Shown: positions 1 through 64,000 of the stretch, piece by piece | Layout: every line of letters starts with the position of its first letter | Numbering within the stretch: position 1 is the stretch's first letter | NCBI RefSeq assembly: GCF_003722355.1 | Contig: NZ_QWDD01000004.1 | Coordinates: forward strand, 62,001-126,000 | DNA length: 64,000 bases | Direction: 5' to 3' | Source of the DNA: Methylocystis hirsuta | GTDB lineage: Bacteria > Pseudomonadota > Alphaproteobacteria > Rhizobiales > Beijerinckiaceae | Program-made: the position numbers and the translations under genes | The notes under the pieces: model-generated | What the model was told of the DNA's origin: nothing | Database searches by the model: none | Seen by the model: only the letters and a program-made list of their open reading frames with translations

Positions 1-162
1 GGCGCCGATCAGCGGCACGACGGTGCGCTCGATCCCTACCATGCCGCCGACAAAGGCGTTGATGAGAACGAGCAAGGCGAACTGCGGCCAGTTGGCGCGC
101 AATCCGAGAACGACACTGCTGTCGCTTCGCCGATCGGCGGCGTCGAGATCGGCCGCTTTCAT
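1..162 (-). CDS. MFS transporter, N-terminus only (runs off the window)
   Basis: The first 54 codons of a minus-strand gene whose remainder lies outside the window. A short polar leader (MKAADLDAADRRSD) is followed by a hydrophobic first membrane segment with the stretch FALLVLINAFVGGMVGIERT, typical of major facilitator superfamily permeases. Its ATG overlaps the stop of the upstream metallo-hydrolase in an ATGA arrangement, so the two are probably translationally coupled. The substrate cannot be told from this fragment. The link to a persulfide-type hydrolase suggests export or uptake of a sulfur compound, which is inference. Confidence 0.6.
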   Translation of the reverse strand, partial: MKAADLDAADRRSDSSVVLGLRANWPQFALLVLINAFVGGMVGIERTVVPLIGA

Positions 163-899
163 TCGGCGGCCGCCATCATGCCGGAATTAGCCGCGCGGAT
201 TTGCGCGGCTCGCGGTGGCGCCGGCGGGACGTCGGCGACCATGGCGCACACGAAAGCTTCCTCATCGTCGATGCGGAACGCCTTGTTGTGGCGTCTCTCG
301 AACCCGATCGTGGACATCGGCTTGCCGCTCAAGCTGCGCCCGCAGACCGAACCGGAATAGGCGCCGGGCAACACTTCGACGTAATCGGGAAGGGACTTCA
401 GCCGTTGCGCGCTGCGGAATAAGGCGCGCGCGCCTTCCTCGGCGCTCGTCGCCAGCTCTGTTCGGCCGAGGTCGCCCACCATGAGCGTGTGACCGGTCAG
501 CACGAACCATGGCTCATCGGCGCGCGTGCGATCGGTGACGAGAAGCGAGATGTGCTCGGGGGTGTGCCCCGGCGTGTGCAGGACTTGGATCGAGACGTTG
601 CCAAGTTCGAGCGCTTCGCCGTCGCGAAGGCCGCGGAAGGGAAAGGCTGCCGGCGCTTCGGCGAATAGCGCATATTCGGTGCCGGCCGACGCGGCCAAGT
701 CGCGTCCTACCGAGATATGATCGGCGTGCAGATGCGTGTCGATCACATAGCGAATGCGCATCCCTGTCTCTTCGACGATGCGAAGGTAGAGGGCGATGTC
801 GCCTAAAGGATCCACGACGGCCGCCGCGGCGCGTCCTGCGCAGCCGAAGAGATACGAAGCAGCCACGGGGTCGGAGTGCAGGAATTGCCGCAGGATCAT
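159..899 (-). CDS. MBL-fold metallo-hydrolase, persulfide dioxygenase (ETHE1/Blh)-like
   Basis: A 246-residue metallo-beta-lactamase-fold protein. The metal motif THLHADH is at residues 55-61, a second ligand histidine lies in HTPGHTPEH near 108-116, and the metal-bridging aspartate is in MVGDLGRTEL near 143. This layout matches glyoxalase-II-like persulfide dioxygenases (ETHE1, Blh), which oxidise glutathione persulfide to sulfite. It is cotranscribed with the MFS gene (4-base overlap). It is divergent from an ArsR-rhodanese regulator, a common arrangement for sulfide-responsive blh operons. A general hydrolase of the same fold remains possible. Confidence 0.8.
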   Translation of the reverse strand: MILRQFLHSDPVAASYLFGCAGRAAAAVVDPLGDIALYLRIVEETGMRIRYVIDTHLHADHISVGRDLAASAGTEYALFAEAPAAFPFRGLRDGEALELGNVSIQVLHTPGHTPEHISLLVTDRTRADEPWFVLTGHTLMVGDLGRTELATSAEEGARALFRSAQRLKSLPDYVEVLPGAYSGSVCGRSLSGKPMSTIGFERRHNKAFRIDDEEAFVCAMVADVPPAPPRAAQIRAANSGMMAAAE

Positions 900-967
900 G
901 GGAGGTCCCCCAATTCGGTCATCGGCCGGCCGCTCGCGCTGGAATGCACCTTGACAAAGGCCGAAGC

Positions 968-1003
968 ATCATTCAAGTATTTAATTGATTGATATAACCC
1001 CGG
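968..1003. promoter_or_regulatory. AT-rich divergent promoter/operator region
   Basis: Between the divergent metallo-hydrolase (start 899) and the ArsR-type gene (start 1012) lies an AT-rich patch around 971-998, including TTCAAGTATTTAATTGATTG. It stands out sharply from the GC-rich surroundings. ArsR-family repressors typically bind AT-rich imperfect dyads overlapping the promoter, so this is the likely operator for both directions. No exact palindrome or -10/-35 pair could be fixed by eye. Confidence 0.35.
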
Positions 1004-1011
1004 CCAACCGC

Positions 1012-1680
1012 ATGTCAAGCCAAACTCCGAAACAGGCGCTCTTCGCCGAGTTCGCCGCCGTCGCGAGAGCCTTGGGACACGCCCACCGTCTCGAACTCTT
1101 AGAACAGCTCGCCCAGGGCGAGCGCAGCGTCGAAGTTCTCGCCCAGAAGTCCGGTCTGTCGATCGCCAACGCGTCGCAGCACCTCCAGCACATGCGGCGC
1201 GCCGGCCTGGTGACGTCGAAACGCGACGGGAAATTCGTTTACTACCGGCTTGCCGACGACGCTGTTCTCGATCTGCTGGCGGCGCTGGGGCGGTTGGCGG
1301 AGCGCAATGTCGCGGAAGTCGAGCGCATTATGCGCCGCTATTTCAATGATCGAGACGGCCTGGAGCCCGTGCCGCGCGAAGAGCTGCTCGAACGAATGCG
1401 CGCCAGGTCGGTCACGGTGTTGGACGTACGGCCGGAAGACGAGTTTGCGCTCGGCCATCTGCCCAACGCCTTGAACATTCCGCTGAAAGCGATGGAAGCG
1501 CGGCTAAATGAACTCGATCCGTCGCGAGAAGTCGTCGCCTACTGCCGCGGACGCTTCTGTGTGCTTTCCTTCGAGGCGGCGGCGCTTTTGCGCAGCCGAG
1601 GCTTTAAGGCCCGCTGTCTGGAGGACGGCCTGCCAGAATGGCGCGCCGCAGGATTGCCCGTCGTCGCGGGAGTTTCATGA
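1012..1680 (+). CDS. ArsR-family regulator fused to a rhodanese domain
   Basis: A 222-residue two-domain protein. Residues about 7-85 form a winged helix-turn-helix of the ArsR/SmtB type (LEQLAQGERSVEVLAQKSGL, then ASQHLQHMRRAGLVTSKRDG). Residues about 120-220 form a rhodanese domain with the catalytic loop YCRGRFC (Cys178, second Cys183) and the usual LDVRPEDEF and GHLPNALNIP motifs. The ATG at 1012 was preferred over an upstream in-frame TTG (985) that lies in the AT-rich operator. Rhodanese domains carry persulfide on cysteine, so the fusion could sense reactive sulfur directly and control the divergent metallo-hydrolase/MFS pair. That regulatory role is inference. Confidence 0.85.
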   Translation: MSSQTPKQALFAEFAAVARALGHAHRLELLEQLAQGERSVEVLAQKSGLSIANASQHLQHMRRAGLVTSKRDGKFVYYRLADDAVLDLLAALGRLAERNVAEVERIMRRYFNDRDGLEPVPREELLERMRARSVTVLDVRPEDEFALGHLPNALNIPLKAMEARLNELDPSREVVAYCRGRFCVLSFEAAALLRSRGFKARCLEDGLPEWRAAGLPVVAGVS

Positions 1681-1720
1681 GGAGCCGTCATAGAGAAAAC
1701 ACCGGACAAGGGAGGTTAGC

Positions 1721-2530
1721 ATGACCGGCGTAATTCAGGCGCATAACCGGAAGTCGGCGGCGGTATGGAATTCCGGCGGCGCGCATTACGAAGATATCAG
1801 CCGCGGTATCGCAGATTCGATCGAACATTGCGTGCTGCGTCTCGATCCGAAGCCGGGCGAGCGCATTCTCGATCTCGCGACCGGCACCGGTTGGACGTCT
1901 CGGGTCCTCGCGAGGAGAGGGGCGAAGGTCACGGGCGTCGACGTCAGCGAGAAGCTCATCGACACCGCAATCGCGCGCGCCAAAAGCGAAAACCTCGACA
2001 TCGCCTATGAAGTCGGCGACGCGGAGAGCCTGCCGTTCGAGGACGGCGCGTTCGATGTGATCGCCTCGACATGCGGCGTGATCTTCGCCAGCCGTCCGGA
2101 AGCCGCCGCGGCCGAATTGGCGCGCGTTTGCAAAAAGGGCGGGCGTATCGCTTTGACCACCTGGCTGTCCGACAGCAATCTCTTCAAGATGTTCATGGTG
2201 ATGAAGCCTTACATGCCGCCGCCGCCCACGCCGGCCCCGCCGTCGCCTTTCGAATGGGGCAAGACGGAACGCATCCAGGAACTGCTCGGGGCGAATTTCG
2301 ATCTCGCTTTCGAAAGGGGAACCTCCTTCTATCGCGAGCCGAGCGGGGAAGCCGCGTGGAAAACTTTCTCGACGGGCTACGGACCGACGCATTCACTGGC
2401 GGAAAATCTCGACGCTACGCGGCGAGCGGAGCTGGAGCGCGATTTCGTCGCCTTTCATGAGGGGTTCCGCAACGAACTCGGCATCTGCGTTCCGCGCGAG
2501 TATTGGCTGACGGTCGGTGTTCGCAAGTAG
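1721..2530 (+). CDS. Class I SAM-dependent methyltransferase (UbiE/COQ5-like)
   Basis: A 269-residue protein with a Rossmann methyltransferase core. Motif I is ILDLATGTGWTS (near residues 49-60), followed by the acidic loop VTGVDVSEKLI and motif III-like PFEDGAFDVIAS. The C-terminal third carries a proline-rich loop (MPPPPTPAPPSP). A good Shine-Dalgarno sequence (GGGAGG) precedes the ATG. It lies 40 bases after the ArsR-rhodanese gene and may share its transcript. The substrate is unknown; small organic molecules or thiols are plausible from the context. Confidence 0.75.
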   Translation: MTGVIQAHNRKSAAVWNSGGAHYEDISRGIADSIEHCVLRLDPKPGERILDLATGTGWTSRVLARRGAKVTGVDVSEKLIDTAIARAKSENLDIAYEVGDAESLPFEDGAFDVIASTCGVIFASRPEAAAAELARVCKKGGRIALTTWLSDSNLFKMFMVMKPYMPPPPTPAPPSPFEWGKTERIQELLGANFDLAFERGTSFYREPSGEAAWKTFSTGYGPTHSLAENLDATRRAELERDFVAFHEGFRNELGICVPREYWLTVGVRK

Positions 2531-2547
2531 CGAGAGACTCCTGCGCA

Positions 2548-2570
2548 CCTCGTGACCGTTGGTCACGAAG
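2548..2570. terminator. Hairpin after the methyltransferase gene
   Basis: The arms TCGTGACC and GGTCACGA, separated by GTT, form a perfect 8-bp stem centred near 2559, starting about 20 bases after the stop at 2530. No T-run follows, so it may be a weak or factor-dependent terminator, or an operator dyad. Confidence 0.3.
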
Positions 2571-2935
2571 CGAGGCTCGGTCCGAGCAAAATGACGGCCG
2601 CGCCGCGAAGGCTGACGGCGGCGCTCGTCACGTCCCAACGATCCGGCCGCGCAACACGATGATATGAATCCTGCCATACGCGGCGTGGGCGGCCGCCGGC
2701 CGCCTATGTCGACATGCGTCAGCAAATAGGGTCACTGCTCAAAATCGTTCGCTAAACCGCTTGGGCACCTCGGCCGTCACGGCGATGAACCGCGACAACC
2801 CGGCAACGCATTATTCTGTTAGAAATCCGCGAATGGCCATTTTTCCATTCCTAAGGTCGGAGCCCAAGCAGAGCGATTTCTCTGCTTGCCGGTCTTCTGT
2901 TTACACGTGCAGGAATGAATGCGCACATGCCCGCG
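2571..2935. other. Intergenic, nothing recognised
   Basis: About 365 bases separate the hairpin after the methyltransferase from the convergent ATPase stop. Short open frames here lack ribosome binding sites and resemble no known family. No RNA gene or repeat was seen. Confidence 0.3.
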
Positions 2936-5900
2936 TTATTCTTGGATTACGCCGAGGGAAATACGCCGATTTTTCGCGCGTCCCTCTTCGGTGTTATTGG
3001 CTGCGATCGGACGGTCCCCGCCATAGCCCTTCGCTTCCAAGCGCGAAGGGGCGATCCCCATTTGCGTGAGTTCACGAAATACGATTTCGGCGCGCGCTTT
3101 CGAGAGTCTCTTGTTCGCTATCGCATTACCGAGGTTGTCAGTATGGCCGCCGATGATCGCCTTGACCTTGGGATAGGCGGAAAGAATCCTAGCGACGTTC
3201 TGCAGTTGCTCGCGCGGTGAGGTCTGTGGAACCGTTTCGCCTTTGCCGAACGCGACTCGATCGAAATCGAACCAAGTGATTTTGGCGGCGGGCTTTCTTT
3301 CGTTCTCGAGGAATGCAAGCAACTTCGCTTCGAGTCCGGCCCTCGGAACGTCTAACTCGACACCATTCGGCAGGCTTATTCTGGCATATGCGTCTAGCGC
3401 CTCGCCCGTCTTTTTCGCCTCGCGTTCTCCGGAGACCCTTTCAGCTTGTCTCTCGATTGTCGAGTCAGGCTCTTTCGGAATGGTCAGCGCTGCCGGTGGC
3501 GGAGCGGGCATGGTTTGTTGCATTGGCGCGGGCGCCGGTTTCGTTATCGTATTCGGTTCTGTTTCTTGGGTGCCGAAAAACTTTGGCGCATAGCCGATAA
3601 CGACCGCGCCAATGGAGATCAATAACAAGCCCGCCATCAGAGACCATGCAACGCCCGTTCGACTCCGAACGGACAAATGGAGTTGATCTCTCGCAGACTG
3701 CTCTCCCTCGACCGCCTTTGCGACCTCAATCCAGAACGTGGAAAAAATCGCGACAGCGACGACCGCAATCCACAATTCAGGGCCAAGCGCCGCGGTCTGG
3801 AGGTACTGATTGAGTGCTGGCGCGGAGGTTATGGCCACGGAGAAGATAATCATTCCGATGAGCCAAAAGGTCCCGAACCGGTTGGAAAACAGTCCCTGTT
3901 CGAAGAGCGATAATTTTTCCTGCTTCATGTTCAGCGCCAAGCAGATATGCCCCAGGAGCCAGGTGACGAAGGCTGCCGTTTGGGCGAGCGCAAGGTCGCC
4001 TGTCCGGAAATAGATCCATAGGTAGAGCGCGGAGATTCCGACCGCCAACGGAGCTCCATTGCGGAAAATCCTGTAGACCAATTGCCGGCGCAAGAACCCT
4101 TCGAGCCGTGGCGCTTTCTTCTTCATTACATCCGGCTCCGCCGCCTCGGTGACGAAGATCGTGGAAGACGCCAAGTCCATCAGCAACTCGGTCAGGATGA
4201 TGTGGATCGGCGCAAAGGGAAACGGAACGCCGATGGCTAAGGGCACAAGGAAAATGGTGAGCAAGACGCCCTTGGCGGTCAGATAGTATGTCAGCCCCTT
4301 GCGGAAGTTATCGAGCGCCGAGCGCGCGACGCCGATCGCATCGGCGATATGTGCATAATTGTCATCGGCGAGGACGAGATCTGCAGTTTCCTTGGCGAGA
4401 TCGGCGCCGATCTCACCCATTGCAATTCCAACATCTGCGGCTTTGAGCGCGGGCGCGTCGTTGATTCCGTCACCGATGACCGCAACGATTTCGCCTTCTT
4501 GCCTGACCGCTCGGACGAGGCGCAGTTTCTGCGCCGAGGAAATGCGGGCGAACGCCCTAGTCTTTTCGAGCGTTGATTTGAGCTCGCTTTCGTTCATGTC
4601 GTCGAGGTCGGCGCCTGTCAACGCCTGCGGGTCTAAGCCGATTTCCCTCGCGATCGTCGCCGCGGTCGCCGGGTGATCTCCGGTCACCATGATCGTTTCG
4701 ACCTCGGCGGCTTCGAGGTCTCGAATCGTTCGGGCGACGCCCGGTCTCACGGGGTCGGAAAGGACGGCAAGCGCAAGAACTTCAACTTCGTTCGGATTGT
4801 CGAAATCTTGTAGTCGCCCGTATGCGACGACACGCTTTCCTTCTCTGACCTTCACGGCAAGCGCGTGTCGCAGTCGTTCCTTTTGGGAGGAATCCGCGAT
4901 GCTTTCAATTAGCGATTCGGCCCTGCCGGCGGCATATCCAGGACGCTCCCCACCGATGTCATAGCCAATGATCCTCAAAGGCTTGTTCTCGCCAAATCCC
5001 GAGAAACTTGCCGGCTTCGGAACATCAAACGAGTCTTCAACAACAGAGCGCACCGCAAGGTCGTGGGATCGTTGGAGTGCCTGGGAAGCGCCAACAGAAT
5101 ATCTCGTTTATTTTCCGCGGAGAGACTGGCGGGCGTACGCTCCTCGCCGTTCGGCAAGATGAACGTTTCGACCTGCATCCTATTTTCTGTGATCGTGCCG
5201 GTCTTGTCTGTGACAATTGCGGTGACTTGCGCCAGCACCTCGACGCCTCTCAGCCGCTTTACGACGAGTTTGCTGTTCGCCAGCCGAAAGGAGGCCAACG
5301 CCAGCGCCATGGTGATGATGATCGGCGGCTGGCCGGGTATCATGAGAAACGTCAGGGCAAGCCAGGTGACAATCATTTCCTGAAAATTGAGCCCTCGCAA
5401 AAACCCGATGGCTGGAATGAGGGCGCTGACCGCCAATGCAAAAATCGCCAGGACCTTGGCGAGCCGTGTCATCGTCTCCTGTAAGAGAGTCTTTTCCTTC
5501 GCGGCGAGAGCAACCTCGCGGGCGGTCTTGCCGAATTCACTGTTGCGGCCGACGGCGCAGGCAAGCGCCTTGCCTTCGCCGCTCATCACCACCGTCCCCG
5601 AAAATACCGAATTCTTACGTTCGGCAAGCGGCACGTCTTCGGAGACAACCGCCTTGGCGTCCTTCTCGACCGGCAGCGATTCTCCGGTCAGCGCCGCTTC
5701 GTTCACGATGAGGCCGTAAGACTCCAAGAGGCGGCCGTCGGCGGGTATCCGAACGCCTTCAGTGAGAACCAAAATATCGCCGACAACAACGTCGGTTGTT
5801 GGTATCTCTCGCTCCTCGCCTTCGCGAATCGCCTTCGTTGTCGGCGAAGTGAGGCGGCGGAGCGCGGTCATGGTGCGGTCGGTGCGGTATTTGTTGATGA

Positions 5901-6210
5901 ATTCAACCGCGATATACGCCGCCACGACGAAAACCATCACGATCGCTTCGTCGATCTTGCCGAATGCGAAAGACAGCGCGGCGATGGCGAGCAAAACAAG
6001 CATCATCGGCTCGCGCACACCCTCGAGAACGAGTTTGAACGCGCTCGTGGGCCTGACCTCGTCGATCGTGTTGGCGCCGAACCGATCGCGCAATGCGCTC
6101 ACGGCGCCAGCGGATAGGCCGTTCCTTTCATTGGAGCCGAATTCAGCGAGAAGGGATGGCGGCGAGACCGCCCACCAAGCGTCTTTCGTTCCAATAGCAT
6201 TTCCAGCCAT
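2936..6210 (-). pseudogene. P-type cation ATPase with C-terminal OmpA domain, one frameshift near 5062
   Basis: A P-type ATPase of about 1,090 residues split over two frames. The first part (6210 to about 5063) has the actuator TGES (about 175-178 from the ATG at 6210), a PGQPP loop where PEGLP is usual, and the phosphorylation motif DKTGTITEN. The second part has MVTGDHPATA, GDGINDAPAL and the C-terminal membrane helices. A last membrane segment near 3600 leads to a Pro/Ala-rich linker and a complete OmpA-like peptidoglycan-binding domain (GGHTDNLGNAIANKRLSKAR, GYGGDRPIAANN, GRAKNRR). The frames meet at DPT|DLAV, consistent with loss of a single G; restoring it joins the ORFs cleanly. Either the gene is recently inactivated or this is a sequencing error. 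The ion is unknown; the short N-domain resembles PMA-type proton pumps. Confidence 0.85.
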
Positions 6211-6267
6211 GCTTCTGACTCGGTTGGGGCGGGCGCCCAACGATTCTGAATGGGATCGGGCGCGCCT

Positions 6268-7340
6268 TCAGACGACGTCGAACAGCTGCATGAAGCCGTA
6301 ATCCATGTGCAGCTGATGGTGGCAATGGAACAGAGAAAGGCCGGGCTGGTCTGCGGTAAAGTCGATATCGACGCGGCCGAAGCCCCTGATGACGACCACG
6401 TCTTTCTTGACGCCCGCCGTTGGCCTGCCGTCGACGTTGGTCAATTCGAAGACGTTGCGGTGCAAATGTAAGGGATGCGGGTCGTCCGTCCGGTTGTCGA
6501 GAGCGAGCCGGTAGCGCAGACCCTTTTGCAGCTTCGTCGGCGCGCTCTGGTCTTCGTAAGACTTGCCGTTAATCGTCCAGCGATTGAAGCCGCCCTTGCC
6601 GCCGTTGATCTTTCTGAATGTCATCGGGATCACTTGATCGGTTTTCTGAGCCGGCTGGCTGCTGCCGAAAATCGTGTAATCCCACTTGGATTTTCGCGGC
6701 GGCGAGACCCACTGCGGATCCCCGCCGGCGCCAGCATATTCGACGACGACGCCCATGCCGTTCTTACGGTCGTCGTCCCTCGGCGTGCCGAATATCCACA
6801 CGCCGGGATGGTTCATTTCGACGATGGCGTCGATCCGTTCGGCGGCGCCGAGCCGCAGCACATCGACGTGCTTCAGCGTCGGCACAAGATTGCCGTCGAG
6901 CGCCACAACAAGGAAGCGGTGCCCCGGCAAGGCGAGCTTGACGTTCTCCGTGGCGCTGGCGTTGAGAATGTGGAAGAGGACGCGCTCGCCTTGGCGTACG
7001 CGGACCGGTTCGCCATGGCCCAGCGCGCGGCCGTTGATCGAGAATAGTCGGTAGCCTACTTCCCAGCCGTTCGCAGCGGGCTCCCGCTTTTCCTTATCTT
7101 CCTCCTGCTCAGCACGCTCCTCCTCTTCTTCCATTTCCTCGCCAGTGAAGAATGGCTCCCACTCGTGAGTGGTCAGGAAGACTTCTTGGTCGTAGCGGCC
7201 CGGATCGTGGGCGGGCTCGACATAGACGGGCGCATGCTGACCCGTGTACGCGCCACGGTGAAGATCGGTGCCGGCCACGACATGGCTGTGGACGAAACGC
7301 AGGCCCGCCGGTTGCGGCGTGAGCCGATAGCGGAGCTTGC
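6268..7340 (-). pseudogene. Multicopper oxidase, 5'-truncated
   Basis: The C-terminal two thirds of a multicopper oxidase. It begins abruptly at about RYRLTPQPAG. It keeps the second copper motif (HSHVVAGTDLHRG), the HPLHLH motif and the terminal HCHHQLHMDYGFM, which carry type 1, 2 and 3 copper ligands. An acidic insert (EEMEEEEERAEQEEDKEKRE) lies between the domains. The N-terminal cupredoxin, with the first HWHG-type motif and any export signal, is missing. Upstream sequence switches within about 70 bases to a truncated aldehyde dehydrogenase in another frame, so the protein cannot assemble its trinuclear copper centre. Confidence 0.8.
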
Positions 7341-7408
7341 CGCGCGCAGGCCGCCAAATTGACGCGCTCGACGATGCGATCTCGACGATAGACAAACAAA
7401 TCGCGACG

Positions 7409-8038
7409 CATCGCTGCGCCGACCGTCGGACCATCACCGTTGACAAGATTGAAGACGCCCGGCGAGACGCCCGCCGCGTCGAGGATCTCGGCGAAGATCA
7501 GTCCCGAGAAGGGCGCGATCTCGGAAGGCTTGATGACGATTGTGCAGCCGGTCGCCAGCGCAGGCGCGACCTTGCAGGCGATCTGGTTGACCGGCCAGTT
7601 CCAGGGTGTGATGAAGCCGCAGACGCCAATCGGCTCCTTGGCGATCACCGTCGTGCCGCGACGCTCCTCAAACTTGTAAGTCTTGAGTACCTGGATCGCA
7701 GTCATGAAATGCGCCGGGCCCATGGCGGCCTGGGCGCGCTGCGCGAGCCAAACGGGCGCACCCATCTCCTCGGTGATCGCCTTCGCCATGTTCTCGTGGC
7801 GCTTCTTGAATTCGGCGACGATCCGTTCGAGCAGCTCGATGCGTTTCTCGCGGCTCGTCTGCGAGAAGGTCTCGAAGGCCTCGCGCGCGGCCTTCACGGC
7901 GCGGTCCACGTCGGCGGCCGAGCCGAGTGAGATGTGGCCGCAAACGGTCTCCGTCGCCGGGTTGATCACCTCGAGCGTCTTCGGTTGCGTGGGTTCGACC
8001 CACTTGCCCCCGATATAGAACTTCAGATAGTCACGCAT
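7409..8038 (-). pseudogene. Aldehyde dehydrogenase, N-terminal part only
   Basis: About 210 residues of an NAD(P)-dependent aldehyde dehydrogenase starting at ATG 8038 (MRDYLKFYIGGKWVEP). It includes FITPWNWPVNQIACKVAPAL, TIVIKPSEIAP and VFNLVNGDGPTVGAAM. Family similarity stops at GAAM; the frame then runs on through unrelated sequence to 7109, inside the multicopper oxidase. The catalytic Cys and Glu of the family lie beyond the break, so the product would be inactive. The joint marks a deletion or recombination that removed the 3' end of this gene and the 5' end of the oxidase. Confidence 0.8.
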
Positions 8039-8494
8039 CGCTTGCTCCCCGATTGCGGCGTCCGCCGGCCAAACTCCCAAGCCTGCTGCTTATATGGTTC
8101 GTGTTCGGATGGCGCGCGTTTTCGTCCCATCGTGCTGGGCCTTGACGCGGTCGGCAATAGCTACTCCGTCGACGGTTGCCGCAGGCGCTGAAATCGAAGC
8201 GGTCTCTCAAAACAGCGCGACAGGGCGAAATCTACCTCCCCATCCAAGCGATATTGACCCGCCGAGTCTGGGTTAGGCTGCTCGCCTGTTTGAACCAGTC
8301 GAGAAACTGCGACGTCGGGTCCGCCTCTCTTGCGAGATTACCGTTGCGGCACAGCGCAGGAATCTCACCTCACTTCCACAAACAACCGTACGTACGATTG
8401 CGTGGCTGCCGAGAACATGCGCAAGCGCACATCGCAATGCGTGACAGGCTATGCGTCCCGTCAACGCTGCTGGCCCGGCGATAGCAGCCGCCGG
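8039..8494. other. Intergenic, nothing recognised
   Basis: About 455 bases between the aldehyde dehydrogenase start and the isoaspartyl peptidase stop. Open frames here are short, lack ribosome binding sites and resemble no family. It may hold the promoter of the minus-strand dehydrogenase remnant. Confidence 0.3.
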
Positions 8495-9392
8495 CTATGT
8501 GGTTTGTACGTCTACCTGGCCATTCTGAACCGTCGCGGTGACCATGCCCGGTGTCGAATGGGCTCGCGCGCATGCGCCGTCGCGGTCGACGATGATAAGA
8601 CCGCCGAATCCGTGCACTTTGTCTACGAGATATTGGATAGCCGCATCTGCGGCCTCGTCGGCGCGCATGCCACGATATTCAATGAATAGCGCAGCTGTTT
8701 TGGCGAGCGACGTGCGCAGGAAATGTTCGCCCACGCCCGTGCACGAAATGGCGCAGCTGGCGTTGTCGGCGAAAGTGCCAGCACCGATGACGGCGGAATC
8801 GCCAACGCGTCCGCACTGCTGGTTCACCACGCCGCCAGTCGACGTGGCGGCAGCGAGATTGCCGCATCTGTCGCGCGCGACGGCGCCGACGGTGCCGAGC
8901 TTGCGCTCGTTGGTTTGCGAATGATCAAGAACAATCGCTTGCTTTTCCTTCGCCTTAGCCAGTTGCGCGATACGCGCTTCGGTCAAGAAATACTCAGCGT
9001 CTTCGAATGGTATGCCGTGTTCCCGCGCGAACCGTTCCGCGCCTTCGCCGATCAGGAAGACGTGCCCGCTTTTCTCCATCACGGCACGGGCAAGCAGTAC
9101 GGGATTCCTGACGCCACGCACGCCGGCGATCGCGCCGGCGTCGAGCGTGCGGCCATCCATGACCGACGCGTCGCACTCGACGGTCCCGTCGGCATTCAGG
9201 ACCGAACCGCGGCCCGCGTTGTAGAGCGGGTCGTCTTCAAGCAGCATGACGCGTGACCGCATCGAGCGCCGACGCGCCTGTCTCGAGGAGATGAGCGCCT
9301 GCTTCGATGATTTGCCGAAGCGATCCTTCATACCGCTCAGGGGCATCGATAGCGCCGGCGCCGCCGTGGATCATAAGGGAAAAACTACTCAT
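8495..9392 (-). pseudogene. Isoaspartyl peptidase/L-asparaginase (Ntn hydrolase), frameshifted
   Basis: A plant-type asparaginase/isoaspartyl dipeptidase in two frames. The first (from ATG 9392) gives MSSFSLMIHGGAGAID up to ALDAVTRHAA and a stop at 9237. The second resumes with VMLLEDDPLYNAGRGSVLNA and runs to 8495. The autocatalytic site GTVGAVARD, with its nucleophile Thr, and the downstream STGG are present. Comparison with the usual ALDAVxxAVxLLEDDP spacing shows a small loss, not a multiple of three, near 9244. When intact, the enzyme would degrade isoaspartyl dipeptides and asparagine after self-cleavage. Confidence 0.8.
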
Positions 9393-9750
9393 AGCCGCAC
9401 TATGCCACATGATCGGCTTCTCAATAAAAGACAAAACGGGCGGGCGCATAAACATGCTCGCCCGTCCGCATCTCCCAAAGCCGAGCAGCTACGGCGGTGC
9501 GAATTGATCGGCGACCATCCTTGGGATTGTCACCGTGGCGAGCTTTACTTGTCAGTAGGGCCAGCTTGCCGCCGCTGGAGTGTTACGTAATCGCCGGCTC
9601 ACGCCGGCGCCTATAGACCCAAATCGACCTCGAAATCGCTTATACTCGGCCAACGCGGCAACGCCCGCGATAGACATACACAGAATGCTGACCGACGTTC
9701 TGCCGGTCGCGTTGAAAGAAAGAACGATCACCGACACGACGGATATCCCC
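9393..9750. other. Intergenic, nothing recognised
   Basis: About 358 bases between the divergent peptidase remnant and the OsmC gene. It should contain the OsmC promoter, but no clear -35/-10 pair was seen. The open frame into OsmC upstream of 9751 does not look coding. Confidence 0.3.
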
Positions 9751-10203
9751 ATGTCTGAGCACAAGGCCAACATCAAATGGGCGCGTAACGGCGCCGACTT
9801 CGGCTATAAAAATTACAGTCGCGACCATATCTGGCGGTTCGATAACGGCGTTGAGGTGCCCAGCTCCGCCGCGCCTGCGTATTTGGGCAATCCACAGCGC
9901 GTCGATCCCGAGGCCGCGTTTGTCGCAGCGCTCTCGAGCTGCCACATGCTGACGTTTCTCGCGCTGGCGTCGAACAAGGGTTTCGTCGTCGACAGCTACG
10001 AAGACAACGCCGTCGGACGCCTTGAAAAGAATGCTAACGGCAAGCTCGCCGTCACACGCGTCGAATTGCACCCCAAAATTTCTTACTGCGGGGACAAGCA
10101 GCCGACGCAGACGGATCTCGATTGGCTACACGATAAGGCGCACCGCGAATGCTTTATCGCCAACTCGGTAACGACTGAAATCAGAGTCGTGCCGGCGAAA
10201 TGA
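9751..10203 (+). CDS. OsmC-family peroxiredoxin-like protein
   Basis: A 150-residue OsmC/Ohr-fold protein that would reduce organic hydroperoxides in the cytoplasm. The two family cysteines are visible: one in AALSSCHMLTFLALA and the other in AHRECFIANSV near the C-terminus, with the usual NPQRVDPEAAFVAAL core. The ATG at 9751 (MSEHKANIKWARNG) fits the family length. An in-frame extension upstream looks non-coding. The stop overlaps or nearly abuts the thioredoxin-like gene downstream, indicating an oxidative-stress operon. Confidence 0.85.
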   Translation: MSEHKANIKWARNGADFGYKNYSRDHIWRFDNGVEVPSSAAPAYLGNPQRVDPEAAFVAALSSCHMLTFLALASNKGFVVDSYEDNAVGRLEKNANGKLAVTRVELHPKISYCGDKQPTQTDLDWLHDKAHRECFIANSVTTEIRVVPAK

Positions 10204-10244
10204 CAAGATCAGCCGTTCCATTTGAAGAACGCAGAGGCGCCACC

Positions 10245-10805
10245 ATGGCTACAACTCCGACTCAGATCATCTTGGACACGCCGGCAATAGATTTTCGGCT
10301 TCCCGCGACGGATGGCCGAACCTACACGCTGGACGATATAGCAGGCGAAAAAGGCACGGTTATCGTCTTCATTTGCAATCATTGCCCTTACGTCAAAGCC
10401 GTGATCGACCGGCTTGTCGCGGATGCGCGCGTACTCATGCGAGAGGGCGTCGGCTTTGCGACTATTTGCTCAAACGACGCCGCGACCTATGCCGAGGACT
10501 CTTTCAGCAATATGAAGCAATTTGCGCAGGCTCACGAGTTCCCCTTTCCCTATCTTCACGATGAAACGCAGTCAGTGGCGCGGGCCTATGGCGCAGTCTG
10601 TACGCCGGATTTCTTCGGCTATGATCGAGACCGCAAGCTCAAATACCGTGGCCGTCTCGACGAAGGCCGTACGACTCCGCCTCCGGCTGGTACGCGCCGA
10701 GAGCTCGTCGAGGCTTTGCGCGCCATCGCCATCACGGGTGTGGCTCCGCCAGGTCAAACTCCGTCAGTAGGCTGTTCGATCAAATGGAAGGCGACGCAGG
10801 GCTAA
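10245..10805 (+). CDS. Thioredoxin-fold (AhpC/TSA-like redoxin) protein
   Basis: A 186-residue redoxin-like protein. The redox motif CNHC sits in VFICNHCPYVKAVIDRL, preceded by FRLPATDGRTYTLDDIAG. Later features FPYLHDETQSVARAYGAVCT and GYDRDRKLKYRGRLDE are characteristic of this family. The ATG at 10245 gives the family-like N-terminus MATTPTQIILDTPAIDF. An alternative ATG at 10200 overlaps the OsmC stop (ATGA) and would add 15 residues. It probably works with OsmC in peroxide or disulfide reduction, which is inference from adjacency. Confidence 0.8.
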   Translation: MATTPTQIILDTPAIDFRLPATDGRTYTLDDIAGEKGTVIVFICNHCPYVKAVIDRLVADARVLMREGVGFATICSNDAATYAEDSFSNMKQFAQAHEFPFPYLHDETQSVARAYGAVCTPDFFGYDRDRKLKYRGRLDEGRTTPPPAGTRRELVEALRAIAITGVAPPGQTPSVGCSIKWKATQG

Positions 10806-10965
10806 CCTTTCGTATTGGCGACTGAGTCTCGGGCTAGTCACCCGTTCCTCGGGGCGATCGCAATCGCCCAACCTGCTCGACTCAAGTTGAAACCGATCAC
10901 TCTCCTTGTCAGTGTTTTCCTGCATGAGCATTGTTCTATTCGCCGCTCGCCTGGGGTTGAATTCG

Positions 10966-12362
10966 GGCTCTGACTCACATTTGATGCAGTTGAGGCGCCG
11001 ACTTGCGTTGGTTTCTTAAAGGAATCAGCGCAATGACGACAGCTCTGCGGCCTTCCGCAATCGTTCCGCCCGGGTTTTTGGTCGATCGGGTTTCGATCGA
11101 CGGCGTGACGACGACCATCGAGGCGCGAGGGGTCGGCGGTCGGCCGGCAGCGGGCTTGGCCCGACGCCTCATGATGCCGGTCAGCAACGACACGCTGCTG
11201 TGGGTCGTGCGGCGCAGAGGCCGGCCGGCGCCGCCAGCACCGAACGTGATCGGCATCGACGACTGGGCCTGGAAACGTAATCAGCGCTATGGCGCGATCA
11301 TTTGCGACCTCGAGCGCCATCGTCCGATCAAACTCCTGCCCGACCGAGAGCCGACGACGGCGCAGGCATGGCTCACCGGACAGCCGCAAATCACTATCGT
11401 CGCTAGAGACCGCGGCGGCGGCTTTGCGCTCGCGGCGAGCAAGGCGCTTCCCGGCGCCCTCCAGGTCGCCGATCTCTGGCACCTGATGGAAAACGCCAGC
11501 GCCGCCTTCCTCGACGCCGTGCGCAAATCGATGCACCAGATAAGATCGGCGCTCGGCGCGACGTTTATCGACCCGACGCTGCTCACTGCCGCGGAGCGTC
11601 TTCAATACGAGGGCTATTTGCGACGCGAGGAAGTCAACGCCGCCATTCTCGCTCGGGCTGAGGGCGGCGCGACGATCAAAGAGATTGTGCGGGAGACGGG
11701 TCAAAGCCGCGGGCTCGTTCGAAAGATCTTGCGCGGCCAGCGTTCGGATATTTTCCGCACACGGGAGAGTTCACTGGAGCCGCATCTTCCGTGGCTCGAT
11801 GCGCAATGGGCCGCCGGCAATCGCAATGGCGCTGAGCTCTGGCGGCGTCTTCGCGCTTCCGGCTTTCGAGGATCGTTGCGCGTCATCTCCGAATGGGTGT
11901 GCCGGCGGCGGCGCGCAGAAAAGATGGACGAGGGGGCTTTCGCCGCACGCCTTCGGCGAGAACCATCGCGCGTCTCATGACGACAGGTCGCGATGCGCTG
12001 TCGAAGACCGAAACTGACGATCGCCACGATCGAGGATCGGGTTCCCGCGCTGGTCGATGCGCGCGCCGCCGTCACCGCATTCCAGACTATGGTCCGCATG
12101 AAGGCTGGGGACGAACTCGACGGTTGGATCGACCGCGCGAAAACAGGCCTCCTTGCTTCCTTCGCGAATGGCGTCATGAAAGATCGCGCCGCTATCGCGG
12201 CGGCGATCGTCACCGCCTGGTCAAACGGCCAAACCGAAGGTCAGATCACCAAGCTGAAGCTGATTAAGCGTCAGATGTATGGGTGCGCGAAACTCGATCT
12301 CCTCGAAGCCCGACTTATCGGGGCACAGTGACAGGGAACTGCACCAACTTTGCGTCAGAGCC
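10966..12362 (+). mobile_element. Degenerate ISL3-like insertion sequence with inverted ends
   Basis: The left end GGCTCTGACTCACATTTGAT at 10966 is matched by the reverse complement of the right end ending at 12362 (GGCTCTGACGCAAAGTTGGT), sharing GGCTCTGAC and a later TGCAGTT. The 1.4-kb element encloses a single broken ISL3-type transposase. It is shorter than expected because the transposase has lost an internal segment. The 8-base flanks (TGAATTCG and GAAATACG) are not a clear target duplication, so flanking sequence has probably been rearranged. Confidence 0.6.
11003..12331 (+). pseudogene. ISL3-family transposase, internally deleted and frameshifted
   Basis: The first frame (11003 to about 11945) has a short N-terminal piece (PPGFLVDRVSIDG). 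It then jumps to MPVSNDTLLWVVRR and the DDE core (NVIGIDDWAWKRNQRYGAII, VADLWHLMENASAAFLD). The cysteine-rich zinc region normally between them is absent. The frame changes near 11945 (RTPSARTIARLMTTGRDALS) and again near 12010 (TIATIEDRVPALVDARAAVT), ending with the family hallmark WSNGQTEGQITKLKLIKRQM. At least two frameshifts plus a deletion make it inactive. Confidence 0.8.
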
Positions 12363-12696
12363 GAAATACGCGCCAAAATACGACAGGGCCGTCGATTGCT
12401 TGCTCAAGGACCGCGACGCTATGCTGACGTTTTTCGATTTTCCCGCCGAACATTGGACGCATCTGCGCACGTCGAACCCGATCGAAAGCGCCTTCGCGAC
12501 GGTCCGGCATCGCACAGTTCGCATGAAGGGCGCGCTTTCCCAGGACACGGCGCGCCTCATGGTCTTCAAGCTCATCATGACGGCGGCAAAAAGCTGGAGA
12601 CGACTGCAAGGACAAAATCAGTTGCCGAAGGTCGTCACCGGTGTAACATTCCGCGACGGCATCGAAGTCGCAAGCGATGAAAAGTCCGCCGCATGA
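12363..12696 (+). pseudogene. IS256-family transposase, C-terminal fragment
   Basis: About 110 residues of an IS256 (mutator-type) transposase C-terminus: DRAVDCLLKDRDAMLTFFDF, HWTHLRTSNPIESAFATVRH, GALSQDTARLMVFKLIM and NQLPKVVTGVTFRDG. Similarity starts immediately after the ISL3 right end at 12362, so the two elements recombined or one inserted in the other. The matching IS256 5' half is not present on the left side of the ISL3 element. Confidence 0.8.
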
Positions 12697-12751
12697 TTCA
12701 CGCCGTCACCGAAAATCCAGCATAGCTCCTGACGCTGTGCCGAATTGCTCA

Positions 12752-14458
12752 TCAACGATGCTTGAGTTGGATCTCACGGTCGTAGAACCGCTCATGCCCC
12801 GGGCAACGGGTGGCATGGACGATGGTCGCGCCCGGCGCTTCTTTGCATATAAGTTCCATCATCCGCGCCTGGCTGAGTTCGTCGAGGGCCGAGGTGGGTT
12901 CGTCCATGATGATGATGTCGGGCCGCTTCAGCAACACGCGCGCGAAGCCGAGCCTTTGCTGTTCGCTGCTGGATAGCACATCGGACCAGCTCTGCTCTTC
13001 GTCCAGGCGGGACACGAGATGAGCGAGGCCGCAGGAGGCGAGGGTCTTTTCGATGCGCGCACAATCGGGCGCCGTGCCGTCATGGGGATAGTCCAGCGCG
13101 TGGCGCAGCGTATCCCGCGGCATATAGGGCTGCTGTGGCATGAAAACGATGCGCGCACCCCTCGGACGTAAGATGCGGCCGCCACCCCAGGGCCACAAAC
13201 CGGCGATGGCGCGAATCAGCGTGCTCTTGCCGGAGCCAGAACCGCCCTTCACGAGCACCTTCTCTCCGCGCCCGATGACCGCATCAGTTTCTGTGAGCAT
13301 CAACCTGCCGTCATGCTGGGCAATGGAGAGTCCGCACAGATGCAGTGCGCCGTCGTCGCTGAAAGCGAGATCAATCATCTTGTCCTCTGCTCCCGTCGCG
13401 AGCTTGTCGAGGCTATCGAAGAAGAGGTCAAGAGAAGCAACTCGGCGCGCCGAGGCGAACCAGTCGGCGAGGCGCAGCGAATTGTCGGCGAGCCAATTGA
13501 GCGCCATTTGGACCTGCATAAACGCGCCAGCCGCCTGCATAAGATCGCCGAGTGACATTTCGCCGGCGAGAAATTTCGGCGCGCCGAGCAGGAGCGGGAT
13601 GATCGGCGCGAGTACGTTGCTGCCGCTCGACAGGAACAGCATGCGCGCCTGCCGTCCGATCACCTCGATCCAGCGCAATGCCACTCGACCAAATGTCGCG
13701 TAGTGTTTCTCCCGTTCGGCGTCGTCGCCACCAATGAGCGCGATCGTTTCTGCGTTCTCGCGAGTATGCGTGAGTTCATAGCGAAAGTCCGCCTCCGCGG
13801 CGGCCTTCGCCTCGACACGCGCTACGAGAGGGCGGCCCAAAAGTAGCATGCCGAAGGACGTCGAGGCCGAATAGATCATGACCGCGATCACGAGATAGCC
13901 TGGGATCGTAACGCTCCCGACCGTCAGCGAGCCGCCGACGAGCCACAAGACGCCGACGAAGGAGATCGCCATGAGCAGAGCATTCGTGACGCCTGTCGCA
14001 AGGTCGACGAAGAGCTCGATGGCGATCCGCCCGTCCTCGGCGATACGCGCTTCCGGATTGTCGATGAGCCGGAGGACGCTGAGCTGATAGAAGCGGCGGC
14101 GCTCCATCCAGCGCCGCACGAGCGCCTGCGTCAGCCATTCGCGCCAGCGCAACTGGAAACGCATGCGCGCCTGCAGCAGCGCGACGCTCGCCGATGCAGA
14201 GGCGACTGCCAGCGCTAGAATGAGCCCAATGCTGTACAGGATCAGGCGCTGGTCCTTGTTCTGCAGTGCGTCAAAGAAAAACTTGTGCCATCGATTTACC
14301 GCAATGGCGGGAGCGAGGTTCAGGAGCAGGCAAAGAAATAGCCCCAGCGCCAATAAGGCCGCCTTACGGCGCGTTGGGCCGGTCCAGAAGCCGAAGGAGA
14401 GACTTGCGAAACGGCACAGGAGCCTCGCGGTGGTCTCGGTTGTAATGACTTCAACCAT
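12752..14458 (-). CDS. ABC transporter, fused permease and ATPase (ABCD/SbmA-like)
   Basis: A 568-residue half-transporter of the ABC_membrane_2 class, which includes bacterial YddA-like and BacA-related proteins and exports or imports peptides or cofactors. Six membrane segments fill residues about 30-330. The nucleotide-binding domain has Walker A GGSGSGKST, signature LSSSEQQRLGFARVLL and Walker B IIIMDEPTSALDE. The gene appears intact. A second copy of its C-terminal end survives as a fragment at 48756-48948, so this family was once duplicated in the region. The substrate is unknown. Confidence 0.85.
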   Translation of the reverse strand: MVEVITTETTARLLCRFASLSFGFWTGPTRRKAALLALGLFLCLLLNLAPAIAVNRWHKFFFDALQNKDQRLILYSIGLILALAVASASASVALLQARMRFQLRWREWLTQALVRRWMERRRFYQLSVLRLIDNPEARIAEDGRIAIELFVDLATGVTNALLMAISFVGVLWLVGGSLTVGSVTIPGYLVIAVMIYSASTSFGMLLLGRPLVARVEAKAAAEADFRYELTHTRENAETIALIGGDDAEREKHYATFGRVALRWIEVIGRQARMLFLSSGSNVLAPIIPLLLGAPKFLAGEMSLGDLMQAAGAFMQVQMALNWLADNSLRLADWFASARRVASLDLFFDSLDKLATGAEDKMIDLAFSDDGALHLCGLSIAQHDGRLMLTETDAVIGRGEKVLVKGGSGSGKSTLIRAIAGLWPWGGGRILRPRGARIVFMPQQPYMPRDTLRHALDYPHDGTAPDCARIEKTLASCGLAHLVSRLDEEQSWSDVLSSSEQQRLGFARVLLKRPDIIIMDEPTSALDELSQARMMELICKEAPGATIVHATRCPGHERFYDREIQLKHR

Positions 14459-14573
14459 ATTTTGCTCTTAAAGCTCAACCTTAGGCGACAGACAACCCGG
14501 AGTGGACGCGTTGGAACCTTGCACGGGTGATCCCCATCCCGGGGAAAAAAACGGCCGTTGACTTCCGCGCGAG

Positions 14574-15225
14574 TTACACATGGCATGAGAAATTCAGGGC
14601 CTCGCCTAAGATCATCTCCCCCAAATAATCGACGATGAAATACAGCGAGTAAATGCTGGAGGCAGGACACGATGGCGAGTAGGACGAGTTGCATGATGTA
14701 GAATGGCCACGGCGCCATGTAATCGAAGAGCAAAATGTATGAAGGCTTTGCGCTCCGTTCGCCGAAATTGATATCAAGCACAAAGTTCGTCGTTGTAGCG
14801 ACGGCGAGATAGACGCCCGACTGAGCAAGGACACGCGCTATCGACATCGGGACGGACCGCACTCCCAGGCAAAGGGGTCATCTAGAGCGCGGAGGCGATC
14901 ACTCCGCCATGCAACATAAGGAATTTGATAAAGCGAGAGTCAGGAAATCCATAGGAGAGATCGGATGTCAGCAGCGCCTCAAGCGTTTCTCCCAATGCCC
15001 AGAAATAACAAAGTTCGTAGGTCCATTGACTGGGAAAATAAGCGCGCTGACAGCTGCGATCGTCGCCCAATTGCACAGATGCATGCGCAGCCGTTTCGAC
15101 GCCGAGTTCGCCGTCACGGTGCAGTAAGATGGAGTTCATGATCGCCGACGAGCAAGGCGACAAACGACCAGCTGATTACAATTGTTATAACGTTTGTCCC
15201 AGCGGCTTACCGCGCAGAAAGCCAA
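14574..15225 (-). pseudogene. YwaF/TIGR02206-like integral membrane protein, multiply frameshifted
   Basis: A chain of membrane-protein pieces in alternating minus-strand frames: a helix VITIVISWSFVALLVGDHE near 15160-15215, then MHLCNWATIAAVSALIFP (about 15030-15085), then ELCYFWALGETLEALLTSDL and SYGFPDSRFIKFLMLHGGVI (about 14890-15020), then YLAVATTTNFVLDIN, AKPSYILLFDYMAPWPFYIM (about 14700-14830), and a tail ending at 14574. The order and motifs match the YwaF family of about 230 residues. At least three frame changes are needed, so the gene is dead. Confidence 0.65.
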
Positions 15226-15416
15226 ACTCTTAGCAATGGTCAGAGCAATAGCGCCGAGGTGCGCCGCACCAAAATGCTAACGCGAACCAGCCTCCATGCT
15301 CCCCGAGCAACAGGAGCATTCTCTTTCATCTGACATGCGGCAAGTGGCGAGCGTTCTTGAGCGCGCCGCGCTCGGAGTGATCCATTTGCAATCGCCAGAA
15401 ATGGACGCCGCATCTC

Positions 15417-15938
15417 TTATTTCGTCGAAATAGCGATTTTCTTCTCCGCCTTTTGCGCTTCCGACGTCTTTGGGAGCGTGATCGTCAAGACGCCCTTATC
15501 GAACGAAGCCTCGATCTTGTCTGCGTCTACCCCTTCGGGAAGGCGGAACGCGCGCTTGAAGGAGCCGTATCGCCTTTCGGAGAAATAGTAGCCCTCCTCC
15601 TTGCCTTCCTTCTCCTCTTTCTTCTCGCCGCTGATGGTGAGAACCCCGTTGGACAGCTTTAATTCGACATTCTTGTGGTCGAGGCCCGGAAGTTCGGCGG
15701 TGATTTCATATGCCTTGTCCTTCTCGACCAAATCGACCGGCGGCGTGGCGGGCCACCCTTCCAGGAAGCGTTCGAAAGGCTCGAATTCGGTCACGCTTTT
15801 CCGCAACGGGAACCCCTCGAACACCCTGTCGATCTGGCGCCGGAGCGCGTTGAATGGATGCAGTTCGAAGAAACCCGAATAGGGAGGGGGTGCAGCCGGT
15901 TCCTTTTTCACGGGCAGCTTGGTCTCTTTGTTCGCCAT
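15417..15938 (-). CDS. Hsp20/alpha-crystallin small heat-shock protein
   Basis: A 173-residue small heat-shock protein, an ATP-independent holdase. The alpha-crystallin domain spans residues about 65-165: VDLVEKDKAYEITAELPGLD, KNVELKLSNGVLTISGEKKE and a YYFSERRYGSFKRAFRLPEG segment, followed by the beta-strand KGVLTITLPKT. A strong AGGAGG ribosome binding site precedes the ATG at 15938. The N-terminal arm (residues 1-60) is Pro/Lys-rich. It is transcribed alone, and no classical ROSE or CIRCE element was recognised upstream. Confidence 0.92.
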   Translation of the reverse strand: MANKETKLPVKKEPAAPPPYSGFFELHPFNALRRQIDRVFEGFPLRKSVTEFEPFERFLEGWPATPPVDLVEKDKAYEITAELPGLDHKNVELKLSNGVLTISGEKKEEKEGKEEGYYFSERRYGSFKRAFRLPEGVDADKIEASFDKGVLTITLPKTSEAQKAEKKIAISTK

Positions 15939-16170
15939 ATTGACCTCCTACAAGATGGGCAAGCGGAGGGGCGGGAGCCGCCCTACTCCTCTCCGCCGAC
16001 GGCACTAACCGCGAGGATCCGCCCCGCGATATCCTTCAATGGATGGCCAGGATCGCCATCGTCTTCCCGTCATCGAAGCTACCGAACACGTCTTCACATC
16101 ATCCCGCGTCCGCAAAACGTGCAATCCTTCTCGGCGTCGGCTCCCGATTGCGCCACAGGTCCCTCCATAG

Positions 16171-16644
16171 TCAGCGCGATGAGCCGCCGCGATCGGAAAA
16201 GTGGCGGTTCATTTCGATGTCTTGAAGTAGGCGGCTCAGGCGGGCTTTGGCGGCTGAATCTTCCACCTCCGCAACGGCGCTCGCGCTTCCCCGACGAGGG
16301 CGGATGAACGAATCGTAAAAGGCGGCGACGTCGATCTCTTGCTCTCCCTCGCTCGCTGCCGGCTCATCGAGAATGCGCGGGCCGAATTCGTCCTCGACGA
16401 CAATGGTCAGAAGCCACCCCTCGGTCGCATGCGCGGGAGCGATCTGCAATGATCCGACGGTGGCGATTTCGGTCAGATCATCGCGCTCCTCTTCGCCCAG
16501 GCGCAACTCCTTCCTTGTCGGAAGCCTGCGCGGTTCGATAGTACGTCTCGCGATCGTTCTGAATTCTAAGGGCATCGCACGACTCTCCGCCATGACCCAG
16601 CGAACGATCTGCTCCGGCTCGATGTCGATTGGGTAGGTTTCCAT
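16171..16644 (-). CDS. Conserved hypothetical protein (paralogue of 33148-33618)
   Basis: A 157-residue acidic protein of unknown function. It starts METYPIDIEPEQIVRWVMAE and contains PTRKELRLGEEERDDLTEIA, WLLTIVVEDEFGPRI and IDVAAFYDSFIRPRRG. A second gene in the window (33148-33618) shares these motifs almost residue for residue, indicating an expanded local family. The ATG at 16644 was chosen because the paralogue begins at the same residue. No membrane segment or catalytic signature is visible. Confidence 0.75.
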   Translation of the reverse strand: METYPIDIEPEQIVRWVMAESRAMPLEFRTIARRTIEPRRLPTRKELRLGEEERDDLTEIATVGSLQIAPAHATEGWLLTIVVEDEFGPRILDEPAASEGEQEIDVAAFYDSFIRPRRGSASAVAEVEDSAAKARLSRLLQDIEMNRHFSDRGGSSR

Positions 16645-16802
16645 TCGTCGCATTCCCACAACGATTTGCTCAGCTGCTCCCCACCGTAGGCCGTCGAAGG
16701 CCGGCGCCGGCCGATATCATCGGAGACGGCAACAGTCGTAAACTGGGCGCTGCAGCGCCGAAAATCAAGTTATCGTCGTCCCCACGTCATGGTTTGCCGC
16801 GC

Positions 16803-17718
16803 TCACCCGTTGATGCAGATCAAGGGCACGAAATAAGCGACTTTCTTGGCGAGCTCCGCCACCTGCGCCGAATCCATCACGGCGCTGACATGCTCGTAAG
16901 CGCCCGGCGCCTCCTCGGCGACACCGCCCATCGAAGGGCCTTTGACGATGGCGCCCCGCCATCCGCGGATCGTCGACGACTTGGCCCAGCCCATGTACGC
17001 ATTGCCGTGTGGCGGCTCATCTGCCGTCCGGCGCCGTGGCAAACCGAGGAAAAGGCGCGCTCTTCACTTTCTACCGTTCCAGCGAGCACATGTCAGCCCG
17101 CAGCACCTCGAGATAGTGGTTGCCGGAGTTCAGCGTGCTCAGATCGCGGCGCCGGCGTTGCCGTGCGTGTTCGGAGACGGCGACCGGATCGGCGACCGAC
17201 GCACGCACCCTCCCCTATGCAATTGAGATCCTTGACGCGGCCGCCCCCCCGCTCGATCGCTCATCTTGCGCCGCTCCCGTCAGCATGGCCGTCGTGTCTT
17301 GAGGAGCGACCTCTCCCTCAGAGCCCTCCTCAACCGGCACATGCGCATAGAGCGCGGCGACCAATTCCTGCTGCACAGCGACCACTTGCTCGCGCGTGAG
17401 ATGAGCGGGATGCGTCCGCACGCCACAAGAAACGTCGAAGCCGACGCCGCCCGCCGAAACGATGCCGCCCGCCTCGGCGTCGAAGGCGGCTACTCCGCCG
17501 ATCCGAAAACCGTAGCCTCACTGGGCGTCCGGCATGGCGTAGGACGCTCGCACGATGCCCGGAAGCGTCGCGACATTCGTGACCTGATCGAAGACCTTTT
17601 GGTCCATTTCGGCGATCCGGCCCTCGCTCGCGTAGACGATCGCCGGAACGCGCATTGCGCCGAAAGACGCAATTTTCCAGCTTACGTCAGAAATTTTCTC
17701 CAAACGGCTAATGGCCAC
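16803..17718 (-). pseudogene. rtcB: RtcB RNA ligase, decayed
   Basis: Starting from a GTG near 17718, the translation gives SRLEKISDVSW, MRVPAIVYAS and NVATLPGIVRASYAMPDAQ. An in-frame TGA at 17518 replaces the Trp/Gln before [13 protein letters not shown]. It continues [20 protein letters not shown], then changes frame near 17230 (SEHARQRRRRDLSTLNSGNH) and again near 17105 (LAGTVESEERAFSSVCHGAG). It ends GGVAEEAPGAYEHVSA and PLICING at 16803. About 180 codons of the catalytic core are missing after LEVLRAD. RtcB normally joins 2',3'-cyclic-phosphate or 3'-phosphate RNA ends to 5'-OH ends with GTP and Mn2+. This copy cannot be functional. Confidence 0.85.
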
Positions 17719-17750
17719 TGCGGATCCCTTTGCGCCGAGCTTGTTTGGCG

Positions 17751-18182
17751 CTAGACGTCGACGACGCATTGGGCGCGCCAGATGCCGGCTCGTCCTCGCC
17801 CACCGCGAGTTCGTGCACGTCGTTCCTTCACTTCCACAGCCGGCGCATAGCGTTCGCACGAAAGCCTCTCGCCGAGCAATCGCCCTGCGTGGATCGCCAC
17901 GTCGAAAGCGCCGAAAATCATGCGCTTTTCGGCCCTCTCGCAAATGAGCGCGTTGAGCCAATCGCGCAGCAGGATGTCGAAAATCGAAGCCTTCGCCTCG
18001 ATGTCGACCGCGTGTTACAGGCGCACGCTCGCCGGATCGACAATGGCAGAGCTTATGGCGAGGTAGGCCTGCTCATAGGCAGCCTCCGGCGTTGGCCCGA
18101 AACCTCGCACCCCCAAATCCGCTCCGTGGGCAAAATGTTCCCAATGCGCGCTTGATGAGGTGGAAGCGGCGTCCTTTTCCAT
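17751..18182 (-). pseudogene. Archease (RtcB activator), nonsense mutation
   Basis: A 144-codon archease reading: AHWEHFAHGADLGVRGFGPT, EQAYLAISSAIVDPASVRL, then an in-frame TAA at 18015-18017, then HAVDIEAKASIFDILLRDWL and the conserved end WRAQCVVDV. Near the C-terminus, the segment after PAVEVK is read out of frame over about 25 codons by two compensating small indels. Archease promotes guanylylation and turnover of RtcB. It lies 32 bases upstream of the rtcB remnant on the same strand, so the pair was an operon that decayed together. Confidence 0.8.
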
Positions 18183-18222
18183 TGACCCGCCATTCTCCTT
18201 GGCTTTTGCCGCAACCTTCTCG

Positions 18223-18606
18223 CTATTTTGCTTTCCGAAAACTCGAAACGTAAGCGGAAATCAGGCGTATCTGATCCTCAGTCAGTCCCAGATTCGGCAT
18301 GGCCCCGGGATGACTGACGCTACTGTGCGTGGAAAGAAGGAATCCGCGCAAGGCTTCCGGCGCTGCTTTGGCGCCCTTCGCGATCTCTTCGAAAGACGGG
18401 CCAGAAGGGCGGGAAGGTTGCTCCTGGATCGGCTGCGACGGGACAATATGGCAAGGGGAGCACGTCTTGACCGCGAATTCCCGCCCCGCCCGAATGTCTT
18501 TTGCATTTTTGGCATCCCCGCACGCCACAAAAGCTAACGTGGCTCCTGCCGACAAGAACGCCCGCAGGAGGCTCGTCCACGAAAAGATTCTGCCCGAACT
18601 TTGCAT
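18223..18606 (-). CDS. Small c-type cytochrome
   Basis: A 127-residue exported monoheme cytochrome c. The ATG at 18606 gives a hydrophobic export signal (LLRAFLSAGATLAFVACGDA) whose end resembles a lipobox (FVAC). The haem-binding motif CSPCH follows, and a distal Met ligand is in HPGAMPNLGLT. The C-terminal helix DQIRLISAYVSSF is typical. It would carry electrons in the periplasm, possibly lipid-anchored. No partner oxidase or dehydrogenase is adjacent; the upstream rtcB-archease remnants are unrelated. Confidence 0.8.
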   Translation of the reverse strand: MQSSGRIFSWTSLLRAFLSAGATLAFVACGDAKNAKDIRAGREFAVKTCSPCHIVPSQPIQEQPSRPSGPSFEEIAKGAKAAPEALRGFLLSTHSSVSHPGAMPNLGLTEDQIRLISAYVSSFRKAK

Positions 18607-18840
18607 CGCACACTCTCGAAGAAAATATAGGGCGCCACGCTCCAAAATCTGGCGTCGCCGCAATCGCCCGTCGCCACTGGGGGACACCACTCCTTGATCC
18701 GAGGAGCGCATGTTTTTGACAATGGTCGTGCGTTCACCGTGGCCGCTGTAATCGAGATAATGGCGCGACGCTGCGCCTTCGCCCAACGTCAATCGCGGCG
18801 GCCGCGACAAACGAGCTTGTCCAGATTCGATGCGCCAATG

Positions 18841-19332
18841 TCACCGTCGTGTCAACGGCCACTCACCGATGTCTTTCCGGCGTGGCGACGACCATATCGA
18901 CAGCCATCCGTACTGGCGAGAAGATCGAATGATTACCCCGTCCTCTTCCTCGTCGACGGGCAGGTCGTAATCACGAGCGGCGCGCTTCGCTCTTGTGTCA
19001 TAGCTCGACGAGTAATTTACAAATTTCTCTCTCGTAAGAAGATGCCCTGCGACTCCTTCGCGCCGAGGCGCCGTGCGTCTTGCTTGCGGGTAGTCGGAAA
19101 GAAATAATCGAAGCACAATCAACAGGTCCGCCGCTCGTTGCTTCGCTCCGAGGTCCAGGAAAGAACGTAGATCAGAAATGATCATATCGCGGATTGCCGC
19201 AGGACTTCGCTCCCCATTGAGCAGATAACTCGCGAACAGTGAATGGTGCCTCGAGGATGGAGTAACGCCTAAAAGCATTTCGTTCGGCGCTAGGCCAGAG
19301 GACTCGGCGCACTGCGTGACACTAATCATCAC
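18841..19332 (-). CDS. Hypothetical protein
   Basis: A 163-residue open frame of unknown function. The first 85 residues look well structured and helical (SSGLAPNEMLLGV, SLFASYLLNGERSPAAIRDM, AADLLIVLRLFLSDYP). The rest is basic and low in hydrophobic residues, so the true end could be earlier with a frameshift near residue 90. It is a single gene without an obvious operon partner. I do not recognise the family. Confidence 0.5.
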   Translation of the reverse strand: MMISVTQCAESSGLAPNEMLLGVTPSSRHHSLFASYLLNGERSPAAIRDMIISDLRSFLDLGAKQRAADLLIVLRLFLSDYPQARRTAPRREGVAGHLLTREKFVNYSSSYDTRAKRAARDYDLPVDEEEDGVIIRSSRQYGWLSIWSSPRRKDIGEWPLTRR

Positions 19333-19585
19333 GTCCTCCCTTCTTTGAAAGGAAGCGCTTCGCTCTACACATCGGGCGCAACGACAAGCGAGTTCGTCGG
19401 CTCCCCGGACCCGAATAGTGGCCCGGCTTCACCGCGCCGACAAGCGTTGATCGTCGCCATTGGGTGTGACGGGTTGTCACGTCCTACGAAGAAGGACTGT
19501 TCGCGAGTTTCGAAGATTTTTGTAGAGAGCACGGTCTGGCCCTCATTACTATCTGCCTCATCAAAGTCGTCTGAGTGGAGGGGAA

Positions 19586-20083
19586 ATGATCGACGCCGCC
19601 ATATTTTTGGGCGCCTTGGCGGCCGCACTCAACTTTTCGGTCGGCGTTTTCGCAGACCGATATGGGCCGGATGTTTCTGGTCGCTTTCTCGAAATCAACC
19701 CGCGATACGACGCCGCAAGCCTCATTGACTGGGTCACGCACAATCCCACAAAAGCGCGCGGTTACATTTTTCCGGTGCTGTTTCCATTTGATGTGATGTT
19801 CCTGATCTGCCTCGGTGGTTTTCTCGGGCTTGGATCCGTGATCGCGGCTCACACCTTGAAATGGCCCCCCTACGCAGATAGGCTTTTAGTGCTGGCGCCC
19901 ATGCTGTTCATGGCATGCGATTTTGCTGAAGACGTAATGTTGTCGCGATTCTTAGTATCGCCGACCCTCGTCACGGAAGAAGCAGTCGCGGTCGCCAAGG
20001 CGGCCACAAACGCCAAGATCACGACTTGCAGTATTGCGATTTTTCAAACGATGGTCGTCTCAGCGCTCGGGTTATTTTCGTAA
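19586..20083 (+). CDS. Hypothetical integral membrane protein (about 4 TM)
   Basis: A 165-residue protein with four hydrophobic segments: AAIFLGALAAALNFSVGVFA, a long one around FPVLFPFDVMFLICLGGFLG, LLVLAPMLFMACDFAEDVML, and CSIAIFQTMVVSALGLF at the C-terminus. A GGAGGGG ribosome binding site precedes the ATG. No family was recognised. Codon use looks like that of the surrounding intact genes, and the reading frame is clean. Confidence 0.65.
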   Translation: MIDAAIFLGALAAALNFSVGVFADRYGPDVSGRFLEINPRYDAASLIDWVTHNPTKARGYIFPVLFPFDVMFLICLGGFLGLGSVIAAHTLKWPPYADRLLVLAPMLFMACDFAEDVMLSRFLVSPTLVTEEAVAVAKAATNAKITTCSIAIFQTMVVSALGLFS

Positions 20084-20126
20084 CGCCGGCCGCGGCTGAA
20101 TCGCTTGATAGAGCTCGATCAACAAT

Positions 20127-20321
20127 ATGTATATCGTCGCAGACATAAGTGGAACGAGAACGCGTGTTGCAGGCTCACGCGATCTCGATGCATTTGGCGC
20201 GCCGGCTATTTTTGACACGCCGCAGGCCTATGAGTCGGCGCTCAAGAGGCTGATCGGTGCGGTCGACAGCGTCAAAGAGGGCGAACCGATTGAGCACGCC
20301 GCCATTCGACCAGAAGCTTAG
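20127..20321 (+). pseudogene. ROK-type sugar kinase, N-terminal fragment
   Basis: A 64-codon ORF starting MYIVADISGTRTRVAGSRD, which resembles the phosphate-binding start of ROK/glucokinase proteins (usually DIGGTK, here DISGTR), followed by FDTPQAYESALKRL and a short tail. The family is about 300 residues, so this is a 5' remnant. It lies 31 bases before the hydrolase gene and could still be cotranscribed with it. Confidence 0.5.
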
Positions 20322-20352
20322 TCGCGCCAACGGGTCATAAGGGGAATGTCGC

Positions 20353-21174
20353 TTGAAATTGCAGCTATCCCTTCTCGTGGCGATCTATGCCCTCGTGGTC
20401 GTTGGCGCGGCCGTGTTTCAACGCCGCTTCACATATTTCCCCGATCGGCGGCTGATCCATCCGGCCGACGCCGGCATGAGCGGCGTCGAAGAATTGCGCC
20501 TTGCGACGGATGATGGCGAGACAATCGTCGCTTGGCATGTCCCGCCAAGGGAAGGACGTCCGCTCATCCTGTATTTCCATGGCAATGGCGGGTCCCTGGC
20601 CGACCGCGTTCCACGGTTCCGCATCTTCGTTGCCAGCGGATATGGGCTTCTCGCCGTTTCTTATCGAGGTTATGGCGGATCGAGCGGATCGCCGACCGAA
20701 ACTGGTCTCGTTCGCGACGGCGAAGCCGCCTATCGCGAAGCGCACACGCTGGGGTACGAAAGCGATCGCATCGTTTTGATGGGCGAGTCGCTCGGAACGG
20801 CCATCGCGACTATCTTGGCCGGCGCTCATGACTCAGCCGCTCTTGTGCTCGACTCTCCCTTTTCGTCGGCAGTCGACCTCGCCGCTACGCATTACTGGAT
20901 GCTACCCACGCGCTGGCTGCTACGCGACCGCTATCGCTCGGATCTCGCGATTGGCGATGTCCATGTCCCGGTTCTCGTCGTTCACGGAGATAAAGACGAT
21001 ATCGTCCCCATAATTTTAGCGCGGCGGCTGTTCGATCTCGCCAATGAGCCCAAGACGTTCTTATGGGTAGCTGGCGGCGGCCATCTCGTGCTGGACTCAC
21101 CGGACACATTTCCGCGCGTGCGCGAGTGGATCGATGCGAGGACCAACGCGAAGCGCCCACGTGGCCACGAATGA
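20353..21174 (+). CDS. Alpha/beta hydrolase (Bem46/ABHD13-like), membrane-anchored
   Basis: A 273-residue serine hydrolase. An N-terminal membrane anchor (LQLSLLVAIYALVVVGAAVF) precedes the catalytic domain. Visible sites are the oxyanion loop YFHGNGGSLADR, the nucleophile elbow MGESLGTAIA, the acid loop VHGDKDDIVP and the histidine in GGGHLVL. The start codon is TTG at 20353, supported by AAGGGGA about 9 bases upstream. The family includes esterases and membrane-associated hydrolases of unknown substrate. It converges with a truncated PhaC-like gene. Confidence 0.82.
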   Translation: MKLQLSLLVAIYALVVVGAAVFQRRFTYFPDRRLIHPADAGMSGVEELRLATDDGETIVAWHVPPREGRPLILYFHGNGGSLADRVPRFRIFVASGYGLLAVSYRGYGGSSGSPTETGLVRDGEAAYREAHTLGYESDRIVLMGESLGTAIATILAGAHDSAALVLDSPFSSAVDLAATHYWMLPTRWLLRDRYRSDLAIGDVHVPVLVVHGDKDDIVPIILARRLFDLANEPKTFLWVAGGGHLVLDSPDTFPRVREWIDARTNAKRPRGHE

Positions 21175-21206
21175 AAACAAGCGCTCCTTTGCGCCGTTGC
21201 ATCCGC

Positions 21207-21596
21207 CTTGAACAACGACCGAAAAACTGCCGGAGCGTTCCACGCTGAATCGACAAAGCGTTTATCGGAAGACGCCGATTCGAACGGCCGTTCCGCCGCG
21301 CGGTTGACGAAACTGTTTGCCGCGAACCGAATGAGACTTAAGCAAGAGTTCGAGGCCTCGAGCAGTAATTCGATTTGTCGCCCCGGCGCGCGCGCAAGGT
21401 GCGCCGTCCAGTCCAGCCACCCAGTCATCTGCGCAAGCGGTGATACGCCTTGGGTCAACCGCGCTATCGTCGCCCGCGCCACCCGGTCGAGGGTCTCGAA
21501 GGAATAACGGTTGATTGGCTCCTGTTCGAGCGAAGGCGCGCGGGGCGCCCCCGCCCTGTCCTGAATGGTCGAACCTGACTGCAACGGAGAGTTCAT
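21207..21596 (-). pseudogene. Poly(3-hydroxyalkanoate) synthase-like N-terminal fragment
   Basis: About 125 residues resembling the N-terminal PHA-synthase domain: FETLDRVARATIARLTQG, TGWLDWTAHLARAPGRQIEL and DKRFVDSAWNAPAVFRSLFK. Similarity then stops, and the frame enters the convergent hydrolase gene. The alpha/beta-hydrolase catalytic half is absent. It points to loss of a phaC-type gene on this side. A PhaC-like hydrolase also lies at 26016-27098. Confidence 0.6.
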
Positions 21597-21869
21597 GACC
21601 GACGCTCTCTCGTCTTCCGAGTGAGCTTTTCAAAGCTCGTGCTCGAATCGGATGAGGTCCGATACGCCGGCTCGCCGAGTGCTTCGCAATCGACCTTGCA
21701 TGATCCGATCCGTCGTTGGCAAAATTGCCCCCTGGATCGAAGCTGAAGCCGCGCAAGTCGGACATTCGCTGCTCTGATAAACGCGGCGCCAACCCTCGGC
21801 CCATCTCGCCAATACGCTGCATTGCAGGCGTTCAAAGCAATTTCAATTCAATGCGTCGCAGCCACATGC

Positions 21870-22286
21870 TCACGCAGAGAGACCGGCTTCATACAGCCCT
21901 TTCCTGATGTGGTCGTGTAGGTCAGCGTCTTCGATCATAACGGCGCTGATCGTCTCGTCTCCGATCCTGTGGGCCTCGGACGTGCCCCGCCCCAAATCCT
22001 TGGCGCCGAGATGACCCTGACCCATACGCATCAGGGCGTAAAGTTCGCAGCGCGCCGCCGCAGACAACGTGGCGATTGCATCGCGCAACGCCGATATCTG
22101 CGGCGCACCCGCAGGGACGGGCTCGAACCCGAACGCCGCGGTTGGGTTGTGCTCGCCCCGTCCTGGCTGCACGGCATCAAGATCCTTCTCCGCGACATTG
22201 CCAAGCAATTCGTCGCGTTGAACGCGCGCCGCCTTTGCGAGAATCGCGATGAACCGCGCTTGATCTATAGTGAGCTCCTTGAGCAT
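21870..22286 (-). CDS. DUF3775-like protein
   Basis: A 138-residue protein of unknown function starting MLKELTIDQARFIAILAKAA. The C-terminal half (ISALRDAIATLSAAARCELY, ALMRMGQGHLGAKDLGRG, DLHDHIRKGLYEAG) follows the pattern of the DUF3775 gene at 33973-34437. It heads a minus-strand set of DUF3775-, DUF2267- and CBS-type genes that recurs in pieces later in the window. The ATG at 22286 was chosen to match the paralogue. Confidence 0.65.
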   Translation of the reverse strand: MLKELTIDQARFIAILAKAARVQRDELLGNVAEKDLDAVQPGRGEHNPTAAFGFEPVPAGAPQISALRDAIATLSAAARCELYALMRMGQGHLGAKDLGRGTSEAHRIGDETISAVMIEDADLHDHIRKGLYEAGLSA

Positions 22287-22401
22287 GTCGGCTCCTCTCG
22301 CTATTTGCGCCGCTGCGTGCGATCCGCGACTCTTTGTAAAGCGCGATCGCGTCGCATACGATAGACCCCAAGCCGGAGGCCCGACCGTCTTGGAGCTTGA
22401 A

Positions 22402-22839
22402 TCAGACTGCGCTCGCTTCTTCGCCTGACTCAAGAGGCCAGAGCACGCGCACCTCCGGCGGCAGCATATGTTTCACATCGGTGATTTGACCGGCCGAAAG
22501 CCTGTGCGTCAACAGCTTGAAAACCTCCCTCACCAGAGCTTCGGTGTCGGCGTTCGGGTCCTGCTTGAACGCTGCTTCGACATGACCGAGAAATGCGCTC
22601 TTGGTCCGCTCTGCGGGGGCCCTATCTGTCATATGCCAGCCATCATAATAGAACCCGCGGATAAGCATGGGCAGCTGTGCGCCAAACTGCGCGGCCTCAT
22701 GCGCCGTCAGACGGTCACGCAACGCATGCAAAGTTGCGCGGAGGAGACGGTAGGCGCGGTGCTTGTCTTCCCAGTCGACTGCCAGCATCAGCTCGTTTAG
22801 CCATTGATTGGACAGTTGCACAGTCTCATCGAAAGTCAT
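22402..22839 (-). CDS. DUF2267 domain protein
   Basis: A 145-residue DUF2267 protein, mostly helical: MTFDETVQLSNQWLNELMLA, AYRLLRATLHALRDRLTAHE, AAQFGAQLPMLIRGFYYDGW and VFKLLTHRLSAGQITDVKHM, ending LPPEVRVLWPLESGEE. Related genes lie at 28010-28429 (intact) and 39231-39677 (broken). DUF2267 proteins are small cytosolic proteins often found with CBS, Hsp20 and other stress genes. The molecular role is unknown. Confidence 0.8.
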   Translation of the reverse strand: MTFDETVQLSNQWLNELMLAVDWEDKHRAYRLLRATLHALRDRLTAHEAAQFGAQLPMLIRGFYYDGWHMTDRAPAERTKSAFLGHVEAAFKQDPNADTEALVREVFKLLTHRLSAGQITDVKHMLPPEVRVLWPLESGEEASAV

Positions 22840-22993
22840 AGGCCGGTCGCGCTCATGGTCGTTTTCCAGTCCAAAGTAAGCGCTTACGGCGCAATTGCGA
22901 AGCGCCGCCTCCATACGCAACATTGCCCCGCCCGCCGCGCTCGGGACGTAAAGCTATTGCGTGACACGCGCAACCAAGGCTGGCGCGTTAGCC

Positions 22994-23413
22994 TTAGCGG
23001 TGGTGTCCGGAAACCGCACGCAGCACCTCGCCGGACAACTCCTTGGGAACCTTGTGCGAAATGTCGCCAAGACTCAACATGCCCACCAGCTCCTTGTGGC
23101 CGTCGGTCACCGGTAGGCGACGAATCTTCTTCCCTTCCATGGCTTTAATCGCGACGACGATATCGTCGTCAGGCGAGCAGGAGGCGATGTCCTTTGTCAT
23201 GACGTCCGACGCCGTCAATTTGCCAAGGTTTCCGCCATCCGCCACTGCTCGGCAAGTGATGTCGCGATCGGTGATCATGCCAACCAGCTGACCATCGGCC
23301 CGCACCGGAATTGCGCCGATGTCATCGTCACGCATTCGCTTCGCGATCTCCGTCACCGGAGTGCGCGGCTCGACGCATGTTACTCCCTTGTGCATGACGT
23401 CTTTGATTTTCAT
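22994..23413 (-). CDS. Tandem CBS-domain protein
   Basis: A 139-residue protein made of two CBS motifs: MKIKDVMHKGVTCVEPRTPV through GMITDRDITCRAVADGGN, and ASDVMTKDIASCSPDDDIV through GMLSLGDISHKV. CBS pairs bind adenosyl nucleotides (AMP, ATP, SAM) and act as energy sensors, alone or on partner proteins. A close paralogue of identical length is at 38666-39085. The ATG at 23413 agrees with the paralogue; the upstream extension does not look coding. Confidence 0.88.
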   Translation of the reverse strand: MKIKDVMHKGVTCVEPRTPVTEIAKRMRDDDIGAIPVRADGQLVGMITDRDITCRAVADGGNLGKLTASDVMTKDIASCSPDDDIVVAIKAMEGKKIRRLPVTDGHKELVGMLSLGDISHKVPKELSGEVLRAVSGHHR

Positions 23414-23790
23414 GTTAATCCCCTCCAGGCGCCAGATCCAAGAATATCGCGCGAAACAAAGATATGGCTTGTTCGCCCTGAGTTTCAATGACGTGAATTA
23501 GCTAAGATCCGCCGGATGATACGCTTCTCGAGACTGAGATTGCCGCTCTCGACATAAGGCCCCGCATCCAAGCCGGCGACATCGCGCGTCGAGCCCCAGA
23601 ATTGCGGATTTTTCGCCGGCAGGGCGCGCTTCTCCCTTGGTTTTCAATTGGACGCAAGACAACCAAGCGCATCAAGTCTACGCGGCGCGGCGTGATTGTG
23701 AACCCGCGTAACGCGCTGGCGTCGGCCAATGATTTCTCAACGGGGGGCGCAAGCCCGATCTATTGACATGCAGGACTCGCCGACACGACA
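23414..23790. other. Intergenic, no gene recognised
   Basis: About 375 bases between the CBS gene and the divergent M28 peptidase. Short frames on both strands give Arg-rich, low-complexity translations without ribosome binding sites. It presumably holds both promoters. Confidence 0.3.
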
Positions 23791-23808
23791 ATGCAGCCGA
23801 GGCATATC

Positions 23809-24696
23809 ATGGGCGACGAAGAGCAAGCGTTAGCGCAGCGCCTTCGAACGCACGTCGAGCAGCTTGCAGGCGAGATCGGCGAGCGTAACATATTTCGTCC
23901 CCGAGCTCTGCACGCGGCCGCGTCGTATATCGAGCGCCAATGGGAGCAGCAAGGGTATGCCGTCGAACGGCCTGCCTATGAGGTCTCGGGGGTGCGCTGC
24001 CTGAACCTCGAAATTACGCGCGGCGGCGGCGCGCGTGAACGTGAAATCCTCCTGATTGGCGCGCACTACGATACGGTCGTCGGCAGTCCGGGCGCCAATG
24101 ACAATGCGAGCGGCGTGTCGGCTCTTCTCGAACTATCTCGCCTTTTCGCCGGCGCCGAGCCGGCATTGACCGTGCGCTTTGTCGCCTTCGTAAACGAGGA
24201 GGCTCCATTCTTCACGAGTCGACAACAAGGGAGCATGGTATACGCCGAGGCGGCGCGCCGGCGGGGTGACGATATAAGGCTCATGGCGTCGCTCGAGACC
24301 ATCGGGTGGTACAGCGATAAGCCGGGCAGTCAGAGCTATCCGCCCCTGTTCAAGCCGTTCTATCCGGATCGCGCCAACTTCGTCGGGATCGTTTCGAACT
24401 TTCGTTCGAGGGCGGCAATGCGCCGCCTTGCGGCGGCGTTTCGCGCCAATTCGGATTTCCCGCTTGAGACCGCAGCGACGTTCCCATTTGTGCCCGGAGT
24501 TTCCTGGAGCGATCATCGGTCGTTTTGGCGGCAAGGCTATCGCGCCGTGATGGTCACCGATACGGCGTTCTATCGGTATCGGCACTATCACGCGCCCGCC
24601 GACACGCCCGACAAGCTTGCCTATCCCCAACTAACGAGGGTCACGCGCGGTTTGTATGCCGCCTTCTCGGAGCTCGCCCGGGCGGGCGTCGACTGA
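23809..24696 (+). CDS. M28-family zinc aminopeptidase
   Basis: A 295-residue single-domain metallopeptidase. The zinc ligands are visible in IGAHYDTV, PGANDNASGVSALLEL and AFVNEEAPFF, with further conserved SLETIGWYS and HYHAPADTPDKLAYPQL. The ATG at 23809 has GAGG six bases upstream; an ATG at 23791 would add six residues. No signal peptide is evident, so a cytoplasmic aminopeptidase role is likely. It is complete in one frame. Confidence 0.85.
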   Translation: MGDEEQALAQRLRTHVEQLAGEIGERNIFRPRALHAAASYIERQWEQQGYAVERPAYEVSGVRCLNLEITRGGGAREREILLIGAHYDTVVGSPGANDNASGVSALLELSRLFAGAEPALTVRFVAFVNEEAPFFTSRQQGSMVYAEAARRRGDDIRLMASLETIGWYSDKPGSQSYPPLFKPFYPDRANFVGIVSNFRSRAAMRRLAAAFRANSDFPLETAATFPFVPGVSWSDHRSFWRQGYRAVMVTDTAFYRYRHYHAPADTPDKLAYPQLTRVTRGLYAAFSELARAGVD

Positions 24697-24821
24697 CGGC
24701 TAGGTCTCAAGCCCGCCGAACGTCCGATATAATCCGATATAAGAAGCGTGTCCGCGTTAATTGCGGGACGCCGCCAACCGCCATCCGAGGCGTCGATGGC
24801 TCCAAAAGAAGAGAGAGTGTC

Positions 24822-25058
24822 ATGGAAAGCGTAACTTTTCGCCGATGGTTGTCAGAGCGTGGTTGCACGTTCGACGCCGGCAAGGATACGGTCCGAACGC
24901 AGGGACATGCCTACGTGACTGTCCGGCTCGGAGATCGCCGGGCGGCTCTTCCCAATATCGGTTCAAACAAGCCGCTCGACCCTCGAGTAGTGCGGCAGAT
25001 TGTTGACGAACTGGGTCTCGACTGGAACGAATTGCCTGGACCCGCGTCACGCGTCTAG
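24822..25058 (+). CDS. HicA-like small protein
   Basis: A 78-residue protein resembling HicA/YcfA mRNA interferases: MESVTFRRWLSERGCTF, then a strand TQGHAYVTVRLGDRRAALPN with a histidine at about position 29, and DPRVVRQIVDELGLDW. It has a purine-rich ribosome binding site (AAGAAGAGAGAG). No HicB antitoxin was found on either side, so it is an orphan toxin-fold protein or a degenerate module. An upstream in-frame extension is not supported. Confidence 0.65.
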   Translation: MESVTFRRWLSERGCTFDAGKDTVRTQGHAYVTVRLGDRRAALPNIGSNKPLDPRVVRQIVDELGLDWNELPGPASRV

Positions 25059-25091
25059 CGCGTCAATTCTGAGCTGAAAAGGAATGCCGTG

Positions 25092-25388
25092 ATGCTGACT
25101 TTCATCATGTTAACGCGCCTCAGCCCCGATGCAACGCGGTCACCTCAGGCGCTCGAACAATTGGAACGCAAGGCCATGGAGCGAATACGCAAGGATTGCC
25201 CCGACGTCGAGTGGGTAAGCAGCTACGCCATTCTGGGACCCTGTGATTATCTGGACGTTTTTCGCGCGAAGGACGTCGAAACAGCGAGCAAAGTCTCCAC
25301 GCTGATCCGCACCTTGGGTCACGCCCAGACCGAGATTTGGACGGCCACCGAGTGGGACCGTTTCAAAGAAATCGTGCGGACGCTCTAA
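25092..25388 (+). CDS. GYD-domain protein
   Basis: A 98-residue ferredoxin-like-fold protein of the GYD family: MLTFIMLTRLSPDATRSPQ, a GPCDYLDVFRAKDVETASKV core and TEIWTATEWDRFKEIV at the end. GYD proteins are small and cytoplasmic, with no proven activity. It follows the HicA-like gene by 33 bases and is probably cotranscribed with it. Confidence 0.8.
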   Translation: MLTFIMLTRLSPDATRSPQALEQLERKAMERIRKDCPDVEWVSSYAILGPCDYLDVFRAKDVETASKVSTLIRTLGHAQTEIWTATEWDRFKEIVRTL

Positions 25389-25485
25389 GAAACCTTGCAA
25401 ACGCGACCCGGTTCACGGAGATTGAGATCCGGAACACGGAACGGCCTTTCACGCCGCCACGCGAAACATTTCTGAAAGCCTCATA

Positions 25486-25842
25486 TCAGCAGGTTACATG
25501 CATGAGACCGATCTTCTTCTCATGCGATTGATTGAAGAACCGAATGGCCTCGGGTGTCGGCTGCAGGATGACTCTGCACCCTTTCTTGTCAAAGTAGTCG
25601 CTGGCCTCTTGCGATAAGCTCACATTGCCGTTGTGCCCAGCTCCGACGATCAACACGTCGCACCCATCTTCGAAAACGTATTTGGCTTCGGCTTTAGATA
25701 TGATGTGCGAGGTTCCATACTTCTCTTTCGAGAGCTTCTTTCGACGTTTCTCGATCTTACCGGAAAGCTGAATGATCACGTCGTGATCGTAGGTCTTGCC
25801 GTCAATCGTGATGCTACCGAATTCGGCCTTGTCGACCTGCAT
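25486..25842 (-). CDS. Mth938/NDUFAF3-like domain protein
   Basis: A 118-residue protein with the Mth938-like fold: AEFGSITIDGKTYDHDVII, DVLIVGAGHNGNVSLSQEAS and GCRVILQPTPEAIRFFNQ. Relatives occur in archaea and as mitochondrial complex I assembly factors, but the bacterial function is unknown. The central stretch is lysine-rich (KIEKRRKKLSKEKYG). It is transcribed alone. Confidence 0.75.
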   Translation of the reverse strand: MQVDKAEFGSITIDGKTYDHDVIIQLSGKIEKRRKKLSKEKYGTSHIISKAEAKYVFEDGCDVLIVGAGHNGNVSLSQEASDYFDKKGCRVILQPTPEAIRFFNQSHEKKIGLMHVTC

Positions 25843-26015
25843 TTTCTCCTCCGATTGCTCAAGAGCGAACCAACGAAAACCCAGCTTTGACGCTGTGTAT
25901 TGTCTCCCTCACGTCGCTATATTTGGAGCTGCCAATGGCAGAGTTAAGTCGAACGCCATAGATCGACGCATGCGGATGCTCGAGCGCCGCCGCGTCTGCG
26001 CTCATATGCGCGGAG

Positions 26016-27098
26016 CTAATCCCGCGCCTCAAGCCACGAGAAGATCTCAGGCCAAATGTGAGCGTAAACCCAAGGCCCAGCGAGAAAGGCGAGATGCTGT
26101 ATGCCTATGCCTCTCTCGCCGGGAAATTCGATGATGCGTGTCTCGTCGGCGGGCGCCGCATCGAGGAATGGTTTCACAGCGCCAAGTGGCGCTATTGCGT
26201 CAGCCGAGTTGACGATTGCAAGTATGGGGGTTCGAACGGTCGATGGCCCAACAGTTCGGCCCCCTATCGGCAGGGCGCCTCGACAAAAACGATCTTCGCG
26301 ATACAGGAATTGGACGATCTCGGCGACGAGCCGTCCGGGAAGCGGAACCTCGTCGAGAAGCCATCGTTCGATGCGCGCGTTGATCTCGAACGCGGGAGGA
26401 TCGAAGAGGCTGAATGCGGTTGCTTTCAGCCTTGCCCAAAGGAAAGTATCTGGAGACGCCAGCGCGCTCACCTGTGATAATAGAGAGCCGGGGACGATCT
26501 TTGTTTCAGGTGGGATTTGGGTAAACAATGATAGGAGCTCATCTCGAAACGGGCTCGACGCCGGCGCAAAACAAAGCGGCGCTCCCAGCAACACAAGACC
26601 ACGGACGCTTTGCTCTATCGCGCAAAAAATAGCCGCCAGCGTACCGCCGAGCGAATGCCCAACCAAGAACGGCGCCCGTCCCTGCGTTTCGTCCGTGACT
26701 CTGGCGACACATTCGGAGATAGCGTCCTTAGCGTATTCGCCCACGCCAATCGATTGGACATCGTCTGACGCCGGCGTCCATTCGAGGAGGTAAACGCGGA
26801 AACGATGACCCAGACAATGGCGCACGGCGCTTACTGAAGGAGCAAGGTCCCAGATGTAAGGCCGCTTGATTGGCGCTGGGACGATGAGCACGCTCGGCCG
26901 GCCACTGGCGTGAGCATCAGCGTATTCGCGCAAACGCCAATGCGGTCCCGTCGAAATCACGCGATAGTCGCTCTCAATGGGACCGAATCCGCACAATTCA
27001 AGCGCATCGCCTTGGGCTCGACGGTTTACGTCCATCGCGGCGAATTGCATCTGGCGAAATTCGTTTGGGAATGCGAATGTCGGCACAGATAGCTCCAC
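26016..27098 (-). CDS. PhaC-like alpha/beta hydrolase
   Basis: A 360-residue protein resembling class III PHA synthases and PhaC-related hydrolases: PSVLIVPAPIKRPYIWDL, FRVYLLEWTPASDDVQSIGV, the elbow VGHSLGGTLAAIFCAIE, and late ILAIVNSADAIAPLGAV and GIQHLAFLAG carrying the Asp and His. True PHA synthases have Cys in the lipase box; here it is Ser (GHSLGG). This is therefore more likely a hydrolase or depolymerase-like enzyme than a synthase. The polymer link is inference. Confidence 0.72.
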   Translation of the reverse strand: MELSVPTFAFPNEFRQMQFAAMDVNRRAQGDALELCGFGPIESDYRVISTGPHWRLREYADAHASGRPSVLIVPAPIKRPYIWDLAPSVSAVRHCLGHRFRVYLLEWTPASDDVQSIGVGEYAKDAISECVARVTDETQGRAPFLVGHSLGGTLAAIFCAIEQSVRGLVLLGAPLCFAPASSPFRDELLSLFTQIPPETKIVPGSLLSQVSALASPDTFLWARLKATAFSLFDPPAFEINARIERWLLDEVPLPGRLVAEIVQFLYREDRFCRGALPIGGRTVGPSTVRTPILAIVNSADAIAPLGAVKPFLDAAPADETRIIEFPGERGIGIQHLAFLAGPWVYAHIWPEIFSWLEARD

Positions 27099-27356
27099 GG
27101 CGCCTGTCCATTGCTTCGCGGCCAGCGGCCGGCGCCACCGCTTAGTTGGTTTGTCAACTTGCCCAGCGACTGTGTATTTATGAGGGCGTGAGGCTCGAGC
27201 CAGCTACGGCGCGTTTGATCGATGCTGGCCCCTCTTGCGCCTTGACTGACTTTCCGCGCTCAGATGAGATCTTGCCAGCGCCAGAGAGATGTCGTCGCCT
27301 CCGAGACTGCAGGACGTGATCATCTCGCAAGAATGAGCTCGAACTAGGAGCGGGTC

Positions 27357-27917
27357 ATGGAACTCAATGAAGCGATTTTCGGACGCCGTTCCATTCGGGA
27401 CTATCTGCCAGACGCCGTGGCGCGCGAGGCGATCACTCGTTTGATCGATGCGGCGATCCAGGCGCCGAGCGCAATGAACCTGCAACCATGGTCCTTCGTA
27501 GTCATTCAGGAACAGTCGCTGCTCGATCGGATATCACATGACGCCAAAACGCATCTGATGAGTGAGCGCCCGGTCGCCGGTTTGCCGGCGCATCTTGACG
27601 AGAGACTGGCGGACGCGAATTTTCAGCTTTTCTACCACGCCCCTGTTTTGATCGTGATTTCGGCTATTGCGCAAGGCCCATGGATAGTGGAGGACTGCGC
27701 GCTTGCAGCAGAGAATCTGATGCTCGCCGCTCATGGCGTGGGGCTCGGCTGTTGTTGGATCGGTCTTGCGCATGCCTGGCTCAACACGCCCAAAGGCAAG
27801 AAGACGATCGGCGTTCCAGACGCCTATGTCCCCGTGGTTCCGATCATCGTCGGTCTTCCGAAGGCTCCCGCGCCTGCCGTCTCAAGAAATGTCCCGGAAG
27901 TTCGCTGGATCGGCTAA
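27357..27917 (+). CDS. Nitroreductase-family FMN enzyme
   Basis: A 186-residue nitroreductase-fold protein. The FMN-binding start is NEAIFGRRSIRDYLPDAV, followed by IQAPSAMNLQPWSFVVIQ, AAENLMLAAHGVGLGCCWIG and VPVVPIIVGLPKAP. It reduces nitro compounds, quinones or related substrates with NAD(P)H. A purine-rich GGAGCGGGTC site precedes the ATG. It opens a plus-strand run continuing into DUF2267 and YdcH-like genes. Confidence 0.88.
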   Translation: MELNEAIFGRRSIRDYLPDAVAREAITRLIDAAIQAPSAMNLQPWSFVVIQEQSLLDRISHDAKTHLMSERPVAGLPAHLDERLADANFQLFYHAPVLIVISAIAQGPWIVEDCALAAENLMLAAHGVGLGCCWIGLAHAWLNTPKGKKTIGVPDAYVPVVPIIVGLPKAPAPAVSRNVPEVRWIG

Positions 27918-28009
27918 AAATATTCGCGATGCCGCCGCGTTTCGTGAACCGTGCCGGCTCGGCGCAGATCCGCCTGGAAAATTCAACCTGTGGACAGGGG
28001 TGAGCGAGC

Positions 28010-28429
28010 ATGACGGGAATTCGGGAGTTCGACGGCGCAATCGCCGCTGCCGACGAGTGGATCGACGATTTAACGAAACGCCTTGTCTGGCGTGACCGTG
28101 AGAAGGCTTATTCGGCCTTGATTGCGACATTGCATGCCTTGCGTGACAGCTTGCCGGCGCATGACGCGGTGTTTTTGGGCGACTATCTGACGATCCTGCT
28201 CCGTGGCCGATATTACGAAGGCTGGCGCTTGGCAAAATACAGCTCTTTCAAGAGCCGCGACGCCTTTCTCGAGCGTATTCGCGAAGGCGTGCATCACGAT
28301 CCAGGCATTGACGCCGAGCAGGTCGCTCGCGCTGTGTTGGCGCTGCTGGCGGAGCGTCTACCCGCGTCGGAGCTCGAAGACGTGAAAGCCGTGACGCCGA
28401 AGGCATTGCGCTCTCTGTGGCCGACGTAA
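28010..28429 (+). CDS. DUF2267 domain protein
   Basis: A 139-residue DUF2267 protein, paralogue of 22402-22839 and of the broken 39231-39677. Motifs: AADEWIDDLTKRLVWRDREK, AYSALIATLHALRDSLPAHD, DYLTILLRGRYYEGWRLAKY and LAERLPASELEDVKAVTPK, ending LRSLWPT. The shared ends mark true paralogy rather than convergence. Function unknown; the neighbourhood is stress-related. Confidence 0.8.
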   Translation: MTGIREFDGAIAAADEWIDDLTKRLVWRDREKAYSALIATLHALRDSLPAHDAVFLGDYLTILLRGRYYEGWRLAKYSSFKSRDAFLERIREGVHHDPGIDAEQVARAVLALLAERLPASELEDVKAVTPKALRSLWPT

Positions 28430-28522
28430 TGCGAGGAGGTTCTTTGTTGCGACGAAGCAGCGTAGGAGCAAAAGGCGGTCAAGCGCGAGCGAAACGATCA
28501 ACTGACGATGGAGGCGATTATC

Positions 28523-28774
28523 ATGATGCGAATCCCGCACGAATTGCCTGAAGAGTTCCCGCAAGACGCCAAGTTCATCGAACGATGGATAAAGACCGAC
28601 TATGAGTTCGGACGGCTCGCAGCTCGCTACGACGAGCTCAACCGCGAGATCTATCAAATCGAATCCGGGGACGAGCCGACAACCGACGAGGTGCTCGAAA
28701 AGCTCAAGAAGCGGCGTCTCAAGCTCAAGGATGAAATCGCGGCTTTCATCGGTAAGATGGAGCGTCGGATGTAG
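28523..28774 (+). CDS. YdcH-like (DUF465) small coiled protein
   Basis: An 83-residue helical protein: MMRIPHELPEEFPQDAKFI, AARYDELNREIYQIESGDEP and EVLEKLKKRRLKLKDEIAAF. DUF465 proteins form short coiled coils of unknown function. A perfect GGAGG eight bases before 28523 supports this start over the ATG at 28508. It precedes the ribonucleotide reductase by about 75 bases. Confidence 0.78.
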   Translation: MMRIPHELPEEFPQDAKFIERWIKTDYEFGRLAARYDELNREIYQIESGDEPTTDEVLEKLKKRRLKLKDEIAAFIGKMERRM

Positions 28775-28849
28775 CCGCCTGTCTTTCGCGGGTCGTGCTG
28801 AATGCCGGGCTTTGCTTGATTGTCCTCGTTCTTTGGCGGAGTTCATGTC

Positions 28850-30664
28850 GTGGACGAATTGGCCGCCGATATTTCGCATCATATCTGGGCGACGAAATAC
28901 CGCTATGCAGACCGCAAAGTCCAGGAGAGCGCTATTGCCGACACATGGCGTCGCGTTGCATTTGCGCTCGCGGCGGTCGAGCCAAGAAACGCAGCCGCTT
29001 GGGAGCAACGTTTCTTCGACATCCTAAAGGATTTCAAATTCTTGCCCGGCGGCCGCATCCAAGCCGGCGCAGGAACCGCGCGCAACGTCACACTTCTAAA
29101 TTGCTTCGTGATGGGAACGATCGAGGACTCGATCCCAGGTATTTTCCGCGCGCTGCAGGAAAGTGCGGTGACCATGCAGCAGGGCGGCGGCATCGGCTGC
29201 GACTTTTCGACGCTTCGGCCACGTGGAACGCGGGCCAAGAGAGCCGGCAGCGTTGCCTCCGGGCCTGTATCGTTCATGGATATATGGGACACGACGTGCG
29301 GCGCTCTGCTCTCCACCGGCGTGCGGCGCGGCGCCATGATGGCGACATTGCGTTGCGACCATCCCGATATCGAAGAGTTCATCACCGCCAAGCAACGACC
29401 GGACCGCCTACGTCGGTTTAATCTGTCCATCCTGGTTACGGATGCGTTCATGTCGGCGGTGCGCGCGAATGATGATTGGCCGCTGCTCTTTCCCGCCACC
29501 GAGCTGGATGCCGAAGGCGAGTTGATCGCGCGTGAATGGTCGGGTGCGCCAGCGCCGGCGCCCTGCCGCGTCATGCGCCGGGTTCGCGCACGCGAGCTTT
29601 GGGAACTCATCCTTCGATCGACTTATGATTACGCCGAGCCCGGCGTGCTGTTCGTCGACCGCATTAATCAACACAATAATCTCTGGTACCGCGAGCGGAT
29701 CAGCGCGACGAATCCGTGCGGAGAGATTCCATTGCCTCCATATGGCGCCTGCGATCTCGGATCGCTCAACCTGACGAGATTCGTCTCGGCGCCATTCACC
29801 ACCAAGGCGATGATCGACCTCGCGGCGCTCGATGAAACAACCCAAATCGCGGTGCGGCTACTCGACAATGTCATCGACGTCTCGCGGTTTCCCCTGCAGC
29901 CACAGGCCGAGAGCGCTCGCGGCTCTCGGCGCATTGGCCTTGGGATCACTGGTCTCGCTGACGCCTTGGTCATGCTCGGGCTGCCTTATGACGGCGACCG
30001 CTCGCTCGCCGTCGCAGCCGATGCGACGCGCACGATCTGTCACGCCGCCTACCGCAGTTCGATTGCGCTCGCGAAGGAGAAAGGCGCTTTTCCCTACTTC
30101 GAACGCGATAAATACTTGCGCGGAGAATTCATCCGCCGCCTCCCGGAGGATGTTCAGAGAGGAATTGCAGAGTACGGCGTCCGCAACAGCCATCTACTCG
30201 CAATCGCCCCCACCGGCACGATCAGCCTTCTTGCGGGCAATGTCTCGAGCGGCGTGGAGCCAATCTTTGCGGACGTCTACAGCCGCAAGGTGCTCGCCGA
30301 AGATGGAAGCGCCAAAGAATTCACGCTCACCGACTATGCGCTCGATCTATGGCGCGCTACTGCTGGCGGCGGAGCGGGGCTTCCGAGCGGATTCGTCAGC
30401 GCCGCAGAGCTGCCCATCCGCGCCCATCTCGATATGCAATCTGCGCTGCAGCCATTCATCGACAATTCGATTTCGAAGACCATCAACGTGCCACAAGATT
30501 GTCCGTTCGTCGAGTTCCAGCAAATTTACGATCTCGCCTATGACCGAGGGTTGAAGGGCTGCACGACATTTCGCCCAAATCCGATAACCGGCTCCGTGCT
30601 GAGTGAAGAGTCGGCCGGCGCGAAAGCGCCTCATTGCTGCGTGCTCGAGCGCGAGTCGGATTGA
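28850..30664 (+). CDS. nrdJ: Adenosylcobalamin-dependent (class II) ribonucleotide reductase
   Basis: A class II enzyme of about 604 residues that reduces ribonucleotides with a B12-derived radical and needs no oxygen. Motifs include FLPGGRIQAGAGTARNVTLL, LNCFVMGTIEDSI, MQQGGGIGCDFSTLRPRG, the active-site NPCGEIPLPPYGACDLGSLN and late APTGTISLLAGNVSSGVEP. The C-terminal tail HCCVLERESD has a Cys pair, plausibly the thiol relay. The start is uncertain: GTG 28850 has GGAG eight bases upstream, TTG 28820 is longer. No cobalamin riboswitch was seen. The gene lets cells make DNA precursors under oxygen limitation. Confidence 0.9.
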   Translation: MDELAADISHHIWATKYRYADRKVQESAIADTWRRVAFALAAVEPRNAAAWEQRFFDILKDFKFLPGGRIQAGAGTARNVTLLNCFVMGTIEDSIPGIFRALQESAVTMQQGGGIGCDFSTLRPRGTRAKRAGSVASGPVSFMDIWDTTCGALLSTGVRRGAMMATLRCDHPDIEEFITAKQRPDRLRRFNLSILVTDAFMSAVRANDDWPLLFPATELDAEGELIAREWSGAPAPAPCRVMRRVRARELWELILRSTYDYAEPGVLFVDRINQHNNLWYRERISATNPCGEIPLPPYGACDLGSLNLTRFVSAPFTTKAMIDLAALDETTQIAVRLLDNVIDVSRFPLQPQAESARGSRRIGLGITGLADALVMLGLPYDGDRSLAVAADATRTICHAAYRSSIALAKEKGAFPYFERDKYLRGEFIRRLPEDVQRGIAEYGVRNSHLLAIAPTGTISLLAGNVSSGVEPIFADVYSRKVLAEDGSAKEFTLTDYALDLWRATAGGGAGLPSGFVSAAELPIRAHLDMQSALQPFIDNSISKTINVPQDCPFVEFQQIYDLAYDRGLKGCTTFRPNPITGSVLSEESAGAKAPHCCVLERESD

Positions 30665-30699
30665 GCGCATTTATCTCAACGCGCTGCCGGAGCCTGAAC

Positions 30700-31779
30700 T
30701 TGGCAGATGTTCTCATCATCGACGGATCGTATGGTGAAGGCGGCGGCCAGATCTTACGGACCGCCTTGAGCCTGTCGAGTGTGACGACGCGACCTTTCCG
30801 ACTCGAAAACATTCGCGCCGGTCGACGCAAGCCAGGATTATTGCCGCAACATCTTTCGGCGGTGAGGGCGGCGGCGGCGATCAGCGGCGCAGTCGTTTCC
30901 GGAGATCGGCTTGGTTCGACCGAACTCACCTTTGCGCCAGCCCATCCGCCACGGCGCGGCCGCTTCACATTCGATGTCACGGAGACGGCGGAACGCGGCA
31001 GCGCTGGCTCGGTCACTCTCATCCTGCAGACGCTCCTGGCTCCGTTGGCCTGCGCCGATGGACCCTCCACACTGCTGCTGCGCGGCGGAACTCATGTGGA
31101 GTGGGCGCCGCCCTTCGATCATCTCGTGAATTCCTATTTGCCAGTATTGCGGCGCATGGGCTTTCGCATCGACGCCGAGCTCAATCGCTGGGGGTGGTAT
31201 CCGGTCGGCGGCGGAGAGGTGATCTGCCGCATTGCGCCGGGCGAGGCCGACCATGGCGATTTTTTGCCGAACGCAGTCCAACTGCTCCGGCGTGGCGCTC
31301 TGCAGAAGATCGTTGGCCGCGCGGTCGCCGCAAACCTGCCGGCCCATATTCCCCAACGCATGACGGACCGGGCGCGGGCCGCGTTCAGCGGTCTCGGCAT
31401 TCCGGTTGAAATCGAGGCGCAATGCGTAACCGCCGCCTGCCCGGGCGCCGGCGTCTTCCTCTTAGCCAAGTATGAGGAGGTCGACGCGAGCTTTTCCGCT
31501 CTCGGCCGACGGGGAAAGCCGGCCGAGGCGGTTGCCGATGAAGCAGTCGCGGCGTTGCGCGAACATCACGCATCGGGCGCCGCGGTCGAACATCACCTTG
31601 CGGATCAACTGCTGCTGCCTCTGGCGCTCGCAGCGGGCGCTTCCGCCTTCACTGCGGCGGGGCCAACCGGCCATCTCTTGACCAACTCCTGGACCATTGG
31701 CCAGTTTGGCGTCGCTGACGTCGCAATTGAGCCGGGAGCGCAATGTCGCGTGCGCGTCGAACCGCGCACTTGGCGTTGA
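30700..31779 (+). CDS. rtcA: RNA 3'-terminal phosphate cyclase
   Basis: A 359-residue RtcA converting RNA 3'-phosphate ends to 2',3'-cyclic phosphates via an adenylated histidine. It opens with IIDGSYGEGGGQILRTALSL, then IRAGRRKPGLLPQHLSAVRA, TETAERGSAGSVTLILQTLL and GGTHVEWAPPFDHLVNSYLP. Near the end HHLADQLLLPLALAAG supplies the nucleophile His, followed by TNSWTIGQFG. The TTG at 30700 is chosen for the GGAG upstream and the family N-terminus; a TTG at 30661 is possible. It follows the nrdJ stop by 35 bases. Unlike the rtcB-archease pair at 16.8-18.2 kb, it is intact. Confidence 0.92.
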   Translation: MADVLIIDGSYGEGGGQILRTALSLSSVTTRPFRLENIRAGRRKPGLLPQHLSAVRAAAAISGAVVSGDRLGSTELTFAPAHPPRRGRFTFDVTETAERGSAGSVTLILQTLLAPLACADGPSTLLLRGGTHVEWAPPFDHLVNSYLPVLRRMGFRIDAELNRWGWYPVGGGEVICRIAPGEADHGDFLPNAVQLLRRGALQKIVGRAVAANLPAHIPQRMTDRARAAFSGLGIPVEIEAQCVTAACPGAGVFLLAKYEEVDASFSALGRRGKPAEAVADEAVAALREHHASGAAVEHHLADQLLLPLALAAGASAFTAAGPTGHLLTNSWTIGQFGVADVAIEPGAQCRVRVEPRTWR

Positions 31780-31791
31780 CGGGGCGTCGGA

Positions 31792-32331
31792 TTAATCCGG
31801 CCGCAGCAAGGGATGACGCGCCAGATCATCTCGCCTCCATAAACCAACGCCAACGCGATCATCGATCGTGTCGATCGCGATCACAGCGTCAGGATCGGAA
31901 AATGACACCGCGCCCGGAGCTCCTGCGCCCCGCAGCGCCTCCAGCAACGCATCGTCGAGAAAACGCTCTACGTCAGGCGTCCGCAAGTCATGCGTCGAAC
32001 CACGGCGGTGAAAACGCACATGAAACGACTGTCCAGCCAATTGCGGCGACCATTCAAGTATAATTGATTTGGCTTTTTCCAGAAATTCTTCTGCAGACTG
32101 GAACTCGAAACTGCGCATCGCTGGCGCAACCCGCGAGATCGCATCGTAGAGAGCGGGCATTTCATTAGCTCGCTGCTCAACGGAGTTGAGCAGCGAGAGA
32201 GGATTCTCCACGGCCATGACGAGAATATTGTGGTAAGGGGTATGCCCGACTGATCCAAATTCCCGTAGGGCGCGAAGCGCCCGCTTGAAGCCATCTTGAT
32301 AAATGCTGACGATAACGTTCCAGTTCTTCAT
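31792..32331 (-). CDS. THUMP-domain protein
   Basis: A 179-residue protein with a THUMP RNA-binding domain in its C-terminal half: LAGQSFHVRFHRRGSTHDLR, TPDVERFLDDALLEALRGAG, then FSDPDAVIAIDTIDDRVGVG. The N-terminal part (MKNWNVIVSIYQDGFKRALR, LREFGSVGHTPYHNILVMAV) is a separate small fold. THUMP domains bind the tRNA acceptor arm or similar RNAs, and stand-alone forms are rare in bacteria. It converges with rtcA and is divergent from thpR, so this is an RNA-centred cluster. The enzymatic partner is unknown. Confidence 0.75.
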   Translation of the reverse strand: MKNWNVIVSIYQDGFKRALRALREFGSVGHTPYHNILVMAVENPLSLLNSVEQRANEMPALYDAISRVAPAMRSFEFQSAEEFLEKAKSIILEWSPQLAGQSFHVRFHRRGSTHDLRTPDVERFLDDALLEALRGAGAPGAVSFSDPDAVIAIDTIDDRVGVGLWRRDDLARHPLLRPD

Positions 32332-32459
32332 GTGCGGCTCTTCTCTTTGATCGCCCGACATAAGCTGCCACGATATCCGCCGGTTTCGCCTTGCCTACGA
32401 TAGATAAGCCGTCGAACAACACAGACGACGCGAAAGCGGAGAGAAACGTCGTCCCGCAC

Positions 32460-33041
32460 ATGCGTGTCTTCGTGGGCGTGCAGGTCGCGCCTGAAATTGC
32501 GCGCGAACTAGCTGACCTTGCGTGCGACCTAAAGCAGTTCTCCGTTCGCCTCGTGGCGGCGGCCGATATTCACGTCACGCTCGTGCCGCCATGGAACGAA
32601 GCTTCCATATCGGAAACGCTCGAAAAGCTTCGCCAAGTGACCAATAATTTTGGCGCCTTCGCGTTGACGTTTCAACGTATCTGCTACGGCCCGCAACCAA
32701 GACGACCGCGTCTGCTATGGGCGGAATGCGCAGCCACGAATGAAATCGCGGCATTTCATGCCGCGCTCGGACATGCATTTGGGCGCAATGACGAACGGCC
32801 ATTCCGGCCACATGCGACGCTTGCCCGCTTTCCCAGAAACGGATCTGCGATCGCCAGACGGCATCCAATCGATCAACAATTGGCGCTCACACAGCAAGTC
32901 GATACCATTGCGCTCTTCCAGTCGCCGCCTGGTGGCGGAGGCGGTTATCGAGTCCTCGCGTCTCTCGAATTGGCCGGCAGCGCCGCTTGCATGGCGGCGA
33001 ACGCGCAATTCTTCGGGCCAAGCTTGGCTGATCGTTCTTGA
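32460..33041 (+). CDS. thpR: RNA 2',3'-cyclic phosphodiesterase (2'-5' RNA ligase family)
   Basis: A 193-residue two-histidine phosphoesterase: MRVFVGVQVAPEIARELADL, first HxT motif HVTLVPPWNEASI, second HxT motif HATLARFPRN. ThpR opens 2',3'-cyclic phosphate ends to 2'-phosphates and joins tRNA halves by 2'-5' bonds in vitro. The ATG at 32460 gives the family N-terminus. It neighbours rtcA, which makes cyclic ends, and the THUMP gene. The C-terminal tail is Ala- and Gly-rich. Confidence 0.88.
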   Translation: MRVFVGVQVAPEIARELADLACDLKQFSVRLVAAADIHVTLVPPWNEASISETLEKLRQVTNNFGAFALTFQRICYGPQPRRPRLLWAECAATNEIAAFHAALGHAFGRNDERPFRPHATLARFPRNGSAIARRHPIDQQLALTQQVDTIALFQSPPGGGGGYRVLASLELAGSAACMAANAQFFGPSLADRS

Positions 33042-33147
33042 TTTCGGCCGTTTCAAGATCCAGTTTCAGATGACCATCCTGGACATTGCCTCCATCACGG
33101 GCGGCCATCTGTAAGGCGCCAGGAAATCGGCCCGGGGAGCACGACGA

Positions 33148-33618
33148 ATGCAAACCTTTCCCGTCGACATCGAACCGGAGCAGATCGTTCGCTGGGTCAT
33201 TGCCGAACGCCAAGCCGCGCCATCAAAATATCGAGCAATCGCTCGGCGCGCGAAGGAAGTGCGCGAGATGCCGACGAGGAAGGAGTTGCGGCTCGGCGAT
33301 GCGGAACGCGATGATCTGAGCGAAGTCGCCACCGTGGCGACGTTGCAAATTGCGCCCGTCTCCCCGAATAAGGACTGGCGTCTGACGATTACCGTCGAGG
33401 ATGAAATCGGGCCGCTGATACCAGATGAGGGCGCCGAGGCGGAAGCCGAAGAAGAAGAAATCGACATAGCCGCCTTTTACGATGAATTCATTCGCTCTGG
33501 TCGGGGCAATGCGACCGTCGTCGCAGAGGCGGAGAGTCCGGCCGCCAAGGCGCGCATGATGCGGTTGCTCGGCGATATCGAGAGGGACCATCATGCCCAA
33601 CATCGGAAGGAGGCATGA
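33148..33618 (+). CDS. Conserved hypothetical protein (paralogue of 16171-16644)
   Basis: A 156-residue acidic protein: MQTFPVDIEPEQIVRWVIAE, MPTRKELRLGDAERDDLSEV, WRLTITVEDEIGPLIPDEG, an acidic run (EAEAEEEEIDIAAFYDEFI) and SPAAKARMMRLLGDIERDH. The same blocks in the same order appear at 16171-16644. No fold or activity could be assigned. It may be cotranscribed with the small gene at 33694. Confidence 0.75.
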   Translation: MQTFPVDIEPEQIVRWVIAERQAAPSKYRAIARRAKEVREMPTRKELRLGDAERDDLSEVATVATLQIAPVSPNKDWRLTITVEDEIGPLIPDEGAEAEAEEEEIDIAAFYDEFIRSGRGNATVVAEAESPAAKARMMRLLGDIERDHHAQHRKEA

Positions 33619-33693
33619 TGTTGAACGGGTCGGCTCTGACGTATTACAATTCGAGGCGCGGCCGCGCCCAACGAAACTAGCCAGGAGAAACCC

Positions 33694-33960
33694 ATGCCGC
33701 AATCTCCAAACCGTACGGAGAAAACTCAGGCGACTGCGACGCATGACGATATGATGGACGTCCTCGGAAATATGGATGAAGCTAAGGCGCTGGCGATACT
33801 GGCCCTGCGTCCGACGATCACCGACATCGAACGAGCCTCCATGTGGCTTTCCGGGGATACCGACGTTTTCGGACCCGGCCAGCCTCTGGCAGGCGTCCCT
33901 GACCAGATCGTCACGATTCTTACCGCCGACGAAGAGGAGAACTCATTGCGCGCTCGTTAG
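33694..33960 (+). CDS. Hypothetical small protein
   Basis: An 88-residue acidic protein with an AGGAGA ribosome binding site: THDDMMDVLGNMDEAKALAI, LALRPTITDIERASMWLSGD and VPDQIVTILTADEEEN. It has no membrane segment. I do not recognise a family, but the clean start, length and spacing after the previous gene support it as real. Confidence 0.6.
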   Translation: MPQSPNRTEKTQATATHDDMMDVLGNMDEAKALAILALRPTITDIERASMWLSGDTDVFGPGQPLAGVPDQIVTILTADEEENSLRAR

Positions 33961-33972
33961 CCGAGCCGACGG

Positions 33973-34437
33973 TTAGAGTCGCCCTATTTCAAACTCCTCG
34001 CAGGAATAGCCGAGCAGCGACAGACCTTCCTCCAAGAAGTCGCCGAGCAGTGGCGTTCCGAGAAGGTAGTCGGCCGTGCGCTCATTGTGAGCGCGGGCCG
34101 CCTCCGCGCGGACTGCTGACCAGTCGTTGGCCGAATAGTCATCGCGCCCCAGCCAAGCCAGGGCGACAAGATCGACCTGCTCATCCTCCGACAAAGAATT
34201 GATAAGAGACGTGAGCTCCTCGACGACAGGGTCGTCCGCATGGTCTTCTAGGACCGCCATGTCCTTGTCATCCGAAGGATTCGAACCCGGATCCGACTCG
34301 GTCACCGCATCCTTGGCGTCAAATTCCTTAGCTTTGATGATGATGAAACAGACTTTCTCGGGCGAAATCGTAAGTGTTGTTTCATTCTCGCCAGCTGGCG
34401 TTTCGGTTTGACTCGATTTTTTCTGCATCCGCATCAC
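33973..34437 (-). CDS. DUF3775 protein
   Basis: A 154-residue DUF3775 protein: LTISPEKVCFIIIKAKEFDA near residue 22, an acidic central region, VEELTSLINSLSEDEQVDLV, ALAWLGRDDYSANDWSAV and YLLGTPLLGDFLEEGLSLLG. A diverged relative is at 21870-22286. It converges with the small gene at 33694-33960, separated by 12 bases. Function unknown. Confidence 0.82.
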   Translation of the reverse strand: MMRMQKKSSQTETPAGENETTLTISPEKVCFIIIKAKEFDAKDAVTESDPGSNPSDDKDMAVLEDHADDPVVEELTSLINSLSEDEQVDLVALAWLGRDDYSANDWSAVRAEAARAHNERTADYLLGTPLLGDFLEEGLSLLGYSCEEFEIGRL

Positions 34438-34687
34438 CCGGGGTTATGGGTCGCCACACCCTGTCGCTTGGCGTGAATTTTCGCGTCAATGAATGCTACC
34501 CTAAAATACGCGGAGCAGCTATTGATCCAGATCAGACTCCTGAAGACGCAACTACTAAGGCGTTCGATGGGGAGCATCGTGAACGAAGGGACCCATTTAC
34601 GCAATTCCCGAGGAGCCTTCGCTTCTGATTGACGCGACAATAAAGCGCAGCTGGCGGCCTTCGACAACGCCAGCGTGAGGATACGTT

Positions 34688-35770
34688 ATGGCGCAATTAC
34701 CTGATGCTTACCCCGCCAAATATTGGCGTAAGCTTGAGGATGGCCGCATCCAATGCGACCTGTGTCCCCGTCTTTGCAAGCTTTACGAGGGTCAGCGCGC
34801 CTTCTGCTTCGTTCGCGCCCGGCACGGCGACCAGATCGTGTCGACGACTTATGGCCGTTCGAGCGGTTTTTGCATCGATCCCGTAGAGAAGAAGGGACTC
34901 AATCATTTCTTGCCGGGAACTCCGGCGCTGTCTTTCGGAACGAGCGGCTGCAACCTCGGGTGTAAATTTTGCCAGAACTGGGACATCAGCAAGGCGCGCG
35001 AATTTGACGTGCTTGCAGAGCGCGCCAGCCCGGAAAATATTGCGCGCGCCGCGCAACGGTTCGGATGCTCAAGCGTCGCCTACACATACAACGATCCCAC
35101 AATCTTTCACGAATATGCGGTCGACACGGCGATCGCCTGCAGAGCGCTGGGCGTCAAGAATATTGCGGTCACCGCCGGCTATGTCTGTCCGGAGCCGCGC
35201 GCCACGTTCTATCGACACATGGATGCGGTCAATATCGATCTGAAGGGATTCACTGACGACTTTTACCACAAGGTCTGTTACGCGCATTTGCAACCGGTTC
35301 TCGACACGCTCATTTATTTAAAGCGTGAGACGACCGTATGGCTCGAGATCACAACATTGCTCATTCCCGGCCTCAACGACTCCGATGAGGAGATCGAGAA
35401 GATGACGCAATGGGGGGTAGAAAATCTCGGTTCGGACGTGCCGTGGCACTTTACGACGTTTCACCCAGATTGGAGAATGAGGGACATTCCCGCAACGCCG
35501 CGCGAGACCCTGGCCCGCGCTCGTCGCATCGCGATGAAGAATGGCGTTCGTTACGCCTTTACAGGCAACATCCATGATCCAGCCGGACAAAGCACTTATT
35601 GCCACAATTGTCGGACGCTTCTTATAGAGCGGAATGGATACGAGATCACGACCTGGCGCTTGAGCCCCGATGGCAAATGCGACAACTGTGCCGCCGCATG
35701 CGCTGGCGTGTTCGGCCCGTCGCCTGGAGCGTGGGGCGCAAGGCGGATGCCGATCGCAGTGAGCATTTGA
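34688..35770 (+). CDS. amrS: AmmeMemoRadiSam-type radical SAM enzyme
   Basis: A 360-residue radical SAM protein of the AmrS/PflA-like type. An N-terminal Cys-rich module (CDLCPRLC, YEGQRAFCFVRARHGD) precedes the [4Fe-4S] motif CNLGCKFCQNWDISKAREFD. VAYTYNDPTIFHEYAVD and NIDLKGFTDDFYHKVCYAHL follow. The C-terminus carries two CxxC pairs (CHNC, CDNC) for an extra metal site. In the AmmeMemoRadiSam system the partners are AMMECR1 and Memo proteins; neither is visible here. The adjacent SAM synthetase could supply its cofactor, which is inference. Confidence 0.88.
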   Translation: MAQLPDAYPAKYWRKLEDGRIQCDLCPRLCKLYEGQRAFCFVRARHGDQIVSTTYGRSSGFCIDPVEKKGLNHFLPGTPALSFGTSGCNLGCKFCQNWDISKAREFDVLAERASPENIARAAQRFGCSSVAYTYNDPTIFHEYAVDTAIACRALGVKNIAVTAGYVCPEPRATFYRHMDAVNIDLKGFTDDFYHKVCYAHLQPVLDTLIYLKRETTVWLEITTLLIPGLNDSDEEIEKMTQWGVENLGSDVPWHFTTFHPDWRMRDIPATPRETLARARRIAMKNGVRYAFTGNIHDPAGQSTYCHNCRTLLIERNGYEITTWRLSPDGKCDNCAAACAGVFGPSPGAWGARRMPIAVSI

Positions 35771-35841
35771 GCGGACGCGGACGCCGAACGGAAGACGCTA
35801 TTAAGCCCTCGGCGGTTTTTCGATCCAGCGCCGCAATAGCG

Positions 35842-37047
35842 CTAACACACAGGGATTCCGCCGACCAGAAAGCGCCCCCATAGTCGAGCGACGCCGGGCA
35901 ATAGCCGTGCAACGATCTCGTTGACGCGCCCCTCGACGTCCCGGCTGATGTGTCCATCAATCGTGTTCACTCGCACGATCACCGTTTGCGGCTGATCGAT
36001 CGGCGCTCCAATCCTGCTTACCAGATAGCATTCGGCCGCTTGGACCTCCCCGATCTCATCGACGAGGCTCTCCGCGATCTGTTGCGCCATGGCGCCGTAA
36101 AGTTTGCCGACATGCGTTAGAGGGTTCTTGCCTGCGGCTGCTTCGAGACTCATGGGGCGCAACGGCGTGATCAAGCCGTTCGATCGGTTTCCCCGCCCTG
36201 TCTCGCCATCGTCGCCGGATTCGGCAGACGTTCCGGTGACGGTCAGATAGATCGCGCCGCGCTCAGGATCGTCGGCAGCATTGACAAGGATCTGGATTGG
36301 TTTGTCGGTCACCGATCTGGCTGTGTCTTTGGAGAATTCTACGACCCGTCGCTTGGCGTCGGCATAGGCCTCGGGACCAGAGAGAAATCGGCCGATCAGG
36401 GCGCAAGCGATCGTCAGCGTTATGGTCTCGTGATCGCGGACGCCCATTATCTTTACGTCTTGGCCGCAGGCGGGGAAATCTAACTTCGTTTCGGGCGCAT
36501 TGAGGCGACGCTCGACCGCGAGGACAATCTTCTCGAGTTCGGTAAGAGGCGCGAAACCCACGCCGCACGAGGTGTCGTTGCAGAGCAGGACGCCACGCTC
36601 CCGTTGGCGTAGCATTATGTCGACAAGATCCCGCGAGCCCGGCCTTACCAGACAATGCAATCGGATATGTTTATCTGGGTCGAGGGCGTGGAAATGATCA
36701 TGAAAAAAGCTCGCAACGGCCTGTCGGGCAAGCTCCTCGACGGCGACGCGCTCGCCGGCGTACTCAATCGTCGCGCGGCCCGACAGATAAAGATCAATCG
36801 GCTCGATCACTTCGCCGGCTCCGAACGCGGCGTTAGCCTGCCCGGCCGTCAGAAGCGCTTTGTCCACATTGTGATGGAGAATGCGGCCGAAACGCTCCAA
36901 ATAGCGGCGTGACAGCGCAACGCTCAGGCGTTCGCTCAACATGTCGCAAATCGTGTCAGGATGGCCGAGGCCTTTTCTCTCGACGACTTCAACGGAGCGC
37001 GAACCGGCGAGCGGCCCTTCAAGCCTTTCAACGCTGATGTTGTTCAT
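35842..37047 (-). CDS. Archaeal-type S-adenosylmethionine synthetase
   Basis: A 401-residue methionine adenosyltransferase of the archaeal class, which is only distantly related to ordinary bacterial MetK. Motifs: [100 protein letters not shown] and [13 protein letters not shown]. It makes SAM from ATP and methionine. It overlaps the upstream CheR gene by 20 bases, so the two are translationally linked. Presence in a bacterial accessory region suggests horizontal transfer, which is inference. Confidence 0.88.
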
Positions 37048-37900
37048 GACCGCGATGCTCCCGCTCCTCGAGCTCTGGTCGAGGAGACAGTGTCTTGCAA
37101 AGAATTTCCCGGCAACCGGAGATTGGCGTAAACACGCGACCGTCGTCCGGCAGTGTCTCGTGCGCGCCGATCACCAGACAACCGCCGGCGTGCAACGCCC
37201 CCGCAATGCGGTCAAGCGTTTGGCGCTGTCGTTCGATGTCGAAATAGGTAAAGACAAGATTGCGGCACAGGATGAGGTCAAAGAAGCCCGCAGGAATTTC
37301 CGACCTGATGTCCTGAAAAAGGAAGGCGAGTCCTTCACAATATTCGGCGCGAACGCAATAGCGATCGCCATCCCGCGTAAACGCTATCTCACGCCAGCGA
37401 GCGGGAACGTCTTTGAGGCTACTCGAAGAGAAGCACCCCTTCTCCGCGCGGCAAAGAACGGTTGGATCGGCGTCGCTGCCAATGATCTCGAGCCGCCCTC
37501 TCGGCAGTCGTGGGCGCACATCAAGCTCCCAAAGGAGCTTGAGCGTGTAAACCTCTTCGCCGCAAGCGCAGCCTGCACACCAACAACGGACCGCGCGGTC
37601 TTGCAGACAGGCCGTCTTGCCGAGATCAGGAAGAACGCGCGCGCTCAACGTGTCGAATACGCGTTTGTCGCGATAGAAGCAGGAAATCGTAATGTGGCAA
37701 AGTCCATCGAGTCTGCCCCATTCCGCCGGGTCATTTTGGAGCTGATCGCGATACTGATCGAGCGTCTTCAATTTCAGCTCGGCCAGCCGACGACCCAGTC
37801 GTTTGCCCACCTGACGGCGAACTTTACGAAAACCTTCCCACCGCAGGCGCAAGCGCGGCAGCGCACACTGCAGAAAGGCTACAAGCTCTTGATCGCGCAT
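37028..37900 (-). CDS. CheR-type SAM-dependent methyltransferase
   Basis: A CheR-family methyltransferase: LPRLRLRWEGFRKVRRQVGK, LCHITISCFYRDKRVFDTLS, the SAM pocket CWCAGCACGEEVYTLKLLWE, then GSDADPTVLCRAEKG and FDLILCRNLVFTYFDIERQR. CheR enzymes methylate glutamates on chemoreceptors, but solitary copies act on other targets. No chemotaxis gene is near. The start at 37900 fits the family; an in-frame start at 37957 adds 19 residues. It overlaps the SAM synthetase start. Confidence 0.82.
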   Translation of the reverse strand: MRDQELVAFLQCALPRLRLRWEGFRKVRRQVGKRLGRRLAELKLKTLDQYRDQLQNDPAEWGRLDGLCHITISCFYRDKRVFDTLSARVLPDLGKTACLQDRAVRCWCAGCACGEEVYTLKLLWELDVRPRLPRGRLEIIGSDADPTVLCRAEKGCFSSSSLKDVPARWREIAFTRDGDRYCVRAEYCEGLAFLFQDIRSEIPAGFFDLILCRNLVFTYFDIERQRQTLDRIAGALHAGGCLVIGAHETLPDDGRVFTPISGCREILCKTLSPRPELEEREHRGHEQHQR

Positions 37901-38039
37901 CGTGAGCTCGATCTCGATGGCTTCCGCATTTTCACGTCGTCGCCCAGACGCAGCCAATATCGCTGGCTTTGGGTCCGAAAGAAATCAAGACATCCGATTG
38001 AGCGAGCGCCCTGTTCCAAATCTGTCCAGGCCGCCGAAT

Positions 38040-38270
38040 TCAACGGATTGCACCTAGCCGCTCGGCCACCTCATCGAAAGAGCTTCTCGTCACATATTCG
38101 ACAGGTTCTGTTACACTCCTGCTGAGGAAGAATCTTGCCGTTCCGCCTTCGGCCTTGTCGATGCGCTCGATCGCCGCCAAATTGAAAACGACTGGTTTGT
38201 CCCAATGGATTTCGCCTTCGAAGCCCACTTCGTAGGCTACAATGTATTTGGGGTTAGCGTCGTACTGCAT
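38040..38270 (-). CDS. Hypothetical small protein
   Basis: A 76-residue protein: MQYDANPKYIVAYEVGFEGE, IHWDKPVVFNLAAIERIDKA, then ARFFLSRSVTEPVEYVTRSS and FDEVAERLGAIR. It alternates predicted strands and helices and has no membrane segment. The family was not recognised. A start at 38282 would add four residues. It lies upstream of the CheR gene on the same strand. Confidence 0.55.
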   Translation of the reverse strand: MQYDANPKYIVAYEVGFEGEIHWDKPVVFNLAAIERIDKAEGGTARFFLSRSVTEPVEYVTRSSFDEVAERLGAIR

Positions 38271-38282
38271 GTCCGACTCCAT

Positions 38283-38665
38283 TGCGAATGTGAACGCGGC
38301 TGAGGCGGCGTCGAAACAACGAGATTGACGCCACGAGGAGGACTTCTTCGTCGCACTCGCGTTTGCCGCTGCATATTATTTCACCATAAATCCAACTCAT
38401 TCGAACATGAAATCGCATAACGTCGCATGAACGAGACGGCGCCGGCGTCATCGCTCTCTAGCTCGACCGGAGCGACAACTGTTGAATATGACTTGACCCG
38501 CATCAACGCCTAGAACGAATTGAACCGGTAGTGTTTAATTTGTACGAGCAACCCTATTTCTTGGGTTGTGTTCGCGGGCTGGGGAGGCGCATGGAGCCGG
38601 GGGACAATGAAGCAAGCGGAAGCGCTGCGATAAGCCCCTGTACGACTAATCTCAGGAGTTTTCCC
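38283..38665. other. Divergent intergenic region
   Basis: About 380 bases between the small minus-strand gene and the CBS gene. It contains the hairpin at 38549-38568 and is otherwise unremarkable; no coding frame is convincing. Confidence 0.3.
38549..38568. promoter_or_regulatory. Hairpin upstream of the CBS gene
   Basis: CAACCC and GGGTTG flank the loop TATTTCTT, about 100 bases before the CBS-protein start at 38666. It could be a leader hairpin or operator, but no T-run follows. The sequence supports the dyad only, not its function. Confidence 0.25.
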
Positions 38666-39085
38666 ATGAAGGTTCGAGATATAATGCATAGGGGCGTCGA
38701 ATGGCTTTCGCCCGATACGCCGATCGCGACTGTGGCGAAGAAGATGCTGGAACATGACATCGGCGCGATCCCAGTCGGTGAAAATGACCGTCTTGTCGAT
38801 ATGGTCACCGACCGCGACATCACGATTAGGGCCGTTGTTCAGGGTAAGGATATCTCTAAGCTCATGGCGCGCGACGTGATGACCAGCGGCGTCATCTATT
38901 GTCGCGATGCCGAGGAGATCGACGATGCGGCGCGCATCATGGAAAGCGAGCAGATTCGCCGCCTTCCAGTGATCGACGAGAACAAGCGCATGGTTGGAAT
39001 TGTCACTCTTGGCGATATTTCTCATGCAGGGTCGCGCGACCTCTCGGCCGAAGTTATGAAGGCCGTTTCGGCGCATCACGCCTGA
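38666..39085 (+). CDS. Tandem CBS-domain protein
   Basis: A 139-residue protein with two CBS motifs: MKVRDIMHRGVEWLSPDTPI with DMVTDRDITIRAVVQGKDIS, and ARDVMTSGVIYCRDAEEIDD with MVGIVTLGDISHAGSRDLSA. It is a clear paralogue of 22994-23413 (same length, same ending AVSAHH/AVSGHH). It probably senses adenine nucleotides. AGGAG precedes the ATG. Confidence 0.88.
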   Translation: MKVRDIMHRGVEWLSPDTPIATVAKKMLEHDIGAIPVGENDRLVDMVTDRDITIRAVVQGKDISKLMARDVMTSGVIYCRDAEEIDDAARIMESEQIRRLPVIDENKRMVGIVTLGDISHAGSRDLSAEVMKAVSAHHA

Positions 39086-39230
39086 GCCGTTAAGCCACAG
39101 CGTGAATTCGCTGTCGCGACCGGCGCCGGATCGGTCGATAAATACAGCGCGTGCGAGGGGGCGCTTGCTGCAGCGTGATGCGTCCCAAAGGCCTTTGCTA
39201 TAGGAACCTTACACTGGGGAGCGCGTCACA

Positions 39231-39677
39231 TGAGCACAACAGGTTTCGAGGCAATTGATCACACGGTTCAGTTGACCCATCGCTGGGTCAACTGAATTGG
39301 ATGCAATGGTTGGTTGGGGCAACAAGCCGCGCGCCTATCGCTTAATCAGGACGGTGCTTCAAGCTGTACGCGACTGGTTGCAGGTAAACGATGCCGCGCA
39401 TCTCGGCGCGCAGTTGCCGCTCTTGCTGCGTGGGGTCTACTACGAAGACTGGCGGCCCGCCGCCACCCCGGTCAAGAAGCGCGACAAAGCGAGTTTCCTC
39501 GCCCGGATTGACGACGCCTTCGTCACCGACCCGATGAGCGACACCTTGGAGGCGGTCACGGCGACATTCCGTCTGCTCTCAGATAAAATCAGCGGCGGCG
39601 AGATTGACAAGGTGCGCCAAGCCCTGCCATCCGACCTGCGCGCGCTATGGCCTCCGCCAGCATCGAATCCACGGTGA
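39231..39677 (+). pseudogene. DUF2267 protein, frameshifted inside a perfect palindrome
   Basis: The first frame gives STTGFEAIDHTVQLTHRWVN and stops at TGA (39293-39295). The second frame continues ELDAMVGWGNKPRAYRLIRT, HLGAQLPLLLRGVYYEDWRP and IDKVRQALPSDLRALWP. Paralogues read N-E-L at this point, so one T at 39293 is an insertion. The 3' end merges with a transposase remnant at about 39657. The mutation perfects the 39267-39296 inverted repeat (see findings). Confidence 0.8.
39267..39296. repeat. Perfect 13-bp inverted repeat, 4-base loop
   Basis: TTCAGTTGACCCA (39267-39279) pairs perfectly with TGGGTCAACTGAA (39284-39296) around TCGC. It lies wholly inside the broken DUF2267 gene. The frameshifting T at 39293 is one of the bases that make the pairing perfect. 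Confidence 0.85.
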
Positions 39678-39790
39678 AGCAATTGATCAATCAACGCATG
39701 TGCAAAAAGCGTCAGATGCGATGGTCTCGGCTAGGCGCTCAGCTGATGCTCCATGTCCGGACTGCTCATCTCAACGGAACTCTCGAACGC
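39657..39790 (+). pseudogene. Transposase C-terminal fragment (family uncertain)
   Basis: About 44 residues, ASIESTVKQLINQRMCKKRQ and MRWSRLGAQLMLHVRTAHLN, resemble the C-terminal signature of several DDE transposases (VESTVNQxxxxRMxKKQQMxW). The rest of the gene is absent. It overlaps the end of the broken DUF2267 gene, so an element end probably inserted or recombined there. Confidence 0.55.
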
Positions 39791-40429
39791 TACTGCCGTC
39801 TGCCGCAGCCAGTTGAATGGACATGGCCGCCTGACCCCCCAACTTCTTTCTGGTCTCCATTTGATGGCCTTCTCTTCTCGGTTGAGCTTCGAGCTGAGCC
39901 GCGTCGCGCAAGCATTCGAAAGCCATTTTCGCTACGCCGGGGCGTCTCGCCGTCTTCGGGAACGTCGCCTGCGCCGCCCATCGGCGCGCGTCAAATCTTC
40001 AAAAAGGTTGGAGAAACAAATTCGCAAATTGGATGGCAACAAAACTGCGCGAGAATTCCTCGTCGGCATAGGTGTCGATTGGCAGTTCAATCCGGGACTC
40101 GGGGTGAATGGTCCCCTTTGCGGCATTTCATGTGAGACTTTAGCGGCCTGAGTCTCGATTGAAAGGGTAAGGCAGTGCGCGAATTTTCTTAGGCGAAGCT
40201 GGCATCGCTCTCGAAAATGCCTCGGTCGATCGACCGGTCGACGAGTTCCATTTTGAGTGCCCAAAGTGTCTGCGCCAGTCTCGATTAAACTGCCTGAGTG
40301 GGCACTTCAGTCTCAGCCATCTCATTGAGATCATTCAATGGGCGAGTCCCACCTTGAAAGGCAAATCGACATCAGGAGCCATCTTGGCTGGCTCTGTTCC
40401 ACTTTCGGTGCAAGAGCCGGTAATTGCGC

Positions 40430-40750
40430 CCTCACGTGGCCCTGCATGTTGCGAAATAAAAAAATCAGCACACGGGGCGCCCGCGCATCGACGTGATAAT
40501 CGATCCCGACGCCGCAGACGCGCCATTCACAAAACTCGTAGGGCTCGGCGGGCGAGGACTTCAGCGCCGGGCGGTCGATCTCCTCCAACAATCGCCGGCG
40601 CGTCGCGCCAAGCCGGCGGATCGGGCGCTCCTCGTTGAGGCGCGCGAGGAGTTCTTCGATCGCCGCGTTCACTTCTGCGAGGCTGTAAAAAGTCCGTCGG
40701 CGCAGTCGCCCCAGAAGCCACTGCTCGACAATGAGCGACCAGAACTCCTC
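40430..40750 (-). pseudogene. IS21-family transposase (IstA) fragment
   Basis: About 105 residues of an IstA-like C-terminus: LIVEQWLLGRLRRRTFYSLA, EVNAAIEELLARLNEERPIR, RLGATRRRLLEEIDRPALKS and YEFCEWRVCGVGIDYHVD. Similarity is lost on both sides and no istB was found. Direct repeats AGTCTCGATT at about 40150 and 40280 may be debris of element ends. Confidence 0.7.
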
Positions 40751-40828
40751 CGGGCGCGCCTGCTTCCTGCGTAGACTGCCGCAACAGGAAGTGAAGTAGA
40801 ACCAATTAAATGGCTCCGATTCAATCAT

Positions 40829-41470
40829 TGATTTTTATGAAAACGCATTCTCACGCCAAGATGGCTCCCGACACTGGCGACGAGCACATCAGGCAGAAGC
40901 AAAGCGCTCATATCAAAATGCAACTGTAATGTTAAGGGGTCAGCGTGGACGCTGAGCTGCTGCAGCGACCGACCTCCGAAGCGGATCTCGACGGGGTTTT
41001 GGGTCTGCGCAAAGAAGACGCGAAACAATTGCACGAGACAGCAGACGCTTGGGACGAACCGTCGGAGGTGGAATAAGTTCGCAGGCGGTGTCATATCCGG
41101 CTATCCTTCGCGGTCAGATCCTCGCAGATCAGGAACGCAAGCTCGCGACAATTTGAGAGAGGGACCGTTCCGCGCCACACCCTGCCGTTCGGGCCGTAAC
41201 TTTGCCGCGCCAAAGGCCTAATGGCAGGTCTGATTTGACATAATGGGTCTATAAGTGAGCACTGTCGCTTGACCGCCAGCTTGCTCGAGCGATGCGCTTC
41301 AGGGATGCTCGCGCGTTAACGCCTTTGTGTCGGATTTTGGCCCGCATGATTGACGTCGCAAAGCGTCGGCCTTGAGATAGATCACGTCAGCGAAATGTTT
41401 TGCACGTGGACGTGACGATGATGTGCGACCATGATTTGCAGCTACGACGCTGGAGATGAGCGTAAATTGA
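40829..41470. other. Intergenic region upstream of the lipid operon
   Basis: About 640 bases with no convincing gene. It must contain the promoter for the three-gene set starting at 41471. One FNR/FixK-like motif is listed separately. Confidence 0.35.
41372..41385 (+). promoter_or_regulatory. FNR/FixK-like box
   Basis: TTGAGATAGATCAC matches seven of the eight fixed positions of TTGA-N6-TCAA, the operator of FNR/FixK-type oxygen regulators. It lies 86 bases before the start at 41471. Such matches arise by chance, so this is only a candidate. Confidence 0.25.
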
Positions 41471-44395
<2,925 letters not shown>

Positions 44396-44423
44396 GAAAG
44401 AGCAATTGAAGGAATGAGCTTCA

Positions 44424-46082
44424 ATGGAGCGGATCTGGCTGAAAAGTTACAGCGCGGGAGTCCCTACGGAAGTCGATGTCAGGGCTTATCGTTCCATCAT
44501 CGACCTTTTTGAGCGGAGCGTCGCGAAATTTTCGGACAAGCCCGCATTTATTCAAATGGACGCGACTCTCACATACGCCGAGGTCGATCGCCTGTCCCGC
44601 GACTTTGCGGTCTATTTGAGCGAGGAGCTTAAACTTCAAAAAGGCGCGCGCGTCGCGCTGATGATGCTCAACATTTTTCAATATCCGATCGCGCTACTCG
44701 GGGCTCTCAGGGCGGGATATGTCGTGGTCAATTGCAATCCGCTCTACACCGCGCGCGAGCTCGAACGGCAGTTGGCGGATTCCGGCGCCGAAACGATCGT
44801 CATCATCGAAAATTTCGCGTCCGTTCTACAAGAAGCGCTGCCCCGGACGGCGATCAAGCATGTCATCACAACGCGCATCGGCGATATGCTGGGTTGGGGT
44901 CAAGGAGCGCTCGTCAATTTCGTCGTTAAATATGTCAGGAGGCTTGTGCCGGCTTGGAACATTCCGGGCGCGGCGAAATTTGGCGCCGCGTTGCGGCGGG
45001 GCGCGAACCTCGCTTGGACGGCGCCATCGATAGAGCCCGACGACATCGCCTTTCTGCAATATACCGGTGGTACGACAGGCGTGCCGAAAGGCGCGATGCT
45101 GATGCATCGCAACATTGTCGCCAACCTCCAGCAGCATCACGCGCATTTGAACGCCGTGCTTCGGGAAGGGCGCGACGTCGTGATTACGGCCATACCGCTG
45201 TTTCACATCTATGCGTTGACGGTCAGCTGCCTGCTCGCAATCAAGGTCGGCGCAGCCAATGTGCTGATCGCCAACCCGCGCGACATACCCGGACTCGTGA
45301 AGGAGCTACAAAAGCACAGATTCACCTGCCTTCCCGGCGTCAACACCTTGTTCAAGGCGCTGCTGGACAATGCTGAATTCGCGCGGCTGGATTTTTCGAG
45401 TTTGAGCATCGCCGCCTCGGGCGGCTCCGCGCTGCAGAAGGCGGTGGCGATGAAATGGAAGGCCGTAACGGGCAAGACGCTGATCGAAGCCTATGGCCTA
45501 ACCGAGACCTCACCCGTCGTGACGTGCAATCCAACGGACCTGATCGAATTCAACGGCTCATGCGGCGTTCCGATTCCCTCGACCGAAGTCGCCATCAAGG
45601 ACGACCAGGGCGCCGACCTGCCGATTGGAGAAGCCGGCGAACTCTGCGTGCGCGGGCCGCAAGTCATGAAAGGCTACTGGAAAAAGCCCGAGGAGATGGC
45701 GAAAATCATGACCTCGGACGGCTTCTTGCGGACCGGCGACATCGCGACGATGGACGAGAATGGCTTCGTGCGCATCGTCGATCGCAAGAAGGACATGATC
45801 AATGTTTCCGGTTTCAAAGTTTATCCCAATGAAGTGGAAGACGTCGTTTCGATGCATTCCGGCGTGCGGGATGTCGGCGCGGTCGGCGTTCCCGATCCGG
45901 TATCGGGAGAGGCTGTCAAAGTGATCGTCGTAAGGCGCGACCCGTCCTTGACAGAGGCTGAGCTCAGGACGCACTGTCGCAAATATCTCACGGGCTACAA
46001 GGTTCCACACGTCATCGAGTTTCGAGACGAATTGCCGAAAACGAATCTAGGCAAGATTCTGCGAAGGGCGTTGCGCGATTAG
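44424..46082 (+). CDS. Long-chain fatty acid-CoA ligase (FadD-like)
   Basis: A 552-residue adenylate-forming enzyme: LQYTGGTTGVPKGAMLMHRN (AMP motif), IEAYGLTETSPVVTCNPTD, LRTGDIATMDENGFVRIVDR and the catalytic lysine region LPKTNLGKILRRALRD at the end. It would make fatty acyl-CoA from free fatty acid, CoA and ATP. It starts 29 bases after the ACP-ligase-PlsC stop, so the two act in one lipid activation or remodelling route. Confidence 0.9.
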   Translation: MERIWLKSYSAGVPTEVDVRAYRSIIDLFERSVAKFSDKPAFIQMDATLTYAEVDRLSRDFAVYLSEELKLQKGARVALMMLNIFQYPIALLGALRAGYVVVNCNPLYTARELERQLADSGAETIVIIENFASVLQEALPRTAIKHVITTRIGDMLGWGQGALVNFVVKYVRRLVPAWNIPGAAKFGAALRRGANLAWTAPSIEPDDIAFLQYTGGTTGVPKGAMLMHRNIVANLQQHHAHLNAVLREGRDVVITAIPLFHIYALTVSCLLAIKVGAANVLIANPRDIPGLVKELQKHRFTCLPGVNTLFKALLDNAEFARLDFSSLSIAASGGSALQKAVAMKWKAVTGKTLIEAYGLTETSPVVTCNPTDLIEFNGSCGVPIPSTEVAIKDDQGADLPIGEAGELCVRGPQVMKGYWKKPEEMAKIMTSDGFLRTGDIATMDENGFVRIVDRKKDMINVSGFKVYPNEVEDVVSMHSGVRDVGAVGVPDPVSGEAVKVIVVRRDPSLTEAELRTHCRKYLTGYKVPHVIEFRDELPKTNLGKILRRALRD

Positions 46083-46124
46083 GGCGTTAGGCGCGACGAC
46101 GCGCAATCATTCGGAGGCGTTGGG

Positions 46125-47840
46125 ATGCCTGTCCACAATGCCGAAATCGCCGCAATGTTCGACCAGGCGGCGGAGCTCCTTGAGATCAAGGGCGATAATC
46201 CGTTTCGCACGCGAGCCTATCGGCGCGCCGCGCGCGTTCTCGAGAGTCTGCCCAAGAGCGTGGCGGCGATGTTGCGCGCGGGCGAAGACCTCGCCGAACT
46301 GCCGGGGATCGGCGAAGATCTGGCGAGCAAAATCGCGACGATTGTCGAGACAGGCAAATTCGACCTGCTGGAGTCGCTCAAACGCGAGCTTCCCGGAGAT
46401 CTCGGCGAAATCGCCGCCATTCCCGGCCTTGGCCCGAAACGCGTCAAGCTGCTCATTGAGAAGCTCGGCGTTCGTTCGATCGAGGACGTTCGCCGCGCCG
46501 CAAAGCGAGGCCGATTGGGCGAGCTTCCCGGCTTCGGCCCCAAGCTCCAACAAAACATCTTGGCGGCGCTCGCCAAGCCCGTCGCCGCGAAGCGCTTCAA
46601 ATTGCCATTCGCCGAAGCGGAAGCGGGCGCGCTGATCGATTGGCTCAGTCGCGGCTTGGATGGCGGCCGCGTCGTAGCGGCGGGGAGCTTTCGGCGCCGT
46701 CGTGACACCGTGGGCGATCTCGACATTCTCGCGACGACGACCCGCGCGGCTGCGGTCGGCGACAGGCTCGTCGAATACGAGGATGTCGCGAAGGCGCTCG
46801 CCCATGGCCCGACCCGAACGACTGTTATCCTGCGCTCAGGGATTCAGGTCGATCTGCGCGTCGTCAAGGAAGAGAGCTGTGGCGCCGCTCTAATGTATTT
46901 CACCGGCTCCAAGGCCCATAATATCGCATTGCGCAATCTTGCCGTCGATCGCGGCTGGAAGCTCAACGAATACGGCTTGTTCGACGAGGACAGCGCCATC
47001 GCCGGCGAAACCGAGGAAGGAATATACAAGAAGCTCGGTCTTCAATTTGTGCCGCCGGAGTTGCGCGAGGATCGGGGCGAAATCGCGCTCGCGCAGAAGA
47101 ATGCGCTGCCCCATCTCGTGCAACTGTCCGACATTCGCGGCGACCTCCATGTCCATTCAAATTGGAGCGATGGGAATGCGACCATCGCCGAGATGACTCA
47201 GGCGGCGAAAGCGCGCGGTTACGCCTATATGGCATTGACCGATCATAGCCGGCGCGTGACGATCGCCCATGGGTTGGATCGCGCCCGCTTGTTGCGCCAG
47301 ATCGACGAGATCGACCGTCTCAACGCCAAATTACGCGGCTTTACCGTACTGAAGGGCATCGAGGTCGACATTCTTGCCGACGGAAGTCTCGATTTGCCAG
47401 ACGAGGTTTTGTCGCGGCTCGACATCGTTGTCGCCGCGGTTCACTACAAATTCGACTTGTCGCGCGACGAGCAAACGGAGCGCATCATCCGGGCGATGGA
47501 CAATCGGCATGTATCGATCTTGGCCCATCCGACTGGTCGCTTGATCGAAGAACGCGCGCCCTATGACATCGACATGGATCGCGTGATGACGGCGGCCAAG
47601 GAACGCGGTTGCTGCCTGGAGCTTAACGCCGAGCCCGATCGCCTTGACTTGACAGACGTCGCCGCCAAGGCTGCAAAGGAATTGGGCGTGCAAATCGCGA
47701 TCTCCACGGACGCGCATTCGACCGCCGGTCTCGCGTATATGCGCTATGGCGTAGACCAGGCGCGTCGCGGATGGTTGGAGCCTGGGGATGTCATAAACAC
47801 GCGGCCGCTACGATACCTCAAGAAATTGATCAGGCGATAG
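46125..47840 (+). CDS. polX: PolX-type DNA polymerase/PHP 3'-5' exonuclease
   Basis: A 571-residue bacterial PolX. The N-terminal helix-hairpin-helix and beta-like polymerase region includes NPFRTRAYRRAARVLESLPK, LPGIGEDLASKIATIVE and RRRRDTVGDLDILATTTR with catalytic Asp residues. The C-terminal PHP domain starts at DLHVHSNWSDGNATI (near 342) and contains ALTDHSRRVTIAHGLD and DAHSTAGLAYMRYGVD. It repairs gapped DNA and removes 3' blocks. It is 42 bases after fadD; the functional link to lipids is unclear. Confidence 0.9.
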   Translation: MPVHNAEIAAMFDQAAELLEIKGDNPFRTRAYRRAARVLESLPKSVAAMLRAGEDLAELPGIGEDLASKIATIVETGKFDLLESLKRELPGDLGEIAAIPGLGPKRVKLLIEKLGVRSIEDVRRAAKRGRLGELPGFGPKLQQNILAALAKPVAAKRFKLPFAEAEAGALIDWLSRGLDGGRVVAAGSFRRRRDTVGDLDILATTTRAAAVGDRLVEYEDVAKALAHGPTRTTVILRSGIQVDLRVVKEESCGAALMYFTGSKAHNIALRNLAVDRGWKLNEYGLFDEDSAIAGETEEGIYKKLGLQFVPPELREDRGEIALAQKNALPHLVQLSDIRGDLHVHSNWSDGNATIAEMTQAAKARGYAYMALTDHSRRVTIAHGLDRARLLRQIDEIDRLNAKLRGFTVLKGIEVDILADGSLDLPDEVLSRLDIVVAAVHYKFDLSRDEQTERIIRAMDNRHVSILAHPTGRLIEERAPYDIDMDRVMTAAKERGCCLELNAEPDRLDLTDVAAKAAKELGVQIAISTDAHSTAGLAYMRYGVDQARRGWLEPGDVINTRPLRYLKKLIRR

Positions 47841-48013
47841 CCGCGGCGCTATGGCGCATGACGGCGCGGCATTCTCATCGCCCTTGGGTTCTTGCCCATC
47901 AAGGAGCCGGTGCATAAGCTCATCTTAGCTAAGTCCCACGCGAAAAATGCATTCGATCGACGCCGTGTCTTAAACGATGGAAGAAGAGGCGTTGCGGCTG
48001 CGGGAAACATTAG

Positions 48014-48541
48014 ATGCGCGCCTCTGATAACGCTGCCCGTTATGCGACGATCCACAAGGATCCGGCCTCCTTTGCGGTTCCGTCAAACCTTGCGGACTAT
48101 CGCGCCGTCTGCGCCGCGTTCAACTGGGAGGCGGCGCGCAAAGGCTTGAGCGGATTGCCGCAGGGAAGGGGTCTGAACATCGCTTACGAGGCGGTGGACC
48201 GACATGCCTACGGTCCCCGCGCGGATCGCACAGCGCTGCGGTGGATCGGGAAGACCGGAGAACGTCGCGATTATTCCTATCGCGAACTGGTCCTCGCAAC
48301 CAATCGCCTCGCAAACGCCTTACAATCCATGGGCGTCAAGTCGGGCGACAATGTCTTCGTTCTGCTCGGCCGCGCTCCGGAGCTTTACGTCGCCGTTCTG
48401 GGCGCGTTGAAGATGAAGTGCGTCGTCACGCCGCTCTTCTCCGCGTTCGGGCCAGAGCCGATCGCGACCCGCATGGAAATCGGCGATGCGCGCGTCCTGG
48501 TCACGACCGAAACGCTTTATCCGCGCAAGGTTTTTCTGTAG
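48014..48541 (+). pseudogene. AMP-forming acyl/acetyl-CoA synthetase, N-terminal fragment
   Basis: About 170 residues resembling the N-terminal domain of acetyl-CoA synthetase-like enzymes: [40 protein letters not shown] and [20 protein letters not shown], then [18 protein letters not shown]. It stops after [13 protein letters not shown] with no AMP-binding motif. The gene has lost three quarters of its length. Downstream sequence is a mosaic of other remnants. Confidence 0.75.
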
Positions 48542-48691
48542 CGAACCCAGAAGTTGCGCGCGTCCCACGACCGCTGGCGCCACAATAACGATCTCGACCC
48601 ATGGCGACCGCTGCGGTGAAGCCGTCGGAACGGTCCTATGCCTTCGCGGCGACGAGGGCGTCCTCCTCAATTCGCCATGAACCGCGTTGAC

Positions 48692-48749
48692 CCGCGGTCC
48701 GCGCAACAGCCCCGCCGCCGGCGATCAGATCGTCAATGAGGATCGTGAC
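48692..48749 (-). pseudogene. PRPP synthetase fragment (19 residues)
   Basis: VTILIDDLIAGGGAVARTA is the PRPP-binding signature of ribose-phosphate pyrophosphokinase. It closely matches AIIIDDLISGGGTVARTA in the intact gene at 61300-62820. Neither side continues the family; the frame ends in unrelated residues. The fragment sits head-on against an ABC-transporter fragment. Confidence 0.55.
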
Positions 48750-48755
48750 GCTCCG

Positions 48756-48948
48756 CGCGTGCTGTTGAAGCGCCCTGACATCATCATCATGGACGAGCCC
48801 ACTTCGGCCCTCGACGAAATGGACGCGGATGATGGTGCTTCTGCGCGAGTCGGCGCCGGGTTCGACCATTGTCCATGCCACTCGCCGGCCGGCGCGCGAG
48901 CGCTTCTACGACCGCAAGGTCCACCTCAAGGCGAGAACCACATCGTGA
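48756..48948 (+). pseudogene. ABC transporter ATPase, C-terminal fragment
   Basis: RVLLKRPDIIIMDEPTSALDE is followed, after a frame change near 48822, by RMMVLLRESAPGSTIVHATR and RPARERFYDRKVHLKA before a stop. Both pieces align to the end of the intact transporter at 12752-14458. The Walker A and permease parts are absent. Confidence 0.75.
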
Positions 48949-48952
48949 GCCG

Positions 48953-49442
48953 GACAAGTCGTTGATCTTCGATGGGCGGGCATCATCCGGCGCGTTGCCG
49001 AATTTAATCGGCGCGTCACAGATGAATCGCATGATCACTCCTGCGGAATGAACGGGCTGATACCTGGTTATAGCGGCCCCATGCGTCAGTCTGGCACAAT
49101 TGGGAAACCCTGATATGCCCCCCCGCCCGAGCCAATGGTCGGCGAGCATTTCTCTGAAGACGACGTAACATTGCGCAACTCGGTGCGCGCGGAAATCTTG
49201 AGACAGTAACGGAGAGCCAGACCTCGAGCATGAATGCATCGTTCTGCCGATATGATTTGCGGATCAGTTGAAAACACGAGAAGGGCGCGCTCGCGATGTC
49301 CGCTGGATTTTGGGGTCATCGCAGAATCTTCCCAAAATCGTACGTTAAGGGCGGTTGGCGCGCTGACCAGTCGCAGTTCAACTCCATTTAGCCCCCCGAC
49401 TGCTCAACTCGGAATGCCGATATTTTATTTCTAGGCCAAAAT
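48953..49442. other. Non-coding region before the Tn3 remnant
   Basis: About 490 bases with short frames on both strands, none with a convincing ribosome binding site or family. It may contain a Tn3-type terminal repeat, but I could not define one by eye. Confidence 0.3.
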
Positions 49443-49468
49443 GTTGCGCAAACATTTGTTTGCACAAC
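49443..49468. promoter_or_regulatory. Near-perfect palindrome 13 bases before the Tn3 transposase
   Basis: GTTGCGCAAACA and TGTTTGCACAAC flank a central TT, giving 11 of 12 matched positions. Its place directly before the transposase start at 49482 suggests an operator or a resolution-type site. The function is inferred only from position. Confidence 0.4.
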
Positions 49469-49481
49469 AAGGGGGCCAGCC

Positions 49482-50560
49482 ATGAAGAAGCACGAAATTC
49501 TTTCACCGCAATCCCGTGCTGCGCTATTCGACCCGCCAACAGATCCGGCAGCGATCGTCCGGCACTACACGCTCTCGCCCGACGATTTAGCGCTAATCCG
49601 TCAACGACAGCGTGACGCCAATCGATTGGGATTCGCCGTGCACTTCGCCTATTTGAAATTCCCGGGCCGTGTTCTCGGCAGTGCAGAAGTTCCCTCTTGC
49701 GACATGGTGGCCTTTTTGGCCAGTCAGCTCGGGATCGAATCCGACGCTTACAGTGAATACCACAGCGTGACGAAACCCGTCGGGAGCATATTAGCGACCT
49801 ACAATCGTATCTGCGAGTTCGTCCTTTCAGCCGCGACGATTACCGCTGTATTGCAAGGATCGCTACGACCGAAGCAGTTGGCACCGATTGAGGCGATGTG
49901 ATCGTTGCCGCCATGATTGAATCTCTCCGAGCTCGTGGCATTCTATTACCCGCGGTGACAGTTTTGGAACGCATTGGCCTGGCCGCCCGCGCCCGAAAGC
50001 AGGCTCACAAGAATCTCGTCGAGGGGTTGGAACGGCGGACAATTGCAGGAATGGAGGCGTTGATCGCGGTCAGTGATGACAAAGACCGCACGCCGCTCGC
50101 GTGGTTACGTGATTGGCCGGAAGCGCCGACCCAGAAGAATTTGCTCGGGATCGTCGAGCGCATGCAATTCGTCCGAGGTCTCGGCGTAGATCCGGATCGG
50201 GAACAACGGATTCATCGCGCGCGCTACAGGGCGATTGCTAAGGAAGCGTCCATTCTCAGCGTCCAGCATCTTTCACGGTTCGATGCACTGCGCCGATTGG
50301 CGACTCTGGTCGTGTTCGCCCGCGAGATGGAAGCGATCCTCACAGACGCCGCGCTCGTAATGTTCGACAAGATGCTTGGCGGCGTGTTCCGCCGCGCCTA
50401 TCGCGCGTACAGAGAAAATGTTGTCCATCGAGCGAAGGCGCTCGATGCTTCGACACGTGCGCTTCTCCACATGGCAAAAGCCATGTTGGCCGCCAAGGCG
50501 TCCGGAGAGGATCAGGTTGCGGCAGTGGAACGCTCGCTCGGTTGGGAACGCTTGAAAAGC
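49482..50560 (+). pseudogene. Tn3-family transposase, truncated and frameshifted
   Basis: It begins MKKHEILSPQSRAALFDPPT and DPAAIVRHYTLSPDDLALIR (DUF4158 domain). The frame shifts near 49835, an in-frame TGA occurs at 49889-49891, and it continues VAAMIESLRARGILLPAVTV, DKDRTPLAWLRDWPEAPTQK and VAAVERSLGWERLKS. Similarity stops at about 50560, so the catalytic DDE half (usual total near 980 residues) is missing. No resolvase was found. Confidence 0.8.
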
Positions 50561-50561
50561 G

Positions 50562-50786
50562 CTGCCAGCGCTGGAGACGGAGCTTCACAGTTGCGGGGGC
50601 GCCTTGCGCCGGCAAATCTTGTAGCTGGCGCTCATGCCAGCCGTGTCGATGGGTCGATCGCTTTCCACAGTCCGGACAGACACCAGACCCGATGGCCATT
50701 GCCGAAATCAGCCATTGGCCATCAATCTGTTCCGCGTCTAAAATCCCTACGCCCTCCCCAAGGGACCAAATTGATTTTCTCGCCAC
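50562..50786 (-). pseudogene. ISL3-family transposase, N-terminal fragment
   Basis: A 75-codon start of an ISL3-type transposase: IWSLGEGVGILDAEQIDGQW, then the zinc-binding segment SGVCPDCGKRSTHRHGWHER and QDLPAQGAPATVKLRLQRW. It abuts the Tn3 fragment on the opposite strand at about 50561, marking an insertion followed by deletion. Confidence 0.7.
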
Positions 50787-50962
50787 GCGGTCAAGCTATG
50801 GCCTCGCTCCAAATCGATCAAGGGCGCAACAGGAAGCGAGGCAGACCCCATTTGATGGCTTTTTGACGCGAAGTTTCATATTCTCAAGGCTTCTCTCCGC
50901 CGTTGACAACTGCACACCGTTGGAACGCGCGTACCGCCAAGTGAGCGTCATTTGCTCCTCTG

Positions 50963-51784
50963 TCATTTAGTGTTTCGGGAGTGCGGGCTGGGCAGATATG
51001 CGACGGACGGCATCCCGCGGATTGGCTGCGGGTAGAGGGCGAGGAGCTCTAGCACCTCGGGTGGCATCTCGGTTTTGACAGGCAGTCCGAGCTCGCGCGC
51101 CTCAGCGGCCGTGATCGCGTAGTCGTGCGTCCAACGGCCGTTCGTCAGCGTCTTGGCGAGCTCCGCAGCGCGGGTCGCGTCCATGCGATCCGCCAAAAGC
51201 TGCGTTGCCGTCTGCTCGAGCTGGGCGAGCGCCTTTTGAGCGATGTCGGCGAGAACGAGGGTTTCATCGTCGATCTCTGCGATGGGCTTTTGCTCGATAA
51301 CACGCAAGAGCGAAACTGCCGGCAGGCCCTCGACCTGCGGTTCGAGCGGCCCCAGCACGGAGTGCCGACACATTACGATCTCGTCTGCGGCGAGCGCAAT
51401 TAATGTCCCGCCCGACATGGCGTAGTGCGGGACAAATATCGTCACCTTGCCCTTGTGCCCGCTGAGCGCCAGCGCAATCTGGGTCGCCGCCAGGTACAAG
51501 CCGCCCGGCGTATGCAGAACCACATCGAGAGGCACGTTCGGATCGGTCAATTGGATCGCGCGCATGACCTCTTCTGAATCGTTCATGTCAAGGTAGCGGA
51601 CGATGGGGAGACCCAAAAGAGTTAGCCGCTCCTCGCGATGAACGAGCAATATCACCCGGGATCCGCGGGCCCGCTCGATCTGTGAGATCTTGCGCTGGCG
51701 CAAGCGCTCGAGAATGAATTGTCTCAACAGCGGCTGCAGCAAAACAAAGATGACGAAGGCCCACAAGATAATGCTGAGGTCCAT
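50963..51784 (-). CDS. SDH-family Clp-fold membrane serine protease
   Basis: A 273-residue protein with an N-terminal membrane anchor (LSIILWAFVIFVLLQPLLRQ) and a Clp/crotonase-fold protease domain. Visible sites: RYLDMNDSEEVMRAI, DVVLHTPGGLYLAATQIALA, and FVPHYAMSGGTLIALAADEI holding the nucleophile Ser. The mid-region EIDDETLVLADIAQKAL is conserved. It is intact between remnants. Relatives cleave membrane or secreted proteins under stress; the target is unknown. Confidence 0.82.
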   Translation of the reverse strand: MDLSIILWAFVIFVLLQPLLRQFILERLRQRKISQIERARGSRVILLVHREERLTLLGLPIVRYLDMNDSEEVMRAIQLTDPNVPLDVVLHTPGGLYLAATQIALALSGHKGKVTIFVPHYAMSGGTLIALAADEIVMCRHSVLGPLEPQVEGLPAVSLLRVIEQKPIAEIDDETLVLADIAQKALAQLEQTATQLLADRMDATRAAELAKTLTNGRWTHDYAITAAEARELGLPVKTEMPPEVLELLALYPQPIRGMPSVAYLPSPHSRNTK

Positions 51785-51989
51785 GGGCCGGCTCCTGAGT
51801 TCCCGATGTTCAAGCGCTACTCGACTTGCTCCCGCAAGCTTACGCGTTGATGATGTGTGACGGCAATGCGCTGTCTCATGCGCGAAAGCTGATCGCTCAT
51901 GTCCTGAGGCCCGTGACTTTCCCCAGCGAGGCTAGGCCAGAAGGTGGCGCAGCCCCGAGTTCTGCGCGATTTGTCGCGCAAGAGAGAGC

Positions 51990-52310
51990 GTGGCGGCCGC
52001 AAGGCGTCAACACAACTATATTGAAAATCTATTAGCGGCCTATGAGGCTGATCCGGCGTCGGTCGCCCTGGGTTGGCGAGAATTCTTCACAGGTCTCAAC
52101 ATGGCGCCCGGAGAGAATGGCAAGCCTTCCGGCCCTTCCTGGGCGAAGCCCGCGTGGGAGCCAGGAGTGAACGGGGAGCTCATCGCGGCGTTGGGCGGGG
52201 ATTGGAGGGCGCGTAAGGCGAAAGCGCCAGCTCCCGTTTCGGCGGAGCGGCCTTTGTCGGGGGAAGAGATCCAAAAGGCGGCGCGCGACACTGTGCCAAG
52301 TCGGTCGGCG
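51990..52310 (+). pseudogene. 2-oxoglutarate dehydrogenase E1, N-terminal fragment
   Basis: A short start of a SucA-like protein: RRQHNYIENLLAAYEADPAS, VALGWREFFTGLNMAPGE, GPSWAKPAWEP and NGELIAALGGDW. After LSGEEIQKAARDTV the family match ends and the sequence becomes unrelated. The full enzyme is about 1,000 residues. A chromosomal functional copy presumably exists elsewhere. Confidence 0.65.
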
Positions 52311-52347
52311 AAGCGACGGTCGGACGCTAATCAAAAAGGCTGGCGAC

Positions 52348-52378
52348 TTCATCGGAGCGGAGTATCCGCTCCGATGAA
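52348..52378. repeat. Perfect 14-bp inverted repeat, 3-base loop
   Basis: TTCATCGGAGCGGA and TCCGCTCCGATGAA flank GTA. It has no T-run, but such stable GC-rich hairpins often occur between genes as repeat units or terminators. A second, imperfect hairpin (CGCCA...TGGCG) lies at 52497-52522, just past the sigma-factor stop. Confidence 0.7.
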
Positions 52379-52527
52379 CTTGAGACCCGACAAAGTTACG
52401 CCGTGTACGCTCGCCTCGAGCATTTTAATCGCAGTCGCCGCCAAGAATGGGGAGACGGGCGCGCTCGGCGCGCTGCTCCCAACCGCTTCGCCAGTGCGCC
52501 ACCGGGCTGAGGCCCGATGGCGGTCGC

Positions 52528-54124
52528 TCAGGCTTCCGCGAAGGTCCGGAGTTTGCGCGCTCTGGACGGATGACGCAACTTCTCGAGCGCCTTCGCTTCA
52601 ATTTGCCGAATCCTTTCCCTTGTCACGCCGAAGGCCTTGCCTCCATCCTCGCCGATCGGAAGGTCCAGGGATGTCGGCTCCTGCCCAAGGGATAACATCC
52701 ACTCGACGCCCTGAACTGGAACCCCGGCCCGGACGGCGATTTTCTCTGTTGCAGGCTGGCGGCCCTGCTCCTGATAGAGCTTTCGCTGTTCCCGCCGGAC
52801 CTTGCTTGCCCTCTCCACCATGTGCACAGGAACGCGGATTGTGCGGCCTTGGTCCATGATGGCGCGCTCGATCGACTGCCGGATCCACCACGATGCATAG
52901 GTCGAGACCTTGACGCCATAGCGATAATCGAACTTCTCGACAGCGCGCATGAGGCCCAAGTTGCCGTCTTGGATCAGATCGAGGAAATCCAAGGAGCTGC
53001 GGCGGCGATATTTCTTTTGCGATCGAGACGACCAAGCGGAGATGGGATCTCACCAACTCCTCGCGCGCACTGTTGACATCCCGCCGAGCTTGACGGACCC
53101 CCGTGACAGTGCGGCGAAGCGTGGCGATGGGTACGCCAGCACGTCCCGCGATTGCCAGGATTTTCGCTTGCAACTCCGCGACACGGGCAGCGTCATGGTG
53201 CGGATGAAGATCTCCGGTCACCTGCAGGAGCTCCCGTTCGGTCTGTTGGAGCGTGCGCTGCTCGCTTTCCAACGCTGCGATGAGATCCGAGACGCGATCC
53301 GGATGCAAGCGTAGGTCCGCCATCTCGCAATCCAATCTCGCAAGTAGATCCCGAACTCGCGCAGCATCCTCTTGGCCAAGATTATGGCCAAGAACGCGGG
53401 TAGCAACACGCATTCGGCTGAGCTGGGTAATCTCGGTGTTAAGCGTAGAAATGCGTTCTATGCGCGCCAGAACGCCCGGCATCAACCGCACCTCGCGGTT
53501 GACAAGACTGAGAGAGGGCGCCTGCTCGCCGGGCGAGCCCCTCGTTTCCATGTCATCGACCCGGACGTCCTGATCGTCCCCGGGACATGCCTCGCGCTCG
53601 GCAACGCCTTGTACGATCTGGTCGTTGTTCCCGCGTCGTAGCGATTCATCAGCCAATACGGAAAAGTCGACGAAATCGCGAAGACGCCGATGGCCTTGCC
53701 GCAACTCGTTGCCCCATTCACGAATCGACTCGATGAGCATGGGAATTTGGCAAAGATGGTGCAAAATGGCCTGCTGGCCCGCTTCGATCCGCTTAGCGAC
53801 GGAGATCTCCTCTTCGCGGGATAGCAACGGGCTGTTTCCCATATGACGGAAATAGGCATTGATCAGATCGCGAGAGAAACTTACGTCATCACGCGGTCCG
53901 CTTTCCTCGCTGATTTCCCGATCTGTAGAGCCTTCACCCGTCGTCTCCGACAGACGCGCGACAGCGCGTGCGGGCGGTCGGGTTGGCCATGCACGATCGA
54001 ACTCGTCAAGAGGCGCCTGCTCGCGTGCGTCAATCATTGCAAGCTGGTCAATGACAGCATCCTGGGGCTCGAGGGAGGCGCCCTCGTTTTCCTCACGAAG
54101 CTGGAAATCCAATAGCGAAGACAT
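52528..54124 (-). pseudogene. RpoD-like sigma-70 factor, frameshift and region 4 deletion
   Basis: The start MSSLLDFQLREENEGASL and region 1.2 (FSRDLINAYFRHMGNSPLLS, REEEISVAKRIEAGQQAILH) lead to region 2 ([15 protein letters not shown]). There an extra A in a run of four (53015-53018) shifts the frame. The other frame resumes [40 protein letters not shown] and [20 protein letters not shown]. After [10 protein letters not shown] about 70 residues of region 4 are lost before [20 protein letters not shown]. The deletion argues that this is real decay; the homopolymer shift alone could be an error. Confidence 0.82.
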
Positions 54125-54617
54125 GGAAGTGATCCTCAAGGTATGCGCCGAGCCAAGCGGGCTTTAAGTGAAACGAATTCAGCCGGCAAAATCCCTCGTT
54201 CCTGAACGTTACGAGGGTTGGCTGGCCGGCGTGCGTCGCCGCATGATTAGCGATTTGGAGCTAAAAATCGCGGTGTGCGCGCCGCGGCGGCATTTTACAG
54301 TCCAGATGGCGCCTGAGACGGAAAAATCAAGGGTTTCAAAGGACTAGGGACCTCTAATTGCGCTTGTCGATCAACGATGCCGAGCAGGCGAAGGTGAATT
54401 TTTTCGGTCGCTGTGCACCTCACCACGCCGTACAAGCTTGGACGAGCGTCCGAAAGCAAATCATTGCCATTACGAAATGGGCGCCTCGGGATGGACGCCC
54501 GACATAGGAGCAACGCACGGTGCCGTTGGAAACGCAAAATGATGGCCGCTTGCACATGCAAGCGGCCAGTCAGGCGCGCCCATAGCTGGTGCACCCCTAT
54601 TCACGTCGGTCGCCAGC
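54125..54617. other. Intergenic, upstream of the sigma-factor gene
   Basis: About 490 bases. A small dyad CCCTCGT...ACGAGGG (54193-54217) lies about 70 bases before the sigma-factor start. No gene was recognised. Confidence 0.3.
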
Positions 54618-54758
54618 TTACGCCGCAAGCTTCAGGTTTGCCGTGGAGGTTTTGCCGGTGCGCCGATCTGTCTGCAGCTCAAACGTTACCCTCTGACCCT
54701 CGCTGAGGGCGTAGATACCGGATCGCTCGAGCACGGTGGCGTGAACGAACACGTCCAT
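54618..54758 (-). pseudogene. Cold-shock protein, C-terminal fragment
   Basis: A 46-codon piece starting MDVFVHATVLERSGIYALSE and ending RRTGKTSTANLKLAA, equal to the second half of a CspA-type fold (DVFVH...L..G...F). The RNA-binding first half (KGTVKWFNxxKGYGFI) is missing. Its apparent ATG falls inside the tail of the AI-2E transporter remnant, so the two genes were joined by a deletion. Confidence 0.65.
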
Positions 54759-55392
54759 ACGACGAAGGTTCCCAGCACCGGCACGATTGCGAGCAGGCCC
54801 ATGATCAGTCCCCACAGAAGCGGGGTAGGGAGATCGAGTCACCAAAACATTGGGCCAGCGAGCGCGCCTTGCGTGACGGCGACAGCACCGATTCCGAAGA
54901 TCGTGGCGTGGATCGTATCGACGATCCTGCCGAACAATTGACGCGTTTCCGCTTCCGAGAGCGGCGACAGACCTCTCAGCGTTTCGAGCGCCGCGGCCCG
55001 ATCTCTCAGTAAGTAGAATAGAAGATAGAAAGTGAGCAAAAACCCGAGCAGTTCTTGCGCGGATCTGCGAACGAACGAGGTCGCTGCGTTTGTAAGCCAA
55101 GAGGCGATCAAGCCGAACAAGGCGGGAAGATCGACTTTCTGCTCGATCCATTGGCTGAACGCCGCAAGCCAGGGGCCTCGGCCAACCGACGCCAGACGCC
55201 CGCTTCGACTTGTGTCTGAACGATGACCGCTCCCTTTGCGGCTTCGTCGACGAGCCGCCCGGTCACGAGCAGTGCGGGCACTACGACGATCAGAACGGAA
55301 AGCATTGCCGCGATCGTCCGGTTCTTCAACCTGGCCTCGATCGCTCGATGAGCCGCCGCGAACAAGACCGCCAGCACCGGCGCCCAGGTGCC
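54759..55392 (-). pseudogene. AI-2E/PerM-family transporter, broken
   Basis: Membrane pieces typical of AI-2E family permeases: WAPVLAVLFAAAHRAIEARL, MLSVLIVVVPALLVTGRLVD, LGFLLTFYLLFYLLRDRAAA, IHATIFGIGAVAVTQGALAG and PLLWGLIMGLLAIVPVLGTF. Frame changes occur near 55140 and a stop follows at GPMFW. The N-terminal helix pair and the last helices are absent. It lies 8 bases after the TPR-ATPase stop. Confidence 0.72.
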
Positions 55393-55400
55393 TCGCGGCG

Positions 55401-58400
55401 TCAGATTCGACTGGACCTGCCGATCAGCGCATGCCGAACGCTTGCAATTGCGCCCACGAGCGGGGGAACCAGGCTCATGCCGAGAACGATCGCCCACATT
55501 TCGATATCCGGCCTCTCCAAATGGAGTAGATGGGCCAGGCCCGGCACGTAGGATGCGGTCAGCAACAGGGCTGTGCAGAAGGCGAGCGCGGCCCACACCC
55601 ATGGATTACGGGTGACCTCGTTACGGAAGAAGCTGGCCTCGGGATCGCGCATGTTGAATGCGTGCCATAGCTGCGCGAACGCCAGCGTCAGGAAACTGAC
55701 CGTTACTGCGGCTCGTTCATCGAGCCCGAGCCAGAGCCGAGCCAAGGCGAGCGCGCCGAACGTCGCAGCGGTCAGGACGAAGCTGTAGAACAGGATCACG
55801 CTCCACTGAGCGTGAGCAAGGATCGACCCTCTCGGGTCGCGCGGTGGTCGCTTAAGCACGTCCTGCTCGCCTTCGCCCATGGCGAGGGCGAAAGCCGGAA
55901 AGACGTCGGTAACGAGGTTCAGAAAAAGAATTTGCAAAGGCAGGAGCGGGAGCGGCAGAGCAGAGATCATCGCAAGGCCGACGACTAGCACTTCGGCTAG
56001 ATTACAGGAGAGCAAATAAACTACGAAACGGCGGATGTTGGCGAAAATGACGCGCCCCTCGCGGACCGCCGCGACGATCGTCGGAAAGGCGTCGTCGAGC
56101 AAGACCATATGGGCCGCCTCTCGCGCGACGTCCGTGCCTCTATGCCCCATGGCGACGCCGATGTCTGCTTGCCGGAGCGCCGGAGCGTCATTGACCCCGT
56201 CCCCCGTCACGGCGACGATCTCGCCAGCAGCCTGGTGAGCACGCACGAGCTCGAGCTTCTCGACCGGGCTGACGCGGGCAAAGACTTCGGTCTGCAGCAG
56301 CCGCTCCCTTTTCTCTATCGCAAGCCGAGCAAGCTCTCGGCCCTCGATCACGCTGGGCGCCTCGCCGCCCAATCCCACAGCGCGCGCGATGCTCTGCGCG
56401 GTCATTGCATGGTCGCCGGTGATCATGACCACCCGGATGCCGGCTTCACGGCAAGCGCGCATCGCCTCGGGCACATTTTCCCGAGGCGGGTCCTCGAGGC
56501 CGATCAGGCCCAGGAGCGTCAAATCCTCGAATGGCGGGCCTCCGGGGTGCGCTTGCACGCGTATGGCGACGGCCAGCACGCGCAGTCCTTCGCTGCCGAG
56601 CTTTTCTGCCCGCGCACGCCACTTCCCACGCGTGGGCTCGTCGAGGGCGGCATCGCCGTCCTCCCCCGCAATGCGCACAGCGCTGGCAAGCACCGCTTCG
56701 GGCGCTCCCTTCACGGCGAAGAAATGGGCGCCGCCATGGCGATGCATGGTCGCCATCATCTTGACGACGGCATCAAAGGGATACTCACGAATCTCGGGGC
56801 TTTCGGCGAGGAGCTGAGCATGATCGAGTCCCGCGAGACGACCCGCGCGCAACAGCGCAAGCTCCATCGGATCGCCGCTGTCCTCCTCCGGGACATGGCC
56901 GAGCGTTGCGTTGTTGCACAGCACGGCGGTCTCGAGGAGACGAGTAAGCTGTGGGCTCCGATCCGGCTCGGCGGAGTCGGCGCCGGGCGCCGTGCGTTCG
57001 AACCCCATCTTGGTCACGCCGACTTCGCCCGATGGAAGCCATATCCTTCGCACCGTCATGCGATTCTCCGTCAGCGTGCCGGTCTTATCGGTGAGGATCA
57101 CCGTCGTCGCGCCGAGGGTCTCGACCGCCGATAGCCGCTCGATCAGCGCATTGTGACGCGCCATGCGCCACATCCCTCGTGCGAGCGCCAGCGTCGCTAC
57201 GATCGGCAATCCTTCCGGGATCGCCGCGACGGCAAGCGCGATTGCGGCTTCGACGATCAGGAACGTATCCCTATTTTGCGTCAATCCGATTCCGCCGATG
57301 AGCGCAGCCAGAATCAGCGTGACCCAGACGAGTTGGCCGGTGAGGCGCGCGAGCTTCTGCTCGAGAGGCGAGATTTCCGGCTCGGCTTCTTCGACGAGCT
57401 TCGAAATGTGACCGAGTTCGGTGGCCATGCCGGTGGCCGCCACGACGCCGACGCCGCTGCCTCGCGTAATGGCCGTGCCCTTGAAGAGCATGGAGGCGCG
57501 ATCGGAAACGCGCGCGTCGGCCGACACGGGCTGGATTATCTTATCGACGTTCGTCGATTCCCCGGTGAACATGGACTCGTCCGCTGCGAGGCTCGACGCT
57601 TCTACGATCCGCAAGTCGGCCGAGACCGCATCGCCAGCCTCGAGGAGAACAATGTCTCCCGGCACAAGGCGCTCGGCCGGGACGAGGCGCGTGCACGCGC
57701 CGCGGCACACCCTCACTGGGTGCGTTCCGAGCGCCCGGAGCGCCTGGATCGAACGCACGGCCCTGATCTCGGCCACAAAACCGATGAGAGCGTTGACTGC
57801 GAGCACGCCGACGATCGCGCTGCCCTCCTCCAATTCTCCGAAATAGAAAGCCGTTCCCGCCGCCACGGCGAGCAGCGCGACCACGGGACTCCGAAACTGA
57901 TGGGCGAGGATGGCGAGTGTTCCGATTCGACGCCGCGCGATGATCGTGTTCAGTCCGTACAGATCGAGCCGCCGCTCCGCTTCCTCCTCGGAAAGCCCCG
58001 TGGCGACAGAGACGCCGAGTGCGCCGAGCACCTCGTCCGCAGACCGTGCGTGGGGGAAGTCTGGAACGGCTCTTTTTTCTTTTTCTTTGCGAAGGTCGCG
58101 GCCTACCGCCTTTTCGTAACGCGCGACGAGAGTATCGGGCGTGTAGCCGCGCTTCACCAGCACCGTTGCGTCCTGATAGCCGCCGCCAACTCCGATCGCA
58201 GAAACGCCCGTGGCGCGTTTGAGCCAGAAGAGCCAAATGGCAAAGGCGATCAGGGCGAAGCCGACGGCGACCACGATCAAGCGGTACGAGGCGCCGAGCG
58301 TCGCAGGCGCGGCCGGGATCGTCGGAGCGGCGGCGGCTGGAGGTGCGGCTCTTTCGATTAGCCTGTTTACTTCGTCGAGCGCTTCTTTCGCTTTGGCGCG

Positions 58401-59114
58401 GCGCGGGTCGAGCTTCAGAGCGGTTTCGAGGTCTCGCTTAGCGTGCTCGAGATCTTGTTTCCCGCGATAGGCCATGGCCCGGTTGAAGAACGCGTCTGCG
58501 AATTTCGGATCGAGTTCGATCGCCTCGTCGTAATCGGCGATGGCCAGCTCGAGATCACCCTCGGCTTGGAAAACAGCGCCGCGGTCCAGGTGGAGCGCGG
58601 CCGATCTCGGATCGAGCCTCACAGCCTCGTTGAAATCGGCCAGAGCCTTGTCGAGTTCGCCCTTGGCGCGATGGGCCCTGGCGCGACCGCCGTAGCCCGT
58701 AGTCAGATTCTCGTCGAGGCGCAGCGCCCTGCCGTACTCCTCGATGGCGCGATCGAAATCGCCCTTCGCGACATAGATCGACGCGCTTTCGGTAAGAGCG
58801 AGAGTCGACTTCGGATCGAGTCGCAGCGCCTTGGCGAGATCGGCGAGGGCGCGACCGAAGTCGCCTTTGACCCGATAGGTGGTGGCCCGATTGATGTAGG
58901 CCGTGACGCGATTGCGCTTGGTTTCCTTATTTCCGCGCGCGATGACCTCCGTGCAACCGGCGATCCGCGCGTCAAGATCGGCGCCGGCACATCTGGCCGA
59001 GCGATCGCTGCCGGCAAAGGCAATGGCGCTCAGCGAAATGCAGAAGAACCCTGCAAGCGCAAACCGGGCAAGTGAAGATTTGACGGAAAAGGGGAAAATC
59101 GAAAGGCGCGCCAT
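55401..59114 (-). CDS. P-type cation ATPase with N-terminal signal and TPR domain
   Basis: A single 1,237-codon ORF. Residues 1-35 form a secretion signal (FALAGFFCISLSAIAFAG). Residues about 68-240 hold five 34-residue TPR repeats (for example GDFGRALADLAKALRLDPKS, GELDKALADFNEAVRLDPRS). A membrane segment (LIVVAVGFALIAFAIWLFWL, 279-298) then returns the chain to the cytoplasm for a P2-type ATPase: TGES (517-520), PEGLP (633-637), DKTGTLTEN (Asp676), GDGVNDAPAL (971-980). The TPR block would thus sit in the periplasm. Calcium or another cation is likely by resemblance to SERCA/PMR-type pumps, unproven. All catalytic motifs are intact. Confidence 0.9.
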   Translation of the reverse strand: MARLSIFPFSVKSSLARFALAGFFCISLSAIAFAGSDRSARCAGADLDARIAGCTEVIARGNKETKRNRVTAYINRATTYRVKGDFGRALADLAKALRLDPKSTLALTESASIYVAKGDFDRAIEEYGRALRLDENLTTGYGGRARAHRAKGELDKALADFNEAVRLDPRSAALHLDRGAVFQAEGDLELAIADYDEAIELDPKFADAFFNRAMAYRGKQDLEHAKRDLETALKLDPRRAKAKEALDEVNRLIERAAPPAAAAPTIPAAPATLGASYRLIVVAVGFALIAFAIWLFWLKRATGVSAIGVGGGYQDATVLVKRGYTPDTLVARYEKAVGRDLRKEKEKRAVPDFPHARSADEVLGALGVSVATGLSEEEAERRLDLYGLNTIIARRRIGTLAILAHQFRSPVVALLAVAAGTAFYFGELEEGSAIVGVLAVNALIGFVAEIRAVRSIQALRALGTHPVRVCRGACTRLVPAERLVPGDIVLLEAGDAVSADLRIVEASSLAADESMFTGESTNVDKIIQPVSADARVSDRASMLFKGTAITRGSGVGVVAATGMATELGHISKLVEEAEPEISPLEQKLARLTGQLVWVTLILAALIGGIGLTQNRDTFLIVEAAIALAVAAIPEGLPIVATLALARGMWRMARHNALIERLSAVETLGATTVILTDKTGTLTENRMTVRRIWLPSGEVGVTKMGFERTAPGADSAEPDRSPQLTRLLETAVLCNNATLGHVPEEDSGDPMELALLRAGRLAGLDHAQLLAESPEIREYPFDAVVKMMATMHRHGGAHFFAVKGAPEAVLASAVRIAGEDGDAALDEPTRGKWRARAEKLGSEGLRVLAVAIRVQAHPGGPPFEDLTLLGLIGLEDPPRENVPEAMRACREAGIRVVMITGDHAMTAQSIARAVGLGGEAPSVIEGRELARLAIEKRERLLQTEVFARVSPVEKLELVRAHQAAGEIVAVTGDGVNDAPALRQADIGVAMGHRGTDVAREAAHMVLLDDAFPTIVAAVREGRVIFANIRRFVVYLLSCNLAEVLVVGLAMISALPLPLLPLQILFLNLVTDVFPAFALAMGEGEQDVLKRPPRDPRGSILAHAQWSVILFYSFVLTAATFGALALARLWLGLDERAAVTVSFLTLAFAQLWHAFNMRDPEASFFRNEVTRNPWVWAALAFCTALLLTASYVPGLAHLLHLERPDIEMWAIVLGMSLVPPLVGAIASVRHALIGRSSRI

Positions 59115-59565
59115 TTGGAAGCCCCTGAGAGCGCATTGGATCGTTGGTCCATTAACACCGCGAATCTCGGGTCATATGCAATTGGATAATGGGCGCTCGG
59201 CAGCCCACCACGGCGCCGCGCGCCCCTAGTTCATCAGGGCGCCATATTATATTCGATCAGACCGCTGATGAGCCGGCGGCGTGACGTCCTGTCTGCGTGC
59301 GCGTAGCTGACGTTCGTGGCGCAGTATGCTGGCGCCCTCATCCCTCGCTGTTGCGCCAATTGTGACGGCTGGCTCTCTCCGCCACCAAGTCTGGACGCCG
59401 GCTCGAACTTCGCCAGCCCTGCGTTCGGCGGCAGAGATTCGAGCGCGCTACGTTAAACATCTGATGGCGCCGGCAAAGTTGCCGCAAAGCCTGGAAAAGG
59501 ATTGAACCGTTATCGAACTCTGCGAAGATCGACCAGGTCGGATGGAGGCAAACAGGAGAGATCGC
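59115..59565. other. Divergent intergenic region
   Basis: About 450 bases between the TPR-ATPase and the next plus-strand gene. It contains the promoter of each; AT-richer stretches lie near 59150-59190 and 59230-59260. No gene was recognised. Confidence 0.3.
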
Positions 59566-60162
59566 ATGACTAGCTTCACGTTTTCGGCGGAACAAGTGAG
59601 ATCAGCGCCGCCAGAGGTGCGGCGCTGGATGGAGAACGAAATCGCCAAAGCGCTCGGCTCGCAAGCCCATTTCGAGCATGAGCCATCGAAGATGCAGGCA
59701 GGGGAGCTTGCCGAATGCACAGTCGATGAGGTGGCCCAGCTTTTCAGTCTGATCTCGCGAAATTTTCTCGTCACGCAAGTCTTTTTCGAGTTGGCGCGCG
59801 AAACGCCTCTCGCGCACGCTTTACCATCACTCCATCGCCTCAGCCTCAGCGACATGCAGCGACACATGCAACTCGAAGATGGACCTGTGCTCGTCGAATG
59901 TCTCAACGTTATCAACCAAGCCTTGCAGAGGGTCCGAAACGACCCGGCGGCGTCGCTGTTCGCGAGCGACGAACGGGGTCATATCTATATTCATGAAACC
60001 AGTTGTCGTAATATTCGAAGGTTGCGCGAGCACTTGGTTCCCGCGCATTCGTCGACCGCTGTGCCCCGAACCGAGGTGGGTGGGTTCATTCCGGCGGGCC
60101 TCGAAGAACAGGAGCCCGTGATGCAGCCCGAACATGCCTTCGGCGGAAACCCGGATGCTTGA
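59566..60162 (+). CDS. Hypothetical protein
   Basis: A 198-residue protein starting MTSFTFSAEQVRSAPPEVRR. Other segments are CTVDEVAQLFSLISRNFLVT, VLVECLNVINQALQRVRNDP and HIYIHETSCRNIRRLREHL. It is largely helical and cytoplasmic, with no motif I can name. The frame is clean. It follows a region of remnants and may be a stress-related orphan. Confidence 0.55.
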   Translation: MTSFTFSAEQVRSAPPEVRRWMENEIAKALGSQAHFEHEPSKMQAGELAECTVDEVAQLFSLISRNFLVTQVFFELARETPLAHALPSLHRLSLSDMQRHMQLEDGPVLVECLNVINQALQRVRNDPAASLFASDERGHIYIHETSCRNIRRLREHLVPAHSSTAVPRTEVGGFIPAGLEEQEPVMQPEHAFGGNPDA

Positions 60163-60186
60163 GACGCAAGATCTGGGTCACTAACT

Positions 60187-60465
60187 TCACTGACGTAGAA
60201 TGGCGCGCCCGCCGTCCACAACGTATTGAACGGCGAGCGAGGCGAGCAGGACGCCGAGCAGGCGCGTAACGACGAGATTGGCCGCCGTTCCGAAGAAATG
60301 GGCGACTCGGCCGGCTATCAGGCATGATATGAAGCAGATTGCGATCACCGTCGCGATGACGCCGATGAGCGTGCCAAGCAGCACGACTTGGCCGTGTGCT
60401 TCGGTCGCAAGCGGCCACACCAATCGCAAATGGCGCCGGGGCGCGGGGCGCGGCTTCCGCGTCAT
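60187..60465 (-). pseudogene. MarC-family membrane protein, C-terminal fragment
   Basis: Roughly 75 residues: EAHGQVVLLGTLIGVIATVI, AICFISCLIAGRVAHFFGTA and ANLVVTRLLGVLLASLAVQY, matching the end of MarC/UPF0056 proteins (about 200 residues). The N-terminal half with the GPG motif is missing; upstream sequence is in other frames and unrelated. Confidence 0.6.
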
Positions 60466-60718
60466 ACAATTTCTTGGCCGGGGTTATGACGAGATCGCCG
60501 ATCAATCGGCGCTCCTTGCTGATAAAATGCGCTGCCCAACAAACCGCTCCGAGCGCTCCGGTTGATTCGCCGCGACAATCAAGATCGCGGTTGGCAGTCG
60601 CGGCGCGGGGATGATTGTCGCGCCATGTCTACCCGACAAGAAATCTGACCACATCTGTCGGATTGCGTCTCGCTCGCACTTTTCGCGGCATAGGAATCGA
60701 CAATTGAAAGGTTCTTCC

Positions 60719-61108
60719 TCACTTCCTGTTGCAGTGTTCACTACACAGGAAGCAGGCGCGTAAGGAGAAGTTCTGGCCCCGCTCGACGATACTTCGTTTG
60801 AGCGCTTTCAGGCGATTGATCTGTCCTTCCGTCTGGCCGTTGCTCCAAGGCTCAGCGATCGCATTTCTCGCAGCGTCGATGTTTCTTTGCAGCGAGCGAG
60901 CGAAACGTTGCATCGTGTACAGGCCGGACTTCTGGGCGTCTTTCAGCCAGACGCCGAGCTTGCCAACGCTCATGCTTTTGAGCATGCCCCTAAATCGCAT
61001 GGCGAGTCGACGCATTGCGGCGAACTCTGGCCATTCCCTTTTCAGCGCATCGACTTTCACACCCTGATCGGCTGTCAACAGTCCACGCGGCTTGATGCAG
61101 AGCGCCGC
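60719..61108 (-). pseudogene. ISL3-type transposase, C-terminal fragment
   Basis: About 125 residues: CIKPRGLLTADQGVKVDALK, FAAMRRLAMRFRGMLKSMSV, KLGVWLKDAQKSGLYTM and the hallmark AEPWSNGQTEGQINRLKALK, ending KRSIVERGQNFSLRACFL. The catalytic half is absent. The frame continues upstream into MTKGELDMALDWTA, which resembles the start of a GNAT acetyltransferase and may be another fused remnant (low confidence). Confidence 0.7.
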
Positions 61109-61299
61109 GGCAACAATCGGCGGAATTGAACGTCCGGTCGCGGGATCGAAAGGCATCGGAGTCGATACAATCGGCGCAGTCCAATCGAGCGCCATATCGA
61201 GCTCGCCTTTGGTCATTCGGCGAACGACGATGTCTTTCGAATTCATGCGAGGCTTGTGACGCGAGTCGTTGCAATACGCAATCTGGAGCGTGCGCGCGT

Positions 61300-62820
61300 C
61301 TAAGGTCCCTCGTCGAGGAGCTGAACGATAGAACCATTGGCGTGCAGCCGCCGGATCGCTTCGGCGACGAGACCGGCGACGGTGACCAGAGTCAATCGAT
61401 CGCCAAGCGCGCCGGCGACAGCGGATTGCAGCGGCACGGAATCGGTGACGATAAGCGTGTCAATTGGCGCGTCTGCGAGCGTGGACGCCGCCGTTTCCGA
61501 GAAGACGCCATGAGTCACAGCGACCCAGACGCGCGCCGCGCCGTTCGCCCGGCATGCGGCGGCGGTGCGCGCCACAGTGCCTCCGCCGGAGATGAGGTCG
61601 TCGATGATGATTGCAGTGCGGTCCTTGACGTCGCCAGCGAAAATGTCGCCGACGACGCGGCCCTCGCTGCGATGTTTGTCCATGAAGGCCTTGGCGACGG
61701 GGCGTCTCAACACGCGTTCCAGCCGCAGGCGAAACAGTTCCGCGCGCTTCTCGCCGCCAAGATCGGGAGACACGACCGCGACCGGCGAATCTCCGACGTT
61801 TGCGACGACATGACGCGCGAAAAGCGCCTGAGCGTCGAGGTGAACCGTCTCGCAACGAAAGGCGTTCTGAAAGGCGGCGATGTTGTGCACGTCGATGCAG
61901 ACCAGACGGTCCGTTCCGAGCGCCTCAAAGAGCTGGGCGACGTAACGCGTCGTCACCGGATCGCGCGGCTTCGTGCGCCGGTCCTTGCGCGAGAAGCAAA
62001 GATAAGGGGTGACCGCGGTGACCCGCTCTGCGCCGGCGTCTTTCAGCGCGCCAATGAAAAACAATAGTTTGCACAGCTTGTCGGCGCTGCTTGCCGTCTC
62101 ATCCCCATTCAGCGTGAAGACCACATAGCAGTCGCGGCCGCGCATATTTTCAAGCGGCCGGATCTTATATTCGCCGTCTTCGAACTCACGGTCTTCGAGA
62201 GGCGCGAACTCAGCGCCGAGACATTGTGCGACGTCATCGGCAAAGGACATGCGGGCGCCGAGCGCGAAAACCGCAAGGCCGCGATATACGGCTTCGCGCG
62301 GCGCCCGTCTGGGCGCGCCATCCAGAACATGCGCCGAAATCGCGGTGAGCGCCGAGTCGATCGTGCTCCCGTCTTCCGAAAGCGGCGCCACCAGAATTTC
62401 GACGATGGCGCGGTCGCGTCCATTTTCCACCCTGGTGTATTGCGCGAGCACGGGTTGGCCGGTGCGCCGCATCTCCTTCAACAGGCGACGCAGCCGCACC
62501 GCTCCCCTGCGACCTGAAGCTTCGCTCAGCCTGTCGCCAATCTTGCAGGAACCGAGCAACATCGCCGCCGCTGACGCGCCTTCGGTCAGAACGGCGTCGT
62601 CATCGGATCCTTCGAAACGGTGAACGAATAGGGTCTCGGCGGCCGCGCGGTCTTCCGGCGCGAAGCTGATCGCGCTTCTCCTCGGCGCCACAGCGCCATC
62701 ACGCGCCGCCTTCCAGCGCTCATGCACGATATCGAGCTCAAACCTTTTCGGCTGCGGCGCAAAATCCAGCCGCTCGAAAAGCCACTTGAGCGGCGGTTCA
62801 GTCATCGCCATCGTCGTCAT
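61300..62820 (-). CDS. prs: PRPP synthetase with N-terminal PAS-like domain
   Basis: A 506-residue fusion. Residues about 30-185 resemble a PAS_5-type sensory domain (RRSAISFAPEDRAAAETLFV, ASAAAMLLGSCKIGDRLSEA, DRAIVEILVAPLSEDGSTID). The rest is ribose-phosphate pyrophosphokinase: DREFEDGEYKIRPLENMRGR, TPYLCFSRKDRRTKPRDPVT, VVSPDLGGEKRAELF and the PRPP loop AIIIDDLISGGGTVARTA. It makes PRPP from ribose 5-phosphate and ATP for nucleotide synthesis. The fused PAS could tie PRPP supply to redox or ligand state. It is intact; a 19-residue copy of its PRPP loop survives at 48692-48749. Confidence 0.85.
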   Translation of the reverse strand: MTTMAMTEPPLKWLFERLDFAPQPKRFELDIVHERWKAARDGAVAPRRSAISFAPEDRAAAETLFVHRFEGSDDDAVLTEGASAAAMLLGSCKIGDRLSEASGRRGAVRLRRLLKEMRRTGQPVLAQYTRVENGRDRAIVEILVAPLSEDGSTIDSALTAISAHVLDGAPRRAPREAVYRGLAVFALGARMSFADDVAQCLGAEFAPLEDREFEDGEYKIRPLENMRGRDCYVVFTLNGDETASSADKLCKLLFFIGALKDAGAERVTAVTPYLCFSRKDRRTKPRDPVTTRYVAQLFEALGTDRLVCIDVHNIAAFQNAFRCETVHLDAQALFARHVVANVGDSPVAVVSPDLGGEKRAELFRLRLERVLRRPVAKAFMDKHRSEGRVVGDIFAGDVKDRTAIIIDDLISGGGTVARTAAACRANGAARVWVAVTHGVFSETAASTLADAPIDTLIVTDSVPLQSAVAGALGDRLTLVTVAGLVAEAIRRLHANGSIVQLLDEGP

Positions 62821-62863
62821 TTTTTAGAACCGCTTCTTTCGTCACGCAAAGTTCGCAATGGCG

Positions 62864-63523
62864 TTACGCGTCCGCCGCGCCCGATGTCGCGCTAAGATTC
62901 TCGTCAAACCAACGGGTCGCGCGTTCGACCACGCTTTCCAATGTGCCTGGCTCCTCAAAAAGATGGGTGGCGCCGGGCACGATGTCGAGACGGTTTCGGC
63001 ATCTGAGCAGCTGCTGGGCGTCGCGATTGAGTTCGATGACGCCATAATCCAATCCGCCGACGATCAGCAATGTCGGCGCTTGAACCCGCCGCAGCGCGTC
63101 GCCTGCAAGATCTGGCCGACCGCCGCGCGAGACCACAGCAGCGACGCGCGGCTCATCGGCCGCGGCGACGAGCGCCGCCGCGGCACCCGTGCTTGCCCCG
63201 AAAAGTCCGATTGGCAGGCGAGAAACATCGCTCTGCGCGCCGACCCAGCCGATCGCCTCGACGACGCGCGCGCCGAGCAACGGGATGTCGAAGACGTTGC
63301 GGCGGAATTCTCCTTCCTCGGCGGTCAGGAGATCGAACAGTAAACAGGCGAACCCCTGGGCGACGAGTCGCTCGGCGACATATCTGTTGCGTGGACTGAA
63401 GCGCGAGGAGCCGCTGCCATGCGCGAAAATGACAAGTCCCTGTGGCGTTTGAGGCAGAAACAATGAGCCATAGAGGCGTTTGGGGCCGATTGCGACGTCG
63501 GTCGTCGTAAAGTCGCTCGTCAT
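62864..63523 (-). CDS. Dienelactone hydrolase-like alpha/beta hydrolase
   Basis: A 219-residue hydrolase: GLVIFAHGSGSSRFSPRNRY, LVAQGFACLLFDLLTAEEGE, the elbow GLFGASTGAAAALVAAA with the nucleophile Ser, LLIVGGLDYGVIELNRDAQQ and the histidine in VPGATHLFEEPGTLE. It lies upstream of prs on the same strand, 43 bases away, so the two may be cotranscribed. In many bacteria this hydrolase type occurs next to or fused with phosphoribosyltransferases. The start at 63523 was preferred to 63541. Confidence 0.82.
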   Translation of the reverse strand: MTSDFTTTDVAIGPKRLYGSLFLPQTPQGLVIFAHGSGSSRFSPRNRYVAERLVAQGFACLLFDLLTAEEGEFRRNVFDIPLLGARVVEAIGWVGAQSDVSRLPIGLFGASTGAAAALVAAADEPRVAAVVSRGGRPDLAGDALRRVQAPTLLIVGGLDYGVIELNRDAQQLLRCRNRLDIVPGATHLFEEPGTLESVVERATRWFDENLSATSGAADA

Positions 63524-63652
63524 CGTCGGGACCTCGCGCAAATTGGACGTTTCTGCCTACATGGCGTTGCTTTATGAATCTTATCTGGAGAAGCCGCTCA
63601 GCCTTCGCCATATTCTCTTTGCATGCTCATCTGCGTGCGGGAGGAATTTTCG

Positions 63653-64000
63653 ATGCAAACGCAGCCCAAGATTGACTTTCAAGGAGCCGAGCCTTCATCC
63701 GACCGGCGAGAAAAAATCGTGCGTCTGATAGAAAAGCTGGAGGATCGCTACGGTCGTGCGACAGCCTGTCGCGTCGTCGTCAAGGGCCCGGGCGCGCATC
63801 ATCATACGGGCGGGCTCTATGAGATCAACCTGCATCTCGTGCTTCCCGACAAGCGCGAGGTCGCGATCGAGCGCACGCCCAATCTCGACGAGCGTTTTCA
63901 AGATTTCGATTTCGCGCTCAATGACGCGTTCAAGCGCGCGCGGCGTCGGTTGCAGGACCAGGTGCGGCGCATGCGTGGCAAGGTGAAGCATCACGAGTCG
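63653..64000 (+). CDS. HPF/RaiA-type ribosome-associated protein (partial, runs off the window)
   Basis: A 116-codon open frame to the window end, starting at ATG 63653 with GGGAGGA 7-13 bases upstream. It reads MQTQPKIDFQGAEPSSDRRE, KIVRLIEKLEDRYGRATACR, VVVKGPGAHHHTGGLYEINL and LNDAFKRARRRLQDQVRRMR, the pattern of HPF/RaiA-type ribosome hibernation factors. Related proteins of this kind often carry a C-terminal cold-shock domain beyond this point; the window ends before that can be checked. Confidence 0.82.
   Translation, partial: MQTQPKIDFQGAEPSSDRREKIVRLIEKLEDRYGRATACRVVVKGPGAHHHTGGLYEINLHLVLPDKREVAIERTPNLDERFQDFDFALNDAFKRARRRLQDQVRRMRGKVKHHES

Follow-up and report, generated by a model that had tools for sequence, protein, structure and literature searches.

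A single reading frame joins TPR repeats to a P-type ATPase

The window analyzed here is a stretch of 64,000 nucleotides of the Methylocystis hirsuta genome. On its minus strand, positions 55401-59114 hold a single ORF with an ATG start and no internal stop, encoding a protein of 1237 amino acids. The predicted parts of this ORF, and a gene remnant directly downstream of it, are as follows.

59013..59114, minus strand: Sec-like signal sequence, residues 1-34, with an R/K n-region, a hydrophobic core (15-33) and AFA/GS (hydropathy and motif positions)
58395..59012, minus strand: exported N-cap with a Cys42/Cys54 pair and five TPR repeats, residues 35-240 (Pfam, AlphaFold2 helices, Cys conservation)
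58212..58289, minus strand: transmembrane (TM) helix, residues 276-301 (AlphaFold2 helix at low pLDDT; hydropathy 279-297)
58080..58211, minus strand: linker, residues 302-345, with the truncated start of a CupA-like cupredoxin domain (alignment to an intact protein on contig C3)
55404..58079, minus strand: complete P2A-like ATPase, residues 346-1237 (Pfam, NCBIfam, homologues, motifs, fold)
54755..55386, minus strand: broken AI-2E-family (PF01594) remnant in two frames (tblastn)

Pfam assigned TPR families to residues ~66-240, Cation_ATPase_N to 355-420, E1-E2_ATPase to 465-654, Hydrolase to 672-984, and Cation_ATPase_C to 1054-1223. Hydropathy placed two hydrophobic segments in the front of the protein (15-33 and 279-297), with the AFA/GS site at 32-36. 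The AlphaFold2 model of residues 38-1237 (mean pLDDT 84, pTM 0.67) contains five pairs of TPR helices and a capping helix, mostly at pLDDT 91-98, then a 26-residue helix (276-301) inside a low-confidence stretch (blocks 34-62), and finally a P-type ATPase fold. The preliminary description had read one ORF with a signal-like start, five TPRs, a TM segment and a full ATPase, and the ORF, the Pfam matches, the motifs and the model bear it out.

A second 1237-residue protein of the same architecture, P0001 (9 member sequences), is 99% identical to the window protein and lies on a separate metagenome contig, so the fusion is not a lone assembly accident; together with the recurrence of fusions described below, P0001 rules out an assembly artefact. 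The AI-2E remnant is 35-37% identical to the C-terminal part of P0147, a TPR-ATPase-AI-2E protein of 1642 residues. The ORF is flanked by decayed genes.

The ATPase part is complete and P2A-like

The window ATPase has an E1-E2 architecture with the motifs TGES (position 517), PEGLP (633), DKTGT (676), KGAP (802), and GDGVNDAP (971). It had earlier been called P2-type, correctly: its best NCBIfam models are both IIA, PMR1-type (570 bits) and SERCA-type (541.5 bits), though these scores stay below the equivalog cut-offs of 798.3 and 703.4, and we therefore file it only as P2A-like. PEGLP, SCNLAE, and NLVTD, which we take to be the Ca2+-site residues of TM4, TM5, and TM6, are all present, and the protein is presumably an exporter of Ca2+ or a related divalent cation. 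LMCA1 (lmo0841) is its best sequence match of solved structure (E about 1e-146), and SERCA, LMCA1, and SPCA1 are the best PDB fold matches of the model.

LMCA1, SPCA/PMR1, and SERCA are like the window ATPase in sequence, fold, and catalytic motifs, but their alignments start only at about residue 355 or later, and so the TPR-TM front has no counterpart in them. The first residue of the homologue P0002 (901 residues, no TPR) aligns to position 341. Among the best 120 of 7524 ATPase matches over threshold, TPR domains were found in P0001 only, which makes the fusion appear lineage-specific on the ATPase side. The preliminary description had counted it against its own reading if homologues of the ATPase never carried the TPR part; on the ATPase side this is nearly what we see, whereas on the TPR side the fusion is recurrent, as judged from the comparisons below.

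The TPR front very probably faces the periplasm

With its signal-like start, Cys pair, and several TPRs of the same family, the front of the window protein belongs to a family of exported TPR modules. Cys54 was invariant and Cys42 nearly invariant in an alignment of 21 module proteins, and the pair occurs in 63 of 64 modules. The modules hold four to eight TPRs, are conserved in sequence, and differ in length by whole-repeat steps; they are also similar to consensus-like TPRs in general.

The N-terminus of P-type ATPases is cytoplasmic. The signal sequence, the conserved Cys pair, the one TM helix ahead of such an ATPase, and the pattern of partner topologies together argue strongly that the TPR solenoid of the window protein faces the periplasm, as had been proposed. 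An extra hydrophobic segment was found in all 27 scanned fusions to P-type ATPases, VIT1, or cupredoxin and, by eye, in the b561 fusion protein. The 26 fusions to NhaD, CPA2, TerC, or subunits a and b have no segment beyond the partner's helices, except for a weak segment in P0169, a TerC fusion (by eye). Thus, the extra TM helix precedes partners with a cytoplasmic N-terminus and is absent before F-ATPase subunits a and b and Kef-type antiporters, whose N-terminus is periplasmic; for KefC this is stated in PMC10224563. Subunit a showed an N-out charge bias in three of three cases. Crude charge counts, with unstable helix counts, were contradictory for NhaD and TerC, gave no clear answer for CPA2, and had the wrong sign for VIT1, and the AlphaFold2 model of one CPA2 fusion reached a pLDDT of only about 26-47 across the transporter part.

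A remnant of a CupA-like domain precedes the ATPase

The linker aligns with an intact TPR-TM-cupredoxin protein that the same genome encodes on contig C3 (score 113; the best of 2000 shuffles scored 50). Because about 35 residues of the CupA-like domain persist before the ATPase, we take the window gene to have arisen inside a TPR-TM-CupA-like gene. The complete cupredoxin domain, full length in free-standing relatives, is absent from the window protein, and we reject a copper role for it because of this truncation. In the relative P0240, the domain after the TM helix matches CupA with an E value of 4e-22. Such relatives resemble CupA, a membrane-anchored copper chaperone (PDB 4f2e/2mry), in having a TM helix and then a CupA-matching domain, but they carry a TPR domain ahead of the TM helix, and the window protein keeps only the short remnant of the CupA-like part.

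A version in trans also exists: a TPR-TM-CupA-like gene and a heavy-metal ATPase gene share an overlap of 4 nt, and the pairing occurs in five genomes in all. It parallels the CupA/CopA partnership, in which Cu(I) is passed from CupA to CopA (PMC7558416). This parallel speaks for the earlier suggestion that the window pump uses its TPR domain to recruit a periplasmic delivery or acceptor protein specific for its substrate. TPR-protein-associated TRAP transporters (TPATs) offer a precedent for it in trans, with a periplasmic TPR-like component (PMC10942540). However, the chaperone part of the CupA-like proteins is the cupredoxin, which lies across the TM helix from the TPRs and is truncated in the window protein, and relatives of the module are found fused to Mg importers, Cu/Zn exporters, antiporters, and F-ATPase subunits a and b. 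These partners do not share a substrate or a direction of transport, which makes delivery of a single substrate unlikely, and we consider this explanation highly improbable.

The module is reused before unrelated partners

We searched with 106 residues of the front of the relative P0142 (20-125) among candidates of about 395-1258 residues, length limits that by design exclude short free-standing TPR proteins. The query matched 70 proteins. In Methylocystis and related methanotrophs the module stands ahead of ion-transport proteins of nine kinds, which belong to seven unrelated Pfam families (P1B, P2A, and P3B ATPases, F/N-ATPase subunits a and b, CPA2, NhaD, TerC, and VIT1), mostly at 54-71% identity, and of two further partners that are not ion transporters, a CupA-like cupredoxin and a cytochrome b561/molybdopterin protein. 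Pfam confirmed the partners in eight representatives. All 43 strong matches (at least 55% identity over at least 90% of the query, limits set after the list was seen) carry a partner for ion transport or metal handling; precomputed Pfam gave this for 41, and reading by eye for the other two, which are truncated or frame-broken. By these comparisons, the front of the window protein is a reused N-terminal module.

In a tree of 64 modules the partner type switches 21 times (minimum 13; shuffled mean 45), and starred groups mix subunit b with cupredoxin (100/100), CPA2 with NhaD (100/100), and CPA2 with TerC (100/98). Near-identical modules (98%, 97%, and 95% protein identity) stand ahead of different partners, and in one genome, where a CPA2 gene and an NhaD gene are neighbours, their module DNA shows 96% identity along 794 nt. 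Several of the fusions have a broken frame or are truncated. The near-identical modules, the broken frames, and the decayed genes around the window ORF would also fit a neutral by-product: TPR genes, being repetitive, would readily recombine and become joined to plasmid neighbours, and the TPR part would be idle for the ATPase. Against this stand the many records of long open fusions at the module identities given above, the restriction of all strong matches to transport or metal partners, and a TM number that fits the partner's topology where known; we therefore hold such an origin to be distinctly unlikely.

The module could instead aid export, insertion, folding, or stability, by supplying a strong signal and a soluble domain, and so increase the yield of membrane proteins that were acquired horizontally and are poorly expressed. 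In the fusions read, it stands at the N-terminus and begins like a signal sequence; several fusions are on plasmids, and in G251 the duplicated DNA spans the coding part of the module and only about 15 nt ahead of the likely start. Yet a short signal would be enough for such a role, which does not call for four to eight TPRs with conserved sequence, whole-repeat length steps, and a Cys pair, and a free TPR-TM-CupA-like protein exists. We rate an expression aid as unlikely, if somewhat less so than a neutral by-product.

The best-supported reading of the promiscuity of the module across partners is a shared periplasmic docking or clustering function, which would agree in general terms with the recruiting role proposed earlier. 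The sequences themselves show the fusion, its recurrence, the use of the module by unrelated partners, and the TM pattern: the window protein is a natural chimera, whose N-terminal ~345 residues are drawn from an exported TPR family set before many ion-transport proteins and whose remainder is a complete P2A-like cation ATPase. To the whole explanation, in which the TPR domain would be a general docking module in the periplasm, we give a probability of about one half. The solenoid would tether or cluster the transporter it is fused to, either at a common partner in the periplasm or together with other TPR-tagged transporters, independently of the ion moved. Domain fusions usually connect a transporter with a substrate or regulator of its own. 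One periplasmic interaction module common to nine transporter kinds suggests control of a transporter's location or company, whatever its cargo; if true, this would be a case in nature of membrane proteins being re-addressed in a modular way, and it would give a directly testable handle on the sorting or clustering of inner-membrane proteins in methanotrophs.

Relation to known TPR and transport systems

CcmI/CycH, PilW, and MamA are periplasmic or secreted TPR proteins in which the TPR solenoid is an interaction platform at the membrane; we know of none of them as a module reused before many transporter families. Matches of the PilW and MamA models to the window protein were below cut-off, as was that of a CcmH/CycH TPR profile to P0147; the MamA structure was also matched. 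In TPATs, for example Tp0956, the inner-membrane transporter is served by a protein of the periplasm that has TPR-like hairpins (PMC10942540). The resemblance is limited to the periplasmic TPR: there the TPR protein is separate and serves one transporter type, whereas here it is fused to many, and the window partner is a P-type ATPase rather than TRAP membrane subunits.

In M. rosea GW6, which has three fusions on one plasmid and encodes a TPR-MgtA protein too, the TPR-subunit-a fusion lies in an operon whose first genes are atpD and epsilon; behind them come AtpZ/AtpI-type genes and a, c, delta, alpha, and gamma. The order is that of N-type ATPase operons, as given in PMC5376962, but subunit a bears an exported TPR front. 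The word TPR is absent from the main text of PMC5376962 and PMC4154653. Directed searches of open-licence literature, which also took in Methylocystis plasmid ATPases and methanotroph TPR proteins, brought up no paper describing TPR-transporter fusions.

Distribution of the fusions

Fusions occur in at least 12 of 39 genomes of the genus, weaker matches having been opened in part; they are accessory, and their function is therefore not essential. Among 248 sampled genomes of the family, seven have fusions to transport or redox membrane proteins, and all seven have pmoA/amoA-type genes, which occur in 31 of the 248; this is a raw count that ignores kinship, the seven representing three genera. 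Outside the family (397 order and 289 class genomes), only TPR matches of 38-44% identity were found besides G000. In the order, class, and family-sample searches at most 6-10 candidates were scored per genome, which makes absences soft. Methanotrophs of the family might share a periplasmic address system, a TPR tag cassette that docks unrelated pumps, antiporters, and rotary-ATPase subunits at a common receptor; we give this extension of the docking reading only a slim chance. In one version, the tag would direct transporters to the intracytoplasmic membranes in which methane monooxygenase resides, or keep them out of these membranes.

Eight regions with other long TPR frames in the genus were examined. 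On inspection by eye, the frames of G032, G014, G009, and G007 resemble generic TPR proteins or caspase-like ones, and in the G031:C5:141000 and G010 regions no frame passed the filter. The long TPR frames of G025 and G031:C2 are subunit-a fusions.

A TPR front joined to a P2A-like ATPase

One gene in the window encodes a long fusion protein:

55401-59114, minus strand: TPR-ATPase ORF, single frame of 1237 codons, ATG to TGA

The window lies on a contig of 158,363 bases in a four-contig genome of 4.2 Mb. Pfam places the domains of the product in the order TPR repeats, Cation_ATPase_N, E1-E2_ATPase, hydrolase and Cation_ATPase_C, and the P-type ATPase catalytic motifs are present. The N-terminus has a hydrophobic stretch (residues 15-33) and AFA/GS at 32-36, and residues 1-34 look, by their sequence, like a Sec signal. 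An AlphaFold2 model of residues 38-1237 (mean pLDDT 84) contains five TPR helix pairs plus a cap (pLDDT mostly 91-98), one low-confidence long helix (276-301), and an ATPase fold whose nearest solved relatives are SERCA, LMCA1 and SPCA1. Frame, Pfam, motifs and model bear out the preliminary description of a single ORF with a signal-like start, five TPRs, a membrane segment and an ATPase. Its P2-type class is refined to P2A-like: the top NCBIfam models are type IIA, and we assign no ion because both equivalog cut-offs were missed.

The fusion is genuine. A protein database contains P0001, a 1237-residue protein that is 99% identical, lies on a separate metagenome contig and has 9 member sequences. 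Searching for ATPase relatives, we scored 8000 proteins, 7524 of them above threshold. Among the best 120 of these, P0001 has TPR domains, and the precomputed Pfam lists of the other 119 (the closest 73% identical) hold no TPR domain, so the architecture is rare on the ATPase side.

The module precedes many ion transporters

When the front of the window protein was searched alone, the matches were proteins with other transport proteins as their remainder, plus many generic TPR proteins. A narrower search with residues 20-125 of a relative, P0142 (106 residues; candidates of about 395-1258 aa, which excludes short free proteins by design) matched 70 proteins. All 43 matches that reach 55% identity or more across 90% or more of this query, limits chosen once the match list had been seen, carry an ion-transport or metal partner, recognized from precomputed Pfam in 41 and by eye in two that are truncated or frame-broken. 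The remaining 27 are two partial-coverage fusions (P0153 and P0271), one CopD protein (P0283, at 39%, left out) and 24 generic-looking proteins with kinase, caspase, WD40 or TPR alone. The ion-transport partners are of nine kinds from seven Pfam families, and there are further partners.

Partners of the TPR module
P1B ATPases: Cu and Zn/Cd names
P2A ATPase: window protein, and P0147, which adds an AI-2E domain
P3B ATPase: Mg-type
F/N-ATPase subunit a
F/N-ATPase subunit b
CPA2 antiporter with TrkA_N
NhaD-type antiporter: CitMHS families
TerC
VIT1 with a ferritin-like stretch: by eye
Further: CupA-like cupredoxin
Further: cytochrome b561 with molybdopterin oxidoreductase domain, behind a TPR-TM front: locus L063 7724-10531, minus strand, Methylocystis sp. 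MJC1 plasmid

Compared with the window module, P0001 is 98% identical, 61 other modules 54-71% and one 48%. Module lengths are mostly 180, 214, 248 or 282 residues, equal to four to seven whole repeats; one is longer.

Modules have changed partners

Partner type changes 21 times on a tree of 64 modules, against a least possible 13 and a shuffled mean of 45, so the partners reflect both inheritance and exchange. Starred groups in this tree unite subunit b with cupredoxin (modules 98% identical), NhaD with CPA2 (97% and 95%) and CPA2 with TerC (67%). In one genome (G251), a CPA2 gene and the NhaD gene next to it have in common a 794-nt DNA stretch, 96% identical, which takes in the coding part of the module plus about 15 nt upstream of a likely start.

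The window fusion retains a trace of its origin. On another contig (C3) of the window's genome, a Cu-like ATPase has as its neighbour a TPR-TM-cupredoxin protein with an open frame of 368 aa. Window-protein residues 260-345 align to it across the TM and the first ~35 cupredoxin residues, and the linker alone scores 113 against it (shuffle maximum 50 in 2000). P0002, a TPR-free ATPase, aligns from its own first residue at position 341. The fusion joint therefore lies within a former cupredoxin domain. This domain in the database protein P0240 is Cupredoxin_1 (Pfam), with CupA as best solved relative. At locus L174 27155-30666 (NZ_CP034087.1 183154-186665), a TPR-TM-CupA-like gene and a gene for a heavy-metal ATPase overlap by 4 nt.

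The TPRs face the periplasm, as inferred from partner topology

In the set scanned by script, a hydrophobic segment separates TPRs and partner in 27/27 P-type ATPase, VIT1 and cupredoxin fusions. In the 26 fusions to NhaD, CPA2, TerC, subunit a or subunit b, no segment was seen beyond the partner's helices, save a weak extra one in P0169, a TerC fusion; this comparison is of fusions alone. Segments were assigned to partners by eye, with Pfam starts as an aid for NhaD, CPA2, a and b, and in the three subunit b proteins the partner's own helix fell under the hydropathy threshold.

The N-termini of F-ATPase subunits a and b are periplasmic. The charge bias of subunit a agrees in 3/3; for the N-terminus of NhaD, charge counts mostly point the opposite way. 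Excerpts from PMC10224563 place the KefC N-terminus in the periplasm. CupA, according to excerpts from PMC7558416, which describe the protein in S. pneumoniae and in few streptococci besides, traps copper at the cytoplasmic membrane after cell entry and hands it to CopA. Because CupA acts on copper already inside the cell, its relatives here would lie on the cytoplasmic side, in agreement with periplasmic TPRs. From the N-termini of subunits a and b and of KefC, and from the probable side of the CupA-like domain, we infer that the TPRs face the periplasm.

Distribution of the module

By a match search with frames read, at least 12 of the 39 genomes of the genus encode fusions of the module to membrane partners; among these 12, two have a fusion that extends to the end of its contig, and the fusion of MJC1 is the redox protein. 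Plasmid pGW6_1 of Methylocystis rosea GW6 bears four modules:

Module 1: TPR-subunit a, within an N-type-like ATPase operon
Module 2: TPR-Zn-type ATPase
Module 3: TPR-Mg-type ATPase, annotated start inside the frame
Module 4: free TPR-TM-CupA-like protein

In M. rosea BRCS1 (L173 3443-4363, NZ_CP044329.1) the TPR-subunit-a gene, intact in GW6, is frame-broken.

Of the 248 family genomes sampled, 31 have a pmoA/amoA-type gene. Ten match the module at E<=1e-42, and nine of these ten are among the 31. The tenth (G134) is without such a gene, and its many overlapping TPR matches look generic. Transporter fusions occur in six of the nine, the redox fusion in one (MJC1), TPR-TM-CupA in one and a free TPR protein in one. 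The association (nine versus one, Fisher p 2e-8, uncorrected for kinship, all nine in three genera) is a lead, not a result. Of 18 genomes chosen for a module match, 17 have a pmoA/amoA-type gene, the exception being G134. Sampling 397 genomes of the order and 289 of the class yielded, apart from the window's genome, only matches of 38-44% identity, with at most 6-10 candidates scored per genome.

A possible common dock

The sequences establish the anatomy of the fusion, its recurrence, the reuse of the module and the TM pattern. Beyond this, periplasmic TPRs might act as a protein-binding dock. Our best guess, with a probability of about one half, is that the module is a common dock or clustering device. 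Excerpts from PMC10942540 on the TPAT group offer a precedent in trans, a periplasmic TPR component that works for a transporter. Several points tell against the putative dock: the fusions are accessory, frames are broken in some copies, and two kinds of partner fall outside the transporters. We nevertheless rank the common dock ahead of the alternatives: an expression or insertion aid is unlikely, neutral shuffling somewhat more so. Substrate delivery is the least probable; it is also the least economical, given that the ion moved and the direction of transport differ among partners. The earlier proposal that the TPRs recruit a partner to the pump thus survives as docking in general, whereas its substrate-delivery form fares poorly. 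The parts of the fusion are already of known kinds; their systematic combination was not found described in the open-licence full-text literature, with subscription papers outside this scope.

Other genes and gene remnants in the window

54755-55386, minus strand: AI-2E-family remnant in two frames, directly after the ATPase stop
54633-54761, minus strand: cold-shock domain (C-terminal part), in frame with AI-2E remnant sequence
52528-54139, minus strand: sigma-70 over overlapping frames, apparently broken
50963-51784, minus strand: SDH-type ClpP-like serine protease (PF01972)
3746-6192, minus strand: second P-type ATPase, not accompanied by a module match
61300-62820: PRPP synthetase-like gene

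A relative, P0147 (1642 aa), holds TPR, P-type ATPase and AI-2E within one chain. The single frame joining the cold-shock part and the AI-2E remnant suggests a deletion joint. The second P-type ATPase is apparently broken, because it is split over two frames. The sigma-70 pieces comprise regions 1.2 and non-essential (Pfam) and a further piece seen by eye. The SDH-type protease and the PRPP synthetase-like gene are possibly, as a guess, part of a stress island.
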